A model generated the notes under the pieces. It did no database searches. It saw only the letters and a list, made by a program, of their open reading frames with translations, and was not told the DNA's origin. A stretch of 64,000 bases of DNA, taken from positions 1-64,000 of the forward strand of contig CATKXO010000004.1 in assembly GCA_949840775.1 (NCBI GenBank). The letters are read 5' to 3'. The DNA is from an uncultured bacterium (GTDB lineage Bacteria > Bacillota > Clostridia > Oscillospirales > Oscillospiraceae). Positions within the stretch are counted from its first letter, which is position 1; every line of letters starts with the position of its first letter. The position numbers were made by a program, and so were the translations under genes. Positions 1 through 64,000 of the stretch are shown here, piece after piece.

Positions 1-1
1 G

Positions 2-1723
2 TCCTATATCCCCTGGTTTGACTATGTGTTGACGCTGCTGGCCCTGGTAATCCCTATGTATTTCGCCGTCCACGGCATTGAGATCAACATGGTCGGCTGG
101 GTGCCTGCCCCCGATACCTTTAAGCTCGTTATCGCCGTAGTCTACTCCCTGATGCTGCTGGAGATGGTTCGCCGGGGCGCGGGCAGAGCGTTCTTCGTTA
201 TCTGTGTCTTTTTCGGTCTGTACCCCTTGGTGTGTGAACATCTGCCCGGTATGCTGGCAGGCATCGGTTTTGACCTGAAAACTCTGTTCAGCTACTACTG
301 CTACGGCTCCGAGGGCATCGCCGGCCTGCCTGGCAACATCACCGGCACGATCCTGATTGGGTTTTTAATGTTTGCCAATCTGCTGATCTGCTCCGGTGCT
401 GGTCCGTTCTTCATTGATCTGGCCCAGGCGCTGTGCGGCCAATACCGCGGCGGCACAGCCAAAGTGGCCGTACTGACCTCTGCCTTTTTCGGAATGCTGT
501 CCGGTTCACCCATTTCCAACGTGGTCTCGTCCGGCTCCATTACCATCCCTGCCATGAAGAAGTCCGGCTATGACGCGGTCTACGCCGGCGGCATTGAGGC
601 CGTCGCGGCTACTGGCGGGATTTTGATGCCCCCGGTTATGGGTTCTATCGTGTTCGTCATGGTGGCGATGTCCGGCTTTACCTATGCGCAGGTCATGGTG
701 GCGGCCATATTTCCCGCCCTGTGTTATTACGGCGGACTGCTGCTTCAGGTAGATGCCTATGCGGCCAATCATGGTATGAAGGGCTTGCCCGCCGAGGAGT
801 GTCCCAGCGTGAAAGAGACATTAAAGCGCGGCTGGTATGTAATTATCGTGCTGATCTTCCTGTGCGTCGGACTGGTTTACTTTCGCTGGGGTGAAGTTAC
901 CCCCTATTACGCCTCCGGACTTCTGATTGTTTTGTCCTGGTTTGACAAAAACCCCAAAAACCGGCTCACCCCCAAAAACCTGTATAATGCCTGTGCCCTG
1001 ATCGGCAAAGCGATTACCCAAATCTGCGCCTTGATGCTCCCCTTCACCTTTACCATTGCCGGACTGATTACCACCGGCATGGCCGCTTCTTTTGCTACCA
1101 GCATCACCCGCCTGGGCGGTGAAAGCATTGCAGCGGTGGTAGCGCTGACCATTCTGGCCTGTTATCTTATGGGCATGATGGGTATGGATATTGTGGCTTA
1201 TATGTTTTTTGCCGTATCTGTAGCTCCCGCCCTGGTGGGGACCGGCCTGGACAAGATGGCGGTACATCTTTTCCTGATTTACTACCCATTACTGGCTGTC
1301 ATTACCCCGCCGGTGGCTACCGTCGCTTTCGTAGCCTCCTCGGTAGCCGGGGCGCCCGCCATGAAAACCGGATGGAAAGCGTGTCAGCTGGGGTGTGTGG
1401 TTTACTTCCTGCCCCTCTACTTCCTGTACCAACCCGCAATTTTGCTTCAGGGCGGCAATCTTCTGCTGAGCCTGTACCATATGGCATTTGTGGCGCTGGG
1501 CACCTTTATCCTGGCCAGCGGCATCGGAGGTTATATGATAAAGGTAGGCAAGATGTACAACCTGACGGAACAGCTGCTCTTCTGTCTGGGCGGCATTTTG
1601 ATTGCTTTCCCCAGAACAGACATCACACTGATCGGTGTGGGCTTTACTTTGGCGGCCTTTGTGGTCCACCGGATTCATGTAAAAAAGATTTCAGGCGGGG
1701 GCTCCACGCCTCAGGCCGCATAA
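2..1723 (+). CDS. TRAP transporter fused permease (DctM-type), 5' end outside window
   Basis: Large, almost entirely hydrophobic protein with many membrane segments, matching the fused 4TM/12TM permease of tripartite ATP-independent periplasmic (TRAP) transporters. These use an ion gradient to import organic acids captured by an extracytoplasmic binding protein. The Gly/Ser/Pro-rich stretches SAFFGMLSGSPISNVVSSG and GGILMPPVMGS are typical of the DctM half. The reading frame is open to the left edge (codons S-Y-I-P-W-F-D-Y before the first GTG at base 26), so the N-terminus and probably the binding-protein gene lie upstream. It is followed 22 bp later by the first ADC-like gene, which suggests one operon and that the imported solute is the substrate of those proteins (inference). 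Confidence 0.85.
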   Translation, partial: SYIPWFDYVLTLLALVIPMYFAVHGIEINMVGWVPAPDTFKLVIAVVYSLMLLEMVRRGAGRAFFVICVFFGLYPLVCEHLPGMLAGIGFDLKTLFSYYCYGSEGIAGLPGNITGTILIGFLMFANLLICSGAGPFFIDLAQALCGQYRGGTAKVAVLTSAFFGMLSGSPISNVVSSGSITIPAMKKSGYDAVYAGGIEAVAATGGILMPPVMGSIVFVMVAMSGFTYAQVMVAAIFPALCYYGGLLLQVDAYAANHGMKGLPAEECPSVKETLKRGWYVIIVLIFLCVGLVYFRWGEVTPYYASGLLIVLSWFDKNPKNRLTPKNLYNACALIGKAITQICALMLPFTFTIAGLITTGMAASFATSITRLGGESIAAVVALTILACYLMGMMGMDIVAYMFFAVSVAPALVGTGLDKMAVHLFLIYYPLLAVITPPVATVAFVASSVAGAPAMKTGWKACQLGCVVYFLPLYFLYQPAILLQGGNLLLSLYHMAFVALGTFILASGIGGYMIKVGKMYNLTEQLLFCLGGILIAFPRTDITLIGVGFTLAAFVVHRIHVKKISGGGSTPQAA

Positions 1724-1745
1724 ATAAAAAGTCAGGTGGTGCAAA

Positions 1746-2543
1746 ATGGAAATTAACACGTTAGGAATGAAACCCCGGGGGAATTGCTGCCCCCATGCAA
1801 TCATCCAGAATTTTATCAACTTTGATTTTACTGTCTCCAATATGGAAGCTGCCAAGAAAATGTTTCTGCCCGCCCCTCTGGAGCCCAGAGCGGACGAGGA
1901 CGGGGATGTCATTCTGACCTGCGGTTTTGTGGATTCCGCGTTCCCTCCCATGCGGGAGGTAGATGGGGAAATTCCGGATCCTAATACCACAGAATTTTCC
2001 GAGTGTGCGCTGGGCATGTCCTGTACGGTGAACGGCAGGCCCAACATTATGAACACCTGGATTCTGCTGGATCACTACGCCGGTGCCCTGCGCCGGGGAT
2101 TCAACCGCAGCGTCATCGATAATTTTTCACGTACCCGCAACCATCCCATGCTGGAGGGGGAGGAACACATCAGGATTGGCAGCCGGATGTTTGCAACCTG
2201 CACCAATGACGGCTCTCTGTACGCCAGAGCCTCGCTGACCGTGAGGGATATCCATGACGCTGATTGGCTGGGTGAGCACTTTTTTGACTGGGGCCAGCTG
2301 CGCTACCTGCCAGATATGGCTCACGGCGACGATGTGAAGCCGCTGATTCAGCAGGCATCTCTATATCACTTCCCAGCCAAATTTGAAGTAAGCAAGGTCT
2401 ACGCAGGCGACGGCAAGCTGGAGTTTGGCGACACACTCTACGGACTGTTCCAGGATCTGGGCGAAATCAAGGTCAAACGGGCGTTCTTTGTCACCTTTGC
2501 CTATACCTATGGCAGCGAAGAACTCTTGTGCGACGCAGAGTGA
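1746..2543 (+). CDS. Acetoacetate decarboxylase-fold protein, type A copy 1
   Basis: 265 aa, the usual size for the acetoacetate decarboxylase (ADC) superfamily, with the family motif LPAPLEP at residues 41-47. It shares with the copy at 3351 the signatures REV-x-GE-x-PDP (70-79), A-G-x-LRRG, and a C-terminal LEFG-x3-YG-x3-DLGEI-x4-FF block. True ADCs decarboxylate acetoacetate through a Schiff-base lysine in an AYPKKLGYP-like segment; the corresponding segment here seems to read IDNFSRTRNHPML and has no lysine, so simple decarboxylase chemistry is doubtful. Start chosen at ATG after AGGTGGTGCAAA. First of four tandem relatives (A-B-A-B). Fold assignment is good; reaction unknown. Confidence 0.7.
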   Translation: MEINTLGMKPRGNCCPHAIIQNFINFDFTVSNMEAAKKMFLPAPLEPRADEDGDVILTCGFVDSAFPPMREVDGEIPDPNTTEFSECALGMSCTVNGRPNIMNTWILLDHYAGALRRGFNRSVIDNFSRTRNHPMLEGEEHIRIGSRMFATCTNDGSLYARASLTVRDIHDADWLGEHFFDWGQLRYLPDMAHGDDVKPLIQQASLYHFPAKFEVSKVYAGDGKLEFGDTLYGLFQDLGEIKVKRAFFVTFAYTYGSEELLCDAE

Positions 2544-2555
2544 GGAGGAAAGACG

Positions 2556-3314
2556 GTGCAGAGCTTCAAGTATGTCCCCTATGAGCCTATCGTGGGCAAC
2601 ATCCGCAAAGTAGGCGAGACAGTCTTCCTTGCGGAACTCAGAATCAATCCGGCGGAATTCGCTTCCCGCGTTCCGGAGGGCTTTCAGGTGGTATCCGACA
2701 AGGCCTATGTGGCAATGACGGAAGCCTCCTTGCGGGATGAGAAGAGTAAAGACTACCCCTTCATCAATCCCATTTATTCTCAGTACTACTCAGCCGGTAT
2801 TCTGGTAGAGGTGGAGGCCCGGGGCCACCGGGGCTGGACCTATGCGGTACGCTACTTTGACCGGGATTGGGCGGTGATGGAAAGCCGCATCAAGGGTTTT
2901 GACGCCTTTTATGCCAACATCCGGACCACCCGTTTCCCCACAGAGATGATGGACTTCTACTATATTCAGGAGGGCAGCCGCATGAAGGCGGTGGCCATTG
3001 ATGAAGGCACCAGGCCGATCAGCCTGGGCTTTGACGCGGACAAGCCCGCAGGGGAGCTGAATTTTGATTTCCTGTTTGCAAACCGGATCGGCCTGCGCAA
3101 GGTGGTGCAGCTGGTGGAGGAGCGCAAGGGCCAGGTGGTGTGCGACGATGTTACCCGTGAAGTAATTACCGATATCCGCTACCGGGATATCTGGCAGGGG
3201 CGGGACATCAAGCTGGTATTCGATGCCAACGGGGTGGGCTCTTTCTTCTACGAGGTCAAAAATGTTTACTGGTTTATGATGGGCTACAACGCGAAAGGGA
3301 TCGAGGTCCTCTGA
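2556..3314 (+). CDS. Acetoacetate decarboxylase-fold protein, type B copy 1
   Basis: 252 aa, second ADC-like protein, 12 bp after type A copy 1; GTG start preceded by GAGGAGG. More similar to the fourth gene than to its direct neighbours: both carry DRDWAV (residues 102-107 here) followed about 20 residues later by RFP (126-128). In the ADC family this is the region of the catalytic lysine pair, but the segment reads RFPTEMMDFYY, with Thr-Glu where Lys-Lys is expected. The repeated pairing of one A and one B gene suggests heteromeric A/B enzymes or two successive steps. Function unknown. Confidence 0.65.
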   Translation: MQSFKYVPYEPIVGNIRKVGETVFLAELRINPAEFASRVPEGFQVVSDKAYVAMTEASLRDEKSKDYPFINPIYSQYYSAGILVEVEARGHRGWTYAVRYFDRDWAVMESRIKGFDAFYANIRTTRFPTEMMDFYYIQEGSRMKAVAIDEGTRPISLGFDADKPAGELNFDFLFANRIGLRKVVQLVEERKGQVVCDDVTREVITDIRYRDIWQGRDIKLVFDANGVGSFFYEVKNVYWFMMGYNAKGIEVL

Positions 3315-3350
3315 GGTGTTAAAATAATAAAGAAACGGAGTGAATGCTGA

Positions 3351-4154
3351 ATGCCGGAACTGAATACAAAAGTAAATCCCGCGCCTGGTGAAAAATACGT
3401 TATGACACAGAGCCTCATCATGGTCCCCTTTCGTGCTGACCCCAAAAAACTTCAGGCCAGGATGCTGCCAAAGCCTCTGGAGCCAGTGGGCGACGGTGGG
3501 ATCGGCTGGGTATACATGGTGGACACTGCTATGCCCGGCCTCCGGGAAGTGGAGAGTGGCGAACCTCCCGACCCTGATATGACCGAATTTCATGAGCTGG
3601 CGATTGGTATGCCCGCCATTTACAACGGTTTTGAGTTTGGCTATATGTCTCAGGTCTGCCTGGACCGCCAAACCGCCGGCCTGCGCCGCGGGATTCTGCG
3701 CAATATCACCTATACTCAGATGACTGATGTACAGCCCCTGCTGACCGGGCGCAGTGAGCTGAAGGCCGGCACCAAACTGTACGGCATCTCCCACCGACCT
3801 CACGGAGAGATGGTGTGCAAGTTATCCATTGAATTGACTGAGCCCTACGACTTTGACGCTCTGCCTGTTGGATGCAGACGGTTTGCTCATGCCCGCTACC
3901 TGAAGGACCCGGCCAACCACAACGAGCCCTTGATTAAAGATGTTCCCCTGTTTCAGTTTACCAACGGATTGGACGGCGTGGACTGCTGGCGCGGCAAAAC
4001 CACCCTGGAATTTGGCGGCGATTACTACGGAAAATGGCTGGACCTGGGGGAAATTGAACCTCTGGATGGCTTCTTCTACAACTTTGGTTACTGCTACGGC
4101 AGCGATTCGCAGGTAACGCCCGTTGACGAAAAGGGGGATTGGAAATGGTTCTGA
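3351..4154 (+). CDS. Acetoacetate decarboxylase-fold protein, type A copy 2
   Basis: 267 aa. Aligns by eye along its whole length with type A copy 1: MLPKPLEP (38-45), REVESGEPPDP (65-75), T-E-F-x-E-L-A-I-G-M, A-G-LRRG, PLI..PLFQF and the C-terminal LEFG/YG/DLGEI/FF/YGS block. The lysine segment of true ADC is replaced (ITYTQMTDVQPLL). Its last codons overlap the start of type B copy 2 by 10 bp, so the two are translationally coupled, again an A-B pair. Possible roles are a non-decarboxylating hydratase, aldolase or isomerase of the ADC superfamily; the sequence does not decide. Confidence 0.7.
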   Translation: MPELNTKVNPAPGEKYVMTQSLIMVPFRADPKKLQARMLPKPLEPVGDGGIGWVYMVDTAMPGLREVESGEPPDPDMTEFHELAIGMPAIYNGFEFGYMSQVCLDRQTAGLRRGILRNITYTQMTDVQPLLTGRSELKAGTKLYGISHRPHGEMVCKLSIELTEPYDFDALPVGCRRFAHARYLKDPANHNEPLIKDVPLFQFTNGLDGVDCWRGKTTLEFGGDYYGKWLDLGEIEPLDGFFYNFGYCYGSDSQVTPVDEKGDWKWF

Positions 4155-4909
4155 ACGAAGAGAAGGGGATTGCCCGCCGGCATGTCGCGGAGAACATCAT
4201 TTCTCTGCGCCTGAAGCTCGATCCCAAGGTGATTGCCCAATATCTGCCCGCCCCCTTTGAGATGAATCGTGAAGGCGAGCTCACGATCATGCTTGCGGAC
4301 TATTACGGTCACGACGAGGATATGGTGGAGCAGGCCGAGGCAGCGGCAAATTTCGTCTACCCCTGTTACACCACTATGCAGGAGGGGCTGATCAGCATCC
4401 CGTGTAAGTTTGAGGGCAAGCCCGGCAACTACCTGGCAAAAATCTGGCAGGACCGGGACTGGGCTGTTCAGCGCGGCCCTATGCTGGGCTACAATACGGA
4501 ACTGGCCGAGGTCCACATCAACCGTTTCCCTGGCCGTCTGCGCAAACTGTATGCACCCCACGTGGGCAGCAAGATTAAGGGCGTGGTCCGTCAGAATGGG
4601 GACAATCTGATTTCCGGCTGGATTGAGTTGACCGAAAAGGTCCTGTACCCCGAAGATGAGTACATGGTCTGCTACGGCCGCCGCCAAATAGAGGATATGC
4701 TGGACCCGGACGGCGAAAAGCTGATTGACGATATTTTGATTGAGTATCACGATTCCGAAATCAAGGGCGATGTATTCAAGGGACATGGCCATCTTAGGTT
4801 GGGCGGCTTTATGAAGGATTGGGAGTACGAGATTATTGATGCTTATTACTTTGAAATTGGGTTTTCGACTTCCGGCTGGAGAGTATTGAAGGACCTTAAA
4901 CAGAAGTAA
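4145..4909 (+). CDS. Acetoacetate decarboxylase-fold protein, type B copy 2
   Basis: 254 aa from the ATG preceded by AAGGGGGAT (a TTG two codons earlier is less likely). Contains YLPAPFEM (33-40), DRDWAV (103-108) and RFPGRLRKLYAP (127-138). The last aligns with the ADC catalytic segment but gives Gly-Arg where the Schiff-base Lys-Lys should be. Overlaps the preceding type A gene. Last gene before a strong terminator-like hairpin, so TRAP permease plus the four ADC-like genes look like one transcription unit. Confidence 0.68.
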   Translation: MVLNEEKGIARRHVAENIISLRLKLDPKVIAQYLPAPFEMNREGELTIMLADYYGHDEDMVEQAEAAANFVYPCYTTMQEGLISIPCKFEGKPGNYLAKIWQDRDWAVQRGPMLGYNTELAEVHINRFPGRLRKLYAPHVGSKIKGVVRQNGDNLISGWIELTEKVLYPEDEYMVCYGRRQIEDMLDPDGEKLIDDILIEYHDSEIKGDVFKGHGHLRLGGFMKDWEYEIIDAYYFEIGFSTSGWRVLKDLKQK

Positions 4910-4935
4910 TCTGATGGTGGAAACAGCGTTTATGC

Positions 4936-4973
4936 TGCGGGGGGCAATGGGGACATCGCCCCCCGCATTTTAT
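4936..4973 (+). terminator. Rho-independent terminator after the ADC-like genes
   Basis: Stem TGCGGGGGGC / GCCCCCCGCA with a 12-base loop, followed by ATTTTATAA. It closes the permease/ADC-like transcription unit before the MFS gene. Confidence 0.75.
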
Positions 4974-5083
4974 AATCGGGCCGTACTGTGTCTGTCCCTC
5001 CCCTCAGAAGTGGGCCGTGACAGCCAGAACAGCCCCTCTCCGCGTTTGCTATATCTGTCGCCTGTGCCGGCTTGAGGTGAAAT

Positions 5084-6361
5084 ATGAAAAAAAATCCTTC
5101 CAACCTGTGGTATTGGCTTATCGTTCTCTCTGTGTTTTTGGTCATGATGTTTAACTGCGGCGTGGGCTACTACAGCGTTTCGCTGTTTGTAACTCCAATT
5201 ACCAGGACGTTCGGAATCAGCAGCGGCGATTTTGCGCTGGTGTATATCTTCTATGGTATTGGCAGCGCCATTGCTGCGGTGAACCTGCACAAGCTGCTGA
5301 AGCGCATTTCTCTGAAGCGGCTGATTTTGTTCGGCGGCCTGATCAGCGCCGCGGGATATGTTCTCTTTTCCCTTGCCCGCAGCCTGGCCGGCCTATTTGC
5401 TGGCGGCATCCTCATCGGCGCTTCCACAGTGCTCGCGGGAACGGCAACAGTGCAGCTGATAATTGCCCGCTGGTTTTCCGACCGGCGCAGTCAGATTACC
5501 GGTCTGGTTGCCTCCGCTAGCGGAATTGGCACAGCAATCGGAAGCCCCTTTGTAGGCCAAATGATTCGCAACCTGGGCTGGCGGACGGCGTGCTTGGTGA
5601 TCGGAGGGCTGGTTGCGGTATTTATCTGTGTCCAGGCCACATTTCTGCTTAAGAATGATCCCAGCTGTGCAGGACTACCGCCCTATACACTGGGGCGGCA
5701 GTCGGGAGGAGCCGGCGGGGACCTCCCGGCCCTGGAGGAGGGCCTCTCCCTGCAAGAGGGAATGAAAAGCTCCTGTTTCTGGCTGTTTTCCGGGGGAATG
5801 GTAGTTGTATCGGTGGTTTATCAAATCATCTCGCTATACCAGTCCAGCATTTTAATTGAGCGGGGCTTTCCGGAGGAGCTGGCCGCCACCTGCCTGTCTG
5901 TGTTTGCGGTTGTGGATATGTGCAGCAAGGCCGGCGCGGGCATGATTGCGGACCGGTTTGGGTTCCGGCTGGTAACACTGTATTGCGCTGCGGGTACTGC
6001 TGCGGCATTCGTTGTGGTGAGGGCAGTGAGCGGCACGCCGGGGGCGCTTCTGTTCTCAGCGCTGTTGGGGCTCTGGCCCACCGTTTGCGTATTGTACGGC
6101 GTGACAGCGTCCATCGCCCTGTTTGGGAAAAAATATCTCTCGGAATATATCAGCTTCACGCAGACACTGATGTGCTGCTGCTCATTGGTAGGTATGCCGG
6201 TAGTCAGGCAGCTGTACAACGCTGTTGGAACCTTTAATGGGATTATGAATTTGTCCATCGGCTTTTTGATGGCCTTCTGCGTTATGATGATCTTGATGCT
6301 GAGAAAGAAAAATCTGTTTACGTTGGCTCCAGACGGCCGGACGGACATGGAGGAGGGATAA
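5084..6361 (+). CDS. Major facilitator superfamily transporter
   Basis: 425 aa with about 12 hydrophobic segments and an MFS-type layout: N-terminal half, a soluble loop near residues 200-225 (GGAGGDLPALEEGLSLQEG), C-terminal half. WFSDRRSQITGLVASASGIG resembles the motif-A/loop region of oxalate/formate-antiporter-like and monocarboxylate-type MFS carriers. Probably an organic anion carrier of the inner membrane. It is followed after 2 bp by the isochorismatase-type gene, so it belongs to the second transcription unit of this locus, which now has two unrelated carriers. Confidence 0.85.
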   Translation: MKKNPSNLWYWLIVLSVFLVMMFNCGVGYYSVSLFVTPITRTFGISSGDFALVYIFYGIGSAIAAVNLHKLLKRISLKRLILFGGLISAAGYVLFSLARSLAGLFAGGILIGASTVLAGTATVQLIIARWFSDRRSQITGLVASASGIGTAIGSPFVGQMIRNLGWRTACLVIGGLVAVFICVQATFLLKNDPSCAGLPPYTLGRQSGGAGGDLPALEEGLSLQEGMKSSCFWLFSGGMVVVSVVYQIISLYQSSILIERGFPEELAATCLSVFAVVDMCSKAGAGMIADRFGFRLVTLYCAAGTAAAFVVVRAVSGTPGALLFSALLGLWPTVCVLYGVTASIALFGKKYLSEYISFTQTLMCCCSLVGMPVVRQLYNAVGTFNGIMNLSIGFLMAFCVMMILMLRKKNLFTLAPDGRTDMEEG

Positions 6362-6363
6362 AA

Positions 6364-7086
6364 ATGAGCGGACAGGTATCCCCAATATGGGAAAACATCC
6401 TTACTGAAGAGGATCGTATTGTCATCAGGAAAGGGAAATATGGACAGCCCAGAGGCTACGGAAAGCGTCCAGTTCTGATCTGCATTGATTTGCAGCCCAA
6501 TTATATTGGTGCAGACATGCCCATCGTGGAACAGCTGGAAGAGTGGCCGTCCGGCGGAGGTGCAAGGGCGTGGGAAGGAGTACGGAATATTCTCTCCCTG
6601 CGGGACGCTGCGCGGGAGGCAAACGTCCCGGTTTTTTATACACGCAATGTTCAAAATGGGACCGCTTTGTTTGACAATTTTGCGGGGAAGCGGGTCCGGG
6701 ATAACCGTAAATTTATGGATGGGCATCCCTGTTCGGCTCTCCTGCCCTGTGTGCAACCGCGTCCGGAAGAGCCAATAATCTCTAAAAGCTATGCCAGCGC
6801 CTTTTATGGGACGCCGCTGCAAAGCTATTTGAACACCTTGGGCATTGACACCGTTATCATTGTGGGTGGTTCCACCAGCGGCTGCTGTCGTGCCACGGCG
6901 GTGGACGCCGCGAGCCGGAGCTACCGCTTGATCTATGTGGAGGACTGCCTGTTTGATCGGATTGAGGTCTCCCACAAGGCGTCATTGCTGGATATTTGGA
7001 TGAAATATGGGGACGTAGTAAACAGTGACAGCGTCAAAAAATATTTTCTCGGACTCAGCACCGGAGATGCGGGAGTAGCCCGGTGA
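6364..7086 (+). CDS. Isochorismatase-family cysteine amidohydrolase
   Basis: 240 aa with the catalytic triad of the cysteine-hydrolase superfamily: Asp42 in LICIDLQPNY, Lys141 in IISKSYASAFYGTPL, Cys174 in GGSTSGCCRATAVDA. The TSGC-x-RA-x-A-VDA block resembles N-carbamoylsarcosine amidase and maleamate amidohydrolase more than isochorismatase, so it probably cleaves an amide or carbamoyl group (family knowledge). It starts 2 bp after the MFS gene, with its Shine-Dalgarno inside the MFS 3' end, and overlaps the next gene by GTGA. The exact substrate cannot be read from the sequence. Confidence 0.82.
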   Translation: MSGQVSPIWENILTEEDRIVIRKGKYGQPRGYGKRPVLICIDLQPNYIGADMPIVEQLEEWPSGGGARAWEGVRNILSLRDAAREANVPVFYTRNVQNGTALFDNFAGKRVRDNRKFMDGHPCSALLPCVQPRPEEPIISKSYASAFYGTPLQSYLNTLGIDTVIIVGGSTSGCCRATAVDAASRSYRLIYVEDCLFDRIEVSHKASLLDIWMKYGDVVNSDSVKKYFLGLSTGDAGVAR

Positions 7087-7274
7087 AACAGGAGGATAAT
7101 GAACGCATTTTGTGCCTGTGCCTCAACATCACCACCGGGGATATCAGACGGGCGGTGGGTGCGGGTGCAAAGACTTTTTCGGAAGTCCAGCGGATTACCC
7201 GCTGTGCCAAAAGCTGCGGAATGTGTGCCGACGTGGTCAAGGAGGAACTGGTACGCCTACTGGCGGAACAGTAA
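7083..7274 (+). CDS. BFD-like [2Fe-2S] protein
   Basis: 63 aa with the bacterioferritin-associated-ferredoxin pattern C-x-C (Cys11, Cys13) ... C-x2-C (Cys45, Cys48), and GDIRRAVGAGAKTFSEV between, typical of BFD-like domains. Such domains bind [2Fe-2S] and often deliver electrons to flavoenzymes, free-standing or fused. The GTG start overlaps the stop of the amidohydrolase. It lies 31 bp before an old-yellow-enzyme that lacks its own reductase domain, so it is a good candidate for that enzyme's electron donor (inference). Confidence 0.8.
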   Translation: MKQEDNERILCLCLNITTGDIRRAVGAGAKTFSEVQRITRCAKSCGMCADVVKEELVRLLAEQ

Positions 7275-7305
7275 AAGGAAATTGTACTGATTGGAGGCGG
7301 TGAAT

Positions 7306-8367
7306 ATGTACGAAGCCATCCTGTCCCCAGTGGACTATGGCGGAATTATCCTCAAAAACCGGATTATTTTTGCCCCGACTACCATGGGGCTTTCCAGAGA
7401 TGCCTTTTTAACCAGGCTGCGGCAGATCGCCCGGGGCGGCTGTGCCATGATTATAATCGGCGATGTGCCAGCCAGCCCTTGGTCGGTGGAGCCATCGTTA
7501 TATAAGGAGGAGGGCTTCGCTTATTACGCACAGCTGGCGGATGCGGTTCACCAGGAGGACTGTAGCATCTGTGCACAGCTGTATCTGTCAGACTCGGTGG
7601 CAGACGACGGGACGGGGGGAATCCGCCCGATTCGCAAAGAAGAGATAGGGGACTATGTATCCCGGCTTCCTGCCTCTCAATTGCGCCGCTATGCGGATAT
7701 GTTCGGCGAGGCGGCCCGGCTGGCCCGGAGAGCGGGCTTTGACATGGTGCAGGTTCTGGGTGACCGAATGCTGGGGAGTCTTTGCTCCACCATGTTTAAC
7801 AGGCGGACGGATCAGTACGGGGGTAATGCGGAAAACCGGGGACGTTTCGTCCGGGAGTGTGTCAGTGCGGTCCGAGGCGAACTGCCTCAGATACCGGTGG
7901 ACTATAAGCTGACTGTCCGGCAGGAAAAACCTCACTATGGCAACGCGGGAGTTTTGAAAGAAGAAATACCTTATTTTGTACCAATTCTGGAGGATGCTGG
8001 GGTGACAAGTTTTCATGTGACACTTGCGAACCACTGCGCTTTGAGCGATGTGATCCCTTCTGCCAAGCACCCCTATTTTGGTAAAGAGGGCTGTTTTTTA
8101 CAGTATAGTGATGCGGTTCGCAGCTGTACCAATCTGCCCGTCTGCGGGGTTGGGGGATTAACAGACCCGGATTTTCTGGAGGAACAGCTTGACTCCGGCA
8201 GAATCAGCTGCGCCGCTATGAGCCGGCAGTTAATCGCAGACCCGGAATGGGTGAACAAGATCCGCCTGGGCAGACCGGATACCATCCGGCGCTGTGTTCG
8301 CTGCAACGGCAGGTGCATTCAGGGAATGCTGAACCGGTCGGGTGTACATTGTATGTATGAGACCTAG
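7306..8367 (+). CDS. Old-yellow-enzyme barrel with 4Fe-4S motif, lacking the C-terminal FAD/NAD domain
   Basis: 353 aa from the ATG after TTGGAGGCGG. N-terminal SPVDYGGIILKNRIIFAPTT and NRRTDQYGGNAENRGRF are diagnostic of the OYE/2,4-dienoyl-CoA reductase family; ADPEWVNKIRLGR is the FMN-phosphate end. The 4Fe-4S ligands are present (Cys330, 333, 337, 349: C-x2-C-x3-C-x11-C), but the protein stops four residues after the last cysteine. Relatives of this type run to about 640 residues with a pyridine-nucleotide-linked flavin domain. The usual HGAHGY proton-donor segment reads LGDRMLG, so the active site differs. Possibly natural, possibly cut by the rearrangement directly downstream. Confidence 0.75.
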   Translation: MYEAILSPVDYGGIILKNRIIFAPTTMGLSRDAFLTRLRQIARGGCAMIIIGDVPASPWSVEPSLYKEEGFAYYAQLADAVHQEDCSICAQLYLSDSVADDGTGGIRPIRKEEIGDYVSRLPASQLRRYADMFGEAARLARRAGFDMVQVLGDRMLGSLCSTMFNRRTDQYGGNAENRGRFVRECVSAVRGELPQIPVDYKLTVRQEKPHYGNAGVLKEEIPYFVPILEDAGVTSFHVTLANHCALSDVIPSAKHPYFGKEGCFLQYSDAVRSCTNLPVCGVGGLTDPDFLEEQLDSGRISCAAMSRQLIADPEWVNKIRLGRPDTIRRCVRCNGRCIQGMLNRSGVHCMYET

Positions 8368-8420
8368 TTTGACATATGGACGGCGGATATATGGCATAAT
8401 AAAAGAGGCGACAAACGGCA

Positions 8421-8510
8421 GTGAAAATTAAAGCGGCAGTTGTCCACCAGGAGGGCGTTCCATTTTTATATCTGGCAGCTCCGGGCTTATACTTTTGGGC
8501 AGGAAGTTGA
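8421..8510 (+). pseudogene. 5' remnant of a zinc-type alcohol dehydrogenase
   Basis: GTG followed by codons for MKIKAAVVHQEGVPF, the classic N-terminus of zinc-dependent (aryl-)alcohol dehydrogenases. The frame then turns into unrelated sequence (LYLAAPGLYFWAGS) and stops at 29 residues, so only the first 15 or so codons remain. A GAGGCG ribosome site and a weak promoter (TTGACA 8369-8374, CATAAT 8395-8400) are still in front. The break lies near base 8465. Together with the truncated deacetylase it marks a deletion or insertion scar. Confidence 0.5.
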
Positions 8511-8640
8511 CCTATAGTCAAGTACTAAACTGTGAGAAACAGAGGAGCGACAGTCAGAGAAATCGGTCAAATGATTGCAGTTTGATTACCGGAAAAGGGA
8601 ACATAGAAAATCTTGAAGCGTTTGTGCCGCAAGGGGTTTC

Positions 8641-9201
8641 CTATGTTGCACTCGTTTCCACATCCCACTGGATGGGTTCCATACCGATGGACCGCACAGC
8701 GTTGATGGAGTTGTCATCGTAGTCGCCATAGGGTAGGCGGACCAGAGTGGGGCGGACCCCGGTGACCTGCTCGATTTTGTCATTGCAGGCGTTCAGGTCG
8801 GCGGCCACAGCGTCGGCGGAGAGCTGAGGGTAGTGGGCGTGGGTGTTGGAGTGGTTCATGACCTCGTGGCCCGCGTCGTGGAGGGCCTTTACTGACTCAG
8901 GGTACTTGTCCACCCACTCGCCCACTACGAAGAAGGTGGCGGGGACCTTATACTGTCCCAGAATGTCGATAAGCTGTTGGGTATCCTCGTTGCCCCAAGC
9001 GGCGTCAAAGCTGATGGACACCAGCTTCTGGTCCCGCTGGACGCAGTAGATGGGCAGCTGACGGGTAGTGGCTGCCGCCCCCACTGCGGCGGGGTAGTTG
9101 ACCACATAAAACATCAGCGCCGCCAGACAGAGGCAGGCGGCGGCGGTCCACCACTTGCGTTCGATGAAAAAGATTTTAATCTGTTCCCGTTTTTTTGCCA
9201 T
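8641..9201 (-). pseudogene. Polysaccharide deacetylase, 3'-truncated
   Basis: 186 aa. N-terminal cytoplasmic Lys/Arg stretch and one membrane segment (about residues 17-42), then a NodB-type carbohydrate esterase domain: SFDAAWGNEDT, HSNTHAHYPQLS (metal-binding His pair) and RLPYGDYDD. Related PdaB-like sporulation deacetylases have about 60 more residues (WDVDT-x-DW... and a LMHD block); here the frame ends at WDVETSAT and stops, next to foreign low-GC sequence. Probably non-functional. The break coincides with the right edge of the catabolic gene set. Confidence 0.7.
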
Positions 9202-9241
9202 GACGCAGCACTCCTCTTTGATTCAGATAGCAAAGCATATG

Positions 9242-9281
9242 AAAAACACGCCTGGAACATGAACGTTCCAGGCGTGTTTTT
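9242..9281. terminator. Bidirectional terminator
   Basis: Perfect 17-bp stem AAAAACACGCCTGGAAC / GTTCCAGGCGTGTTTTT around ATGAAC. A-run on one side and T-run on the other, so it can stop transcription in both directions. It lies between the deacetylase remnant and the sugar locus, just downstream of the last Gfo/Idh gene. Confidence 0.85.
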
Positions 9282-9293
9282 CCTTGTTTAAGC

Positions 9294-10286
9294 CTATCTG
9301 TCACCGGGGAAGAACAGCCCGGCGCCGAGGCGGGCCCGCTCTACCGCCTCTGTTACAGGCAGGGTGATGTCGGCCAGCAGGCCGTAGGCCGTATCATAGT
9401 CGCCTGACCGAATCAGGCCGGCGATGGCCCGCACCTCATAGAACCAGCGGCTGGGGTCGGGCTGGAGGTTGAAGGTCTGATCCCCCTCTTCCGTTACGAC
9501 CCGGACCTCTGCCAGGCCGTTGCTGCCGTCCCGAACCCAGATAAAGCCCTTTTCCCCCTCAATTTGGAAGAAGCTGATTCCCCGGGCGTCCTTGGAGGCG
9601 GCCAGGGAGGCGGTGAAGCCGGGGTAGTCCAGCTCCACAACACCGGAGGTGTCGATGCCGTTGGGGGCCAGGTTGGGCCGGTAGCGGGCCCCTGCCGGGG
9701 GGCCGAACAGGGCGGTGGTGAGATACACGTTGTAGTAGTTAATGTCCATCAGGCAGCCGCCGGCAAAGCCGGGGTTGAAGACGTTGGGAGTCTCCCCGGC
9801 CAGCAGCTTGTCATATCGGGCGCTGTACTGGGTGTAGTTTCCCAGCACCAGCTTCACCCGGCCCAGCTTGGGCAGGTGCTCCTTCAGCACCGGGAAGTTG
9901 GGCAGCAGGGCGGTGGGGACGGCTTCGATCAGAAACAGCCGCTTTTCCCTAGCCAGCGCCAGCAGCTCCCGGACCTGATCCGCCCTGGTGCAGAAGGGCT
10001 TTTCACAGATGACATGCTTGCCTGCGGACAGGGCCTGCCTGGTCTGCTCATAGTGGAGGCTGTTGGGAGAGGCGATGTAGACCACATCCACGTTGGGGTC
10101 AGCTAAAAAAGCCTCCAGGCCGGTGTGGACGGTCTTTCCGCCGTACTCCTCCGCCAGGGCCCGGCCTGTCTCCTCCTTGCGGGAATATACCGCCTCCAGG
10201 CGGATGCCCTCAGTGCGCAGTACGCCGTCTAAAATGGAGTGGACGATGGGACCGGAGCCGATGGTGCCCAGGCGTATTTCCTTCAT
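9294..10286 (-). CDS. Gfo/Idh/MocA family oxidoreductase (1)
   Basis: 330 aa NAD(P)-dependent dehydrogenase of sugars or cyclitols. N-terminal Rossmann motif RLGTIGSGPIVHSI, then VYIASPNSLHYEQT and CEKPF (family EKP motif, substrate and cofactor contact), followed by the C-terminal beta-sheet substrate domain with GGCLMDINYYNV. Last gene of a seven-gene operon on this strand; its start overlaps the stop of the next Idh gene by 4 bp. Substrate probably the imported sugar or its keto form (inference from context). Confidence 0.85.
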   Translation of the reverse strand: MKEIRLGTIGSGPIVHSILDGVLRTEGIRLEAVYSRKEETGRALAEEYGGKTVHTGLEAFLADPNVDVVYIASPNSLHYEQTRQALSAGKHVICEKPFCTRADQVRELLALAREKRLFLIEAVPTALLPNFPVLKEHLPKLGRVKLVLGNYTQYSARYDKLLAGETPNVFNPGFAGGCLMDINYYNVYLTTALFGPPAGARYRPNLAPNGIDTSGVVELDYPGFTASLAASKDARGISFFQIEGEKGFIWVRDGSNGLAEVRVVTEEGDQTFNLQPDPSRWFYEVRAIAGLIRSGDYDTAYGLLADITLPVTEAVERARLGAGLFFPGDR

Positions 10287-11311
10287 AAATGTTCACCTCT
10301 GTGGGACTTGGCCACTGCGGTGGCCTCCTCCAGAATCTCCAGCACCCGAATGACCTCCTTGTCCCGGACACACTTCTCGCCGCCCCGCTGAATGGTGTCA
10401 ATCAGGCTGTCATAGATGCGCTCGTAGTGGGCGCAGCCCACGGGGACCCTCTCCGTGATTTGTTTGCCGGCGCCGTCCCGGCAGACCAGGGTGCCCCACC
10501 GGTCCTCCGGGGCTAAGGTGGTGCTGACGGTGTGCCGGCCCACCACCTTGGCCTTCCCCGAATTGTGGATCACCGGGGGCAGGGTAAAGGAGCCCCTGGT
10601 GCCGTGGAGGGTAAAGCGGGGGTAGTCAATCTGGACGCACATGCTGGTGTTGACAGACGCCTTGCAGTTCCCGTAGAAGAACTCCAAATCATAGTAGTCG
10701 TCTCCCGCGCCGGGGTGGTGGATGGAGCGCACGTCGAAGCGGGTCTGTTCCGGCATCCCCAGCAGACTGATGATCTGGTCGATCTGGTGGACGGCCAGGT
10801 TGTACAGGGTGCCCAGGTGGTCGTACCAGCCGTTGGGGCGGAAGTAGTCGTAATGGCTCTCCAGCCGCACCAGCTGGCCCAGCTTGCCGCTGGCCACCAC
10901 CTCCTTGACGGCCAGGAAGTCGGCGTCGAACCGGCGGTTCTGGTTGGGCATACAGACCAGCCCCTTCTCCTTTGCCAGGTCAAAGACCTCCCGGGCCTGG
11001 GCCGCCGTGGGAGCGAAGGGCTTTTCCACCAGGGCGTGCTTGCCCGCGTGCAAAATCTGCTTGGCATAGGGCACATGGAACCGGTCCGGGGTGTTGACCA
11101 CCACCAGATCGACCTCGGGGTCGTTCAGGACCTGGTCCAGATCGCTGGTAAAGGTCAGCTCCGGATAGAAGGGCTCATATTCCGCAAACTGGGGGATGTC
11201 CTCCTCCCGGCGGAAGATGTACTTCACCCGGATATCCTCCCGGTTTTCCACGTAGGGCAGGTGGTACTCCCGCACGCTGACGCCGAAGCCGATATAGGCG
11301 ATGGTGAGCAT
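10283..11311 (-). CDS. Gfo/Idh/MocA family oxidoreductase (2)
   Basis: 342 aa. Rossmann start LTIAYIGFGVSVREYHLPY, then LVVVNTPDRFHVPYA, VEKPFAPTAAQAREVF and YNLAVHQIDQIISLLG (catalytic-region histidine). Architecture as in inositol 2-dehydrogenase and YcjS-like sugar 3-dehydrogenases. Starts 11 bp after the permease stop and overlaps the following Idh gene, so the two dehydrogenases are co-translated, which may reflect successive oxidation and reduction of the same sugar. Confidence 0.85.
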   Translation of the reverse strand: MLTIAYIGFGVSVREYHLPYVENREDIRVKYIFRREEDIPQFAEYEPFYPELTFTSDLDQVLNDPEVDLVVVNTPDRFHVPYAKQILHAGKHALVEKPFAPTAAQAREVFDLAKEKGLVCMPNQNRRFDADFLAVKEVVASGKLGQLVRLESHYDYFRPNGWYDHLGTLYNLAVHQIDQIISLLGMPEQTRFDVRSIHHPGAGDDYYDLEFFYGNCKASVNTSMCVQIDYPRFTLHGTRGSFTLPPVIHNSGKAKVVGRHTVSTTLAPEDRWGTLVCRDGAGKQITERVPVGCAHYERIYDSLIDTIQRGGEKCVRDKEVIRVLEILEEATAVAKSHRGEHL

Positions 11312-11322
11312 AGCCCCGCCCC

Positions 11323-12408
11323 CTACGCTTTTCCGGCCAGGCGGCGCTTTTGGGCCCGCTGGAGGTTCTCCTTGATGACCGGGCCCACGGTCTGGACCAG
11401 GATGACCACGATGAGCACCAGGCCCTGGAAGGTGTCCTGAATGTCCACGCTGAGGCCGGGTATGGAGACGATGATAAAGTTGATGGTGGTGTAGGACAGG
11501 GCGCCGAAAATGACGCCAACCATGTTGCCCTTGCCCCCCGCCATGCTCACGCCGGCCAGCACCACCGAGGCGATGGCGTACATCTCATAGCTGACACCGG
11601 AGGAGGCGGGGGTGACGTTGCCGATTTTGCAGGCCTGGAGCATACTGGCCACTCCCACACAGATGCCGGTGAGGATGAAGACAGAAATCTTTACCCAAGT
11701 GACGTTGATGCCCGCCAGCCGGGCGCTCTTCTCGTTGGAGCCCACGGCGTAGATGGTCTTGCCGTACTTGGTCTTCTTGGAGATGACGATGAAGAGAATG
11801 GCCATCAGCAGGAAGATGAAGGTGATGTAGGGGATGGAGAAGCCGCCAATGGCCAGCTTGCCGGTGCCGAACTTCATGCGCAGGAACTCATACTTGCTGT
11901 TACCGCTGAGCATGGCGAACTGGCTGGAGGAGGAGCCGCTGATGGCCGGGTCAATCTTCCGCACCACCGACAGGGTGAGGGAGCGGTAGATGAGCATGGT
12001 GCCCAGAGTGACCACAAAGGGGGGCATCTTGCCAAAGCCCACCAGCAGACCGTTTACCGCGCCGCAGGCCGCGCCGGTGAGAACAGCGGCCAGGGCCATG
12101 AGGAAAATGGAGTTTGTGGTGTTGAACACGATGATGGTCACGCCGGTGCACAGCACCAGCTGGGAGCCCACCGACAGGTCGATCTGGCCGGTGATGATGA
12201 CGAAGGCCATCCCCAGGGCGATGGTGCCCACAATGACGGTATTTTGGCTGGAGAGGATGGCGGCGATGTGGCTCCACTTAAAGGAGTTTCCGTTGGAGCT
12301 GATGGTAAAGGCGTAGCCGATCATGATGATGAACAGCACAAAGATAAAGCTGTACTGGGACCAGACCTTCCCCAGCGAGCCGCCCAAGCCTTTTTTCTCG
12401 TTTTTCAT
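11323..12408 (-). CDS. Sugar ABC transporter permease (RbsC/XylH type)
   Basis: 361 aa hydrophobic protein of the ribose/xylose permease family, with the conserved SVGSQLVL-like loop after GQIDL and GGKGNMVGVIFGAL near the C-terminus. It forms the membrane channel of the importer with the ATPase encoded just upstream (4-bp ATGA overlap) and the lipoprotein upstream of that. The sugar cannot be deduced from the permease. Confidence 0.88.
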   Translation of the reverse strand: MKNEKKGLGGSLGKVWSQYSFIFVLFIIMIGYAFTISSNGNSFKWSHIAAILSSQNTVIVGTIALGMAFVIITGQIDLSVGSQLVLCTGVTIIVFNTTNSIFLMALAAVLTGAACGAVNGLLVGFGKMPPFVVTLGTMLIYRSLTLSVVRKIDPAISGSSSSQFAMLSGNSKYEFLRMKFGTGKLAIGGFSIPYITFIFLLMAILFIVISKKTKYGKTIYAVGSNEKSARLAGINVTWVKISVFILTGICVGVASMLQACKIGNVTPASSGVSYEMYAIASVVLAGVSMAGGKGNMVGVIFGALSYTTINFIIVSIPGLSVDIQDTFQGLVLIVVILVQTVGPVIKENLQRAQKRRLAGKA

Positions 12409-13904
12409 GATTTTGCCTCCTCACTGGTTTCCACGGCGTTGGTGGAGTAGAGCATCACGTCCCGCTCGTTGACCTCCTCGTGGCGGAAGGTTTTTACGAT
12501 GCGCCCCTCGTAGAACACAACGCAGCGGTCGGCCACCTTTTGAATCTCGGGAATCTCCAGGGTGTTGATAATCACGGTCTTGCCCCCCTCGGCAAAGCTG
12601 AGGATGAGCCGGTAAATCTCCTCCTTGGCCCCCACGTCCACCCCCTGGGTGGGGTTGTCGAACAGGAGCACGTCCGCCCCGATGTTCAGCCACCGGGCCA
12701 GGAAGACCTTCTGCTGGTTGCCGCCGGACAGGGACAGGATGCTGTCGCCGCTGTCCCCCGCCTTGATGTGCAGGCTCTCCTTCTGGGCGGCGTAGCGCCC
12801 GGCCTCCTCCCTGGCGCTGATAAAGGGCTTTTTCCCGGACAGCTCGTGCTCGGCCAGATAGAAGTTTTCCATAATGCTCATGTCGGGTACCACCGAGTTC
12901 TCCTTCCGGTTGGCGGGGAGCATGGCCACGCCGTTTTTCATAAACCGGACGATGCTGCCGTCCATGCTTGTTCCGTTGACCCGCATGGTCCCGCCCTCGG
13001 CGGGAAGGGCGCCGAACATGGTCTGCATCAGCTCGCTGGCCCCGCAGCCGGCCAGACCGGTAAAGGCCACAATCTCCCCCTTTTTCACCTCCAGGTCGAT
13101 GCCGGCAAAGCCCTGGCCGGTGTAGCCCCTCAGCTCCAGAATGGGCTCCCCCAGCTGCCGGGGGACATACACGTCCTCGTCCACATACTGGCTGCCCACC
13201 ATGGCGGAGGTAATTTCGTGGGGGTTGGTGTCCTTTATATATCCGGAGGAAATGAACTCCCCATTCCGCAGCACCGTGTACCGGTCGGCGATGGCGAAAA
13301 TCTCGGGCATCTTATGCGAAATGAAGATGAAGGATTTCCCCTGTGCTTTCAGTTTTCGTAAAATTCCAAAGAGGTGGTCGATTTCGTTGTTGGACAGAGC
13401 CGTGGTGGGCTCGTCCAAAATCAGAAGCTTGGCGTCCATATAGAGGGCGCGGCAGATCTCCAGCAGCTGCTTTTCGCTGGTCTTCAGCTCGGATACCATG
13501 GCGGCGGGGTCGATGTCCACCCCCAGGTCCTCGAACAGCTGCCGGGCCCGGGCCACCTGCTCCTTCTGCCGCAGCAGGCCGAACCGGGTCAGCTCCCGGC
13601 ACAGAAAGATGTTGTCCGCCACGGTCAGGTCGTTGATGACGTTCAGCTCCTGGTGGACAAAGGCGATGCCCGCCGCCTCCATCTGCTGGATGGTGGGGGT
13701 GGGGTAGCGCTTGCCGTCAAAGGTGATGGTCCCGGCGTCCGCCGGGAGCACCCCGGTGAGGATATTCATCAAAGTGGATTTGCCGGCCCCATTCTCGCCC
13801 AGCAGGGCGTGAATCTCCCCCACTTCCACGTCCAGGTGGATGTCGGACAGAGCCTGGGAGCCGCCAAAGGCTTTAGATACATGGTTCATTTCAAGGATCG
13901 TCAT
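12405..13904 (-). CDS. Sugar ABC transporter ATP-binding protein (MglA/RbsA type)
   Basis: 499 aa with two nucleotide-binding domains in tandem, as usual for this family. Domain 1: Walker A GENGAGKST, Walker B LLILDEPTTALS, with a degenerate signature (LKTSEKQLLEI). Domain 2: degenerate P-loop TGLAGCGASELM, intact signature LSGGNQQKV and LLFDNPTQGVDVG. Energises import by the adjacent permease. Separated from the binding-protein gene by about 185 bp holding a dispersed repeat and a hairpin. Confidence 0.9.
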   Translation of the reverse strand: MTILEMNHVSKAFGGSQALSDIHLDVEVGEIHALLGENGAGKSTLMNILTGVLPADAGTITFDGKRYPTPTIQQMEAAGIAFVHQELNVINDLTVADNIFLCRELTRFGLLRQKEQVARARQLFEDLGVDIDPAAMVSELKTSEKQLLEICRALYMDAKLLILDEPTTALSNNEIDHLFGILRKLKAQGKSFIFISHKMPEIFAIADRYTVLRNGEFISSGYIKDTNPHEITSAMVGSQYVDEDVYVPRQLGEPILELRGYTGQGFAGIDLEVKKGEIVAFTGLAGCGASELMQTMFGALPAEGGTMRVNGTSMDGSIVRFMKNGVAMLPANRKENSVVPDMSIMENFYLAEHELSGKKPFISAREEAGRYAAQKESLHIKAGDSGDSILSLSGGNQQKVFLARWLNIGADVLLFDNPTQGVDVGAKEEIYRLILSFAEGGKTVIINTLEIPEIQKVADRCVVFYEGRIVKTFRHEEVNERDVMLYSTNAVETSEEAKS

Positions 13905-13924
13905 AGCACACTCTCCCTGTTGTG

Positions 13925-14007
13925 TTTGTAGGGGACGCCGCCCCCGGCGTCCCGCCGTTGGATGAGCGGTCCTGTATCAGCGGGCCGCCGGGGGGGCGGC
14001 CCCTACA
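13925..14007. repeat. Dispersed palindromic repeat, copy 1
   Basis: 83 bp flanked by TGTAGGGG / CCCCTACA inverted ends, interior rich in GGCGGCC blocks. Related copies lie at 25908, 46739 and 47855, and a partial one near 52520. Intergenic, inside the sugar operon. Confidence 0.65.
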
Positions 14008-14023
14008 GGATGGTGATATTCAG

Positions 14024-14057
14024 GGAGCGGACGCGGGGCGAACCCCGCATCCGCTCC
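14024..14057 (-). terminator. Hairpin between sugar-binding protein and ATPase genes
   Basis: Stem GGAGCGG...GCGGGG / CCCCGC...CCGCTCC with loop CGAA and no T-run. Probably an RNA-stabilising or attenuating hairpin that keeps binding-protein mRNA more abundant than downstream genes, common in ABC importer operons (inference). Confidence 0.5.
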
Positions 14058-14089
14058 AATGGATTGCTATTTGTAAAGGCTTTTCCGGT

Positions 14090-15259
14090 TTAGTGGCCCT
14101 GGAAGCCCTCGAACTGGCTGACGTTGTTGGCGTCCACGATCCAGGTGGGCTGGTACTCGCCGGAACCCACCTCGTAGCTCCAGTCACCGGCCAGATACTT
14201 CATGCCGGTGTCGATGACATCCTGCATCATCTTGGGGCTGAAGTACATGGACATCATGTCGTCGAAATACTGCTTGGCCAGGTCGGACTGGTCATCGCTG
14301 CCGGCCATCACGTCATACAGCTCCTGCATGCCGCCGATGGCGGAGATGTACACGTCCATGGCCTCCAGGTCGGCCAGGGTGGCGGGGGAGGCGCCGGCCT
14401 CCAGGTAGTTGAGCACGCCGAAGGTCATCTCGTCGTCCATGGAGTAGATGTACAGCTTGCCGTTGTTAGCCTTGGCGGCGGCCACGATCTCGTCGAACTT
14501 CTGCTCGATGTACTGGTAAGCGCCGTCAGCGGACCAGTTGCACACCACAGTGTAGCCGTTGAACACGGCGTCCAGCTGGTCCTGGGTCCAGGTCTCGGTG
14601 GTCTTGTAGTTGCCGGTCTGCTTGTCCTGATACTCGATCTCGCCCCGGAGGAACTGCTCAAAGCCCTCCTGACGGCGGGAGCACACGGTGCCGTTGTCGC
14701 CGTAGAGCACCACTACGGTGTCGCCGGGCTGCATGCCGTTCTTCTGGAGCCAGTAGGCGATGCCGGCGCCGCACTGCCAGTTGTCGCCGGAGGCGTTGAG
14801 GATGGCGTACTTCTCGGTGGCCTCAATGATGCGGTCGAAGGAGATGAAGGGGATGCCCTCGGCGTACAGGGCCTCCTGGCCGGCCTGGGCGGAGTCGTCC
14901 AGGGCCATCATGACCACCTCTACGGCGTCGCCGTTGGCGATGATGGTGTTGCACTGGTCCACCTGCTCCTCACCGGAGGAGGCGGGCATATACACGGCCT
15001 TGTACTGGCCGGCCTTGGTGATCTCGTCGCACTTGGCCTGGGCGTAGGCGCCGGCCTGGGCGGTCCAGCCGTGGTCGGGGGTGGGGCCCAGGACGTACAG
15101 GGTGTTCTTGCCGTCGTTGCCGGCGGGGGCGGGAGCGGACGCGGCGGGGTTGGACCCGCTGGGCGTGGAATTGCTGGGCTGGTTGCTATTGCCGCCGCCG
15201 CAGGCCACAAGGGACAGGGACATGGCAAGAGCCAACGCGAGTGCTGCAAACTTTTTCAT
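14090..15259 (-). CDS. Sugar ABC transporter substrate-binding lipoprotein
   Basis: 389 aa from the ATG with GGAGGAAC in front. Lipoprotein signal MKKFAALALALAMSLSLVACGGG (lipobox V-A-C), a Gly/Ser/Asn/Pro/Ala-rich linker, then a periplasmic-binding-protein-like type I domain (YVLGPTPDHGWTAQAGAYAQ, VVMMALDDSAQA, PFISFDRIIEATEKYA). Captures the sugar outside the membrane for the adjacent permease and ATPase. The PTPDHGWT opening is seen in galactose/ribose-type binders. Confidence 0.88.
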   Translation of the reverse strand: MKKFAALALALAMSLSLVACGGGNSNQPSNSTPSGSNPAASAPAPAGNDGKNTLYVLGPTPDHGWTAQAGAYAQAKCDEITKAGQYKAVYMPASSGEEQVDQCNTIIANGDAVEVVMMALDDSAQAGQEALYAEGIPFISFDRIIEATEKYAILNASGDNWQCGAGIAYWLQKNGMQPGDTVVVLYGDNGTVCSRRQEGFEQFLRGEIEYQDKQTGNYKTTETWTQDQLDAVFNGYTVVCNWSADGAYQYIEQKFDEIVAAAKANNGKLYIYSMDDEMTFGVLNYLEAGASPATLADLEAMDVYISAIGGMQELYDVMAGSDDQSDLAKQYFDDMMSMYFSPKMMQDVIDTGMKYLAGDWSYEVGSGEYQPTWIVDANNVSQFEGFQGH

Positions 15260-15329
15260 TGTTGTTCCTCCATACAATAAAATTTATAACAACCGCTGCC
15301 GCGGCTATTAACAACCGATTCGGGAGCGT

Positions 15330-16367
15330 TTACAGCTCCACGTCCACCGGGCACCCCTCCTCGGAGGAGCGGATGGAGGCGAAAACCGCCTTCATGGACT
15401 TGATGACATCCCCGGCGTCCAGTACGCTGGGCCTGTTTTGAGACACCGCTTCCACAAACTCGTCGATGACCCCGGAGGCCGTCTGGTCGTCGTTGGTCTG
15501 AATCTTCTCCAGGTCGTAGTATTTGACCTCCCCCTCCTTGGGGACCACCACGATGGTGTGGACGGGGTCGTCGTAGATGCGCATGATGCCGCGGGTGCCG
15601 TAGAGGACAGTGGAGTTGTCCTCCTGGCCGTAGTGGGTCCAGCTGGCCGTCATGGTGCCGAAGGCGCCTCCGGAGGTCTCGTAGATGCAGATGGCGTTGT
15701 CGTCCACGCCGATGAGCTGGTCGTCCGCTCCCCGCTTGTCCAGGGTGAGCAGCCGGGCGGTGGTGCGGACAATGTCCTGGCCCAGGATGTACCGCAGCAT
15801 GTCGGTTTTGTGGATGCCCAGGTCGGCCATGGCCCCCATGGCGGCCCGCTTCTTGTCAAAGAACCAGGTGTTCTTTCCCGGGGTGATGGACCAGGTTTCG
15901 GGCCCGCCGTGGCCGAAGGTGGTGCGGAAGGTGACCACCTTGCCAATCTCCCCCGCCTCCAACAGCTCCTTGGCCTTCACGTGGGCCTTGGCCAGCCGCT
16001 GGTTCTGGCCGATGAGCAGCCGTTTGCCCGCCTTCTCCGCCGCGTCCAGCATGTCCTCGCACTCGGCCAGGGTGACGGCCATGGGCTTTTCGCACAGCAC
16101 ATGCTTGCCCGCTTGGAGGGCGGCGATGGCCAGCTCCGCGTGGGCGTGGTTGGCCACGCAGACGGACACCCCGTCGATGGACGGGTCGGCCAGCAGCTCC
16201 TGGGCGGAGGAGTAGGCCCTGCCGCCGTACTTGGTGGCGATCTCCTCCGTCCTCTGGGCGTCGGCATCGAAGAAGCCGGCGATTTTGGCCTCCTTGTTGG
16301 CGGCGTATTCCGGGATATGCCGCACCTGGGCGATTTTGCCGCAGCCTAAAATACCGATGTTCAACAT
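15330..16367 (-). CDS. Gfo/Idh/MocA family oxidoreductase (3)
   Basis: 345 aa from the ATG preceded by AAGGAGAAAATATT. Rossmann GILGCGKIAQVRHIPEY, VCVANHAHAEL, CEKPMAVTLAECEDML, MADLGIHKTDMLRYILG. Third dehydrogenase of the locus, first structural gene after the LacI regulator (19-bp gap). It differs enough from the other two to suggest a distinct step, for example oxidation of the imported compound versus reduction of the product. Confidence 0.86.
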   Translation of the reverse strand: MLNIGILGCGKIAQVRHIPEYAANKEAKIAGFFDADAQRTEEIATKYGGRAYSSAQELLADPSIDGVSVCVANHAHAELAIAALQAGKHVLCEKPMAVTLAECEDMLDAAEKAGKRLLIGQNQRLAKAHVKAKELLEAGEIGKVVTFRTTFGHGGPETWSITPGKNTWFFDKKRAAMGAMADLGIHKTDMLRYILGQDIVRTTARLLTLDKRGADDQLIGVDDNAICIYETSGGAFGTMTASWTHYGQEDNSTVLYGTRGIMRIYDDPVHTIVVVPKEGEVKYYDLEKIQTNDDQTASGVIDEFVEAVSQNRPSVLDAGDVIKSMKAVFASIRSSEEGCPVDVEL

Positions 16368-16386
16368 AATATTTTCTCCTTCCGGT

Positions 16387-17409
16387 TCAAATTGTCTCTG
16401 CAAACTTTGGCGGGGCTGCCGACTCCCGCTTCATCAGGCGGTGGGGGAGGAAGGTGCGCTCCGAAGGGACCGCCTTCCCGTTCTGCAAACCGTCCAGCAG
16501 CAGGTCCACGCTCCGCCGCCCCATCTCGTGGCAGGGCTGGGACACAGTGGTCAGGTAGGGGTGGACGATGGTGGTGTAGTCCACGTCGTCAAAGCCGGTG
16601 ACGGTGAGGTCGCCGGGGACATCCAGCCCCAGTTCCTGAGCCGCCGAGATGACACTGAGGGCCAGGATGTCCGACACACAGAAGATGGCAGTGGGGCGGG
16701 GCGTCTCCGCCAGCAGTTCCTGAGCCGCCGCCAGGCCGGAGGCAAAGGAGTATTCGGCGTCGGCCAACCGGTAGAGCTCCGCCCGGGGCTCCAGCCCCGC
16801 CTCCGCCAGAATGTCTAAGTAGCCCTGCCGCCTCAGCCGGGTGGAGATATACTGGTTGTCCGCCCCGATCATGGCGATACGGCTGTGGCCCAGCCCCTGG
16901 AGGTAGGCCACCATTTCCCGGGTGGCGGCGTAGTTGTCGATGGACACCGAGGGGCAGGCCAAGTCCGGGACATACTCACAGCACTGGACGATGTGAGACT
17001 GCTGGGCAAAGCGGGCCAGCCAGCCATAGTCCCAGTGGCAGCCCAGCAGTATGGCCCCGTCCGCCTGATGGCTCTCCAGCATCTTGAGAAAGCGAAGCTC
17101 GCTGTTGGCGTGGCCCAGGGTGTTGCACACCAGCACACTGTACTCCAGCTCCCAGGCCCGGTCGCCGATGCCGGTGAGGATGCGGGAATAGTAGGGGTTG
17201 GAAAAGTTGGGGGCCAGGGCCAGGATGACCTGGCTCTCATTGCGCCGCAGGTTCCGGGCCGGCTGGTTGGGGACGTAGCGCAGCTCCTCGATGGCTTGAC
17301 GCACCCGTTGGGCGGTGGCGGCCTTGACGGCCGGGCTGTTGTTCAGCGTCCTGGACACGGTGGCCACGGACACACCCGCATGCTGGGCGACCTGCTCGAT
17401 GGTTACCAA
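16387..17409 (-). CDS. LacI-family transcriptional regulator
   Basis: 340 aa. TTG start chosen because TIEQVAQHAGVSVATVSRTL, the LacI helix-turn-helix, follows immediately and GGGGG lies about 8 bp upstream; the frame stays open further upstream but only as antisense of the divergent gene. After the hinge (VPNQPARNLRR) comes a periplasmic-binding-like effector domain (VILALAPNFSNPYYSRIL, TVTGFDDVDYTTIVHP). First gene of the dehydrogenase/ABC operon and divergent from the epimerase, so it probably represses both until the sugar or its derivative is present. Confidence 0.88.
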   Translation of the reverse strand: MVTIEQVAQHAGVSVATVSRTLNNSPAVKAATAQRVRQAIEELRYVPNQPARNLRRNESQVILALAPNFSNPYYSRILTGIGDRAWELEYSVLVCNTLGHANSELRFLKMLESHQADGAILLGCHWDYGWLARFAQQSHIVQCCEYVPDLACPSVSIDNYAATREMVAYLQGLGHSRIAMIGADNQYISTRLRRQGYLDILAEAGLEPRAELYRLADAEYSFASGLAAAQELLAETPRPTAIFCVSDILALSVISAAQELGLDVPGDLTVTGFDDVDYTTIVHPYLTTVSQPCHEMGRRSVDLLLDGLQNGKAVPSERTFLPHRLMKRESAAPPKFAETI

Positions 17410-17433
17410 TGTCCAACCCCCTGTCTGCACCTC

Positions 17434-17455
17434 AAAATGTAATCCATTACATTTT
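17434..17455. promoter_or_regulatory. Palindrome, candidate LacI-family operator
   Basis: AAAATGTAAT CC ATTACATTTT: 10-bp inverted arms around two bases, 25 bp before the LacI start. A second spaced inverted repeat, CAAATTT-7 bp-AAATTTG, lies at 17535-17555. Either would allow autoregulation and control of the divergent epimerase. Confidence 0.5.
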
Positions 17456-17583
17456 TCTGCATGTCTATGATACCAGTTTACCCCCCGGAATGTCAAATGT
17501 CTTTTGTGCATTTTTTTAAATTTGTACGCTATGGCAAATTTCCAGACGAAATTTGTCTGTTTTGACGAATATCTCAATTTTGC

Positions 17584-17613
17584 TTGACAAATTTTCCGTT
17601 TGGCTTTAGGCTG
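17584..17613 (+). promoter_or_regulatory. Promoter of the epimerase gene
   Basis: Perfect -35 TTGACA, 18-bp spacer, weak -10 TAGGCT. A perfect -35 with a poor -10 fits a regulated promoter. The region between LacI and epimerase is AT-rich compared with its surroundings. Confidence 0.4.
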
Positions 17614-17646
17614 AAAGCACAAAATAAGGAGAAGGAGCGTGGTCCC

Positions 17647-18570
17647 ATGATTCAATTTGGTCTGCTGACCGCCATTCTGGACGGCTGGACATACGAGGAG
17701 GCCGTCGACATTGCCGCCGGAATGGGTTTCCAGTGTCTGGAGGTGGCCTGCTGGCCCGCCGGCAAGGCGGAGCGCCGGTACGCCGGCGTGTCCCACATCG
17801 ACGCCGAGCGGGTGCTGGAGGACGACGCCTATGCCAAACACGTGCTGGATTACATCACGGGCAAGGGGATGCACATCTCCTCCCTGGCCTACTACCCCAA
17901 CACCATGGACCCCGATTTGGACAAGCGCGGAGTTGCCATTGCCCACCTGGAGGCGCTGATCCGGGCCTCCGCCAAGCTGGGCGTCAATATGGTGAGCACC
18001 TTCATCGGTCGGGACCAGGCCAAGTCTGATGAGGAGAACATTGCGCTGTTCCAGGAGATCTGGCCCCCCATCATCAAGCTGGCGGAGGAGCAGGGGGTGA
18101 AGGTTGCCATTGAGAACTGTCCCATGCTGTTCGGCGGGGACCAGTGGCCCGGCGGGCAGAATCTCATGCGCTCCCCGGCCCTCTACCGGCGGCTGTTCGA
18201 CATCATCCCCTCCCCCAACTTTGGCCTGAACTTCGACCCCAGCCACTACGTCTGGCAGCAGATGGACTACATCAAGACCATCTACGATTTCAAGGACCGG
18301 CTGTTCCACGTCCACTTCAAGGACATCAAGCTCTACCCCGAGAAGCTGGCCGAGTGCGGCGTGATGGCCTACCCCCTGGACTACATGTCCCCCAAGCTTC
18401 CCGGCCTGGGCGATGTAGATTGGGCCGCTTTCATCTCCGCCCTCAACGACATCCGCTACAGCGGCGACGCGGTCATCGAAGTGGAGGACAAGGCCTTTGA
18501 GGACAGCCGGGAGGATATTTTGAAGTCCATCCGGCTCTCCAAGCGGTATTTGGACAACTTTATCATCTAG
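17647..18570 (+). CDS. Sugar phosphate isomerase/epimerase (xylose isomerase-like TIM barrel)
   Basis: 307 aa from the ATG after GGAGAAGGAGCG. Xylose isomerase-like AP-endonuclease-2 fold: metal and active-site elements VAIENCPM (Glu), NFGLNFDPSHYVWQ (Asp, His), LFHVHFKDIK (His, Asp) and VIEVEDKAFEDS (Glu). Related proteins are YcjR-type 3-keto-sugar epimerases, IolE and IolI. Divergent from the LacI operon with three dehydrogenases, which together fit oxidation, epimerisation and re-reduction of a sugar or cyclitol (inference). Confidence 0.85.
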   Translation: MIQFGLLTAILDGWTYEEAVDIAAGMGFQCLEVACWPAGKAERRYAGVSHIDAERVLEDDAYAKHVLDYITGKGMHISSLAYYPNTMDPDLDKRGVAIAHLEALIRASAKLGVNMVSTFIGRDQAKSDEENIALFQEIWPPIIKLAEEQGVKVAIENCPMLFGGDQWPGGQNLMRSPALYRRLFDIIPSPNFGLNFDPSHYVWQQMDYIKTIYDFKDRLFHVHFKDIKLYPEKLAECGVMAYPLDYMSPKLPGLGDVDWAAFISALNDIRYSGDAVIEVEDKAFEDSREDILKSIRLSKRYLDNFII

Positions 18571-18597
18571 TTCTCTCGCTGCGGGCAAGGGAACAAA

Positions 18598-18634
18598 ACA
18601 GGAGGGGCGCCGTTTTCAGCGGCGTCCCTCCTGT
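18598..18634. terminator. Terminator between epimerase and convergent foldase gene
   Basis: Stem ACAGGAGGGG-CGCCG / CGGCG-TCCCTCCTGT with loop TTTTCAG. U-rich tract on the minus strand (TGTTTTGTTCC), so it mainly serves the convergent PrsA-like gene and may also stop the epimerase transcript. Confidence 0.65.
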
Positions 18635-18666
18635 GTTTACTGGGGAGAAGATGCGTGCATTATGGG

Positions 18667-20181
18667 TTACGCGTCCACAAAATTCATGCCGGTACCGCGG
18701 GTAATGGTCCAGCCCTCTGTGATGGAGTTTGCCAGGTTTTCGTAATCCTGGTTCTGGAGGGCAGTGGTGGTGTTTTGCTTCCAAACCGGGTCGTTGGTGG
18801 ATACATAGTACATGATGTGCCAGCCGTACTCGGACTTGACCAGCTCCACATCCCCCTCCTTCCGGGCGGGGTCCAGGGCCCAGTCCTTAAAGGAGGTCAC
18901 GTAGTTGGACGCGGCGGTGATGTTGGAGATCAGGCCGCCGTTCTGGGCGGAGCCGCTGTCCTCGCTGTTGGCGGAAACCAGAGAGATGAAGGAGGTTTCG
19001 GTGGCCTCGCCGGCCTTCCACTGGTCCAGCAGGGCCTGGGCCTTCTCCTCGGCCTGGTCGTATTCCTCCTGGGTGGGGGTGGCGGTGCCGTTGGCGCTGC
19101 CGGCCTTGACCAGCAGGTGGCGCACGTCGTGGGTCTGCTCCTGGTCCAGCCCGCGGCCGTCAAAGCGGACCACGTAGTAATAGTAGATGCTGTCGGAGCC
19201 GTCCTCGATGATGGCTACGTCGCCGGCCTTGCGGGCGCCGTCGATGAGCCAATCGGCGTAGGCGAAGTAGGCCAGGGTGCTGTAGGTGGCGCTGCTGCCC
19301 TCGGCGGAGCTGTAAAGCTGCTCACTGTACTCCTGGATCAGGTCCTCCATCTCATCGCCGGCCTCCAGCTTGGCCAGGACCTCGTCGGCCAGGGCCTTCT
19401 GCTCGGTTTTAAGCGTCTCCAGCAGCTCGGCCGGGTCTTCGGTGGTGGCAGAGGTCTCCCCCTGGTCATGAGTAGTGGGGACGGAAGCCCGGAAGGTGAT
19501 TTGGGAGAAGGTGAAGGTGTCCAGGGCGTCGGCGTGCTCCTGATAGTAGGCGTCGTAGTCGGCCTCAGAGTGCTCAATGGCGTCGATTTTGGACTGGGCG
19601 TAGTCGCTGGCCAGGAACTCCAGATTGATGAGGGATACCAGCCGGTCATAGGTCATGTTGCTGCCAAAGCTCCCCCGGATGAAGGCGTCCCGGCTGGCAT
19701 AGCCGTAGTTGATCCAGACAGTCTCCAACTGGGCCAGAGTGGAGGTCAGGCCGGCCTGGGCGTCTGCCGAGAGGGTGTAGCCGTCGGCCCCGGCCTGCCG
19801 GGCCAGGGCGGAGTTCCAGGTGAGCTGCTGAACGGCCTGGTCCATCAGGTAGTCGTACCAGGTCTGGCCAGTGGCCTCATCATAGACCTGCTTCTTGACG
19901 GAGGCGCTGGTGTTGAAGGCGTACTGCTGGGCATACTGGGAGTAGATGTTTTTGTAGTAGTACTCCACGTCGGCGGCGGTGTATTTCACGCCGTTGACAT
20001 CCAGGGCGGTCATGCTGCGCTGGAGGACGCCGCTGCGCCAGAACATGGCGGCCACAGCGGCGGCCAATACGGCCACGGCCACAATGGTATATATGGTCAT
20101 GGACCGGCGGTTTTTCTGCTCCTCCTGCCGGCGCTTTTCGTCCCGTTCGGCCCTGGACTGGGCTTTTTTCTCTGCACTCAC
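18667..20181 (-). CDS. Membrane-anchored peptidyl-prolyl isomerase (parvulin, PrsA/SurA-like)
   Basis: 504 aa, GTG start. Highly charged cytoplasmic head (residues 1-27), one membrane segment (about 28-50), SurA_N-like helical region, then a parvulin domain starting near residue 345 (DVRHLLVKAGSANG) and running through AQNGGLISNI and GWHIMYYV. Extracytoplasmic foldase for secreted proteins. The anchor is a plain signal-anchor rather than the lipobox of Bacillus PrsA. Has its own promoter and terminator. Confidence 0.82.
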   Translation of the reverse strand: MSAEKKAQSRAERDEKRRQEEQKNRRSMTIYTIVAVAVLAAAVAAMFWRSGVLQRSMTALDVNGVKYTAADVEYYYKNIYSQYAQQYAFNTSASVKKQVYDEATGQTWYDYLMDQAVQQLTWNSALARQAGADGYTLSADAQAGLTSTLAQLETVWINYGYASRDAFIRGSFGSNMTYDRLVSLINLEFLASDYAQSKIDAIEHSEADYDAYYQEHADALDTFTFSQITFRASVPTTHDQGETSATTEDPAELLETLKTEQKALADEVLAKLEAGDEMEDLIQEYSEQLYSSAEGSSATYSTLAYFAYADWLIDGARKAGDVAIIEDGSDSIYYYYVVRFDGRGLDQEQTHDVRHLLVKAGSANGTATPTQEEYDQAEEKAQALLDQWKAGEATETSFISLVSANSEDSGSAQNGGLISNITAASNYVTSFKDWALDPARKEGDVELVKSEYGWHIMYYVSTNDPVWKQNTTTALQNQDYENLANSITEGWTITRGTGMNFVDA

Positions 20182-20245
20182 AGTTGATTCATTCCTCTCG
20201 TTATCAATAGTTTAACCGGAAAATGCCTGCCGGCATTTCCGGGAC

Positions 20246-20274
20246 ATTATACTAAAAACCGCCTGTGATTGCAA
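20246..20274 (-). promoter_or_regulatory. Promoter of the parvulin gene
   Basis: Minus strand TTGCAA, 17-bp spacer, TATAAT. A strong hairpin (CCGGAAATGCC/GGCATTTTCCGG, about 20216-20241) lies at the predicted 5' end of the transcript. A CCGCC...GGCGG stem followed by TTTTT overlaps the spacer and may end the upstream RNA. Confidence 0.65.
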
Positions 20275-20404
20275 GAGGAGCGGCGGATTTTTACACATTG
20301 TTTATTTTTCGGTCTTTTTTGTGCTCCCACCCCCGCAGGGGGCGGGAAGCATAGGGGCTTAAGGAGCATGAAAGCGGACTGGCAGCCGCTTAAAACGGAG
20401 CATA

Positions 20405-20646
20405 GAAAAGACCGCGGCACAGGCCGCGGCCAAAACGCTGGGATCACTATGGCTTTTTATACCCCGCTCTGGCCGTGTGGACCCATTTAAAACCTGCACG
20501 AAATGGCAGGTGGGTCGCCTCCACAACGCTTTACTGCTTCCAACGTCCAGCTGACCTCATAAGGGGGCCGGGAGGCCTGCAAGCCGCGCCGTGAGGTGGG
20601 CGTCCCGTTTCAGAAATGTGGGTTTAAAAGGACCCATCACGCACCG
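20405..20646 (-). ncRNA. Candidate structured RNA, 6S-like
   Basis: No protein here, but on the minus strand the two ends of a roughly 165-nt stretch (20641 to 20474) pair in a long helix: CGTG-a-TGGGTCC-TTTTAAA with TTTAAA-GGGTCCACACG. It holds several G-U pairs that only work on this strand. Inside are further stems (ACCTCA/TGAGGT, ACCTGC/GCAGGT). A TATATT -10 lies just upstream and a GC stem with TTTTCT (20410-20431) downstream. One long closed rod is the 6S RNA layout, but the family was not confirmed. Confidence 0.42.
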
Positions 20647-20669
20647 AGCAGGAATATATGGGATTTGAG

Positions 20670-20987
20670 TCAGGATTCTTCATCCTCGTCCTGGAAGAAC
20701 CGCTCCATAAACAGCTCATAGACCTCGTCCAGCTCCTCGTCGGAGTCCAGGGTGGACAGCAGCTCCTCGCCGTTCTCTTCGATTGCCTTCATGATGACCA
20801 GGCCGTACTCCTCGTCGTCGGCGTCCACGTCCTTGGGCTGGCCGGTGGATTCGTCCTCCTCCACGGCGGGAAACATGGCGTAGTAGGTGACGCCCTTGTG
20901 CTCCAGGGTGTCTACCAGCTCCAGTTCAAAGTCGTTGCCGTCCTCGTCGGTGACGGTGATGAAGTCAGGGCCGAAATTCTCTTCCAT
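20670..20987 (-). CDS. DUF1292 domain-containing protein
   Basis: 105 aa, very acidic (runs of Glu/Asp at both ends), no membrane segment. FITVTDEDGNDFELELVDTL followed by GVTYYAMFPAVEED is the DUF1292 (YrzB-like) signature. Small cytosolic protein of unknown role, common in Firmicutes and often near alaS/YrrK genes; here it stands alone between the structured RNA and the PBP gene. Confidence 0.88.
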   Translation of the reverse strand: MEENFGPDFITVTDEDGNDFELELVDTLEHKGVTYYAMFPAVEEDESTGQPKDVDADDEEYGLVIMKAIEENGEELLSTLDSDEELDEVYELFMERFFQDEDEES

Positions 20988-21017
20988 GGGAGCGTCCTCC
21001 TGTTGCTTTGTGCTTTT

Positions 21018-21046
21018 ATTTTACCCCGGCGGCGGGAAAAATGCAA
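21018..21046 (-). promoter_or_regulatory. Promoter of the DUF1292 gene
   Basis: Minus strand TTGCAT, 17-bp spacer, TAAAAT, followed by an AGGAGG ribosome site just before the ATG. Confidence 0.65.
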
Positions 21047-21107
21047 GAGGGGAGAGCAGGTAAATTTTAAGAAACTTTGAAGATTGCGGCTCTGCCGCAA
21101 ACAAGGG

Positions 21108-21135
21108 TGGACAATCCGGCAGTTTATGGTATAAT
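21108..21135 (+). promoter_or_regulatory. Promoter of the class A PBP gene
   Basis: TGGACA, 16-bp spacer, TATAAT. The leader that follows has a CAGCTG repeat (21151, 21161) and a perfect palindrome AAATGACCA-GCT-TGGTCATTT (21170-21190), a possible operator or stem-loop in front of the start codon. Confidence 0.65.
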
Positions 21136-21237
21136 TGCTTAAAATGGGCGCAGCTGAATGCAGCTGTAAAAATGACCAGCTTGGTCATTTCCCGTTGGCG
21201 TTAACGATTCCTTTTCTGATCCTCTGGAGGTATTACC

Positions 21238-23991
21238 GTGTCTGACTACAATGAACACAGCTCTTTATACGAAAACAGCGACTATCCGTCCCGCCGCCAG
21301 GCGCCGTCCCGCCGGGCCTCGTCGGGAGGTTCGCGGCAGGCGCCTAACGCCCCCAAAAAGCGCCGCAGGAAAAAGAAGGGGGGCGTCACCGTGGGCCGGG
21401 TCATCGGCTGGTTTTTCAAGGCACTGGGCACCCTGATCCTCATTGGCCTGTGCACCGGCGCGCTGGTGGCCTGCTTCGCGGCGGTGTACATCAACGAGGT
21501 CATTGTCCCCATCGCTGACCTCAGCCCCGACGACTTCGTCTGGAACGAGGACAGCATCATGTACTACCAGGACAAGAACACCGGGCAGTATGTGGAGATG
21601 ACCAAGCTGCTCAACGTGACCAGCTCCGTGTGGGTGGACTTTGAGGAGATTCCCGAGAACCTGATCAACGCCACCGTGGCCATTGAGGACCGCCGCTTCT
21701 GGACCCACCCCGGTGTGGATTGGCGGGGGACGGGCAAGGCGGTGCTGCGGATGTTCACCGGGGGCCAGATTTCCGGCGGCTCCACCATCACCCAGCAGCT
21801 CATCAAGAACCAGACCAACTACAAGGAGACTACCGTCAAGCGGAAAATCACCGAAATCGTCCGGGCGCTCCGGTTTACCCAGAACAACTCCAAGGAGGAC
21901 ACCATTACCTACTACCTGAACGTCATTCCCCTGGGGGGCGACCTCCAGGGCAAGCAGTATGAGGGGGTGGGGGCGGCCGCCATGGGCTACTTCGGCAAGC
22001 CGGTGTCTCAGCTCACCCTGGCCGAGTGCGCCAGCCTGATTGGCATCACCAACAACCCCTCCAAGTACGGCCCCTACTCCTTTGCCCGGTCCCAGGGCTT
22101 TGAGACCGACGAGATCTGGACCGCCCGGCAGTGGAACAAGTACCGCCAGGAGGTCATCCTCAACCAAATGCTGGAGCAGGGATATATCACCCGGGAGGAG
22201 TACGACGAGGCGGTGGCCCAGGAGCTGGTCTTTGTCCAGGACCAGGGCCGGGATACAGGCGAAATCTACACCTGGTATGAGGAGACCGTCATCTCCGAGG
22301 TGCAGGAGATCATGGCGGACAAGCTGGGCTGGTCCTCCCAGCGCACCAACCAGGCCATGCAGCGGGGCGGCCTGCGGGTGTACACCTGCTATGACCCCGC
22401 CGCCCAGGCCGTTGTGGATGAGGTCTACAACAACCGGGACAACCTGGATTACACCTCCGGGGACGGCCAGCAGATGCAGTCCACCATCTGTATCATTGAG
22501 AACGAGACGGGCAATCTGGTGGCCATCTCGGGCAGGTTTGGCGGGGGAAAGACGGCCAACCGGGGGAGCAACTTTGCCATCGGCGAGGGGGGCGGCAACC
22601 GCCAGCCCGGCTCCGCCTTCAAGCCCCTAGCCGTCTACTCCCCGGCCCTGGAGTTCAACAAGGTGAGCCCCTACTCGGTGCTGGACGACTACCCCTACCA
22701 GATGATGGGGGGCAGCGTCTGGCCCAAGAACTCGGGTACCGTCAAGTACCAGGGCCACCTCACCGTCCGGGAGGGCCTGAAGCAGTCGCTGAACACCATC
22801 GCCGTCCGGCTGATGAACGACTATGTCACCCCAGAGGAGAGCTTCAAGTTTGTCCAGGACCGCTACCACATCGACCTGGAGGAGGGCCGCATGATCCGGG
22901 GCAAGTGGACTAGCGACATCACCACCTCCCTGGCCATGGGCGGCCTCACCGACGGCACCAACGTCCGGGACATGGCCGAGGCCTACTCCGTCTTCCCCAA
23001 CAACGGCGTCTATAAGGGCTCCCGCACCGTTCTGAAAATTACCCAGCTGGTGGATGGTCAGGAGGTGCTCCTGGTGGACAACACCCTGGAGGAGGAAGAG
23101 GCCATCAAGCCCACCACCGCCTGGTATATGAACGACATGATGCAGCATGTTTTTGACGGCGGCGGCACCGCCTACGGCCTGGACATCAAGGGCCAGCACG
23201 CCGCCGGCAAGACGGGCACCACCAGTGACAACAACGACCGCTGGTTCGTGGGCTATACCCCCTACTACACCGCCGCCGTCTGGGTGGGCTACGAGACTCC
23301 CTACAAGATGAGCCTGAAGGGCAAGAACCCCGCCGCGGTGCTGTGGAACAAGGTGATGGTCCCCCTCCACGAGGGGCTGGAGGATAAAAACTACGCCGAT
23401 CCCGGCGGGCGACGGTCCATCAGCTACTGTATGGACAGCGGATTCCTGGCCACGGAGTACTGCGCCATGGACCCCCGGGGCAGCCGGGCGGCCTCGGGCA
23501 GCATCTTCCCCGAGAGCTTCCCCGAGGGGCAGGACTGCCCCTACCACACCGCCGAGTCGGTGATGACCATCTGTGTGGACTGCCCCGTCCTCAAGGAGGA
23601 CGGCTCCGAGACCGGCCTGTACTACCAGGCGGGGGAGTTCTGCCCCGAGGAGAGCAAGCGGGAAATCTGCCTGCCCAACTTTAACCGGGAGCAGGTGGGC
23701 TCCGCTGTGGCCGGCGACGCCCAGTGGGATTATGCCTCCGCTTCCCAGTACGGCCAGTGCACTGTCCACACGGAGTATCAGCCCCCTGTGACAGACCCCC
23801 TTGATCCCTTCAATCCCTTTAATCCCTTTGAGCCAAACGATCCTGAGAATCCCGACAATCCCTTGATTCCCAGCTACCCCTCCAATCCCGGCGGGACCAC
23901 TGAGCCCACAAACCCTGGTGGGACGACAGAGCCCGCAGAGCCGGATGTCCCCCACGACCCGCCTCCGCCCCCCGGCGTGATGGTGGGTTAG
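21238..23991 (+). CDS. Class A penicillin-binding protein (PBP1A-like)
   Basis: 917 aa bifunctional peptidoglycan synthase; GTG start after CTGGAGG. Basic cytoplasmic head, one membrane segment (about residues 62-85), glycosyltransferase domain with EDRRFWTHPGVDWRG and GGSTITQQLIKN, then transpeptidase with S-x-x-K at Ser459-Lys462 (GSAFKP), SLN (QSLNT) and KTGTT. C-terminal part has a Cys-rich segment (YCMDSGFLATEYC, ICVDCP) and ends in a Pro/Asn/Gly-rich tail with two NPGGTTEP repeats, probably lying in the wall. Monocistronic, with its own terminator. Confidence 0.93.
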   Translation: MSDYNEHSSLYENSDYPSRRQAPSRRASSGGSRQAPNAPKKRRRKKKGGVTVGRVIGWFFKALGTLILIGLCTGALVACFAAVYINEVIVPIADLSPDDFVWNEDSIMYYQDKNTGQYVEMTKLLNVTSSVWVDFEEIPENLINATVAIEDRRFWTHPGVDWRGTGKAVLRMFTGGQISGGSTITQQLIKNQTNYKETTVKRKITEIVRALRFTQNNSKEDTITYYLNVIPLGGDLQGKQYEGVGAAAMGYFGKPVSQLTLAECASLIGITNNPSKYGPYSFARSQGFETDEIWTARQWNKYRQEVILNQMLEQGYITREEYDEAVAQELVFVQDQGRDTGEIYTWYEETVISEVQEIMADKLGWSSQRTNQAMQRGGLRVYTCYDPAAQAVVDEVYNNRDNLDYTSGDGQQMQSTICIIENETGNLVAISGRFGGGKTANRGSNFAIGEGGGNRQPGSAFKPLAVYSPALEFNKVSPYSVLDDYPYQMMGGSVWPKNSGTVKYQGHLTVREGLKQSLNTIAVRLMNDYVTPEESFKFVQDRYHIDLEEGRMIRGKWTSDITTSLAMGGLTDGTNVRDMAEAYSVFPNNGVYKGSRTVLKITQLVDGQEVLLVDNTLEEEEAIKPTTAWYMNDMMQHVFDGGGTAYGLDIKGQHAAGKTGTTSDNNDRWFVGYTPYYTAAVWVGYETPYKMSLKGKNPAAVLWNKVMVPLHEGLEDKNYADPGGRRSISYCMDSGFLATEYCAMDPRGSRAASGSIFPESFPEGQDCPYHTAESVMTICVDCPVLKEDGSETGLYYQAGEFCPEESKREICLPNFNREQVGSAVAGDAQWDYASASQYGQCTVHTEYQPPVTDPLDPFNPFNPFEPNDPENPDNPLIPSYPSNPGGTTEPTNPGGTTEPAEPDVPHDPPPPPGVMVG

Positions 23992-24007
23992 GGTCAAAGA
24001 CATGTTT

Positions 24008-24042
24008 CAGCGCCGCAGACAGCCGTCTGCGGCGCTGATTTT
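24008..24042 (+). terminator. Terminator after the PBP gene
   Basis: 13-bp perfect stem CAGCGCCGCAGAC / GTCTGCGGCGCTG with AGCC loop, followed by ATTTTC. Confidence 0.85.
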
Positions 24043-24119
24043 CGGGAAAGCTGTAAAAAATGACAAAGCGCTCCGCTTTTGTTGGGAAAAGTTTCAACAT
24101 TAAGACGGTAGTTTTTAGG

Positions 24120-24148
24120 TTGCGGCCGGGGGGCGAATATGATACAAT
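24120..24148 (+). promoter_or_regulatory. Promoter of the ACT-hom genes
   Basis: TTGCGG, 17-bp spacer, TACAAT, about 65 bp upstream of the ACT-protein start. Confidence 0.55.
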
Positions 24149-24215
24149 AGACCACGCTTCAAAAACAAATGACCGCGCAACACGGACAGCATCCGAATGT
24201 GGATTGGAGGAGCTT

Positions 24216-24656
24216 ATGAGCGAGCCGGCGAAGTATTTTATTGTGGAGGCCCAGGCCATGCCGGAGATTTTTCGGAAGGTGGCCGAGGCCAGGCGCCTGC
24301 TGGAGACGGGAGAGGAGAAGACCGTCAACGCTGCGGCCCAGGCGGTGGAGATCAGCCGCAGTGCCTTTTATAAGTATAAGGATGCGGTACGGCCCTTTAA
24401 CGACATGCTCCACGGCCGGATTGTCACCTTCCAGGCGCTGCTGAAAGACGAGCCGGGGGCCCTGTCCGGGGTGCTGAACGTGCTGGCCGGCACCGGAGTG
24501 AATATCCTCACCATCAACCAGAACATCCCGGTAAACGGCTGCGCCGTGGTCACCATGACTGCGGAGACCTCCGCCCTCCAGGACTCCCTGGAGGAGGTGC
24601 TGGACAGCCTGTCCGCCGGCCCTGGGGTCATTAAGTGCGAGATATTGGCGGGCTGA
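24216..24656 (+). CDS. ACT domain-containing protein (PheB/ThrR-like)
   Basis: 147 aa; ATG chosen because GGATTGGAGG lies in front. N-terminal helix-turn-helix-like region (residues 10-50, EKTVNAAAQAVEISRSAFYKYKDAV) and a C-terminal ACT domain (about 70-145, LKDEPGALSGVLNVLAGTGVNI). Matches the UPF0735/PheB family, amino-acid-sensing proteins usually beside homoserine dehydrogenase in Firmicutes. Probably a threonine-responsive regulator of the next gene, 31 bp downstream. Confidence 0.85.
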   Translation: MSEPAKYFIVEAQAMPEIFRKVAEARRLLETGEEKTVNAAAQAVEISRSAFYKYKDAVRPFNDMLHGRIVTFQALLKDEPGALSGVLNVLAGTGVNILTINQNIPVNGCAVVTMTAETSALQDSLEEVLDSLSAGPGVIKCEILAG

Positions 24657-24687
24657 GCGCCCGGAACTATGACTGGAGGAAAGAATA

Positions 24688-25899
24688 ATGGTTAACGTAG
24701 CGATTTTGGGCTTCGGCACCGTGGGCTCCGGGGTGGCCGAGGTGCTTACCACCAACGGCGGGCTCATCGACGGCCGGGTGAACAACCAGGTCCGGCTGAA
24801 GTATATCGTGGACGTGCGGGATTTCCCGGACAGCCCCTATAAAGACCTGTTTGTCAAGGACTTCGCTGTTCTGGAGAACGACCCTGAGCTGGATATCGTG
24901 GTGGAAACCATCGGCGGGGCCACCATCGCCCTGGACTTTACCACCCGGGCGCTGAAAGCGGGCAAAAGTGTGGTCACCTCTAACAAGGAGCTGGTGGCCA
25001 CCCACGGCTATGAGCTGCTCCAGCTGGCCAAGGATCACGGGTGCAGCTACCTCTTTGAGGCCAGCGTGGGCGGGGGCATCCCCATCCTGCGGCCCCTCAC
25101 CTCCTGCCTGGCCGCCAATGAGCTGGAGCAGATTACAGGCATCCTCAACGGCACCACCAACTATATCCTGACCCGGATGATCAAGGCGGGGCTCACCTTC
25201 GACCAGGCCCTGAAAGAGGCCCAGGCCAACGGCTACGCCGAGAAGGACCCCACCGCCGACGTGGACGGCCACGACGCCTGCCGGAAAATCTGCATCCTGG
25301 CCGCCCTGGCCTTTGGCCGCCACGTCTACCCCGACCAGGTGCCCACCCAGGGAATCCGGAACGTCACCCTGGAGGATGTGGCCTATGCCGACTCGGTGGG
25401 CTGCAAAATCAAGCTGCTGGGCCGGGCACTCCGCCGGCCCGAGGGGAAGGTGTGCGCCTTTGTCGCCCCCCATCTGGTGCAGGGGGAGAACCCCCTGTCC
25501 GGAGTGGAGGACGTGTTCAACGCCATTGCCGTCACCGGCAATGCCATCGGTGACGTGATGTTCTACGGCCGGGGGGCGGGCAAGCTGCCCACCGCCTCCG
25601 CTGTGGTGGCCGATGTCATCGACATCGCCAAGGACCTGAAAAAGGACCGGCACAACGGCTGGGAGGAGGGCGCCCCCGATCTGGTGGTCTCCGCCGACAG
25701 CCTGGTTTCCGCCTGGTACGTCCGGGCCCAGGTGACTGTGGATGAGGCCAAGCGGCGCTGCGGCGAAATCCAGCTGCTGGCCCGCAGCGGTGCCCCCGCC
25801 GGAGAGGCGGCCTTCCTCACCGCTCCCATGACCGAGCCGGAGGTTCAGGAAAAGCTGGCCGGTATGGAGGTGGGCTCCCGGTTCCGGGTGCTGGCGTGA
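24688..25899 (+). CDS. hom: Homoserine dehydrogenase
   Basis: 403 aa. Converts aspartate semialdehyde to homoserine for threonine and methionine synthesis. NAD(P) motif GFGTVGSGVAEVL, catalytic and substrate region SNKELVATHG, GGGIPILRPL, GILNGTTNYIL, EKDPTADVDGHDACRK. The C-terminal segment after residue 330 is short for an ACT domain, so allosteric control may come from the separate ACT protein upstream. Confidence 0.95.
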   Translation: MVNVAILGFGTVGSGVAEVLTTNGGLIDGRVNNQVRLKYIVDVRDFPDSPYKDLFVKDFAVLENDPELDIVVETIGGATIALDFTTRALKAGKSVVTSNKELVATHGYELLQLAKDHGCSYLFEASVGGGIPILRPLTSCLAANELEQITGILNGTTNYILTRMIKAGLTFDQALKEAQANGYAEKDPTADVDGHDACRKICILAALAFGRHVYPDQVPTQGIRNVTLEDVAYADSVGCKIKLLGRALRRPEGKVCAFVAPHLVQGENPLSGVEDVFNAIAVTGNAIGDVMFYGRGAGKLPTASAVVADVIDIAKDLKKDRHNGWEEGAPDLVVSADSLVSAWYVRAQVTVDEAKRRCGEIQLLARSGAPAGEAAFLTAPMTEPEVQEKLAGMEVGSRFRVLA

Positions 25900-25907
25900 C
25901 TTCGATC

Positions 25908-25978
25908 CTGTGGGACCCGCCCCCCTGGGCGGGTCATCGATCCGGCATATGGCCCGTCGAAGGCGGCGGGCCCCACAG
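25908..25978. repeat. Dispersed palindromic repeat, copy 2
   Basis: 71 bp, CTGTGGGACCCG ... CGGGCCCCACAG ends, middle ATCGATCCGGCATATGGCCCG. Sits in the gap between hom and the aspartate kinase gene; closest to copy 3. Confidence 0.7.
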
Positions 25979-26045
25979 AGGGAAAACGCATAGGATGGTG
26001 GGGAATCCCACAATTTGATTTCAACCTTTAGGGGGAATACCATAC

Positions 26046-27269
26046 ATGGCACTGATTGTACAAAAATTTGGCGGCAGCTCGGTTGCAGACGCCGACCGTG
26101 TCCGCAACGTGGCCCGGATCGTCACCGAGACCTACCGCAAGGGCCACAGCGTGGTGGTGGTCCTGTCCGCCCAGGGGGACACCACCGACGATTTGATCGA
26201 AAAGGCCAGGGAAATTCACCCCGGCGCCTCCAAACGGGAGATGGATATGCTGCTGGCCACCGGTGAGCAGATCTCCATTGCCCTGTGCGCCATGGCCATC
26301 GAGCGCATGGGCTACCAGGCCATCTCCCTCACCGGCTGGCAGGCGGGGATGCTCACCGACTCGGTGTACTCCTCCGCCCGGATCAAGCGCGTCCGGGCCG
26401 AGCGCATCCAGAAGGAGCTGGACAAGAAGAAAATCGTGCTGGTGGCCGGTTTCCAGGGCATCAACAAGTACGACGATGTCACCACCCTGGGCCGGGGAGG
26501 GTCCGACACCTCTGCCGTGGCCTTGGCCGCCGCCCTCCACGCTGACCTGTGCCAGATCTACACCGATGTGGACGGCGTCTACACCGCCGACCCCCGCACA
26601 GTGACGGGGGCCCGGAAGATCGAGGAGATCACCTACGACGAGATGCTGGAGCTGGCAAGCCTGGGGGCTCAGGTGCTCCACAACCGCTCGGTGGAGATGG
26701 CCAAGCGGTACAACGTCAATCTGGAGGTGCTGTCCAGCTTCAGCGGAAAGCCCGGTACGAAAGTGAAGGAGGTCGTGAAGACTATGGAAAAAACGCATGT
26801 CAGCGGCGTGGCCAAGGACAAGGACGTGGCCCGCATCGCTCTGGTGGGACTGAGGGATCAGCCCGGTATCGCCTTTAAGATTTTCTCTCTGCTGGCCAAG
26901 AAAAACATCAACGTGGACATCATCCTCCAGTCCATCGGCCGGGACGACAGCAAGGACATCAGCTTCACCGTGGCCCAGGGCGACGCCCAGGCGGCCAGGG
27001 AGCTGATGGAGGAGAACAAGGATGTCATCGGCTGCCGGTCCATCGAGGTCAGCACCGAGGTGGCCAAGGTGTCTATCGTAGGCGCCGGCATGGCTCACAA
27101 TGCCGGCGTGGCCTGCAAGATGTTCGAGGCTCTGTTCTCCGCCGGCATCAACATCAACATGATCTCCACCAGTGAGATCAAGGTGTCCGTCCTGGTGGAC
27201 GAGCGGGACGCCGACCGGGCTGTCCAGGCCATCCACGACCGCTTCTTCAGCGAGTTCGGCAACGCGTAA
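26046..27269 (+). CDS. Aspartate kinase
   Basis: 407 aa. First step of the aspartate family pathway. Start ATG followed by ALIVQKFGGSSVAD (KFGGSSV motif); GRGGSDTSAVALAAAL and YTDVDGVYTADPR complete the kinase domain; two ACT domains from about residue 265 (VALVGLRDQPGIAFKIF, VSIVGAGMAHNAGVACKMF) give feedback control by lysine and/or threonine. Lies 146 bp after hom, with a dispersed repeat between; probably still part of the same regulon. Confidence 0.95.
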   Translation: MALIVQKFGGSSVADADRVRNVARIVTETYRKGHSVVVVLSAQGDTTDDLIEKAREIHPGASKREMDMLLATGEQISIALCAMAIERMGYQAISLTGWQAGMLTDSVYSSARIKRVRAERIQKELDKKKIVLVAGFQGINKYDDVTTLGRGGSDTSAVALAAALHADLCQIYTDVDGVYTADPRTVTGARKIEEITYDEMLELASLGAQVLHNRSVEMAKRYNVNLEVLSSFSGKPGTKVKEVVKTMEKTHVSGVAKDKDVARIALVGLRDQPGIAFKIFSLLAKKNINVDIILQSIGRDDSKDISFTVAQGDAQAARELMEENKDVIGCRSIEVSTEVAKVSIVGAGMAHNAGVACKMFEALFSAGININMISTSEIKVSVLVDERDADRAVQAIHDRFFSEFGNA

Positions 27270-27277
27270 ACGACAAA

Positions 27278-27308
27278 CAGGCCGCCCATCGGGCGGCCTG
27301 TGCCTTTA
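27278..27308. terminator. Terminator after aspartate kinase
   Basis: 10-bp stem CAGGCCGCCC / GGGCGGCCTG, loop ATC, followed by TGCCTTTATT. Also the 3' border of the convergent small membrane protein gene. Confidence 0.75.
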
Positions 27309-27509
27309 TTCGATGAAAAGTATGATTACCCCTCCCAGCCCTGCCAGGGTGCACATCACCCCACCGAATCGGGTGCCAATGATGTACCATCTGGAGGGGG
27401 GACCTATGACATCGCTTTTCCAACTCTCTGTCAGCTCATAGATAAATTCCGGGAATATTACCATGACCAGGCCGAGAAAAATCAGAAGAATGCCCAGGAC
27501 CAGATACAT
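27306..27509 (-). CDS. Small two-helix membrane protein
   Basis: 67 aa: hydrophobic helix (residues 2-22), short polar middle with ELTESWKSD, then a second helix (47-66). Resembles small DUF6199-like membrane proteins of Firmicutes by layout only; function unknown. Expression is supported by a near-perfect promoter (TTGACA-17-TACAAT) directly upstream. Confidence 0.6.
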   Translation of the reverse strand: MYLVLGILLIFLGLVMVIFPEFIYELTESWKSDVIGPPSRWYIIGTRFGGVMCTLAGLGGVIILFIE

Positions 27510-27522
27510 AAAGCCGCCTCCC

Positions 27523-27551
27523 TTGATTTTTCTTCTCTGATGGAGTATACT
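27523..27551 (+). promoter_or_regulatory. Promoter of the tatD operon
   Basis: TTGATT, 17-bp spacer, TATACT, 57 bp upstream of the TatD start. It lies 7 bp from the oppositely directed promoter of the small membrane protein, so the two polymerases must compete. Confidence 0.6.
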
Positions 27552-27557
27552 GCCTAT

Positions 27558-27586
27558 ATTGTAATGACCCTCCGGCCATCTGTCAA
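27558..27586 (-). promoter_or_regulatory. Promoter of the small membrane protein gene
   Basis: Minus strand TTGACA, exact 17-bp spacer, TACAAT: one mismatch to consensus in twelve positions. Its transcript start falls inside the tatD promoter region. Confidence 0.65.
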
Positions 27587-27607
27587 GCCGGATCAGGAGG
27601 AACTGCC

Positions 27608-28387
27608 ATGCGACTATTTGACACCCACGCCCACTACGACTCCGGGGCCTTCAATGCCGACCGGCTGGAGGTGCTGGCCTCCATGCCACAACAGGGGGTG
27701 GAGCTGGTCCTCAACCCCGGCTGTGACCTGGAGAGCTCCCGGATGGCGGTGGAACTTGCGGAGCGGTTTTCCCATGTCTACGCCGCCGTGGGGGTCCACC
27801 CCTCCGACTGCGAGGGCTTTTCTCAGGATACCACAGATGCCCTCCGCACCCTGGCCGCCCACTCCAAGGTGAAGGCCGTCGGGGAGATCGGCCTGGACTA
27901 CTACTGGAAGGACAACCCGCCCCACGACTTTCAGCAGCAGGTGTTTCACACCCAGCTGGAGCTGGCGGAGGAGCTGGGACTGCCCGTCATTGTCCACGAC
28001 CGGGAGGCCCACCGCGACTGCCTGGAGGTGGTGAGGGCCCACCCCGGGGTCACCGGGGTATACCACTGCTACTCCGGAAGCCTGGAGGACGCCAAGACCC
28101 TGGTCAAGCTGGGCTGGATGCTGTCCTTCACCGGGGTGATTACCTACAAGAACGCCCGGAAGTCCCTGGAGGTCATCCAGTGGCTGCCCATGGACCGGAT
28201 CATGATTGAGACCGACTCCCCCTACCTCACCCCGGAGCCCTTCCGGGGCAAGCGGAACGACTCGGGCTATGTCCACCTTGTGGCCGGGACCATCGCCCAG
28301 GTGAAGGGGATGGACCCGGAGGAGGTGGCGGAAATCACATTGGAAAACGGCAAACGGTTTTTTGGAATTGAGGAGGAAACACGATGA
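27608..28387 (+). CDS. TatD-family metal-dependent nuclease
   Basis: 259 aa. Metal-binding THAHYDSGAF (H-x-H) at the N-terminus, GEIGLDYYW, PVIVHDREAH, YHCYSG and ETDSPYL complete the TatD barrel signature. Family members are 3'-5' exonucleases or DNA/RNA quality-control phosphodiesterases. ATG after GGAGG; overlaps the radical SAM gene by 4 bp. Confidence 0.92.
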   Translation: MRLFDTHAHYDSGAFNADRLEVLASMPQQGVELVLNPGCDLESSRMAVELAERFSHVYAAVGVHPSDCEGFSQDTTDALRTLAAHSKVKAVGEIGLDYYWKDNPPHDFQQQVFHTQLELAEELGLPVIVHDREAHRDCLEVVRAHPGVTGVYHCYSGSLEDAKTLVKLGWMLSFTGVITYKNARKSLEVIQWLPMDRIMIETDSPYLTPEPFRGKRNDSGYVHLVAGTIAQVKGMDPEEVAEITLENGKRFFGIEEETR

Positions 28388-29004
28388 CCATTACCTATGA
28401 GTACGAGGGCGCACTGTACGTCAACCTGACCAACAAGTGCAACTGTGCCTGTGAGTTCTGCCTCCGCCAGGGCAGGGCCCAGGGCTCCATCTACACCGAG
28501 GATTCCCTGTGGCTGGAGCGGGAGCCCGCCCGGCAGGAGGCTCTGGACAGCTTTCTCAGCCGGGACGTGTGCGCCTACCGGGAGATCGTCTTCTGCGGCT
28601 ACGGCGAGCCCACCTACCGCCTGGACGACCTGCTGTGGCTGGTGGACCGGCTGAAGGAGCGCTTTGGGGACAGGCTGCCCCCGGTGCGCATCAACACCAA
28701 CGGCCACGCCAACCTGATCCACGGCCGGGATGTGTGTCCTGAGCTGAAGGGCCGCATCGACACCCTGTCCATCTCCCTGAACAACGACAATGCCGCCGCT
28801 TACGTGGCCCTGTGCCACCCTGCGCAGGGGGAGGCGGCCTACCAGGCCATGCTGGACTTTGCCAGGGAGTCCGCCGCCTATGTCCCCAATGTGGTGATGA
28901 CCATTGTGGACAAGGACAAGACTGCCGAAGAAATTGAAAACTGCAAGAAAATTGCGGAAAAATTGGGCGTGAAGCTCCGCATCCGCAGCTTTATCGACTC
29001 ATAA
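28384..29004 (+). CDS. TatD-associated radical SAM protein
   Basis: 206 aa, short radical SAM protein with the cluster motif C-x3-C-x2-C in NKCNCACEFCLRQ (residues 18-28) and GYGEPTYR for SAM binding. Always-next-to-TatD family of unknown substrate. Translationally coupled to tatD (ATGA overlap) and followed by a strong terminator. Confidence 0.88.
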   Translation: MTITYEYEGALYVNLTNKCNCACEFCLRQGRAQGSIYTEDSLWLEREPARQEALDSFLSRDVCAYREIVFCGYGEPTYRLDDLLWLVDRLKERFGDRLPPVRINTNGHANLIHGRDVCPELKGRIDTLSISLNNDNAAAYVALCHPAQGEAAYQAMLDFARESAAYVPNVVMTIVDKDKTAEEIENCKKIAEKLGVKLRIRSFIDS

Positions 29005-29038
29005 AAAACCGCCGCCCCGCTGGGGCGGCGGTTTTTTA
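29003..29038. terminator. Bidirectional terminator
   Basis: AAAAAACCGCCGCCCC / GGGGCGGCGGTTTTTT with loop GCT; serves the radical SAM gene and the convergent amidase. Confidence 0.88.
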
Positions 29039-29839
29039 CATGTTTTTCAGCTGGTAGAGCATCTGAAGCGTCTCCTCACGGGTGGTGAAGGAGCGGTAGC
29101 GGAAGCTGCCGTCTCCGTCCCCGGCCACGATGCCTGCCGCCTCCGCCCACTTCCGGGCGGGGGCGGACCACTCGCTGGGCCCCAGCTGGGTCCGGCGGGC
29201 CAGATAACTGTCCATCAGCTCATCAAAGCGCTCTTGGGTCATGTCGTCCTCCTCGTCCTCGCTGCCGCTGTCCTCCATGGCCTGGGCCACGTCCCGGCGG
29301 AACTGGTCCATGGTCACCCCATACTTGGGCCACCACTGGAGCACGTCCCCGTGGTTGCTGGCCACACCAAGGCCGTAGCCCTCGGCGTGGCAGATGACCA
29401 CGCCGGGCTCCAGGGGGTCCAGATCGAATTGTTGGCACAGCATGGCGGTGAGTCCAACGGCGTTCCGGTAGAGATCATCAAAATAAGGCCGGTTGGCCTC
29501 CACGTTGTAGCCGATCATCTCGCCGCCCTGGTAAGTGTGGCCGGCGGGCTCGCAGCACTCAAAGGAGATATGGGTGTTGTTGGCGCTGCGGCCGGAGGTC
29601 CCGGTGCCGGCGTGCCAGCCCCGCATGGTCCAGGGCAGGGTCTGGATGACCCGCTCCCGGCCCACAAAGGCGTGGACGCACTTGGCCACATCGGGCTGGT
29701 TCCAGCGGCCGATAAAAACCTCCGGGTCAGGCTGGGCCACCCCGGTGGAGTGGACCATCACCCCCTGGGGCTTGATGGTCCGGCCGGATTTATAGCAGTC
29801 ATTTTCCGTGAGGAATTGCTGAGTCAAATCAAGGTTCAT
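29036..29839 (-). CDS. N-acetylmuramoyl-L-alanine amidase with SLH-like C-terminus
   Basis: 267 aa from the ATG preceded by AGGGGTGG (a GTG three codons earlier is possible). Amidase_2 / peptidoglycan-recognition domain: GVMVHSTG (Zn His), HISFECCEP, VVICHAEGYG (Zn His). After an acidic linker (SEDEEDD) comes EWSAPARKWAEAAGIVAGDGDGSF-type sequence, as in SLH or phage-lysin cell-wall modules. No signal peptide, so release would need a holin-like route or lysis; the size and layout resemble phage or element-borne endolysins. No phage genes are beside it. Confidence 0.82.
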   Translation of the reverse strand: MNLDLTQQFLTENDCYKSGRTIKPQGVMVHSTGVAQPDPEVFIGRWNQPDVAKCVHAFVGRERVIQTLPWTMRGWHAGTGTSGRSANNTHISFECCEPAGHTYQGGEMIGYNVEANRPYFDDLYRNAVGLTAMLCQQFDLDPLEPGVVICHAEGYGLGVASNHGDVLQWWPKYGVTMDQFRRDVAQAMEDSGSEDEEDDMTQERFDELMDSYLARRTQLGPSEWSAPARKWAEAAGIVAGDGDGSFRYRSFTTREETLQMLYQLKNM

Positions 29840-29887
29840 CACAGCCACCCCTGTTATCCTATGCGGGGAGGAGCAGGGCGGTGTGCG

Positions 29888-31099
29888 CTAGACCTCGATG
29901 GTGCTGGCCTCCCGGAGGTGGGACTGGGTATAGAGGATGATGCTGTCCCCCTCCTTGAGGACCAGGTCGCCGTTGGGGATGAGGACGTTGCCCTTCCGCC
30001 GCACCATGACGATGATGGTCTGGCGGGAGATGTCCAGGTCCCGGATGCGCTGGCCGTTCCAGGGGTTTTGATGGCGGAGGACCATCTCCTTCAGGTCGAT
30101 GTGCTTGTCGTCTCCCAGGGATTTGGCCCCCAGCACCAGGGTATCGCCGGCCCGGAGTTCCACGTTGCCCCGGGGCACCACGATTTTCTCGTCCCGCCGG
30201 ATGGCGGCTACAATGACCCCGGCGGGCAGACCCAGCTCCACGATGGTCCGCCCCGCCCAGGGGTCCTTCTCCGTCAGGGATATTTTGATGAAGTGGATGT
30301 CCGTCTCGTGGGCGTACTCGCTGAGCCGCTTGATCCGGGAGTACTGGTCAACGAAGCCGGCGGAAATGATACCGGTGGGGATGGCCACCATGCCCACGCC
30401 CAGAAAGGCGATGCCGATGCCAAAGAGCTTGCCCATGGCGGTGATGGGATAGATGTCGCCATAGCCCACGGTGAGCAGGGTGGACATGGACCACCAGATG
30501 CCGGAGAAGGCGTTGGTGAATACGTCGGGCTGGGCCTCGTGCTCCAGGGAGTACATGCACAGGCTGGAGGCCAGCATCAGAATCAGGATGATGAACACGG
30601 AGGACATGAGCTGCTGCCGCTTGCTGGCGATGACCTCGGTGATGACGTTGAGGGAGTCGTAGTAGGCATTGATGCGGAACAGGCGGAAGATGCGCACCAC
30701 CCGGAACATGCGGAAGGCCACCGCTCCGGCGGGGAAGAAGACGGGCAGGTAGTAGGGCAGAAAAGACAGCAGGTCCACCAGTCCGCTGAAGGACAGGGAG
30801 TATTTCAGCATGGCCCGGGGCTGAGACAGCTTGGGGAGGCGGACCGGGGCCGTCCAGATTCGCAGGCAGTAGTCCGCAGCGAAGAAGGCCACCGTAATCT
30901 GCTCCAGGGTGAGCAGCAGCCAGCCCCACTGGACGCACACCTGGTCGAAGGTGTACAGGATGCTGGCGGCCAGATTGACCACAATGGCCAGGGCGTTGAC
31001 GATATCGTAGAGGCGGCTGGCCCAGTCCCGGTCGTAGCCCACCTCAATGATCTCACAGACCCGCTTCCGCCGGGCCAGCCAGGTGCTTTTGTCCGCCAT
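29888..31099 (-). CDS. Voltage-gated-type potassium channel with TrkA_C domains
   Basis: 403 aa. Six-helix channel: S4-like helix with regularly spaced arginines (FRMFRVVRIFRLFRINAYY), pore helix and selectivity filter STLLTVGYGDIYP, then S6. The cytoplasmic tail has two TrkA_C-like regulatory domains (about 245-330 and 335-400). Mediates K+ flux at the membrane. Monocistronic. Confidence 0.9.
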   Translation of the reverse strand: MADKSTWLARRKRVCEIIEVGYDRDWASRLYDIVNALAIVVNLAASILYTFDQVCVQWGWLLLTLEQITVAFFAADYCLRIWTAPVRLPKLSQPRAMLKYSLSFSGLVDLLSFLPYYLPVFFPAGAVAFRMFRVVRIFRLFRINAYYDSLNVITEVIASKRQQLMSSVFIILILMLASSLCMYSLEHEAQPDVFTNAFSGIWWSMSTLLTVGYGDIYPITAMGKLFGIGIAFLGVGMVAIPTGIISAGFVDQYSRIKRLSEYAHETDIHFIKISLTEKDPWAGRTIVELGLPAGVIVAAIRRDEKIVVPRGNVELRAGDTLVLGAKSLGDDKHIDLKEMVLRHQNPWNGQRIRDLDISRQTIIVMVRRKGNVLIPNGDLVLKEGDSIILYTQSHLREASTIEV

Positions 31100-31160
31100 A
31101 GCAGCCTCCCCCTAAAAGTTCCTGCCCCTATTATAGCGTATTTTCCCTCCATTGCAACAG

Positions 31161-31195
31161 AAAAGCGGGGACTTCGTCTCCAAAGTCCCCGCAGA
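31161..31195 (-). terminator. Terminator of the livKHMGF operon
   Basis: Stem GCGGGGACTT / AAGTCCCCGC, followed on the minus strand by TTTTCTG. Confidence 0.75.
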
Positions 31196-31205
31196 AAGGC
31201 TGGGT

Positions 31206-31911
31206 TCAGTCCTTGCGCTTGCCCAGATAGGCCTCCTTGACCTTCTCGTTGGCCAGCAGCTCGGCCCCGGTGCCCGAAAGGGTGATGTTGCCTGTCTCCA
31301 GCACATAGGCCAGACCGGCGATTTTCAGGGCCATGTTGGCGTTCTGCTCAATGAGCAGGATGGTCACGCCCTGGCGGTTGATCTCACCGATAATGGAAAA
31401 GATATCCTGAACCACCAGGGGGGCCAGGCCCAGGGAGGGCTCATCCAGCATCATCAGCTTGGGGCGGGACATGAGGGCCCGGCCCACGGCCAGCATCTGC
31501 TGCTCGCCGCCGGACAGGGTGCCGGCCAGCTGCCAGCTGCGCTCCTCCAGCCGGGGAAACAGCTCATAGACCCACTTCACGTCTTTCTCGATGCCTGCCT
31601 TGTCCTTGCGCAGGTAGGCGCCGATCTTCAGATTTTCCAGCACCGTCATGTCGGGAAAGACCCGCCGCCCTTCCGGGCTCATGGCGATACCGGAGCTGAT
31701 AATCCGATCGATGGATTTGCCCAGCAGCTCCTCGCCGTTCCACTGGATGGAGCCGCTCTGGGCCCTGACCAGGCCGGTGATGGTGCGCAGGGTGGTGGAC
31801 TTGCCGGCGCCGTTGGCCCCGATGAGGGTGACGATCTTGCCGTCGGGCACCTCCAAAGAGACGCCCCGGAGGGCCTGGATGCCGCCGTAGGCCACGTGCA
31901 GGTTTTCGATT

Positions 31912-31919
<8 letters not shown>
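31206..31919 (-). CDS. livF: Branched-chain amino acid ABC transporter ATPase LivF
   Basis: 237 aa, one NBD: Walker A GANGAGKST, signature LSGGEQQML, Walker B LMMLDEPSLGL, H-loop region. Shorter LivF type (without the LivG insert). Last gene of the Liv operon; overlaps livG by 8 bp. Confidence 0.9.
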
Positions 31920-32750
<831 letters not shown>

Positions 32751-32754
<4 letters not shown>

Positions 32755-33956
32755 TTCCCGGTTCCCTCCTTCCTTGCCCGCTTTTTGAACAGGTCGGGCA
32801 GCTCCTTGTCTCCCATGATGCCCCTGCGGAAGAAGAGCACCACGATCATGATGACCACGGAGAAGACCACCATCCGGAAGCCCGCCCGGAGGAAGGGGAG
32901 CTGCACGCCGTTGATGACGGTCACATTGTCCAGGAAGCGCAGCCACCACTCGGAGCAGGCCACGTACAGGAAGGTGGCCATGACGCTGCCCGAGATGGAG
33001 CCGATGCCGCCGATGACCACAATGAGCAGAATCTCGTAGGTCATAGTGGTGGTGTACACCTTGGCCTGAGCGTTGGTGACGAACATGGCGAACATGGCGC
33101 CGCTCACCCCGGCGAAGAAGGCGGAGGTGCAGAAGGAGAGCATCTTGTGCTTGGCCAGGTTGATGCCCATGGCCTCGGCGGCGGTTTCGTCCTCCCGGAT
33201 GGCCTTAAAGGCCCGGCCATAGGTGGAGTTGATGAGCAGGCAGATGGCGGCGATGCAGATCATAGACACCAGGAAGGGGAAGAAGGTGGACAGCCGCAGG
33301 ATCACGGTTCCATCTGCGCCGGTGATGTTAAAGCTGGAGAAGGTGGGAAAGTTTTTGATCATGTTGGCGCCATTGGTGACAGGGCCCAGGGCCTGCCACT
33401 GGAACACCGCCTTGATGATCTCGGCAAAGCCCAGGGTGGCAATGGCCAGGTAGTCTGATTTCAGCCGGAGCACCGGCAGGCCGATAAAGTAGGCGAACAC
33501 CGCCGCTACACAGCCGGCCAGCACCATGGCCACCGCCACACCCAGCCCCAGGCTGACCGCGCCTCCCACGCCCTCGGTGCCGAAAATGGTGCCGAACATG
33601 TCCTGAAAGGAGAAGTTCACGGCGGAGCCGCCATAGAGGTAGTACACCGCGGCCCGGTCGGCCACAGGGACGGACAAAATAGCGTAGGTGTAGGCCCCCA
33701 GCAGCATAAAGCCCGCCTGACCCAAGGAGAACAGGCCGGTAAAGCCGTTAAGCAGGTTCATGGAAACTGCTGCCAGGGAGTAGACCGCGCCCTTTTTCAG
33801 TACAGCGAAGAGCTGACTGGTGGGCTTGAGCACGTTGGGGACGCTGCCGGCGGGGAGGAGCAGGCTGATGTTTTCCAGCAGAATGACGGCAGCCAGCAGG
33901 ACGGCACAGGCGATGACGGCGGTGACTGCGCCCTTTTTGCTTCTTTGTTGGATCAT
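32751..33956 (-). CDS. livM: Branched-chain amino acid ABC transporter permease LivM
   Basis: 401 aa membrane protein; GLFSLGQAGFMLLGAY, YLAIATLGFAEIIK and AFKAIREDETAAEAMGIN (coupling EAA-like loop) are LivM signatures. An unusually long segment before YFIGLPVLRLKSDY (about residues 95-135) carries extracytoplasmic sequence. Confidence 0.9.
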
Positions 33957-33970
33957 AAAGCACCCCTCCC

Positions 33971-34846
33971 TTACACCTTGTCGGTGACTTTTTCACCGAA
34001 CAGCCCGGTAGGCCTCAGCACCAGGATCAGAATCAGCAGGGCGAAAGTGCCCGCGTCGGAGAAGACGGTGAACTCGGTGCTCTTGATGACGTTTTCGCAG
34101 ATGCCGATGATGAAGGCGCCCACCACCGCTCCGGGGATGGAGCCGATGCCGCCCACCACTGCGGCCACAAAGGCCCGCAGGCCGGGCAGGGCGCCGGCGG
34201 TGGGGGTGATGGCCTGGAAGTTGGTGAAGTAGAGCATGGAGCCGATGGCGGCTAAGGCAGAGCCGATGATGAAGGTGACTGAAATGATCGAGTTGATACG
34301 GATGCCCATGAGCTGGGCGGTCTCAAAGTCCTTGGCCACTGCCCGCATGGCCATGCCCACCTTGGTGTGGTTGATGAGCTGCTGGAGGGCCAGCACCAGG
34401 GCCAGCACCAGGAAGGGGGTGAGGATTGTGACCCACTTGGTGGGGGTGCCGGCGATGACCACCGTGTCAGACAGGAAGGGGATCACCGGGTAGGTCATGG
34501 GCTGGCCGCCGGTGATGTAGGTGGCGGTGTTTTGGATGAGGTAGCTGACGCCGATGGCGGAGATCATCACCGACATCCGGGGGGCGGAGCGCAGGGGCTT
34601 GTAGGCGGCGCGCTCGATGCAGAAGCCCAGGGCCACCGTGAGCAGCAGCACCAGGGGCAGCGCGGCGTAGAGGGGCAGGCTGGCCGACAGGTAGATGCCC
34701 AGCAGGCCCGCTACCATAAATACGTCGCCGTGGGCAAAGTTGATCAGGCGCAGGATGCCGTAGACCATGGTGTAGCCAATGGCGATCAGCGCGTACTGAC
34801 CGCCCACGGAAATCCCGGAGATCAATACGGAGATGGCAAATTCCAA
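33971..34846 (-). CDS. livH: Branched-chain amino acid ABC transporter permease LivH
   Basis: 291 aa; GQYALIAIGYTMVYGILRLINFAHG at the N-terminus and AMRAVAKDFETAQLMGI (coupling loop) identify LivH. Pairs with LivM to form the channel; 14 bp before livM. Confidence 0.9.
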   Translation of the reverse strand: MEFAISVLISGISVGGQYALIAIGYTMVYGILRLINFAHGDVFMVAGLLGIYLSASLPLYAALPLVLLLTVALGFCIERAAYKPLRSAPRMSVMISAIGVSYLIQNTATYITGGQPMTYPVIPFLSDTVVIAGTPTKWVTILTPFLVLALVLALQQLINHTKVGMAMRAVAKDFETAQLMGIRINSIISVTFIIGSALAAIGSMLYFTNFQAITPTAGALPGLRAFVAAVVGGIGSIPGAVVGAFIIGICENVIKSTEFTVFSDAGTFALLILILVLRPTGLFGEKVTDKV

Positions 34847-34939
34847 AGCGGGGTCCTCCCTTTCTGTTTTTTCAAAAGACGGCGCGTGGGCTGTCTTGAA
34901 AAGAGCCGTGTCCGGTCCCTTTCAAGGCAGCCCATCCGG

Positions 34940-34976
34940 CTTTCCCCGGCGGAGCACTGCGCTCCGCCGGGGAAAG
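34940..34976 (-). terminator. Strong hairpin between livK and livH
   Basis: 16-bp stem CTTTCCCCGGCGGAGC / GCTCCGCCGGGGAAAG, loop ACTGC, without a T-run. Likely an mRNA-processing or stabilising hairpin that raises binding-protein levels over permease levels. Confidence 0.55.
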
Positions 34977-34999
34977 GTTGGGGGTGTTTGTTGTAGCGG

Positions 35000-36235
35000 T
35001 CAGCCGGCCTTCTGGACGGTCTCCAGCTCCCAGGCGTTGGAGTTGGTGGAGTGCTTGATATAAGCGGTGTCGCGGACGGCGTCGCCGATGCTGTCAAAGG
35101 CGATGGCGCCGGACACGCCGTTGTAGGTCACGCCGGACAGGGCGGCCTTAATGGCGGCGGGGTCGGCGGAGCCGGCGGCCTTGATGGCCTCCAGGGCCAC
35201 ATAGTAGGCGTCGTAGCCCATGGCGGTGACAGCGGCGATGGTGTCGTTGCCGCCGTTGGCGTCTTTGGCGGAGGAGTTGCTGTTGATATAGTCCTTGATG
35301 CCCTGGTCGAACTCAGGGGCGCCGCCCTCCTGATAGAAGGTGGACACATACAGCTGGATATCGGTGCCGTTGGCGGCCTCCAGGACCATGTTGTCGTCCA
35401 GGGTGTCGGAGCCCAGGAAGGGGGCGGTGATGCCCAGAGACTGGGCCTGGGTGATGATCTGGGTGGCGTAGGCGATGGACACGGGGGTGAAGATGACATC
35501 GGCGCCCTCGGCCTTGGCCTGGTTCAGGTAGGTGTTAAAGTCGGAGTTGTTGGTGGGGAAGGATGCGGTGATGACCTTGCCGCCGTTGGCCTCGAAGATC
35601 TGCTTGAAGAAGGCGATCAGGCCCTGGTCATACTCGTTGCCGGTCTCGCCCAGGCAGTAAGCGGTCTTGGCCTGGAACTTATCCATGGCGAAGTTGGCCA
35701 GCACCTGGGCCTGGAAGTTGTCCAGGAAGCAGATGCGGAAATAGTGGTCGTTGCCGGCTGTGACGTTGGGGTTGGTGCAGGTCACGCCCAGGGCGGCGAT
35801 GCCGGCGTCCTTAAAGGTGTCGCTGGCAGCCATGGACACGCCGGAGCCGTAGGAGCCCAGTACGATGGCCACGTTCTCGGCCACCAGCTGGGCGGCGGCG
35901 GAGGGGGCCTTGTCGGTGGAAGAGCCGTTGTCGGCAGGGACCAGCTGGACGGTGTAGGTCTCGCCGCCCACCTCAACGGTGGGGGTCTCGGCGTTGGCGA
36001 ACTGCATGCCCAGCATCTCCTTCTTGCCGCCGGAAGCGGAGTCGCCGGAGGCGGGCTCAAAGACGCCGATCTTGATCACCTTGTCGCCGGCGGGGGCGGC
36101 GGGGGTGCTGGCGGCGGGATTGGAACCGGCGGGCGTGCTGCCGTTGCCAGCGTCCTTGTTCTTGGTGTCGCCGCCGCAGGCGGCCAGACTCAGGACCATC
36201 GCGGAGGCCAGAGCCAGAGAAAGAAGCTTTTTCAT
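35000..36235 (-). CDS. livK: Branched-chain amino acid ABC transporter substrate-binding lipoprotein
   Basis: 411 aa. Lipoprotein signal ending LSLAACGGD, low-complexity linker, then LivK/LivJ type I binding domain: IKIGVFEPASGDSA, AENVAIVLGSYGSG, GLTCTNP-like VTCTNPNVT, GYDAYYVALEA. First gene of the five-gene operon, with a promoter upstream. Ligand is probably leucine, isoleucine or valine, but relatives bind other amino acids or amides. Confidence 0.88.
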   Translation of the reverse strand: MKKLLSLALASAMVLSLAACGGDTKNKDAGNGSTPAGSNPAASTPAAPAGDKVIKIGVFEPASGDSASGGKKEMLGMQFANAETPTVEVGGETYTVQLVPADNGSSTDKAPSAAAQLVAENVAIVLGSYGSGVSMAASDTFKDAGIAALGVTCTNPNVTAGNDHYFRICFLDNFQAQVLANFAMDKFQAKTAYCLGETGNEYDQGLIAFFKQIFEANGGKVITASFPTNNSDFNTYLNQAKAEGADVIFTPVSIAYATQIITQAQSLGITAPFLGSDTLDDNMVLEAANGTDIQLYVSTFYQEGGAPEFDQGIKDYINSNSSAKDANGGNDTIAAVTAMGYDAYYVALEAIKAAGSADPAAIKAALSGVTYNGVSGAIAFDSIGDAVRDTAYIKHSTNSNAWELETVQKAG

Positions 36236-36285
36236 TTTATTCCTCCTAAACTTACAAGGACCTTCCGGTCCAGGGTAATATGGAG

Positions 36286-36314
36286 ATTTTACGGGATTTT
36301 CTTCCGCTTTTCAA
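36286..36314 (-). promoter_or_regulatory. Promoter of the Liv operon
   Basis: Minus strand TTGAAA, 17-bp spacer, TAAAAT, about 50 bp before livK. The remaining gap up to the kinase promoter shows only a weak TGTCC/GGACA inverted repeat. Confidence 0.65.
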
Positions 36315-36537
36315 GGCCAATAATATACAGAAAGTTTTCCCTTTTCTGCCGCTTTCAAACCGGTTTCCGGAACAAAACAATGGCGGCTGTCCGCTCTGCA
36401 AGGACAGTATGGGGCCAGAGAAAAATTTTTGCGGTCAAATGTCCTTGAAAGGCGGACACTGCTTTTGGTCATTTTGCCGGTTGCCTGAGATGGAATGTCC
36501 GGAGACCTTGTGGAATGGAAATAACAGGAGAAATCGG

Positions 36538-36566
36538 GTGACACCGCCGGTTTTTTGTGATAAAAT
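36538..36566 (+). promoter_or_regulatory. Promoter of the hybrid histidine kinase gene
   Basis: GTGACA, 17-bp spacer, TAAAAT, 31 bp before the ATG; ribosome site GAGGTGG. Confidence 0.6.
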
Positions 36567-36597
36567 AGGCCCGTAAATCAGAGAATGAGGTGGCGCT

Positions 36598-38805
36598 ATG
36601 GACAGTGAAAGGTGGAACCGTGATATGATCGAGGACATCCTGTCCCTGCTGGAATTTTTGCAGGAGCGGGGGGTTCCCGCAGACCGGTCTACAGAGCCGG
36701 AGGTTTTGCAGCTGCTGCCGGAGGCCCTGCAGACGGCCTATGAGATGATGCGCTTTATGGACAAAATCCCCGGGGGCTTTATGATTTACCGGGCCGATGG
36801 GGACGAGCGGATTGTCTACGCCAACCGGGGCCTGCTGCGCATCTTCCGGTGTGACACCTGGGCGCAGTTCCAGCAGCTGACCAACAGCTCTTTCCGGGGG
36901 CTGGTCCACCCGGAGGACCTGGACGAGGTGGAGGAGAGCATCAAGCGGCAGATTGCCGAGAGCCAGTACGATTTGGACTATGTGGAGTACCGGATCACCC
37001 GCCGGGACGGGTCCACCGGCTGGATTGAGGACTACGGCCACTTTGTTCACGGGGAGAGGGTAGGGGATTTCTTCTATGTCTTCCTTGGGGACGCCACCGA
37101 GAAGCTGGAGCGCCGGCAGGAGGAGCGGCGGCGGAGCGAGCGCCGCTACCAGGGCCTGATTGAAGAGTACGACCGGGAGCGGGCCCTGATTGACCAGGAG
37201 CACCTGCGCCGGCTGGAGGTGATCCAGGGGCTGAGCGTCAACTACGAATCCATCCTCTATGCCAGGCTGGAGAAAAACCGCATCCTGGCCTACCGGCTGA
37301 GCCAGCGTACGGTGCGGCAGTTCGGCGAGAAGTATCAGATGAGGGAGCTGGACTGGTACCTCAGGGACTATGTGGAGGTCTGGGTCCACCCCGAGGACAA
37401 GGAGATGGTGGCCAAGGCCACCGCCCCCGCCTATATCCGGGAGAAGCTGGCAGAGCAGGACACCTATTATATCAATTTTCGGGTGGTCTGCGGGGGCGAG
37501 GTGCAGTATATCCAGCTCCGGCTGGTGAATGTTGGGGACGGCGGCCGGGTGGACCAGATTGTGCTGGGCTACCGCCGGGTGGACGAGGAGCTCCAGCGGG
37601 AGATGCAGCAGAAGCAGATTCTGGCGGAAGCACTGGAGAACGCCAACCTGGCCATTGTGGCCAAGGACGAGTTTTTGTCCAACATGTCCCACAATATGCG
37701 CACCCCCATGAACGCCATTTTTGGCTTTATGGCCTTGGCCAGGGGGAGGACGGAGGACCCCGGACTGCTGGACTGCATAGAGGGGGCGGAGCGGTCCGGG
37801 CGGCAGCTGATGGATATGATCAACAAGGTGCTGGAGCTGTCCTGGACCGGTTCCAGAAATCAGGAGGCGGAGCAGCAGTGCAGCCTGTGCCAGGTGCTGG
37901 AGGAGGTGTGCGGCCGTCTGCGGCCTAAGGCCGCGGACAAGGGGCTGGCCTTCGAGCTGGACTGCTCTGGGGTGGAGCACAGTCTTGTCCTGGCCGACCG
38001 GGACCAGCTGAAGCAGCTGGCCGCCAACCTGACCGACAATGCGGTGACATACACCGGGCCCGGGGGCCGGGTATCCGTTACCCTTTCGGAGGGCGGGCCG
38101 GGAGCCGGCGGCCGGCGTACCTACCGGCTGATGGTGGCGGACACCGGCGTGGGCATGAGCAAGGAGTTTTTGACGCGGCTCTTTGAGCCCTTTGCCCGGG
38201 AGCGGGACACCACCCACAGCGGCGTAAACGGAATGGGACTGGGACTAACCATCGCCAAGTACATCACAGACCGGATGGGCGGGGTGATCCGGGTGGAGAG
38301 CACTGCGGGACAGGGGAGCGTCTTCACGGTGGAGCTCCAGCTCAAAACGGCGGAGAAGCTCCCGGCGGTCCGGAGCGGTCCGGCCCCTGAGGAGGAAGTC
38401 CCCGGCCAGCATATCCTGCTGGTGGAGGACAACGAGATCAACCGGGAGATTGAGGCGGAGATTCTTCGTGGCAGCGGCTTTGCTGTAGATACCGCTGAGG
38501 ACGGGAGCGTTGCCGTGGAGATGGTGAAACGCTCCGCCCCCGAGGGCTATGATCTGATCCTGATGGACATCCAAATGCCTGTGATGGACGGCTGGCAGGC
38601 GTCCTGTGTTATTCGGGGGCTGGAGGACCCAAGGCTGGCAAATATCCCCATCGTGGCCTTGTCGGCCAACACCCTGTCACGGGACATGCGCCGGTCAATG
38701 GAGAGCGGGATGGACGCCCACCTGACCAAGCCCATCGACGTTCCAAGGCTACTGGAGGAGATCAGGAGAATCGCCGGGCGGCATAAGTCTGATAAAAACT
38801 GTTGA
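36598..38805 (+). CDS. Soluble hybrid histidine kinase (PAS-PAS-HisKA-HATPase-REC)
   Basis: 735 aa without membrane segments. PAS domain 1 (about 58-160), short coiled coil rich in Arg/Glu (165-205), PAS-like domain 2 (215-330), HisKA with His365 in NMSHNMRTPMN, HATPase with Asn477 in NLTDNAVTY and DTGVGMS, then a C-terminal receiver with Asp657 in MDIQMPVMDG. No HPt domain and no response regulator beside it, so its output partner is elsewhere or it is a signal sink. Signal unknown; cytoplasmic PAS sensing is implied. Confidence 0.9.
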   Translation: MDSERWNRDMIEDILSLLEFLQERGVPADRSTEPEVLQLLPEALQTAYEMMRFMDKIPGGFMIYRADGDERIVYANRGLLRIFRCDTWAQFQQLTNSSFRGLVHPEDLDEVEESIKRQIAESQYDLDYVEYRITRRDGSTGWIEDYGHFVHGERVGDFFYVFLGDATEKLERRQEERRRSERRYQGLIEEYDRERALIDQEHLRRLEVIQGLSVNYESILYARLEKNRILAYRLSQRTVRQFGEKYQMRELDWYLRDYVEVWVHPEDKEMVAKATAPAYIREKLAEQDTYYINFRVVCGGEVQYIQLRLVNVGDGGRVDQIVLGYRRVDEELQREMQQKQILAEALENANLAIVAKDEFLSNMSHNMRTPMNAIFGFMALARGRTEDPGLLDCIEGAERSGRQLMDMINKVLELSWTGSRNQEAEQQCSLCQVLEEVCGRLRPKAADKGLAFELDCSGVEHSLVLADRDQLKQLAANLTDNAVTYTGPGGRVSVTLSEGGPGAGGRRTYRLMVADTGVGMSKEFLTRLFEPFARERDTTHSGVNGMGLGLTIAKYITDRMGGVIRVESTAGQGSVFTVELQLKTAEKLPAVRSGPAPEEEVPGQHILLVEDNEINREIEAEILRGSGFAVDTAEDGSVAVEMVKRSAPEGYDLILMDIQMPVMDGWQASCVIRGLEDPRLANIPIVALSANTLSRDMRRSMESGMDAHLTKPIDVPRLLEEIRRIAGRHKSDKNC

Positions 38806-38829
38806 CAAGGGAAAAATATGTGATAAAAT
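38802..38829 (+). promoter_or_regulatory. Promoter of the alaS T-box transcript
   Basis: TTGACA, 16-bp spacer, TAAAAT, overlapping the stop codon of the kinase gene. Confidence 0.7.
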
Positions 38830-38834
38830 AGGTC

Positions 38835-39064
38835 CCGCGAAATGCGGTGAAGGAGCCAAGCGCCTTTGAAAGCCCTAAGCGAGAGGGGACGGTGAGAGCC
38901 CTCGGCTGTTCCAAAGGCGTATGCCACTCCCGAGCGGCCCGGGATGACCGGGACGGCCCGTCCCCGTTACGGACAGAATGAGATGCCCCGCTTTGCCGGG
39001 GATAATCAAGGTGGTACCGTGGAATTTTCCGCCCTTGACAGGCTGTCAAGGGCGGTTTTTTGCG
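38835..39064 (+). ncRNA. T-box riboswitch, alanine type
   Basis: Untranslated leader with the T-box sequence AAGGTGGTACCGTGG (39008-39022) followed by a terminator, CCGCCCTTGACAG / CTGTCAAGGGCGG plus TTTTTT. Stem I lies around 38850-38940; GCC at 38923-38925 is the best candidate Ala specifier (tentative). Uncharged tRNA-Ala would pair with the T-box bulge and allow read-through into the lipoprotein gene and alaS. Confidence 0.88.
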
Positions 39065-39077
39065 GAAAGGAGGAAGT

Positions 39078-39509
39078 ATGAGGAAAAAACCTGCACTGTT
39101 TGTACTTTTGGCCCTGCTGCCGGCGCTGGTCCTGCTGTCCGGCTGCAAGGTGTCGGGCAATCCCCTCCCCGAAGGGATGGAGGAGGAGACCGTTCTGACA
39201 CAGGGCCGGGAGGTTGTTGCCCTGCTCAACAGCGAGGGGTGGCAGGAGGTCTACGATCTGCTCCGGGACGACGCCAGAGAGACCGCCAGCCCTGAGACCA
39301 TCCGGGACTACATGGAGGAGTTTCTGGATCAGGCCAAGGGCTATGTAAAGGAGACCGATGCTATGGCTACCGGCCAGACCCTGAAGGACACCGGCGAGAA
39401 GTACGGTACGGCGGTGTTTTACTGCAAGCACGAGAAGAAGAATCTCATGTACCGCATTGCCTACAGCACCGGTATGGAGCTGATGGGCATTCAAATTACA
39501 GTTCGATAA
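39078..39509 (+). CDS. DUF3887-like lipoprotein under T-box control
   Basis: 143 aa from the ATG after GGAGGAAGT. Signal peptide with lipobox LLSGC (Cys23), mature part mostly helical then a short beta region (TAVFYCKHEKKNLMYRIAY). Matches the DUF3887 family by length and pattern. Role unknown. It is the first gene behind the alanine T-box and 28 bp before alaS, so a surface lipoprotein is induced by alanine starvation. Confidence 0.75.
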   Translation: MRKKPALFVLLALLPALVLLSGCKVSGNPLPEGMEEETVLTQGREVVALLNSEGWQEVYDLLRDDARETASPETIRDYMEEFLDQAKGYVKETDAMATGQTLKDTGEKYGTAVFYCKHEKKNLMYRIAYSTGMELMGIQITVR

Positions 39510-39537
39510 GAAAATATAATTTTTGGAGGTAACAACC

Positions 39538-42222
39538 ATGAAAGAACCCAAACCCTACGGCCTGAACGAGCTGCGGGAGATGTTCCTGAAATTCTTTGAA
39601 TCCAAGGGCCATCTCCGGCTGCCCAGCTACTCCCTGATCCCCAAGGACGACAACTCCCTGCTGCTCATCAACAGCGGCATGGCCCCCATGAAGCCCTTCT
39701 TCACCGGGGAGAAGGAGCCCCCCCGCCACCGGGTGTGCACCTGCCAGAAGTGCATCCGCACCGGCGACATCGAGAACATCGGCAAAACTGCCCGCCACGG
39801 CACCTACTTTGAGATGCTGGGCAACTTCTCTTTCGGCGACTACTTCAAGAAGGAGGCCATCCCCTTTGCCTGGGAGTTCCTCACCTCCCCTGAGTGGGTG
39901 GGCCTGGACCCGGAGCGGCTGTATCCCTCCGTCTTTGCCGGCAACGAGACCACCCCCGCCGACGACGAGGCTTTCCGCATCTGGCACGAGGAGATCGGGA
40001 TCCCTAAGGAGCGGATCTTCAAGTTTGGCAAGGAGGACAACTTCTGGGAACACGGCTCCGGCCCCTGCGGCCCCTGCTCCGAAATTTACTACGACCGGGG
40101 GGAGCAGTGGGGCTGCGGCAAGCCGGGCTGCACCGTGGGCTGCGACTGCGACCGCTATATCGAGGTGTGGAACGTGGTGTTCTCCCAGTTCGACAACGAC
40201 GGCGAGGGCCACTACGAGGAGCTGAAGCAGAAGAACATTGACACCGGCATGGGCCTGGAGCGGCTGGCCTGCGTCTGCCAGGGGGTGGCCTCCCTCTTCG
40301 ACGTGGACACGGTGATGAACATCACTCACAAGGTGTCTGAGATTACCGGCGCCCACTACGGCGAGTCCCACGAGAAGGACGTGTCCCTCCGGGTCATCAC
40401 CGACCACATCCGCTCCGCCGCCTTTATGATCTGTGACGGCGTTCTCCCCTCCAACGAGGGCCGGGGCTATGTGCTGCGCCGCCTGCTCCGCCGGGCCGCC
40501 CGCCACGGCAAGCTGCTGGGGGTGAACGAACCTTTCCTGTACAAGGTCTGCGATACGGTTATCCGGGAGAACGAGGGCCACTACCCCGAGCTGCGGGAGC
40601 GGCAGGACTATATCACCAAGGTCATCCGGGTGGAGGAGGAGAACTTTGCCAAGACCATCGACGGCGGCCTGAAAATCTTTGCCGACATGCTCAAGGGCCA
40701 TCAGGAGAAGGGGGAGAAGACCTTCTCCGGGGCGGACGCCTTCAAGCTGTACGACACCTACGGCTTCCCTGTGGACCTGACCCTGGAGATGGTGGAAGAG
40801 CAGGGGATGACCCTCAATGAGGAGGAGTTTAAGCAGCTCATGGAGGAGCAGCGCCAGCGGGCCCGGAAGGCCCGTGAGGCTCTGGGCGACCTGGGCTGGG
40901 CCGGGGTGGAGTTCGGCAAGGAGGTGCCCGCCACCGAGTTTGTGGGCTATGACCATACGGCCATCCAGGATGCCAAGGTGGTAGCCCTGGTGGTGGAAAA
41001 CGAGCTGGCTGAGGAGCTGATGCCCGGCGTGGAGGGCATTGTGGTGCTGGATAAGACCCCCTTCTACGCCGAGATGGGCGGCCAGGTGGCCGACCATGGC
41101 CGGATCGCCCGGCACGACGAAAACGCCATGTGCTTTGAAGTCACCGACGTGCAGAAGAACAAGGGCGGCAAGTATATGCACTACGGCAAAATGACCGGGG
41201 GTGTGCTCAAGGTGGGGGATACCGTCTGGGCCTCCATTGACATCCAGCGCCGCCAGGCCGTCATGCGGGCCCACTCCGCCACCCACCTGCTGGACGCCGC
41301 CCTGCGCTCCGTCCTGGGCGACCACGTCCACCAGGCCGGTTCCCTGGTGGAGCCAGACCGCTTGCGCTTCGACTTCACCCACTTCTCCGCCATGACCCCG
41401 GAGGAGCTGGGCCGGGTGAGCGCCATTGTCAACGACATGGTCCTTATGGGCAGCAGCGTCAACGTGGAGGAGCTGCCCATCGAGCAGGCCAAGGAGCGGG
41501 GGGCCATCGCCCTCTTTGGCGAGAAGTACGGCGACACCGTCCGGGTGGTATCCATGGGCGACGGCTTCTCCGTGGAGTTTTGCGGCGGCACCCATCTGGA
41601 CAACACCGCCAAGGTGGGAGTGTTCCATATCCAGAGTGAGTTCTCGGTGGCCAGCGGCGTGCGCCGCATCGAGGCCACCACCGGCCGGGCCTCACTGGAG
41701 ACTATGAACCGCAACCAGGAACTGATCTTCCGGGCTGCCGCCGCATTGAAGGCCAAGCCCGGCGAGCTCCAGGAGAAGGCGGAGGCCGCCATGACCGAGA
41801 TGAAATCCCTGCGCCAGCGCATTGAGAAGCTGCTGGCCAAAGAGGCCGCCGGCGAGACGGACCGCATCCTCTTTGCCGCCCACGAGGTGGGCGGCCTGAA
41901 GGTGCTCACCTCCGTGGTCCCCGACGCGGACGCCCAGCGCCTGCGGCAGATGGGGGACATCCTCAAGGACCGGGAGCCCAATGTGGTGGCTGTGCTGGCC
42001 TCCGTGGGCGAGGGGAAGATCACCTTCCTGTGCGTGTGCGGCAAGGAGGCGGTCAAAAAGGGAATCAAGGCCGGGGACATCATCAAGCAGGTGTCCGCCA
42101 TCGCCGGGGGCTCCGGCGGCGGCAAGCCCGACTCCGCCATGGGCGGCGGCAAGGACCCCCTGATGGTGGACAACGCCCTGGCTATGGTGGACAATGTGGT
42201 GTCCATGAAATTGGGGCTGTAA
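39538..42222 (+). CDS. alaS: Alanine-tRNA ligase
   Basis: 894 aa; ATG after TTTGGAGGTAAC. Class II catalytic core (RTGDIENIGKTARHGTYFEM, GFGWERL-like GMGLERLACV), editing-domain zinc ligands HSATH (His579, His583) and CGGTH (Cys682, His686), and C-terminal DHHA1-like part ending GGGGKPDSAMGGGKD-type sequence. Full length. Regulated by the T-box upstream of the lipoprotein gene. Confidence 0.97.
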   Translation: MKEPKPYGLNELREMFLKFFESKGHLRLPSYSLIPKDDNSLLLINSGMAPMKPFFTGEKEPPRHRVCTCQKCIRTGDIENIGKTARHGTYFEMLGNFSFGDYFKKEAIPFAWEFLTSPEWVGLDPERLYPSVFAGNETTPADDEAFRIWHEEIGIPKERIFKFGKEDNFWEHGSGPCGPCSEIYYDRGEQWGCGKPGCTVGCDCDRYIEVWNVVFSQFDNDGEGHYEELKQKNIDTGMGLERLACVCQGVASLFDVDTVMNITHKVSEITGAHYGESHEKDVSLRVITDHIRSAAFMICDGVLPSNEGRGYVLRRLLRRAARHGKLLGVNEPFLYKVCDTVIRENEGHYPELRERQDYITKVIRVEEENFAKTIDGGLKIFADMLKGHQEKGEKTFSGADAFKLYDTYGFPVDLTLEMVEEQGMTLNEEEFKQLMEEQRQRARKAREALGDLGWAGVEFGKEVPATEFVGYDHTAIQDAKVVALVVENELAEELMPGVEGIVVLDKTPFYAEMGGQVADHGRIARHDENAMCFEVTDVQKNKGGKYMHYGKMTGGVLKVGDTVWASIDIQRRQAVMRAHSATHLLDAALRSVLGDHVHQAGSLVEPDRLRFDFTHFSAMTPEELGRVSAIVNDMVLMGSSVNVEELPIEQAKERGAIALFGEKYGDTVRVVSMGDGFSVEFCGGTHLDNTAKVGVFHIQSEFSVASGVRRIEATTGRASLETMNRNQELIFRAAAALKAKPGELQEKAEAAMTEMKSLRQRIEKLLAKEAAGETDRILFAAHEVGGLKVLTSVVPDADAQRLRQMGDILKDREPNVVAVLASVGEGKITFLCVCGKEAVKKGIKAGDIIKQVSAIAGGSGGGKPDSAMGGGKDPLMVDNALAMVDNVVSMKLGL

Positions 42223-42228
42223 GAAACG

Positions 42229-42366
42229 CAAAAAAGCCTCCTTTCGCAAAGGGAGGTGGCATTTGCGAAGCAAATGACGGAGGGTTTCCTCTAAAGATAC
42301 AGATACGTTTCAACAGAAGCCCCCCCCCACCCGGCTTCGCCGGGAGCCCCCTTTGCGAAGGGGGCC
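42229..42366. repeat. MITE-like palindromic repeat, copy 1
   Basis: 138 bp. Left end GCCTCCTTTCGCAAAGGGAGG and right end GCCCCCTTTGCGAAGGGGGC each fold on themselves; the core (GACGGAGGGTTTCCTCTAAAG ... GATACGTTTCAACAGAAG) is nearly identical to the copy at 45455. No coding capacity. Lies between alaS and the DUF4250 gene and may act as terminator for both strands. Confidence 0.8.
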
Positions 42367-42403
42367 TATCCCCCCGCAGGGGAGACAAAGAGGAGGGATA
42401 TCT

Positions 42404-42577
42404 ATGCTTCCCCAGGACCCCATTATCCTGCTCAGCTACGTGAACACCAAACTCCGGGACGAGTATGCCAGCCTGGACGACCTGTGCGCCGGCCTGGACG
42501 CGGACAAGGAGGAGCTGGTCCGTAAGCTGGAGGGCGTAAATTACAGCTACAGCCCGGAGCGGAATCAATTTATCTGA
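42404..42577 (+). CDS. DUF4250 domain-containing small protein
   Basis: 57 aa, ATG after AGGAGGGATATCT. PQDPIILLSYVNTKLRDEY is the DUF4250 signature; the second half is predicted helical with acidic residues and ends YSYSPERNQFI. Cytosolic, function unknown, conserved in Firmicutes. Confidence 0.85.
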   Translation: MLPQDPIILLSYVNTKLRDEYASLDDLCAGLDADKEELVRKLEGVNYSYSPERNQFI

Positions 42578-42582
42578 GTCAA

Positions 42583-42621
42583 AACCGGCTGGCCCCTGGG
42601 CCGGCCGGTTAAATTTTTTTT
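42583..42621 (+). terminator. Terminator after the DUF4250 gene
   Basis: 12-bp stem AACCGGCTGGCC / GGCCGGCCGGTT (one G-T pair), loop CCTG, then AAATTTTTTTT. Confidence 0.85.
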
Positions 42622-42680
42622 GAAACGCTCAACATTTCTTTCCTTCCGATTGTGTTATGAACAGAGAGGAGGCGGACTCA

Positions 42681-43169
42681 GTGGAGGGCATACGCAGTCA
42701 AGAGGAGGTGGCCAGCCTCTACCGGCGGCATGTGGACATGGTGTATCAGCTGTGCCTGGTGCTGATGAAAAATGTCCCCGACGCGGAGGACGCCGTCCAG
42801 ACTGTCTTCCGAAAGGTGATGGAGTACCCCAAGCCCTTCCGCGATCATGAGCACGAGAGGGCCTGGCTCATCGTCACCGCCCGGAACGAGTGCAGAAACC
42901 AGCTCAAGCACTGGTGGCGCACCCGCCGGGAGAGCGAAGAGGTTTTAAACAGGCTGGCCTGGGAACAGCCCGAGGACGGAACGCTGTGGGAGACCATCCT
43001 GCGCCTACCGGAAAAATACCGGCTGGTGCTCTATCTCCACTACTACCAGGGCTACACCGCCCTGGAGACGGCGGAGATACTGGGGAAGAATCCCTCCACC
43101 GTCCGTACCTGGCTGGTCCAGGCCCGCTGGAAGCTGAAAGAACTGCTGGAGGTGGAAGAGTATGGATGA
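42681..43169 (+). CDS. ECF-type RNA polymerase sigma factor
   Basis: 162 aa from the GTG with GAGGAGG 7 bp upstream; the ATG at 42657 has no ribosome site. Region 2 (VASLYRRHVDMVYQLCLVL, DAEDAVQTVF, ERAWLIVTARNECRN) and region 4 helix-turn-helix (LPEKYRLVLYLHYYQGYTA, ILGKNPSTVRTWLVQARWKL). The usual region 2.2 DAEDxxQ motif is intact. Overlaps the next gene by 8 bp. Confidence 0.9.
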   Translation: MEGIRSQEEVASLYRRHVDMVYQLCLVLMKNVPDAEDAVQTVFRKVMEYPKPFRDHEHERAWLIVTARNECRNQLKHWWRTRRESEEVLNRLAWEQPEDGTLWETILRLPEKYRLVLYLHYYQGYTALETAEILGKNPSTVRTWLVQARWKLKELLEVEEYG

Positions 43170-43797
43170 AAATCTGCGCCGGGTCTTTGACCAGGTGAAG
43201 CCCTCCCCCGAACAGAAGGAGGCTATGCTGCGCCGCCTTCTGGAATCGGAAAGGAAGGTTGTTCCCATGAAAAAACTGAAAAAATTGACCGTATTTGCCG
43301 TTGCCGCCGCGCTGATGCTGATAAGCGTCGCCGCTGCCAACCCGGAGGGGGTGCAGGCGTTTTTCAACAATATCGCCTCCGTTGTCCAGATGGACCAATA
43401 CCGCAAGGACTTGACAAATGTTGACAGTGAGACGGTAGCTGTGTACAAGATTCCTCAGCCCTCGGTGGAAAACCGGGACGGACGGGCCATTCTGGTCATC
43501 GATGGAAAGGACGCTGCCGACATCACCGACGCACTGAGAACGGAGGGCCGCTATACCTACGACCTGGAGTCAGAGGAGGGCCAACTGCACATTGTTGTGG
43601 AGGGAACGACGGAGGAGTGGTCCGCTACCGTAATGATTGGTGAGCCAGGTGAAGAGAATATGCGCTACCTGTCTACCATCACCAATCGCAGTGATGGGAG
43701 CGGAGAGGCCAGTGCTCCTGCTTACTCCGTTCCCTTCGCTGACAACGGCGATGGAGGTGAGGATATCTCCATAGAGGCCTCGACCCCAGCAGAATAA
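43162..43797 (+). CDS. Putative anti-sigma factor / DUF4179-like membrane protein
   Basis: 211 aa. Short cytoplasmic N-terminus (VKPSPEQKEAMLRRLLESE, about residues 12-30) resembling anti-sigma heads, one membrane helix (about 41-59), then an extracytoplasmic domain of about 150 residues with an acidic tail. Being coupled to the sigma gene, it probably holds it inactive at the membrane (inference). No zinc-binding HxxxCxxC motif is visible. Confidence 0.7.
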   Translation: MDENLRRVFDQVKPSPEQKEAMLRRLLESERKVVPMKKLKKLTVFAVAAALMLISVAAANPEGVQAFFNNIASVVQMDQYRKDLTNVDSETVAVYKIPQPSVENRDGRAILVIDGKDAADITDALRTEGRYTYDLESEEGQLHIVVEGTTEEWSATVMIGEPGEENMRYLSTITNRSDGSGEASAPAYSVPFADNGDGGEDISIEASTPAE

Positions 43798-43828
43798 TTT
43801 TTGCCCTTGTGAAAGAGTAAATTCCCTC

Positions 43829-43857
43829 TTGCATATACTAGGGAGCGGTGGTATAAT
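43829..43857 (+). promoter_or_regulatory. Promoter of a candidate antisense RNA
   Basis: TTGCAT, 17-bp spacer, TATAAT on the plus strand, with no coding gene behind it. A transcript starting about 43864 would run against the 3' end of the small toxin-like gene. Confidence 0.6.
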
Positions 43858-43901
43858 AAACGTCGCCAGAAGTCAATCAAAACCAAGGCAGACACGCAAA
43901 A

Positions 43902-43933
43902 GGGAACCCGGAGGCTGCATCCTCCGGGTTCCC
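43902..43933 (-). terminator. Terminator of the toxin-like gene
   Basis: 13-bp perfect stem GGGAACCCGGAGG / CCTCCGGGTTCCC, followed on the minus strand by TTTTGCG. Lies inside the predicted overlap with the opposite-strand RNA. Confidence 0.75.
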
Positions 43934-43940
43934 ATTGTGC

Positions 43941-44036
43941 TTATGGGTTCTTGCGGTGCCGGCTAAGCCACTTGCTCACATAGCTGCCAACTATGCTCGC
44001 TCCTACCGACACCAAAAAGTCAATCAAAAGCTCCAA
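43941..44036 (-). CDS. Small hydrophobic peptide, candidate type I toxin
   Basis: 31 aa, too short for usual gene finders: MELLIDFLVSVGASIVGSYV plus SKWLSRHRKNP. One membrane helix followed by a basic tail, the pattern of Firmicutes holin-like type I toxins. TTG start chosen because AAGGGGGTG lies 6 bp upstream (a GTG three codons earlier overlaps that site). It has its own promoter and terminator, and a convergent promoter lies at its 3' end. AGTCAATCAAAA occurs both in its coding region and in its 3' region. Confidence 0.6.
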   Translation of the reverse strand: MELLIDFLVSVGASIVGSYVSKWLSRHRKNP

Positions 44037-44072
44037 GACATTCACCCCCTTCCCGGGGAAGAACCCAAAACG

Positions 44073-44101
44073 ATTATACCAGCTTTCGACAGCCTTCGCA
44101 A
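44073..44101 (-). promoter_or_regulatory. Promoter of the toxin-like gene
   Basis: Minus strand TTGCGA, 17-bp spacer, TATAAT, about 35 bp before the ribosome site. Confidence 0.65.
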
Positions 44102-44177
44102 CAGGTCAAAAGTAAATCTTGCAATCTCCGGGAAATGGGGTACAATGGAGATACCGACAAACGAAGGAGGTTTCCCA

Positions 44178-44516
44178 ATGTCCGACTGTTTATTCTGCAA
44201 GATTGCCGCCGGGGAGATTCCGTCCAGCAAGGTCTACGAGGACGACCAGTGCCTGGCCTTCTACGACATCGACCCCCAGGCCCCCACCCACTTCCTGGTG
44301 ATCCCCAAGGCCCACATCGGCTCGGTGGCCGAAGTCACGGAGGACAACGCCGCAGTGGTGGCCCACATCTTCACCGTCATTGCCCAACAGTGCAAAAAGC
44401 TGGGGCTGGACAGCTACCGGGTGGTGTCCAACATCGGGGAGCAGGCGGGGCAGAGCGTGCCACACCTGCACTTCCACGTCCTGGCCGGCCGGGATATGAC
44501 CTGGCCTCCGGGCTGA
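44178..44516 (+). CDS. HIT family nucleotide hydrolase
   Basis: 112 aa, Hint-type purine nucleoside phosphoramidase. CLFCKIAAGEIPSSKVYED at the N-terminus and the histidine triad HLHFHVLAGRDM near the C-terminus. ATG after AAGGAGG. The stop lies 7 bp before the LysR start. Confidence 0.93.
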   Translation: MSDCLFCKIAAGEIPSSKVYEDDQCLAFYDIDPQAPTHFLVIPKAHIGSVAEVTEDNAAVVAHIFTVIAQQCKKLGLDSYRVVSNIGEQAGQSVPHLHFHVLAGRDMTWPPG

Positions 44517-44523
44517 GCGGGCC

Positions 44524-45456
44524 ATGTTCGTCAAAAACCCGGAGTACTTTCTCACCATCGTCAAGGAGCGGAGCATCTCCAAGGCGGCGGAGCGGCTGTA
44601 TCTGTCCCAGCCCTACCTGAGCCAGTACCTGGCCAAGCTGGAGGGCAGCCTGGGGGTGGTCCTGCTGGACCGCTCCCACTCCCCCCTGAAGCTCACCCCG
44701 GCGGGGGAGCTGTTCCACGCCTACCTGGAGCGGCAGGGCTTTCTGGACCGGCAGCTGGTCAGCGACCTGCGGGACCTGCAAAACAAAAAGCGGCCCCTGC
44801 TCCATATCGGGGTGTCCCCCTGGCGGGGGGCCACCCTGCTGCCCGACATCCTGCCCCTGTTTGAGGCCCAGTACCCCGACGTGCAGGTGGTCCTCCACGA
44901 GGCCCCGGTGCCCGAGCTGGGGGAGCTGGCAGAGGCCAATGTCATCGACTTCTGCGTAATGCAGCCCCCCGGGGACCTGTCGGAGCTGACCTATGAGCCG
45001 GTGATGCAGGAGCGAATATTTCTGGTGGCCCACCGGGACCACCCCCTGCTCCAGGGCCAGGACAGCGGCTGGGACGCCCCCAGGCCCTTCCCAGACCTGC
45101 GGCTGCTGGAGCACGAGCGGATCATCATGCTCCCCGCCGGCTGGCGGCTGGCCCGGCTGCTGTACAACACCTTCTCTGTCCACAGCGTGGAGCCCCAGAA
45201 CATCCTGGTCACCACCAACACCACCACCGCCATCAACCTGGCGGCGGAGAAGATGGGCTTTGCCTTTTTGCAGGAGAGCGGCGTCCCCCGTACCCCTTAC
45301 CTGGACCGGCTGGCCTGCTTCACCGTGGGCGAGCCGCCCCTGACCTGCCCGCTGGCGGTGGTCTATAAGAAAAACGGTTTCCTCTCCCCGGCGGCCCGGA
45401 CCTTCATCGACCTGATTCGGGAGTTTTACAGCCGGTATGACCGGACAAGCGAGTAA
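44524..45456 (+). CDS. LysR-family transcriptional regulator
   Basis: 310 aa. N-terminal winged helix (EYFLTIVKERSISKAAERLYLSQPYLSQYLAKLE), C-terminal type II periplasmic-binding-like effector domain (LHIGVSPWRGATLLPDILP). Probably co-transcribed with the HIT gene; target genes not obvious. Its stop codon runs into the second MITE-like repeat. Confidence 0.9.
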   Translation: MFVKNPEYFLTIVKERSISKAAERLYLSQPYLSQYLAKLEGSLGVVLLDRSHSPLKLTPAGELFHAYLERQGFLDRQLVSDLRDLQNKKRPLLHIGVSPWRGATLLPDILPLFEAQYPDVQVVLHEAPVPELGELAEANVIDFCVMQPPGDLSELTYEPVMQERIFLVAHRDHPLLQGQDSGWDAPRPFPDLRLLEHERIIMLPAGWRLARLLYNTFSVHSVEPQNILVTTNTTTAINLAAEKMGFAFLQESGVPRTPYLDRLACFTVGEPPLTCPLAVVYKKNGFLSPAARTFIDLIREFYSRYDRTSE

Positions 45457-45596
45457 AAAAGCCTCCCTTCGCAAAGGGAGGTGGCATTTGCGAAGCAAAT
45501 GACGGAGGGTTTCCTCTAAAGAGACAGATACGTTTCAACAGAAGAAAACCCCCACCCGGCTTCGCCGGGAGCCCCCTTTGCGAAGGGGGCCTTTTT
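45455..45596. repeat. MITE-like palindromic repeat, copy 2
   Basis: 142 bp, same orientation and nearly the same sequence as copy 1 (differences mainly in the A/C-rich stretch before CACCCGGCTTCGCCGGG). Ends GCCTCCCTTCGCAAAGGGAGG and GCCCCCTTTGCGAAGGGGGC followed by CTTTTT; both fold as terminators, flanked by A- and T-runs. It separates the convergent LysR and XRE genes. Confidence 0.82.
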
Positions 45597-45615
45597 CTGC
45601 AAAAAAGGGGACTTT

Positions 45616-46365
45616 TTATAGAAACGGGCTCAAGATAACGGCAATCAGGTTAATCAGGACGGGGAGCAGAAGGAATGCGCCCATAACACCCAGGATGACA
45701 GCCAGAATCACCCGGCCAAAGGACAGGGGCTGTCTGGGCCGGGGCGGTTTTTTAAAGGAGGTGCCGGGCCAGGAGGCCAGGACCTGGGGGTCCTCCTCGT
45801 CGCAGTTCTGGAAGAAGGAGAAGAGGGCAGGATTATACACCTTGTCCCGGATGGTCTGGACCTGGCCCTCAGACAGTCCCCTGGCCAGGACAACGGGGGC
45901 GGAGGCGGCCAGCGTTTCGGCCTCCTCCCAGGAGAGGGGGGCGTGCAGGGGGGAGTCCTCCAGAAAGATTCCGGTCTTGGATAGCCGCACCAGGTCCTCC
46001 GTGGGAGAGAAGGCCCCGTCCTTGGGGAGACGGAGCAGCAGAAGATAGCCGTCCGGCAGTGCGGCGCTTTTTTGCAGGCTGCGCCCGCAGGCGGGGCAGT
46101 ACTGGTCCAGTCCGCTGACGATGGTCTGACAGTCGGGACACCGGGCGGCGGGCGCACCCTGGGCGCTCTCCTCCCCCAGCAGCAGCCAGTCGGAGGACAC
46201 CGCCAGCAGCCGGCACATCTGGGCCACATAGGCCACGTCCGGGTTGGCCTGGCCCGATTCCCATTTGCTCACCGCCTGACGGGACACTCCAAGCTTCTCG
46301 CCCAGCTGTTCCTGAGACAGCCCCGCCCGCTTCCGGGCCAGGGCGATTCGTTCGCCTAATGTCAT
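45616..46365 (-). CDS. XRE-family regulator with zinc ribbon and membrane segment
   Basis: 249 aa from the ATG after AAGGAGGGGG. HTH (residues about 5-60, GLSQEQLGEKLGVSRQAVSKWESG), zinc ribbon CPDCQ...YCPACG (about 88-105), a domain near 120-205 that is probably a ribosomal-protein L7/L12-like sensor (inference), and one C-terminal membrane helix (about 222-246). Membrane-tethered regulator of unknown signal; has its own promoter with inverted TTGACAA/TTGTCAA repeats. Confidence 0.82.
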   Translation of the reverse strand: MTLGERIALARKRAGLSQEQLGEKLGVSRQAVSKWESGQANPDVAYVAQMCRLLAVSSDWLLLGEESAQGAPAARCPDCQTIVSGLDQYCPACGRSLQKSAALPDGYLLLLRLPKDGAFSPTEDLVRLSKTGIFLEDSPLHAPLSWEEAETLAASAPVVLARGLSEGQVQTIRDKVYNPALFSFFQNCDEEDPQVLASWPGTSFKKPPRPRQPLSFGRVILAVILGVMGAFLLLPVLINLIAVILSPFL

Positions 46366-46390
46366 ATGAACCCCCTCCTTTTCTGCCTCC

Positions 46391-46419
46391 AGCATACCAA
46401 AGTCCGGCCGGATTGACAA
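46391..46419 (-). promoter_or_regulatory. Promoter and possible operator of the XRE gene
   Basis: Minus strand TTGTCA, 17-bp spacer, TATGCT. TTGACAA at 46413-46419 and TTGTCAA around 46438 form an inverted pair that could be the regulator's own binding site. Confidence 0.5.
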
Positions 46420-46479
46420 GAAAGAAAGCCTGGAAATTTGTCAACGCCAGGTTGACAGGGGGATTTTTCGGAAATTCCC

Positions 46480-46508
46480 TTGACACCTGTGGGCCGAAAT
46501 GCTAATAT
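46480..46508 (+). promoter_or_regulatory. Promoter of the cysE T-box transcript
   Basis: TTGACA, exact 17-bp spacer, TAATAT. Confidence 0.75.
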
Positions 46509-46514
46509 ACTATA

Positions 46515-46742
46515 CTATCAGCGCGAGGAACGGAAAAGTAGCGTCCCGCCCAACGGACAGAGAGGGCCCCTCACCGGCTGCAAGGGGGCTTACAGCGGGG
46601 AGACGTGAAGTGCGTCCGGGAGTGCGGCGGGTAATGCCGTCCGGTTTGGCCCCGATAGCGGCCAATCGAGTGAAACTAAGAGTGGAACCGCGAGTGATCG
46701 CCTCTTACGCCCATATGGGCGTAGGAGGTTTTTGTTTTTGTG
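46515..46742 (+). ncRNA. T-box riboswitch, cysteine type
   Basis: Leader with the T-box sequence AAGAGTGGAACCGCG (46678-46692) and a terminator ACGCCCATATGGGCGT...GGAGG with TTTTTGTTTTT. A TGC triplet at 46611-46613 in GACGTGAAGTGCG is the likely Cys specifier. Controls cysE, the VOC gene and probably cysS according to tRNA-Cys charging. Confidence 0.88.
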
Positions 46743-46802
46743 GGACCCGGCCCCCTGGCTGGGTCATGATAGGATGGCCCGCCGAAGGCGCCGGGCCCCA
46801 CA
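46739..46802. repeat. Dispersed palindromic repeat, copy 3
   Basis: 64 bp, TGTGGGACCCGG ... CCGGGCCCCACA ends. Lies directly between the T-box terminator and the cysE ribosome site, so its stem becomes part of the cysE leader. Confidence 0.7.
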
Positions 46803-46830
46803 TCCATCCTGATGGAGGTAATCGCAAATC

Positions 46831-47478
46831 ATGCTCAAAGCCTTAAATGAGACCCTGGAGGCCTACCAGCGCCGGGACCCGGCGGCCCGGTCCAAGCTGG
46901 AGATCCTCCTGCTGTACCAGGGGGTCCATGCCACCCTGTATCACCGGCTGGCCCACTGGCTATACTGTCACAAATGGAAATTCCTGGCCCGGGTCATCTC
47001 CCAGTGGTCCCGGTTCTGGACGGGCATCGAGATTCACCCTGGGGCCAGAATCGGCCGGCGGTTTGTCATTGACCACGGCATGGGCATCGTCATCGGCGAG
47101 ACCGCTGAGGTGGGGGACGACGTGCTCATCTACCACGGCGTCACCCTTGGGGGCACCGGCAAGGACCAGGGCAAGCGCCACCCCACCATCGGCAACAACG
47201 TGCTCATCTCCTGCGGGGCCAAGGTGCTGGGGCCCTTTAAGGTGGGGGACAACGCCCGCATCGCCGCCAACGCCGTGGTCCTCTCCGAGGTCCCGGAGGA
47301 CGCCACCGCCGTGGGCATCCCCGCCCAGATCGTCCGCATTGCCGGCCGGGCTACCCACTACGCCGACGACGTGGACCAGACCAGTGTCAACAACCCCACC
47401 CTGGAGAAAATCGGTGCCTTGGCCGCCCGGATAGAGGCGCTGGAAAAATTGTTGGAGGAGAAGGAACATGCTGTTTGA
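46831..47478 (+). CDS. cysE: Serine O-acetyltransferase
   Basis: 215 aa. Makes O-acetylserine, the carbon skeleton for cysteine. N-terminal helical part with YHRLAHWLY, left-handed beta-helix with hexapeptide repeats (GIEIHPGARIGRRFVIDHGMGIVIGE, GVTLGGTGK) and a C-terminal tail. ATG after GGAGG. Overlaps the VOC gene. Confidence 0.95.
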   Translation: MLKALNETLEAYQRRDPAARSKLEILLLYQGVHATLYHRLAHWLYCHKWKFLARVISQWSRFWTGIEIHPGARIGRRFVIDHGMGIVIGETAEVGDDVLIYHGVTLGGTGKDQGKRHPTIGNNVLISCGAKVLGPFKVGDNARIAANAVVLSEVPEDATAVGIPAQIVRIAGRATHYADDVDQTSVNNPTLEKIGALAARIEALEKLLEEKEHAV

Positions 47479-47848
47479 GCAGATGCACCATGTAGCCATC
47501 ATCGTCTCAGACTATAAGAAGGCCAAGGAGTTCTATGTGGAGAAGCTGGGCTTTCCCGTCCTGCGGGAGAACTACCGGCCCGACCGGGGGGACTGGAAGC
47601 TGGACCTGAAATTCGGAGACGGGGAGCTGGAGATTTTCGCCATCCCCGGCGCGCCGCCCCGTCCTGACCGTCCGGAGGCCCGGGGCCTGCGCCACCTGGC
47701 CTTCCGGGTGGACGACATCCAGATTGCCGTCCTTCAGCTGAAGGCCCGGGGCATCGAATGTGAGCCCGTCCGCTGGGACACCTACAGCCAGCGGCAGTAC
47801 ACCTTCTTCCACGACCCGGACGGCCTGCCTCTGGAGCTGCACGAGTAG
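47468..47848 (+). CDS. VOC-family (glyoxalase-like) protein
   Basis: 126 aa. Vicinal-oxygen-chelate fold with MHHVAIIVSDYKKAKEFYVE and FFHDPDGLPLELHE, metal ligands His and Glu at the expected ends. Resembles the YwkD/SMU1112c group of small VOC proteins. Its start lies inside cysE, so it is translated with it; role in cysteine metabolism is not known. Confidence 0.88.
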   Translation: MLFEQMHHVAIIVSDYKKAKEFYVEKLGFPVLRENYRPDRGDWKLDLKFGDGELEIFAIPGAPPRPDRPEARGLRHLAFRVDDIQIAVLQLKARGIECEPVRWDTYSQRQYTFFHDPDGLPLELHE

Positions 47849-47854
47849 TTTGGA

Positions 47855-47931
47855 TGTAGGGGCCGCCCCCCTGGGCGGCCCGCAAGATGTGGAGTTATAA
47901 AAATGGGCCGCCGAGGGCGGCGGCCCCTACA
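47855..47931. repeat. Dispersed palindromic repeat, copy 4
   Basis: 77 bp, TGTAGGGGCCGCCC ... GGGCGGCGGCCCCTACA. Between the VOC gene and cysS, ending a few bases before the cysS ribosome site; the hairpin may separate cysS expression from cysE. Confidence 0.72.
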
Positions 47932-47947
47932 AAATGGAGGAAAGAAT

Positions 47948-49393
47948 ATGCTGCTTTACAATTCTGCCACTCACAAGAAAGAAGAGTTCACCACCCACAC
48001 CCCCGGCCACGTGGAGATGTACACCTGCGGGCCTACGGTGTACCACTTCGCCCACATCGGCAACCTGCGGTCCTACATCATGGAGGACGTGCTGGAGAAG
48101 TTCCTGCGGTACGACGGCTACGACGTGAACCGAGTGATGAACATCACCGACGTGGGCCACCTGTCCAGCGACGCCGACACCGGCGAGGACAAGATGCTCA
48201 AGGGGGCCAAGCGGGAGCACAAGACCGTAATGGAGATCGCCCAGTACTACACCGACGCCTTCTTCGACGACTGCCGCAAGCTGAACATCAAGACCCCCGA
48301 CGTGGTCCAGCCCGCCACCGGCCTCATCGACGAGTTCATCAAGATCGTGTCCGGCCTTATCGACAAGGGCTACGCCTACGTGGCCGGGGGCAATGTGTAT
48401 TTCGACACCTCCAAGCTGGAGCGGTACTATGTCTTCAACGACCACGACGAGGAGGATTTGGCGGTGGGCGTCCGGGAGGGCGTGGAGGAGGACCGGAACA
48501 AGCGGAATAAGAACGACTTTGTCCTCTGGTTCACCAAGAGCAAGTTTGAGGACCAGGCCCTGAAGTGGGACTCCCCCTGGGGGGTGGGCTACCCCGGCTG
48601 GCATATCGAGTGCTCCGGTATCTCCCTGAAATACAACGGCGAGTACCTGGACCTCCACTGCGGCGGCATCGACAACGCCTTCCCCCACCACACCAACGAG
48701 ATCGCCCAGAGTGAGAGCTACATCGGCCACCCCTGGTGCAAGCAGTGGTTCCACGTCCACCACCTGAATACCAACTCCGGGAAAATGTCCAAGTCCAAGG
48801 GGGAGTTCCTCACCGTCTCCCTGCTGGAGGAGAAGGGTTACGACCCCCTGGTCTACCGCTTCTTCTGCCTCCAAAGCCACTACCGCAAGGGGCTGGTCTT
48901 TTCCTGGGAGAACCTGGACAACGCCACGGTGGCGTTCAACAAGTTGATTGCCAAAATCGCCGCCTTGGATACGGCCGTTGAGAGTATGGATCTGGCGGAA
49001 TATGAAAGGCTGGATGAGAAATTCCGGAAAGCTCTGGGAAACGATCTGAGTACCTCTCTGGGAATTACAGTCCTCTACGATGTACTGAAGTCCCCGGCCA
49101 ATGATACGACCAAGCTGGCCCTGCTGGAGCATTTCGACCAGGTGCTGTCCCTGTCCCTGCTGGACAAGGCGGCGGTCGTCCGGGAGGAGCAGAAGAAGCA
49201 GAAGACCGCCTCCCAGGGGGGGTACACCATCACCGGCGAGGGGGACCCCGCTGTGGACGCCCTGGTTCTCCAGCGGTACGAGGCCAAGAAAGCCAAGAAC
49301 TTCGCCGAGGCCGACCGCATTCGGGATGAACTGAGGGCGCAGGGGATTGAGGTCACCGATGTGCCCGGCGGCGCGAGCTGGAAGAAGCTGTGA
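47948..49393 (+). CDS. cysS: Cysteine-tRNA ligase
   Basis: 481 aa from the ATG after TGGAGGAAAG. Class I synthetase: zinc and HIGH-type region TCGPTVYHFAHIGNLRSY, zinc ligands WHIECSG and HHTNEIAQSE, KMSKSKGEFLT, DALR-like helical C-terminus (KNFAEADRIRDELRAQGIEV). Complete. Pathway partner of cysE under one T-box. Confidence 0.96.
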   Translation: MLLYNSATHKKEEFTTHTPGHVEMYTCGPTVYHFAHIGNLRSYIMEDVLEKFLRYDGYDVNRVMNITDVGHLSSDADTGEDKMLKGAKREHKTVMEIAQYYTDAFFDDCRKLNIKTPDVVQPATGLIDEFIKIVSGLIDKGYAYVAGGNVYFDTSKLERYYVFNDHDEEDLAVGVREGVEEDRNKRNKNDFVLWFTKSKFEDQALKWDSPWGVGYPGWHIECSGISLKYNGEYLDLHCGGIDNAFPHHTNEIAQSESYIGHPWCKQWFHVHHLNTNSGKMSKSKGEFLTVSLLEEKGYDPLVYRFFCLQSHYRKGLVFSWENLDNATVAFNKLIAKIAALDTAVESMDLAEYERLDEKFRKALGNDLSTSLGITVLYDVLKSPANDTTKLALLEHFDQVLSLSLLDKAAVVREEQKKQKTASQGGYTITGEGDPAVDALVLQRYEAKKAKNFAEADRIRDELRAQGIEVTDVPGGASWKKL

Positions 49394-49397
49394 AAGA

Positions 49398-49440
49398 AAG
49401 CGAGGAGCCATCTCATCAGGTGACTCCTTGCTTATTTTAA
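49398..49440 (+). terminator. Terminator after cysS
   Basis: Stem AAGCGAGGAG / CTCCTTGCTT (one G-T pair) followed by ATTTTAAG. Confidence 0.7.
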
Positions 49441-49443
49441 GAA

Positions 49444-49548
49444 TCAATAATCTTGATTAGTATCGCTTATCGCTAATGCGTCATCAGAATCTGTTGTTGT
49501 GAACTTATATTGATTATAACCATCCTCCAGTACGATTTCATGATTGCT
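49444..49548 (-). pseudogene. 3' remnant of an unknown gene at the island edge
   Basis: Open frame that encodes a plausible protein C-terminus, NHEIVLEDGYNQYKFTTTDS followed by DDALAISDTNQDY and TGA. There is no start; upstream it runs into high-GC sequence (49560-49640) unlike it in composition. Family not recognised. Taken as the tail of a broken gene. Confidence 0.35.
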
Positions 49549-49642
49549 TTTCCGCAAGGGGCGGGGCGCAAGCCTGTTACCCTTGTGCCCCGCTCCCGTT
49601 CCGGCTCCTGCGTGCACCGTCCTCTTACGCTTTCCGTTCCAT

Positions 49643-49673
49643 GAAAAACGCCCCTATTGAAGTAGGAGCGTTA
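49643..49673 (-). terminator. Terminator of the low-GC hypothetical operon
   Basis: Minus strand AACGCTCCTA / TAGGGGCGTT, then TTTTT. Confidence 0.75.
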
Positions 49674-49687
49674 GGTGTATTATATAT

Positions 49688-50215
49688 TCAAGTTTTTCTG
49701 AAAATGTCCAATGTGTCCGAAGTGCCTATGGCTATGTAATTTCCGCATTTGCTAAATCCAAATGCCTTTATTTCATAATCCTCAAAGATTGTGGTACATT
49801 TCTCCGGATTTAAGGTATAAAGAGTATAATTGGGCATAAAGATGATTTTCACCATCGGCCAAAAGGGGGCTACTGGTACCAATGTGTTTCCGTCTTTGGA
49901 AAATCGCCGCAAACCGCCGCCCCCATCCCCCGCGATTGGCACAATTTCATCCCCCAATTCCTCAGCGAGGGCAATCAAATCATCTTCATCATAATTTTCA
50001 GTACAATATGTTTTACTGCCTGTTTTGCAATCTATAATGCTTTGCCTTTGGCTCGATATGACAACTAATTTCTCAGTATGTACGTTTGAAAAGCCTAAAT
50101 ACATTAAACCACCGACTGCATAAGTAATTTTCTCCCACCCGTCAGGGACACCCGTTGGAATGCACCGGATGATGCCCTGCATCTTTTTTCTATGCTCAAT
50201 CTCATTTGCGTCCAT
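49688..50215 (-). CDS. Hypothetical protein of the low-GC island
   Basis: 175 aa, soluble, no signal peptide. Contains WEKITYAVGGLMYLGFS, GDGGGGLRRFSKDGNTLVP and a C-terminal FGFSKCGNYIAIGTSDTLDIF, a beta-rich pattern that ends like a WD/YVTN blade. Family not recognised. GC content is clearly below that of the core genes. Last gene of a four-gene unit. Confidence 0.6.
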   Translation of the reverse strand: MDANEIEHRKKMQGIIRCIPTGVPDGWEKITYAVGGLMYLGFSNVHTEKLVVISSQRQSIIDCKTGSKTYCTENYDEDDLIALAEELGDEIVPIAGDGGGGLRRFSKDGNTLVPVAPFWPMVKIIFMPNYTLYTLNPEKCTTIFEDYEIKAFGFSKCGNYIAIGTSDTLDIFRKT

Positions 50216-50250
50216 AGCATACCTCTATTACACGTTGTTTTTGATACTGA

Positions 50251-50901
50251 TTACTTGGAATGTAGGTTTATCAAATTGTTATCGACTATATATTTCAAAT
50301 TGCTTCTGTTAATCATCCAAACGCTGTTCCTTGCCCCGTTTTGATATGCCAATACCTGCTGCCGCATATCATCGGAAAGGCTGTCGTATATTTCCTGGGC
50401 CTTTTCCCGTATGGCGGGTGACATACCAAGTTTATCTGCGATAAAATCCAAATACACACGATATTCATCAAAATGTTCGCGGAACAGTATTTCCACTCCT
50501 CCAAGGTAATCCTGTTCAAATTGTGCGCACAAGCTGCCTGCCGTCTGTTGTATCTGGCGGTTTAACTCATCAAAGGCAGAAAGAAGTTTTTCCTCAGTAG
50601 AAATGTCATACCAATGTTCGCTGTCAGAATTACAAGACTCCGGGCAATATGACATCATGGCAATTACGTTGTTTGCAGGCAGTTTCCCATAACTTTTGCA
50701 CCACAGCTTAAATTCGGCGCTCACTTCAACCCTCTCATATGAAACATTCCATTTTGATGTGAAAAAATTTATCTGAAAAACCAAATCCTTAACTGATTTT
50801 TTAAGGCATTGCTGGCTTTTCAAGTATTTCCAACCTGTTGCTTCAGAAAGTTTTGTAAATAATTTTTGAGTGGCTTCTTCCACAGAAAATATGCGTTCCA
50901 T
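50251..50901 (-). CDS. Hypothetical protein of the low-GC island
   Basis: 216 aa from the ATG with GGGGAGAG upstream. Soluble, mostly helical in the second half (DDMRQQVLAYQNGARNSVW); the first half (WKYLKSQQCLKKSVKDLVFQ, KWNVSYERVEVSAEFKLWCK) has the look of a DUF4304-like domain. Function unknown; possible immunity or accessory protein of a mobile island (speculative). Confidence 0.6.
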   Translation of the reverse strand: MERIFSVEEATQKLFTKLSEATGWKYLKSQQCLKKSVKDLVFQINFFTSKWNVSYERVEVSAEFKLWCKSYGKLPANNVIAMMSYCPESCNSDSEHWYDISTEEKLLSAFDELNRQIQQTAGSLCAQFEQDYLGGVEILFREHFDEYRVYLDFIADKLGMSPAIREKAQEIYDSLSDDMRQQVLAYQNGARNSVWMINRSNLKYIVDNNLINLHSK

Positions 50902-50947
50902 TTTTATCTCTCCCCACAATTTTTGACTTACAAGTTTAGCTGGCCAA

Positions 50948-51190
50948 TCAGAACGAATAAAATCCCTCCCTCAAAATGATTGCTAAGAAGTAAAGTGCTA
51001 CAAAAGCGCAGAAGCCGCCCAAAAGCAGAGGGATAATTGCCAAAATTTTGAACCGCGCCTTTTTCCAGATTTCCCACGCCGCTTTTAGCATAACAACCGC
51101 TATCCCCGCCGCGCCCAATATCACAACAAAAATGGAAAAATAAGCTAATCCCACGGTTCTCACCTGCTTTCTTTGTTGAAATGATTTCAT
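50948..51190 (-). CDS. Small membrane protein
   Basis: 80 aa with two hydrophobic helices (about 14-36 and 46-73) joined by a basic loop KKARFK. Its start codon abuts the stop of the membrane protein upstream. Function unknown. Confidence 0.55.
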   Translation of the reverse strand: MKSFQQRKQVRTVGLAYFSIFVVILGAAGIAVVMLKAAWEIWKKARFKILAIIPLLLGGFCAFVALYFLAIILREGFYSF

Positions 51191-51766
51191 TTATCTGTGT
51201 TCATCCAATGTTACCGAAATTGTTTCGTTCCCTCCGGCTCCGTTTGCAACAGATAGCGTCACGGTATCTCCTTGCCAAACGAGCGAGTATTTCCCGGCGC
51301 AGACCGGCCTATATCCATCGTCGGTGATGATGCGTCCTTTTGGATCAAGATCAATCAGAAATGGATTGACCCGCTCATATAGAGTTACCTGTCCAGAGAT
51401 TAAGCTGACTTTTTCCATGATAACGACGGTATGTATTCCGTCTGGTGAAGTGAAGCTGTGGTATTCCTCAAATCCATCAAAAAAGATGCAAAGGAAATTC
51501 CCACACAACAATAAAAAGGCCGTACCAGCGGCAATCACCGCAAGTATTATTTTATTTTTCGGTGCTTTTTTGGTTTCTCGATAATGCAGAAACGCAAGTG
51601 TTATTCCACAAACCGCCGCAATGCAGTTTAGTATGCCCTGTATACGAAATGCCGTCCCCGTAGTGCCAATCAGCAGATTATAGTCCATCATCCAAATAAT
51701 GATTACGATGCAAGGGAAAGCAAGCCACAAGGCAAGGTATAAGTACAAGAATTTTCGCAATTTCAT
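51191..51766 (-). CDS. Membrane protein with extracytoplasmic domain, unknown
   Basis: 191 aa: three to four helices (about 7-27, 40-60, 73-95), then about 95 residues outside (FTSPDGIHTVVIMEKVSLIS, CAGKYSLVWQGDTVTLSVAN). The SPDG-x-H-T-V-V-I pattern is shared with small lipoprotein-like domains of gut Clostridia. First gene of the unit. Function unknown. Confidence 0.6.
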   Translation of the reverse strand: MKLRKFLYLYLALWLAFPCIVIIIWMMDYNLLIGTTGTAFRIQGILNCIAAVCGITLAFLHYRETKKAPKNKIILAVIAAGTAFLLLCGNFLCIFFDGFEEYHSFTSPDGIHTVVIMEKVSLISGQVTLYERVNPFLIDLDPKGRIITDDGYRPVCAGKYSLVWQGDTVTLSVANGAGGNETISVTLDEHR

Positions 51767-51923
51767 TTTTGCTTATCTCCTGAACGGCCTTTGTATGCTT
51801 CTATGAGGTATTATACCGTAGGGGGCAAAAATTTTCCACTATTATCGTGTTATGGAAACAGGGGATTGGGTCATCCTTCCGTATGACGAAGAAAACTGAT
51901 TTCTTTTAAGGAGACGCAAAGCA

Positions 51924-52460
51924 ATGGTCTACTTTATCGCAGATACGCATTTCGGGCATGAAAACGTGATCCGCTTCTGTGGCCGGCCCTTCTCCTGTGC
52001 GGCGGAGATGGACGAGGCACTGATTGAAAACTGGAATGGCCGGGTCCACCGCCAGGATACCGTCTATATTGTTGGGGATATGTTCCTGCACTCAGTCAAC
52101 GTGGAACAGATTTTGAAGCGCCTCAAGGGAAGAAAGCGGCTGATTGCCGGCAATCACGACGGTTCCTGGATGGCGGCGCTGGACACCGCAAAATACTTTG
52201 AGAGCGTGGACCTGTTCCTCGAAATAAACGACGGAAAGCGGGCGGTCACGCTGTGCCACTACCCGCTGCTGAGCTGGAAGCATTCTGCGCGCAGCTACAT
52301 GATCCATGGGCACATCCACAACGACAGGCGGGCCGATTTCTGGCCGCTGATCGCTGCCCGGGAGCGGGTGCTGAACGCAGGTGTGGACATCAACGGGTTT
52401 ATGCCGGTCACATTTGAGGAGCTGATGGAGAACAATACGAGGTTCAAAGGGACAATATAG
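51924..52460 (+). CDS. Metallophosphoesterase
   Basis: 178 aa calcineurin-like phosphoesterase: ADTHFGH (D-x-H), GDMF, GNHD, H in LCHYPLL and GHIHN. Resembles the short phosphoesterases often borne by phages and mobile elements. ATG after AAGGAG. Substrate unknown. Confidence 0.88.
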   Translation: MVYFIADTHFGHENVIRFCGRPFSCAAEMDEALIENWNGRVHRQDTVYIVGDMFLHSVNVEQILKRLKGRKRLIAGNHDGSWMAALDTAKYFESVDLFLEINDGKRAVTLCHYPLLSWKHSARSYMIHGHIHNDRRADFWPLIAARERVLNAGVDINGFMPVTFEELMENNTRFKGTI

Positions 52461-52519
52461 TTTGATGTTGAAGCTGTTTGCTGTGTGCCCGTCCGTCTCG
52501 CAAGAGCCTGCGGAAGAAC

Positions 52520-52546
52520 GGGCCGGGACAGAGCCCGGCCCCTACA
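52520..52546. repeat. Dispersed palindromic repeat, partial copy 5
   Basis: GGGCCGGGACAGAGCCCGGCCCCTACA: only the right-hand end of the element seen at 13925 and 47855. The rest of the gap from 52547 to about 52840 is AT-rich and shows no gene. Confidence 0.5.
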
Positions 52547-52843
52547 AAAACCCCAGGAACACGCTGCCGAATTGGGATTTTTAAAAACTGTTGAAATACC
52601 TGGATTTTTGTAGTATTATTTTTACATGTAAGTCAAAATAATTTTTGCTTTTACAGAAACGATCAACCCTTGCAGCCGTAGAGAATAGTTTAAAAAGCCC
52701 CTGAAATAAAAGAGTACGATTCTCGCATTCTGTTCCAGCGGGTTTTTATTGTATTGTCTTTCGCTTTTCGCAATTTGCCGCTATCATTTCTCAGTTTGCA
52801 GTCGTGCTCAGTTGACCGTTCAGTTTACGTATGCCCGATGTAA

Positions 52844-53002
52844 CTTTTTGTAGCGCAAAAGGGAGGTAGACGACTCTTCGATGTTGTGGAGGTTGCCGTT
52901 CCCGAAACGAAAGGCAAGACGTTTGGGGCTTGGCGCAAAGAATTAGATAAAAACGTCAGTCACATTTTAGGCAGATATCTGGAAAAATTGGATGGCCTAT
53001 AA
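52844..53002 (+). pseudogene. 3' remnant of an unknown gene
   Basis: Frame open for 52 codons up to TAA with protein-like composition: RRLFDVVEVAVPETKGKTFG, then AWRKELDKNVSHILGRYLEK. No start codon or ribosome site and a stop just upstream, so it looks like the tail of a gene lost at the right edge of the low-GC island. Family not recognised. Confidence 0.35.
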
Positions 53003-53055
53003 CCTTGCGGCACATAAAAGCAACTTGGAATCCTGTGAAAGGAGTCAAAATACCG

Positions 53056-55710
53056 ATGGAACAGACCCTTACGGCTCTGCACCGGTTTTTGCAGACCCGC
53101 CCCGGCTTTGAGGCAGTGCTGATTGCCCCCACCCTATCCATGGGCCGCCAGCTCCTGGACGCCTGTGCCGCCCGCTTCGGCGGGGTCCTGGGCGTCCGGG
53201 TCCACACCCCGGACACCCTGGCCCTGGAGCTGTGCGGGGCGGACTGCCCGGGCGTTCTGTCCCGCGAGTCCGGAGCGCTGCTGGTCCTCTCTCTGCTCCG
53301 GGAGAACGGGACTTCCTGGCCTTTCTTCTCCGCCTCAGACGCGGACCGCGTGACCCTGTCTGCCGCCCGGGCGCTGTTGGACGACCTCCTGCTGCTGGAG
53401 CAGGAGGGGAAAGCCTTTCCGGCGGAGCAGGAGAATCCCCGCCTGGCAGGGCTGTCCGCGCTGCTGGCCGCCTACCGGGAGGCGAAAAAACGCCGGGGCC
53501 TTTGGGACCGGTACGACCTCTTTGCCGGCGCGGCGGAGCGCTTGAAGGAGAAGCCGCTGGCCGTTCCCGCAGCAATCTGCGCCAACGTCACCGGGGAGGG
53601 GATTGTCCAGGCATTCCTGAAGGAGCTGAACGCCGGGCTGCTGCCTGTCCCCTGCGCCTGGCAGGCGCCCCCGGTCCCGGCGCTGTTCCTGCCCCAGACT
53701 GTGGAGGCACCCGCCGCCCGCCTGCGCTTTGTCAAGGGCTACGGGCAGGAAAACGAGGCGCTGTTTCCCTTTTATGATCTGCTGGAGCGCCAAATCCCCT
53801 TTGGGCAGGCGGCCATCCTCTGTGCCGGGCGGGACACCCTGCCCCTGCTCCGGGAACAGGCCGCCCGGCTGGGCGTACCCCTGACCTTGGACGGCGGTAT
53901 CCCCCTGGAGCGGGGGACGCTGGTGCCCCTGCTCCGGGGGCTGGTGTCCTGGTACAGTGGCGGCTGTCCGGTGGAGGGCCTGCCCGGCCTGATGGCGGGC
54001 GGGCTGGCTGTGCCCCACGGGGCGGGATTCTTGCGGCATCTGCGGAAATACCATGTGGGAGGGCAGCTCTCCCGCTATCTGGACTGCCTGGAGCGGACCA
54101 GACAGCCTGCCGGCGGCAGCCCGGAGGAGGCCCCGCCCCGCGGCCTCAGTGATTGGATCGTGTTCTGCGGGGAAATCAAAGCGCTTTTTGATGAGGCCAC
54201 CACGGTGGAGGAGGGTCTGGCTCTGCTGCGGCCCTTCCTGCTGGCGCGGTATGTGAAGCGCCTGCCCCAGGTGCGGGGACCGGAGTATGCCGCGCTTCTC
54301 TCCTCCTTAGAGAGCCTGGCGGGGCATGTCCCAGGCGGGAGCTTTTGCGCGCTCCTCCCGGAGCTGCTGGACGCCTCCGCCCGGACTCCCTGGCTGTCCG
54401 CCGCCCCCCGGGACGGGGCGGTCCACGCCGCCCCCCTGTCCAGGGGCGCTTTCCTGGGCCGGCCCCACACCTATATCCTGGGCCTGGGCCGGGACGCTCT
54501 CACCGCCCCAGGCCGGGAGTCCCCCCTGCTGCGGGACGAGGAGCGGGCGGCCCTGGGCTTTCCGCCCTCCGACTCCGGGGCGGAGCTGCCGGCGTACCAC
54601 CTGGGCGCCGTCCTGGCCGCCGCCGGGGGAGAGGTCACCCTGTCCTACAGCTGCTTCGATACGGAGAAAATGCTTGCCGCGCCTCCCGCGCCCGACTATG
54701 AAAAGCTGCGGGGGACGGCCGAACCCATCTTCTTCGGCTATCACCGGCCGGTGTCCCTCACCGGGGCGGACCGCTGGCTGGAGGGACACGGAAGCCCCGC
54801 TCCGGTGATTGCGGCGGCGGGGACGGCGGAGCTTCCGGAGGATTTTGTCTTCTCGGCCTCCTCCCTGGAGCTGGCGATGAAGTGCCCCCGGCGCTTCTAT
54901 TTCCAATATATCCTCAAAATCCCCCAGGTGGAGAAGACCGGCCTCTCCAAGCGAAGCTGGCTGCCCTCCAATGCATTTGGCTCCCTGGTGCATGAGACCC
55001 TGGAGGACTATTTTAACCGCCTGATCCGGGAGCGGGAGGAACCGGATTTTGACTCCGTCTGGAATTTGCATCTGAAGGATTATGAACAGGGCTGGCCCTG
55101 TGCCGACCCGGCCCTCCGGGAGCGGGAGACCCTGCGGGCCAGGGGCTGCGTCCAAAGTGCCGTGGAGTATTTCCGTCAGGCGCAGAAGCCGAAAGGCCAT
55201 GTTCCCCTGGCCACTGAGCTGGCCTTTGGCCGGGGGCAGGAGAAGTTTACCCTTGCGCTGGACGGGGAGCTCTCCTTTCCCTTCTCCGGTTCCATCGACC
55301 GGCTGGACCAGCTGCCCAACGGCGGGGGGCTGGAGATTCTGGACTACAAGACCGGGAGGATAGAGACCTTTGACCGGGAGTCCGACAGCAAGCTGCAGTA
55401 CTATCTCTACGCCAGGACCGCCGGGCAGCTGGGACTGGGGCAGGTGAAGCGGGCGGTCTATCTCTTTTTGACCCCTGCCGGTGTCCGGCCCGTGTCCTGT
55501 AGCGACCCCGGCGAGGATACCGAGCGTCTGGACCGGGTGAAATCCCTGATCGCGCTCCTGCGCGGGGGCGAGGCCGCAAACTTTGCCCAGCCCACCTGGC
55601 AGGGCAAGGTGCCTGTGTGCGATAAAGATGACAGGGACCGGCAAAACCATTTGAAAGCTTGCGCCAACTACTGCCCCTACGCGGCGCTCTGTCAGGAGGT
55701 GAGACCATGA
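53056..55710 (+). CDS. addB: ATP-dependent nuclease subunit B (AddB-like, PD-(D/E)XK)
   Basis: 884 aa from the ATG after GAAAGGAG. Inactivated helicase-like body, C-terminal RecB nuclease domain with GSIDRLDQL and LEILDYKTGR, and iron-sulfur ligands Cys610 (KCPRRF), Cys869, Cys873 and Cys879 (CANYCPYAALC). Shorter than the Bacillus protein (about 1160 aa), and the N-terminal P-loop is not obvious. With AddA it resects DNA double-strand breaks and makes 3' tails for RecA. Coupled to addA by ATGA. Confidence 0.88.
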   Translation: MEQTLTALHRFLQTRPGFEAVLIAPTLSMGRQLLDACAARFGGVLGVRVHTPDTLALELCGADCPGVLSRESGALLVLSLLRENGTSWPFFSASDADRVTLSAARALLDDLLLLEQEGKAFPAEQENPRLAGLSALLAAYREAKKRRGLWDRYDLFAGAAERLKEKPLAVPAAICANVTGEGIVQAFLKELNAGLLPVPCAWQAPPVPALFLPQTVEAPAARLRFVKGYGQENEALFPFYDLLERQIPFGQAAILCAGRDTLPLLREQAARLGVPLTLDGGIPLERGTLVPLLRGLVSWYSGGCPVEGLPGLMAGGLAVPHGAGFLRHLRKYHVGGQLSRYLDCLERTRQPAGGSPEEAPPRGLSDWIVFCGEIKALFDEATTVEEGLALLRPFLLARYVKRLPQVRGPEYAALLSSLESLAGHVPGGSFCALLPELLDASARTPWLSAAPRDGAVHAAPLSRGAFLGRPHTYILGLGRDALTAPGRESPLLRDEERAALGFPPSDSGAELPAYHLGAVLAAAGGEVTLSYSCFDTEKMLAAPPAPDYEKLRGTAEPIFFGYHRPVSLTGADRWLEGHGSPAPVIAAAGTAELPEDFVFSASSLELAMKCPRRFYFQYILKIPQVEKTGLSKRSWLPSNAFGSLVHETLEDYFNRLIREREEPDFDSVWNLHLKDYEQGWPCADPALRERETLRARGCVQSAVEYFRQAQKPKGHVPLATELAFGRGQEKFTLALDGELSFPFSGSIDRLDQLPNGGGLEILDYKTGRIETFDRESDSKLQYYLYARTAGQLGLGQVKRAVYLFLTPAGVRPVSCSDPGEDTERLDRVKSLIALLRGGEAANFAQPTWQGKVPVCDKDDRDRQNHLKACANYCPYAALCQEVRP

Positions 55711-58700
55711 ACGCAGCCGAGCAAGCCCTCCGGAATCGTCTGGAGACAGCCGATTTTCAGTGCAGCTTTCTGGTGGAGGCCGGGGCCGGGGCCGGGAAAT
55801 CCCACACCATCTGCCAGCGCATTCTCCACCAGCTCCAGGGAGGTCGGGCTCCCGAAACCATCGCCGCCATCACTTTTACGGAGAAGGCCGCTCTAGAGCT
55901 CCAGGAGAAGCTGGACAGGCAGGCCCTGGACTACGACAAAAATCATGGAACCAGCCTGGCGGCGCTGACGGCCAAGGTCCACATCTCCACCATCCACAGC
56001 TTCTGCCAGACGGCCCTGGGACTGTTCCCTCTGGAGACCGGGGGAGAGCTCCAGGTCCTCCCGGACGAGAGCGGCCGGGCGCGGGACTTCTTCCGGGCCT
56101 GGACCGCCCGGGACGAGAGCGGGGCCGTGTCCGTCTTCGAGGTTTTCGGCGGCTCTGTCCGGAGCCTGGAGGACACCTTCCTTGCAATGGCGGCGGAGGG
56201 CCATGTGCCCGCCCTCCCCAGTGCGGCGGAGGTTCAGGCCCGTCAGTCGGCGCTGGACCGCTTGACGGACAGGGCGCACAAGGAACTGCAAAAGCACCTG
56301 CTGCCCCACAGCGGTCTTTTTGCCGCCCTGACAGAGGAACTGCGTCAAGCGGCGCAGGCCGCATCCCTCACGCCGGAGCTGTCCGCCGCCCTGCGGCGGA
56401 TTTTGAAAGCGGCCTGGAAAAAACCGTCCTCCCGGCCCAAACGGCTGAGGACCCTCTTTTTTGCCGGGGATTCCTCCGTCAGCGCTTGGCTGGAAGAATA
56501 TATCGAGGCCAGCAAAAAGTCCAGTCAAAAGACGGACCCCAAGCGTTTGGGGAAGGTTCCGCCCATCTTCGCCGCCGTGGACGCCTTCCAGGCCGGGCTG
56601 GACAAGGCCAATCCCGACCGGTCTCTGGTTGAGGAGATTGTCCAGGCGGAGATGCCGCTGGGCTACGACCTGGCGCTGAACATCCTGGCCCCCGCCCTGG
56701 AGGCGTATGTTTCAGAGCGGGACCGGGCGGGCCTTGTGACCTTCTCCGGCCTGCTCACCCGGACCCGGGACCTGGTGCGGGACAACCCCGCCGCCCGGGC
56801 GCTGCTCCACCGGCGGTATCAGGTGTTCTACGTGGACGAGTTTCAGGATACCGACCCGGTTCAGGCGGAGCTGCTGTTCCTCATCACCGACCGGGGCGGG
56901 ACAGAGACGGACTGGAGGCGCTGCCATCCCACGCCGGGGAGCCTCTTTCTGGTGGGGGACCCAAAGCAGGCTATCTACCGCTTCCGGGGGGCGGACCTGG
57001 GCGTGTACAAGCAGGTCAAGGACCTGTTTACCAACCCTCAGTCTCCCGTCGGGGAGGTGGTGTACCTCCGGGCCAACTTCCGCAGCGCCCACGAGATATG
57101 CTCCTTCGTGGATCAGGTCTTCGCTCCCAGAGATGAAGACGGGAGCATCCTCTCCCTTGCGGAGCAGGCAAAGAACCGGAACAGCAGGGCGGTGACCGGG
57201 TTTTTGGACGACGGGGCCTATCAGGCCCCATATGTCCCCATGGAGGCCCAGCGGAAGAGCCAGGGGGCCGTATTCTCCTACCCTGCCCGGCTTTCGGGGA
57301 ACGGTCCGGACGACGCGGACCGGGTGGCCCGGTTCATCCGGCACTCCACAGCGGGGGGATTTGCCCTCCCGGACCGGGATGGAAACCCCGTTCCTGTCCG
57401 GTACGGGGATTTCCTGATCCTCACCTGGAGGAAGAGCTCCGCCGGGCGGTATCTGGACGCCCTGTCCCGGCTGGGCGTCCCCGTGTCCTTCGGCGGCAGC
57501 CGGTCTCGGGCGGGGAACTGCCAAATGAAGCGGCTGACGGCGTGGCTGCAATGGCTGTTGGAGCCGGGGGACGAGATTGCCCTGCTGTCGGCACTGCGGG
57601 ACTGCTTTGGCCTTGAGGACTTTGAATCCGTCCGGCAGCTGGAGGCCGCGTCGCAGTGCTCCCTGACGGTGCTGGCGAGCTGGAAGGAGAAACGGGACAA
57701 GGTGACCAGTCCCGCGCTGAAGCCCCTTCTGGACGCCCTGGCGGACATGAACGCCGTTCTGACGGACTGCCTCGCCCTGCCCCCCATGGCCTTTTTGGAG
57801 AAGCTGGCAGAGGAGCGGCTGTTCCGGGAAGGGGATGCCTCTGACCTCCGGGAGCGCGCGCAGCAGTACGGCGACATGCGTCTGTTTTTCAGCCAGCTCC
57901 GTCAGTACCCGGCGGGGGATTTTCCCGCCCTGGCCCAGGCCGCTCTGACCCTGTGCCAGGACCCTCTGGAGCGGGAGCTGCCCCTCGCCCCGCTGCCGGA
58001 CGCCGTACGGGTGATGAACCTCCACAAGGCCAAGGGCCTGGAGGGGAAGATCGTCATTCTGACTGCGGATACCCGGGCAAGCCTGCCGCCCCAAAAGGCC
58101 CTGGGCGTCTATCCCGTCGTCCGGAGCAACAGTTTTGGGACCGGCACCCTGCTTTACGCCCCCGAGGATTGGAGCAAAAAGGCGGGGCAGGAGGAGGCAT
58201 GTCTGGCAGCGGAGCGGGTACGGCTTGACTATGTGGCCGCCACCCGGGCGGAGCAGCTGCTGCTGATTGCCGGGGATCAGGCTGGCAGGAATGACAAAGC
58301 CTGCTGGCAGGCTATGGCGGACAAGGCCCCTTCCGTCTCCGCCCAAGACCCGCAGTGGAGAGACTTTTTTGCGCCCCTGTTGGACTCCAACGGGACAGCT
58401 CCGCCGGTGCCCGCTCCCACTGCGGGCTCTGCGCCTCAGGACCTGACGGCCAGCCGGGAGAGCCGAATCCAAACGCAGAGCGCTCCCGCCTCCCTCCATG
58501 CCAGCCCCAGCACCCTGGACAAATCCCATACCCGCCGCCCCCTGGACCCGGAGGACCCGCCGGAGGATTCCCCGGTTCCGGAGGAGGCACCGGAGGAGCT
58601 TGAAACACCGGAGCGGGAAGAAAACACCCCTCACGGAGCGGACTGGGGCACCGCCGTCCACCGGCTTCTGGAGCTGTGCGTATCCCAAGAGGCGTGGGAC

Positions 58701-59273
58701 GAAGCAGCGGCCCGGCCCCTCGTTGCCCAGGCCCTGCGGGATACCGTCCCGCCCCTCTCCCACATGACCGGGACACAAAAAAAGCTGCTCTTTGGCAACA
58801 GCCTGCCTGAGAGCGATGAGGCGGGCGCTGAACGCCTTGCCGGGCAACTGGAAAAGGCGGTCTCCTTCTGGTTCGACGAAAATTCCCCCCTCCGCCGCCT
58901 GGCCGGAGAGGGGACCTGTTACTGTGAGCTCCCCTTCCGCCTGACGCTGTCCCGGGAGGACGAGAGCTGGCGCTTTCTCCGGGACCGGATGGACTGCCAA
59001 GAGGACTTTGGGGGGAGCATCAGCGTCTCCGGTATCCTGGACCTGGCCATCCTCACGGAGGAGGGCTGGCACATCGTGGACTACAAGACCGACCGGCTCC
59101 GCCCCGGGGAGGAGGTTGCGGCCTACTGCCGCCGCCTGGCCGGGGAGTACGAGGCCCAGTTGAACGCCTATATCCGGATTCTCTCCAAGCTGTCCGGGAA
59201 GACGGTCCTGGACGCCCGGCTGTGCGCCATCCCCCTGGGGGGCGAGTGGATTCCGGTTTCTAAGAGCCTGTAG
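55707..59273 (+). CDS. addA: ATP-dependent helicase/nuclease subunit A
   Basis: 1188 aa. UvrD-type helicase: Walker A VEAGAGAGKS (Lys31), FTEKAALELQEKL, FYVDEFQDTDPVQAEL (DEFQ), LVGDPKQAIYRFRGADL, VMNLHKAKGLEGK, VAATRAEQLL. C-terminal RecB-type nuclease with SVSGILDLAIL and WHIVDYKTDRL. A Pro/Glu-rich, low-complexity linker lies at about 900-985. Overlaps addB. Confidence 0.94.
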   Translation: MNAAEQALRNRLETADFQCSFLVEAGAGAGKSHTICQRILHQLQGGRAPETIAAITFTEKAALELQEKLDRQALDYDKNHGTSLAALTAKVHISTIHSFCQTALGLFPLETGGELQVLPDESGRARDFFRAWTARDESGAVSVFEVFGGSVRSLEDTFLAMAAEGHVPALPSAAEVQARQSALDRLTDRAHKELQKHLLPHSGLFAALTEELRQAAQAASLTPELSAALRRILKAAWKKPSSRPKRLRTLFFAGDSSVSAWLEEYIEASKKSSQKTDPKRLGKVPPIFAAVDAFQAGLDKANPDRSLVEEIVQAEMPLGYDLALNILAPALEAYVSERDRAGLVTFSGLLTRTRDLVRDNPAARALLHRRYQVFYVDEFQDTDPVQAELLFLITDRGGTETDWRRCHPTPGSLFLVGDPKQAIYRFRGADLGVYKQVKDLFTNPQSPVGEVVYLRANFRSAHEICSFVDQVFAPRDEDGSILSLAEQAKNRNSRAVTGFLDDGAYQAPYVPMEAQRKSQGAVFSYPARLSGNGPDDADRVARFIRHSTAGGFALPDRDGNPVPVRYGDFLILTWRKSSAGRYLDALSRLGVPVSFGGSRSRAGNCQMKRLTAWLQWLLEPGDEIALLSALRDCFGLEDFESVRQLEAASQCSLTVLASWKEKRDKVTSPALKPLLDALADMNAVLTDCLALPPMAFLEKLAEERLFREGDASDLRERAQQYGDMRLFFSQLRQYPAGDFPALAQAALTLCQDPLERELPLAPLPDAVRVMNLHKAKGLEGKIVILTADTRASLPPQKALGVYPVVRSNSFGTGTLLYAPEDWSKKAGQEEACLAAERVRLDYVAATRAEQLLLIAGDQAGRNDKACWQAMADKAPSVSAQDPQWRDFFAPLLDSNGTAPPVPAPTAGSAPQDLTASRESRIQTQSAPASLHASPSTLDKSHTRRPLDPEDPPEDSPVPEEAPEELETPEREENTPHGADWGTAVHRLLELCVSQEAWDEAAARPLVAQALRDTVPPLSHMTGTQKKLLFGNSLPESDEAGAERLAGQLEKAVSFWFDENSPLRRLAGEGTCYCELPFRLTLSREDESWRFLRDRMDCQEDFGGSISVSGILDLAILTEEGWHIVDYKTDRLRPGEEVAAYCRRLAGEYEAQLNAYIRILSKLSGKTVLDARLCAIPLGGEWIPVSKSL

Positions 59274-59315
59274 CGGTTCAAAAACCCGGCAGAGGGCGCT
59301 GAAAGGGCCTGTAAA

Positions 59316-59356
59316 CAAACGGACCGCCGCCTGAAATGGGCAGCGGTCCGTTTGTT
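59316..59356. terminator. Terminator between addA and yafQ-like gene
   Basis: 11-bp arms CAAACGGACCG / CGGTCCGTTTG around an inner GCC/GGC pair. U-rich on the minus strand; stops the toxin gene and probably addA. Confidence 0.7.
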
Positions 59357-59633
59357 AGAACAGGTCACTGTGAGAGCCGGTACGAATCAGCTTTAAAATC
59401 AATGTCTCTTCCATGATTTTGTAGACAAGCAGCCAGTCCGGTTGAATGTGACACTCCCACATCCCTTTGTAGTTCCTCGAATTTTCCAGCGGATGATTAC
59501 GATATATTTTGGGCAGAGGCTTTTGACTGCACAGGAGCAGGATTACTTTTTCCAATTTTTTAGGATCGAAGCCCCGCTTGACAGCCAGCTTATAATCTTT
59601 TTTAAACTGTCCAGTAAATTCGGGCCTAAGCAT
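59355..59633 (-). CDS. YafQ/RelE-type mRNA interferase toxin
   Basis: 92 aa type II toxin: FKKDYKLAVKRGFD, PLPKIYRNHPLEN, WECHIQPDWLLVYKI and the C-terminal LIRTGSHSDLF are typical of the YafQ branch of the RelE fold. Ribosome-dependent mRNA cleavage is the family activity. Overlaps the antitoxin gene by 8 bp. Confidence 0.9.
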   Translation of the reverse strand: MLRPEFTGQFKKDYKLAVKRGFDPKKLEKVILLLCSQKPLPKIYRNHPLENSRNYKGMWECHIQPDWLLVYKIMEETLILKLIRTGSHSDLF

Positions 59634-59895
59634 CCAGCGCCTCCATCAATTCGGCAACGCTGTTGAAGGGCCCATAAATGTCCTGGTCATGCTCCGCCTC
59701 GTCCATGGCTTTGTAAGTGACTTCATTAGGTTCGTCTATCTTCAACTCAAAAGGAAGCCCCCGGTGCCGCAGCGCCTGGCGGTAAAAAATTCCTGTGGCG
59801 GTGCTCAGGTCCATTCCCAATTCTTTGAACAGGGCAGTGGCCTGTGCCTTTAGCTCGGGCTCCACCCTGAGCGTCATGTTGACCTTGTTTGCCAT
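59626..59895 (-). CDS. DinJ/RelB-type antitoxin
   Basis: 89 aa from the ATG after GAAGGGGAG. N-terminal ribbon-helix-helix (NMTLRVEPELKAQATALFKELGMDLSTA), C-terminal toxin-binding helix (SVAELMEALDA). Neutralises the downstream toxin and represses the pair's own promoter. A longer upstream frame is rejected for lack of a ribosome site. Confidence 0.9.
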   Translation of the reverse strand: MANKVNMTLRVEPELKAQATALFKELGMDLSTATGIFYRQALRHRGLPFELKIDEPNEVTYKAMDEAEHDQDIYGPFNSVAELMEALDA

Positions 59896-60016
59896 TAAGA
59901 TACTCCCCTTCATCGTTTGTGCCTCTATTATATGCAAAATTGCTTTGCTTTGCAAGTGTTTTGCACATATAAATTTTGACGGTAGGATTGCCCGGTGGAA
60001 TGAACTGGAAAAAACG

Positions 60017-60060
60017 ATAAAAAGGCAGCCGCACTCTGCGGTCAAATGATAGAGTGCGGC
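60017..60060 (-). terminator. Terminator of the next hypothetical gene
   Basis: 10-bp stem GCCGCACTCT / AGAGTGCGGC; the minus-strand 3' side reads TGCCTTTTTATCGTTTTTT. Confidence 0.75.
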
Positions 60061-60068
60061 GATATCTA

Positions 60069-60467
60069 TCAGGAATAGACGTAATTGTCAATCACTTTCT
60101 TGATATTACCTGGAAGCTTTTTCTGTTTATAGATACCATAGCCCGATGTAAGAGCAAGAGGCCATAAAATAAACATTGCTGTTGCCATAATCGCTGCTTT
60201 ATCACCCCATTTTGCTTCGCCGAGTTCAACTGTTACAGAATTTCCGTTTTCTATAAAACGAACTGTCAAGGCTTTATCCATGCCGATAAATTGCTTAATG
60301 CCACCATTTTTTGCTCTGGCTTGAATAGCGGTCATATTTGCAGAACCGCCGCTAATGGTTTGAGTTTCCATATTTTCAACAACAGAAAGGTATTGGCGGG
60401 TAGCATCCATCATGCCTTGCACTGATTTTCCAACAGGTAGTGTATACATAAACTGTTGATTTGCCAT
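60069..60467 (-). CDS. Hypothetical protein with C-terminal membrane segment
   Basis: 132 aa. Soluble N-terminal domain of about 85 residues with a beta pattern (KALTVRFIENGNSVTVELGE), then a hydrophobic stretch (about 92-112) and a basic end. GC is low compared with its neighbours. Function unknown. Confidence 0.6.
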   Translation of the reverse strand: MANQQFMYTLPVGKSVQGMMDATRQYLSVVENMETQTISGGSANMTAIQARAKNGGIKQFIGMDKALTVRFIENGNSVTVELGEAKWGDKAAIMATAMFILWPLALTSGYGIYKQKKLPGNIKKVIDNYVYS

Positions 60468-60915
60468 TTCGTTCTCTCCTTTTGGTTATGATTTGAGTGT
60501 TTTTCATTTATGAGTCGAATTTGGAGATCATTTAGGTGTACTGCCCCCTTTTATTTGTTTTCCCTAGTCCCCAGGGGTAAGAATACCCCTGGGAGCTGGG
60601 CAAAACAAAAACACTGCGCAGTTAAGCCTGCACAGTGTGAGAAGCATATTCCACCTAACAAAAAATGGCAGGAACAAATACGCCAAAGGCACTCTTGCCA
60701 ACAAGAGTGAAATGTCGTATAATATCCCATGCGGAAGCGGTTTGAGGCCGTTGTATAGGTGGTGTTCGCACCTGTGCAGGCTTGCGGGTGCGCCAACACC
60801 CGTAAGCCGCCGCATTTTTGTTTTCCTGTCGATTATATCACGGGATTTGCAGTAGTGCAAGAGAAACGGCGAAAAAATACAGGCTGGAAGGGGAAGTCCT
60901 TCCAGCCTGACGCTG
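60468..60915. other. Non-coding region with several hairpins
   Basis: 450 bp without a credible gene. Holds CCAGGGGTA-AGAA-TACCCCTGG (about 60570-60593), an imperfect CACTGCGCAG/CTGCACAGTG stem and CGGGTG-CGCCAA-CACCCG (about 60785). The stems and T-runs suggest one or more minus-strand transcript ends or a small RNA. No family recognised. Confidence 0.4.
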
Positions 60916-61188
60916 TTAATGCAAGAAAAACCACGCCAAAACCGCAACTGCGGCCAGCCCCAGGATGATCCAGGGCGCGGCGCTTTTTTTCTTCTCCTGG
61001 GGGGCGCTGCGGGTGACGTAAAAGCTCATATCTTCCTTTCGCTTGTCGGTCTGCTGAGGGGCGGTGTCCTTCTGCTTCTCCAGGTCCTGAATCAGGCGGA
61101 GATGCGGGTCCAGGGTGGCGCCGCAGTAGGTGCAGAAGGTGCGCGCGTCCTCGTTCATGCGCAGGCATTCGGGGCAGCGTTTTGACAT
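60916..61188 (-). CDS. Zinc-ribbon membrane protein
   Basis: 90 aa from the ATG (a longer upstream frame lacks a start signal). N-terminal zinc ribbon MSKRCPECLRMNEDARTF-C-TYCG, charged middle, C-terminal membrane helix (about 70-89). A common small protein type in Clostridia, function unknown. Confidence 0.72.
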   Translation of the reverse strand: MSKRCPECLRMNEDARTFCTYCGATLDPHLRLIQDLEKQKDTAPQQTDKRKEDMSFYVTRSAPQEKKKSAAPWIILGLAAVAVLAWFFLH

Positions 61189-61220
61189 GATTACACTCCT
61201 TTTCCGCAAGATGATATCGC

Positions 61221-62240
61221 TCAAATGAGCTGCTTCCTGAAAAATTCCAGGGCGTTTTTCCATAGAATGCCCTCTGCCAGCGCAGGGGAGAGCCCCCGGC
61301 CCAGGAAGTACCGGTACAGCCCGGCGAATTTTTCGGGGCAGTCCAGGCCGGGGGGAACGTCGGTGCCGTCAGCGTCGGAGCCCAGGGCCAGGCAGTGCTC
61401 CGCCCCCAGCTCCAGAAAGCGCTCCACATGGCGCCACAGGTCGTCCAGGACGGCGGGGCGGTCCCCGGTGCGGAGGAAGTCCTGGGAGTAGTTCAGCCCG
61501 ATGAGGCAGTCCCGGCGGACCATCTCGGTGATTTGCCCGTCGGTGAGGTTGCGCCGGTGCCCGCAGACAGACCGGGCGTTGGAGTGGCTGGCCGCGAAGG
61601 GCTTTTGGGCCACGGACAGGAAGCCGTCAAAGCCCCGGTCGTTGAGGTGTGATATGTCAGCGATAATCCCCGCCCGCTCCAGCTCCCGGACGGCCTCCCG
61701 CCCGAAGGGGGACAGGCCATGGTCCGTCACGTTCCCGGAACCCAGCTCATTTTCCCCGTTCCAGGTGAGGGTCATCATCCGCACGCCGTCTTGGGCCAGG
61801 GTCTCCACCCGGTCCAGCCGGCCCGCCAGGGCGGAGCCGTTCTCCACCGTGAGGATGGCGGCGGTCTTGCCCATGGCCCAGGCGGATTCGATGTCCCCGG
61901 CGGTGCGGCAGGGGAGGACTTTTTCAGACAGCGCCTCCATCTGCCGGCGGAAATTGCGCTGATGGAGGTCGTAGTAGGCCACGGCCTCCTCCTGCGTCAG
62001 GCCGTCGGGGACGAAGATGGCGCAGCACTGGCACCAGCGGACCTCCTCCGGGAGGGCGGACAGGGAGAAGTGCCGGCCGGGGAGGTCCAGGGTGTTGGTG
62101 CTTTGTATCTGCTCTGCCAGAGCAGCAGCGGCCTCTCCCCGCCGGGCGGGGTCGTGGAGGGCCTCCATCAGCGTTCGGGTGTCGGGCGTCAGGGCGGCGA
62201 GGGTGTCGCAGTGCAGGTCAATCAGGGCGTAGGGATACAT
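61221..62240 (-). CDS. Membrane dipeptidase (peptidase M19)
   Basis: 339 aa renal-dipeptidase-like zinc enzyme. DLHCDTL (H-x-D) at residues about 8-14, LTVENGSAL (bridging Glu), LTWNGENELGSG, ADISHLNDRGF (Zn His), FAASHSNARSVCGH (Zn His), ALGSDADGTDVP. Hydrolyses dipeptides, often with D-residues. No signal peptide, hence cytosolic. Confidence 0.92.
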   Translation of the reverse strand: MYPYALIDLHCDTLAALTPDTRTLMEALHDPARRGEAAAALAEQIQSTNTLDLPGRHFSLSALPEEVRWCQCCAIFVPDGLTQEEAVAYYDLHQRNFRRQMEALSEKVLPCRTAGDIESAWAMGKTAAILTVENGSALAGRLDRVETLAQDGVRMMTLTWNGENELGSGNVTDHGLSPFGREAVRELERAGIIADISHLNDRGFDGFLSVAQKPFAASHSNARSVCGHRRNLTDGQITEMVRRDCLIGLNYSQDFLRTGDRPAVLDDLWRHVERFLELGAEHCLALGSDADGTDVPPGLDCPEKFAGLYRYFLGRGLSPALAEGILWKNALEFFRKQLI

Positions 62241-62276
62241 AGGAGAGCTCCTTTCAAAAACGGACTGTAGCCAAGC

Positions 62277-63281
62277 TTATGTGGGTTTGCTGTGTTCCAG
62301 ACCATACTGGAAAAAGCACATGTCGAGCAGCTTCATGGGAGGGTATTTTATCCCCTGGCCGGAGCACTTGGCCCGCAGAGGCTCCAGCCGCTCCCACTGG
62401 ACCGCATAAAACCGGCCCAGCTGCCGCAGAGACTGACTGCCGAATGTGGGGGAGGCGGCCCTGGTTTCACGCAGCGCCCAGCGGAGATAGCGGTCGTAAG
62501 CGGGGGTGCAGCCCACCGTCCCCAGCATGATTTTGGTCAGCAGCGTGTCGGAGGGCGTTTTATGAATTGTATCCTGATAAAGCCGGCGCAGCGCGGCAGC
62601 CAGCTCCATGGCCGGCTCCGCGAAAGCTCCGTCCATCAAGTCCCGGCGGGACAGGGACCAGAGAGGGCCCCATCGCGCCTCCATCAGCAGCCGGACCGCC
62701 GGAATGTGGACCTTGTAATCCTTTTGCAGCAGAAAGGCCCCTCCCCGAAGCATTCCCCAGCTGGCCAGATACCAGGCCAAATGGAGGGACAGATAGTCCA
62801 GCGCGTCCGGTGAGCTGGCCCCCTGATGGGCCTGAAAAGCCCCGTAACAGTGCTCCCAGGAGCGGTACCGGCTGTTAGGGTCAGACAACAGGTCCTGATG
62901 GAAATGACTGGCCGACAGCACAAGGGGCAGCATATCCACGGTTTCCGCCAGGGCGGCGTGGGTGCGGCAGTAACGGTCATAGTCCTGCCGGTCTTTGGCT
63001 CTCTTGGCGGGCCGGGCCAAATAGTCGTCAGCCTGCTTGGGCTGATGGGAAAACACAACAGTCTGCTGTTCCAAGTCGTACTGGTCTGCGATATAGCCGG
63101 CCAGCAGCCAGCCGTAGCCCAACGATGTCTCGGATGAGTTGCTCCAACAGGCGGGCCAGCGGTAGGCGGAGGCGGGTAAGCCGCACAGGGCTTCCAACTC
63201 CGCGAAGGTCATGGCGACCTGTTCCTGGCCGCTGTTGGCCAGGTATTGGGTCAAAGCGGAATATTTATCCCCTTTTGGCAC
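62277..63281 (-). CDS. DUF7662-like N-terminal domain fused to a long helical region
   Basis: 334 aa. Residues 1-55 (KYSALTQYLANSGQEQVAMT, FAELEALCGLPASAYRW-x-CWSN) resemble the DUF7662 domain, normally about 70-100 aa on its own or attached to other modules. From about residue 90 it is helical, with HLAWYLASWGMLRGGAFLLQ and no known catalytic motif. No membrane anchor. Lies 12 bp downstream of tex. Confidence 0.65.
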   Translation of the reverse strand: MPKGDKYSALTQYLANSGQEQVAMTFAELEALCGLPASAYRWPACWSNSSETSLGYGWLLAGYIADQYDLEQQTVVFSHQPKQADDYLARPAKRAKDRQDYDRYCRTHAALAETVDMLPLVLSASHFHQDLLSDPNSRYRSWEHCYGAFQAHQGASSPDALDYLSLHLAWYLASWGMLRGGAFLLQKDYKVHIPAVRLLMEARWGPLWSLSRRDLMDGAFAEPAMELAAALRRLYQDTIHKTPSDTLLTKIMLGTVGCTPAYDRYLRWALRETRAASPTFGSQSLRQLGRFYAVQWERLEPLRAKCSGQGIKYPPMKLLDMCFFQYGLEHSKPT

Positions 63282-63293
63282 CGGACCGCCCCC

Positions 63294-64000
63294 TTACGGC
63301 TTTTTCATGGTCAGGGAGATGCGCTTTTTCTTCTCGTTCACCTCCACTACCCACACGGTGACCACATCCCCCACGCTGAGCAGCTCGGAGGGGTGTTTTA
63401 CCCGGCGGGGCAGCTTGGAGATGTGGACCAGCCCGTCCTGGTGGACGCCGATGTCCACGAATACGCCAAAGTCGATGACGTTCCGGACGGTGCCCTGGAG
63501 CTCCATGCCCGGCTTTAAGTCCTTGGCCTCCATCACGTCGGTGCGGAGGATGGGGGGCGGCAGCTCGTCACGGGGGTCCCGGCCGGGCTTGGACAGCTCC
63601 TTCACGATGTCGGCCAGGGTGGGCGCCCCCGCTCCGCAGACCTGAGACAGGGCTTCGTAGCCCGTGGCCTCCGCCTTGGCTTTTAAACCGGCGATGTTTC
63701 CTGCCTTCACGTCCTCCAGGGTGTACCCGCAGGCGGCCAGCAGCTTTTCCGCCGCGCCGTAGCTCTCCGGGTGGACGCCGGTGTTGTCCAGCACGCTTTT
63801 GCTCTCGGGCACCCGGATAAAGCCTGCGCACTGCTCAAAGGCCTTGGGCCCCAGCTTGGGCACCTTGAGCAGCTGCTTCCGGGCGGTAAAGGCGCCGTTC
63901 TCCTCCCGGTATTTCACCACATTCTTGGCGGTGGCGGCGGTGAGGCCGCTCACCCGCTGGAGCAGGGAGGGGGAGGCGGTGTTGGCATCCACCCCCACGG
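63294..64000 (-). CDS. tex: Tex-family S1 RNA-binding protein, 5' part outside window
   Basis: C-terminal 235 residues: helix-hairpin-helix region (LLQRVSGLTAATAKNVVKYREENGAF, LKVPKLGPKAFEQCAGFIRV) and a terminal S1 domain (LQGTVRNVIDFGVFVDIGVH, GLVHISKL). Matches the end of Tex, a transcription-associated nucleic-acid-binding protein of about 720 aa. The frame is open to the right edge. Confidence 0.92.
   Translation of the reverse strand, partial: VGVDANTASPSLLQRVSGLTAATAKNVVKYREENGAFTARKQLLKVPKLGPKAFEQCAGFIRVPESKSVLDNTGVHPESYGAAEKLLAACGYTLEDVKAGNIAGLKAKAEATGYEALSQVCGAGAPTLADIVKELSKPGRDPRDELPPPILRTDVMEAKDLKPGMELQGTVRNVIDFGVFVDIGVHQDGLVHISKLPRRVKHPSELLSVGDVVTVWVVEVNEKKKRISLTMKKP

Follow-up and report, generated by a model that had tools for sequence, protein, structure and literature searches.

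Acetoacetate decarboxylase (ADC) is a textbook example of amine catalysis, and the four consecutive ADC-fold genes A1, B2, A3 and B4 raise the question of what this fold can do when its Schiff-base lysine is absent. The genes lie in the window, the 64,000-nucleotide stretch of DNA from an uncultured Oscillospiraceae bacterium that was analysed here (Table 1). Natural, strongly conserved lysine-less ADC-fold pairs provide a direct test of the fold's other capabilities, and the conserved operon that houses them supplies concrete candidate substrates. The explanation that we favour overall, at somewhat less than an even chance, is that they form two duplicated lysine-less A-B pairs in a cassette for cyclic-imide catabolism.

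Table 1. Coordinates of the ADC-fold genes and neighbouring cassette genes in the window.
Feature	Coordinates	Strand	Evidence
TRAP transporter fused permease, truncated by contig start	26..1723	+	TIGR02123 441 bits (cut-off 321)
A1, ADC-fold, without Schiff-base lysine	1746..2543	+	33% identity to A3; MppR match E 5.5e-5; alignment
B2, ADC-fold, without Schiff-base lysine	2556..3314	+	PF06314 45.9 bits; alignment
A3, ADC-fold, without Schiff-base lysine	3351..4154	+	
B4, ADC-fold, without Schiff-base lysine	4145..4909 (ORF from 4139)	+	
MFS carrier (monocarboxylate/oxalate-type relatives)	5084..6361	+	MFS_1 90 bits; SfMCT E 5e-25, below equivalog cut-off
Isochorismatase-type cysteine hydrolase, amidase-like	6364..7086	+	PF00857 E 5e-31; TSGCCRA motif
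BFD-type [2Fe-2S] protein, 63 aa, GTG start	7083..7274	+	PF04324 41 bits
BilR-related Old Yellow Enzyme, LGDR for HGDR	7291..8367 (ATG possible 7306)	+	NF045592 479 bits (cut-off 425)

All four genes are intact and their products belong to the acetoacetate decarboxylase fold. Three pass the Pfam ADC model PF06314 (45.9, 39.6 and 64.9 bits; cut-off 29.8 bits), and A1, which falls below it (16.5 bits, E 0.006), joins them through its match to A3, upholding an earlier note's claim of four tandem ADC-like genes. B4 more likely starts at the ATG at 4145 than at 4139, giving a 10-nt overlap with A3. Alignment with comparators and solved relatives places the K115-K116 positions (numbering as given in the earlier note for C. 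acetobutylicum ADC) at R121-S122 in A1, A117-F118 in B2, R117-N118 in A3 and T118-E119 in B4. Gapless by-eye alternatives are D125-N126 for A1 and Y121-T122 for A3; judged from the alignment, the A-type register at this site is ambiguous and the lysine is absent under either choice. In the alignment no lysine occupies the Schiff-base position in any of the four proteins or their orthologues, so the claim that none carries it survives comparison with solved relatives, and the segments previously picked out by eye for the site prove to be out of register. The comparators have a lysine in this column in all 15 distinct sequences, as do 13 of 15 phylum-wide PF06314 matches outside the window's genome (partly by eye). 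The two lysine-free matches are DUF2071 proteins (PF09844), which match the ADC model weakly and, like the window proteins, lack a lysine at K115, one of them having a lysine one position on (partly by eye); at E 0.1, the cassette's ADC-fold proteins show no match to DUF2071.

Because the Schiff-base lysine is absent, the textbook ADC mechanism is impossible for the four proteins. The usual glutamate is kept in three of them (as Glu82 in A3 and Glu80 in B4, for example) and is replaced by Ser79 in B2, and an arginine common to the nearest relatives is present in all four; confidence in the structural models is middling (pLDDT 69 and 72). The proposal of 'new chemistry' thus holds only in that amine catalysis through a Schiff-base lysine is impossible, whereas the kept glutamate and shared arginine suggest related carboxylate or enol chemistry.

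In sequence-profile comparison the closest PDB relatives are 4zbo (E 2e-21), 5upb (6e-16) and 4jm3 (7e-13), with 3bgt and 3c8w far weaker (E 0.23 and 0.26). By this measure the four proteins are shown to be nearest to the MppR/Swit_4259/Sbi00515 aldolase-dehydratase branch (4jm3, 5upb and 4zbo), from which they differ in lacking the lysine, in forming duplicated A-B pairs and in standing in an operon whose families indicate neither an antibiotic nor an aromatic-degradation cluster. Acetoacetate decarboxylase itself (EC 4.1.1.4) has the fold in common and only distant sequence similarity, and the window proteins are without Lys115 of its PKK. A parallel by description is offered by the ADC-related genes Sso1221 and Sso1222 of Saccharolobus solfataricus, which are induced on phenol; as far as the description in PMC7820114 goes, they likewise form a pair of ADC-like genes, numbered consecutively by locus tag, within a catabolic cluster, but one that serves an aerobic phenol pathway.

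The A-B-A-B order read from the sequence earlier is borne out by both pairwise searches and a tree. A1 and A3 are 33% identical (E 9e-31) and B2 and B4 23% (E 8e-16), whereas A and B proteins are just 15-22% identical in the alignment; the cross pairs A3-B4 and A1-B4 give E 4e-7 and 0.007, and no similarity was detected between A1 and B2 (E 0.35) or B2 and A3 (E 0.83). In the tree, support is 99/98 for A1+A3 and 99/97 for B2+B4, and a clade joining A3 with B4 is rejected (p-AU 0.0019). Each A thus has the other A as its sister and each B the other B, which makes duplication of an A-B unit the probable origin of the present two pairs. Monophyly of A+B has support of only 91/91 (84/85 without B2, 85/87 without A1); the topology test does not reject a grouping of B with the lysine-bearing G122 protein (p-AU 0.065), and long branches meet in this part of the tree. 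The estimates of dN/dS (0.016-0.058 for 11 of the 12 pairs, at dS 1.2-2.2, with saturation in the remaining one) indicate strong purifying selection on all four genes.

The same order, A1-B2-A3-B4, occurs within one cassette in Flintibacter muris and in one Oscillospiraceae metagenome-assembled genome (MAG), so that all four genes co-occur in three of three genomes. In the searches made, every A or B gene belonged to such a set of four, which does not match the pattern that the earlier note had set against its proposal of A/B heteromers, namely homologues that mostly stand alone and have ordinary ADC activity. The 10-nt A3/B4 overlap is likewise present in all three genomes; together with the apparent co-duplication and the co-occurrence, it fits an A/B functional unit, and a heteromer is plausible. 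Alternatively, A and B could be independent, sequential lysine-free enzymes (hydratases or isomerases) that are homo-oligomeric, their order reflecting duplication only. The low A-B identity and the separate start codon of each gene favour this, and to our knowledge the known ADC-fold enzymes are homo-oligomers; we nevertheless consider it doubtful, as the A-B unit has apparently been duplicated and kept together, with the A3/B4 overlap, in all three genomes.

The wider cassette has been located in rare Oscillospiraceae and is presumably mobile. Its upstream half, seen in F. muris and the MAG only and absent from the window's own assembly, encodes an IclR regulator, a LeuC/LeuD-type hydratase, an isocitrate-lyase-family lyase, a hydantoinase-like amidohydrolase and a TAXI-TRAP importer. 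The TRAP permease is 95% identical to its F. muris copy over 573 aa, the products of the ADC genes are 86-97% identical in amino acids and the isochorismatase-type hydrolase 84%, with TSGCCRA in both copies (by eye in the window); its gene was not found in the stretches of the MAG's cassette examined. The MFS carrier, [2Fe-2S] protein and flavoenzyme are 62-80% identical, and this faster divergence, along with a gap of 74-174 nt ahead of the set, means that they may form a unit separate from the ADC genes.

This operon, which the earlier reading had not seen, points to cyclic-imide/alkylmaleate catabolism. The F. muris lyase has the K-x-C-G-H motif of the isocitrate-lyase/PEP-mutase superfamily (KRCGH at 117), which we take to be catalytic, and its closest solved relative is the petal death protein (E 7e-60), presumably an alkylmalate lyase; its substrate is accordingly predicted from this relative to be an alkylmalate. 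The amidohydrolase motifs (DCHTH, FKYFM and SDH) and the LeuC cysteines are intact. Five neighbourhoods among the 25 listed amidohydrolase matches were examined, two of them picked for an annotated isochorismatase. Relatives of the amidohydrolase and isochorismatase stand together with LeuC/LeuD in Halorubrum and with the lyase in Hydrogenophaga; neither module has A/B genes at E 1e-6, so A/B are dispensable for an imide pathway as such. Near the closest amidohydrolase relatives examined (Nonomuraea 46%, Rhodococcus 41%, Streptomyces 40%), no isochorismatase, LeuC/LeuD or lyase occurs within 12 kb at E 1e-6. Dimethylmaleate hydratase and dimethylmalate lyase form the end of nicotinate fermentation, where a LeuC/LeuD-family hydratase likewise stands beside an isocitrate-lyase-family lyase and an amidohydrolase, but in the cassette no nicotinate-specific genes were seen and ADC-fold pairs are found instead.

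The set of genes is consistent with the breakdown of a substituted, maleimide-like cyclic imide to pyruvate and an acid, and from it we infer the following reactions and substrate. Transport of the substituted cyclic imide (or lactam), or of what is made from it, would fall to the TRAP and MFS carriers. The [2Fe-2S] protein would feed the BilR-related flavoenzyme, which would reduce the substrate; the hydantoinase-like hydrolase would open the ring; and the isochorismatase-type hydrolase would de-amidate the product to a substituted cis-dicarboxylate (alkylmaleate), which LeuC/LeuD would hydrate and the lyase would cleave to pyruvate and a short acid. A/B would come in before the LeuC/LeuD hydration, with the unsaturated acid or the ring as substrate, and would most likely carry out a hydration, isomerisation or C-C cleavage by enol/ene chemistry that needs no lysine. 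Non-covalent enolisation through the retained glutamate and arginine, perhaps joined in A proteins by the arginine at the lysine's place, could allow hydration or dehydration, movement of a double bond or a retro-aldol reaction. On this reading A and B most likely form a joint assembly, in which B2, lacking both glutamate and lysine, would be a structural or substrate-binding partner.

It is unlikely that the cassette instead degrades a pyrimidine or hydantoin-type ureide, with A/B taking the resulting ureido or keto acid: the amidohydrolase matches models of allantoinase and dihydropyrimidinase, and the isochorismatase-type hydrolase those of RutB and biuret hydrolase, all below equivalog cut-offs, but the LeuC/LeuD-type hydratase and the lyase are left unexplained. 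That A/B are catalytically dead binding subunits (substrate carriers or regulators) would suit the loss of the lysine from all four, the loss of the glutamate from B2 and the wide divergence of the paralogues, but is quite improbable given the glutamate retained in three, the arginine in four, the very strong purifying selection and the four copies in a catabolic-looking operon.

On our preferred reading of cyclic-imide catabolism, the cassette seems made for dismantling ring-shaped nitrogen compounds, with haem-pigment breakdown products perhaps among its targets. The flavoenzyme exceeds the NF045592 cut-off of 425 bits in the window (479), F. muris (485) and the MAG (472), and is 55-60% identical in alignment to BilR family members from four genomes, all bearing HGDR; the motif is not found in the cassette enzyme, which has LGDR in all three copies. 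We give only a slim chance to a specific version in which gut bacteria break down bile-pigment pyrrole rings (bilins or maleimide/lactam fragments) to pyruvate and short acids, with the BilR-related reductase acting first and lysine-free A/B heteromers performing ring or bridge chemistry. Should the link to BilR prove meaningful, it would raise the question of what becomes of haem pigments beyond urobilinogen in the gut. The cassette flavoenzyme is similar to the bilirubin reductase BilR but is missing a stretch after SDS, and it adjoins a [2Fe-2S] protein, whereas BilR adjoins the flavodoxin BilS.

The earlier note had claimed that four tandem acetoacetate-decarboxylase (ADC)-like proteins, A1, B2, A3 and B4 (genes 1-4), lack the Schiff-base lysine carried by the PKK segment of ADC (K115/K116), and this observation is sound. 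When aligned, the residues at the site are F-N-R-S-V in A1, F-D-A-F-Y in B2, I-L-R-N-I in A3 and Y-N-T-E-L in B4; an alternative, ungapped register of the A proteins places Y/T or D/N there, lysine is absent in both registers, and the orthologues in Flintibacter muris and an Oscillospiraceae MAG (loci L010 and L011) likewise have none. The K115 lysine is kept in all 15 distinct comparators and in 13 of 15 phylum-wide PF06314 matches outside the window genome. Both exceptions, at loci L033 and L035 (genomes G593 and G417), belong to DUF2071; they score weakly against the ADC model and, as judged by eye, have no lysine at K115. ADC-like proteins without the lysine thus do occur elsewhere, and this pair is a possible precedent. 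A glutamate equivalent to Glu76 is present in A1 (E86), A3 (E82), B4 (E80) and 15/15 comparators; in B2 the position is serine, and B2 may be a non-catalytic partner. An arginine (R182 in A3) is invariant across the 12 cassette rows and found in all six comparators recruited by likeness to the cassette proteins, as compared to one of nine others, which mostly have lysine at this position. The family profile matches the solved structures 4zbo (E 2e-21), 5upb (6e-16) and MppR (7e-13), and those named ADC, 3bgt and 3c8w, at only about 0.2-0.3; the A/B proteins are a variant within a known fold family.

The window opens contig C4 of a 2.6 Mb genome, and its first base cuts a TRAP fused-permease gene, which is followed on the same strand by the four ADC-like genes, an MFS carrier, an isochorismatase-type hydrolase, a BFD-type [2Fe-2S] protein (63 aa) and an Old Yellow Enzyme, with intergenic distances of 22, 12, 36, -10, 174, 2, -4 and 31 nt, respectively. 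The first 8.4 kb have a GC content of 54.5%, as compared to 61.4% at 8.4-48 kb. GC also falls to 48.6% at 48001-52000, against ~61% on either side, in a segment that contains several small unidentified ORFs and, by eye, a cysteinyl-tRNA-synthetase-like ORF. The proposed A-B-A-B order was borne out: A1 and A3 are 33% identical, B2 and B4 23% (E 8e-16), the strongest cross pair is A3-B4 (E 4e-7), and a tree built from the 12 cassette proteins and 11 comparators supports A1+A3 at 99/98 and B2+B4 at 99/97. All twelve group together at 91/91, which is not decisive, and the tree program itself flagged long branches; when B2 or A1 is omitted, the other sister pair stays intact and the remaining cassette proteins group at 84/85 and 85/87, respectively. 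Constraint to an A3+B4 clade was rejected (p-AU 0.0019), as was grouping the lysine-bearing G122 protein with B4 (0.0018) or with A (0.016); its grouping with B was not (0.065). A single A/B split followed by duplication of the A-B unit would be the simplest history, in which the lysine may have disappeared on one occasion or on two. Pairwise dN/dS is 0.016-0.058 in 11 of 12 comparisons (dS 1.2-2.2; dS is saturated in the twelfth), from which it follows that all four proteins, B2 included, are maintained.

The surrounding cassette is shared with F. muris and the MAG, where the 10-nt A3/B4 overlap is also present. There the first genes of the operon encode an IclR-type regulator, subunits of the LeuC and LeuD/DmdB families and a lyase; next come those for a hydantoinase/allantoinase-like amidohydrolase, a TRAP receptor of the TAXI type and the TRAP permease. 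The lyase belongs to the PEP-mutase/isocitrate-lyase family (motif KRCGH), and among solved structures it is closest to that of petal death protein (E 7e-60), an alkylmalate lyase. This upstream half was not found in the window genome assembly, elsewhere in which only weak matches of 62-138 bases occur, most simply explained by a contig break. The downstream flanks differ among the three genomes and a phage-type integrase lies ~3.7 kb beyond the MAG copy, from which we infer a mobile or shuffled unit; the isochorismatase had no match in the stretches of the MAG locus examined, which argues against a fixed unit.

The gene content suggests a pathway in which hydrolysis of an amide ring would be followed by amide hydrolysis, hydration of a cis-dicarboxylate and retro-Claisen cleavage, together a coherent route that would convert a substituted maleimide into pyruvate and an acid. 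As precedents, LeuC/LeuD-family enzymes include maleate- and dimethylmaleate-type hydratases, and the isochorismatase family includes amidases. Halorubrum carries a related set (identity to the cassette: isochorismatase 43%, amidohydrolase 32%, LeuC 44%, LeuD 41%), as does Hydrogenophaga (amidohydrolase 34%, isochorismatase 33%, lyase 35%). Within 12 kb of the amidohydrolase's three closest relatives, all actinobacterial, there is no comparable set. The A/B proteins would supply a step missing from the Halorubrum and Hydrogenophaga sets. With the lysine gone and Glu and Arg kept, the most economical guess is non-covalent enolisation leading to hydration, a double-bond shift or retro-aldol cleavage. 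The initial interpretation, two A/B heteromers with new chemistry, is partly supported, and the wider operon context opens the finding to testing.

The window flavoenzyme scores 479 bits against the NCBIfam bilirubin-reductase model (cut-off 425), which at E <= 1e-90 matches in 5 of 150 family genomes, the window genome counted; at E <= 1e-60 F. muris and the MAG have one match each, both the cassette copy. It is 55-60% identical to the four other family copies, which contain HGDR where it has LGDR, as well as a stretch after SDS that it lacks. Its neighbour is the BFD protein, whereas that of the copy in genome G128 is, by eye, a flavodoxin-like ORF. According to PMC10769871, HGDR delimits the BilR clade and alanine substitution of its D and R lowers activity; a preprint (PMC13252198) places AHAH at this position in BilV, a second reductase. 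By the HGDR criterion the cassette flavoenzyme, judged on its LGDR motif, is a BilR relative and not BilR, and automatic annotation would probably label such enzymes "bilirubin reductase".

The A/B genes are rarely matched. In the window genome, PF06314 (E <= 0.001) finds three of the four and no further ADC-family gene, A1 falling beneath the model's reach. Scanning genome contigs with two short peptide patterns, which may overlook divergent members, gave two loci, in F. muris DSM 110149 and the MAG. The 12-row profile matched one of 245 genomes of the order, and A1 one of 200 family genomes, in each case the window's own; A1 was not found in three same-genus genomes among those 200. A3 gave two weak extra matches in 200 family genomes, a lysine-type relative (G122) and a spurious one (G086), and a B profile over 398 phylum genomes likewise matched a lysine-type relative (G553) and a spurious candidate (G485). 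Next to the G122 gene, by eye, are genes for a TRAP transporter of the DctPQM type and for an M20-like hydrolase. Another phylum member, G474, has two tandem ADC-like open frames.

Coordinates of cassette features and related genes
Feature	Location	Strand	Remark
LGDR flavoenzyme	window 7291-8367; L010:11866-12927; L011:11097-12167		above NCBIfam bilirubin-reductase cut-off in 3/3 genomes
Phage-type integrase	L011:15889-16791		downstream of cassette in MAG
Lysine-bearing ADC-family gene	L019:2-829		genome G122, same bacterial family; PF06314 163 bits
G474 tandem ADC-like frames	L038 7577-8557 and 8485-9564 (reverse-complement frame positions)	minus	lysine FPKK in both
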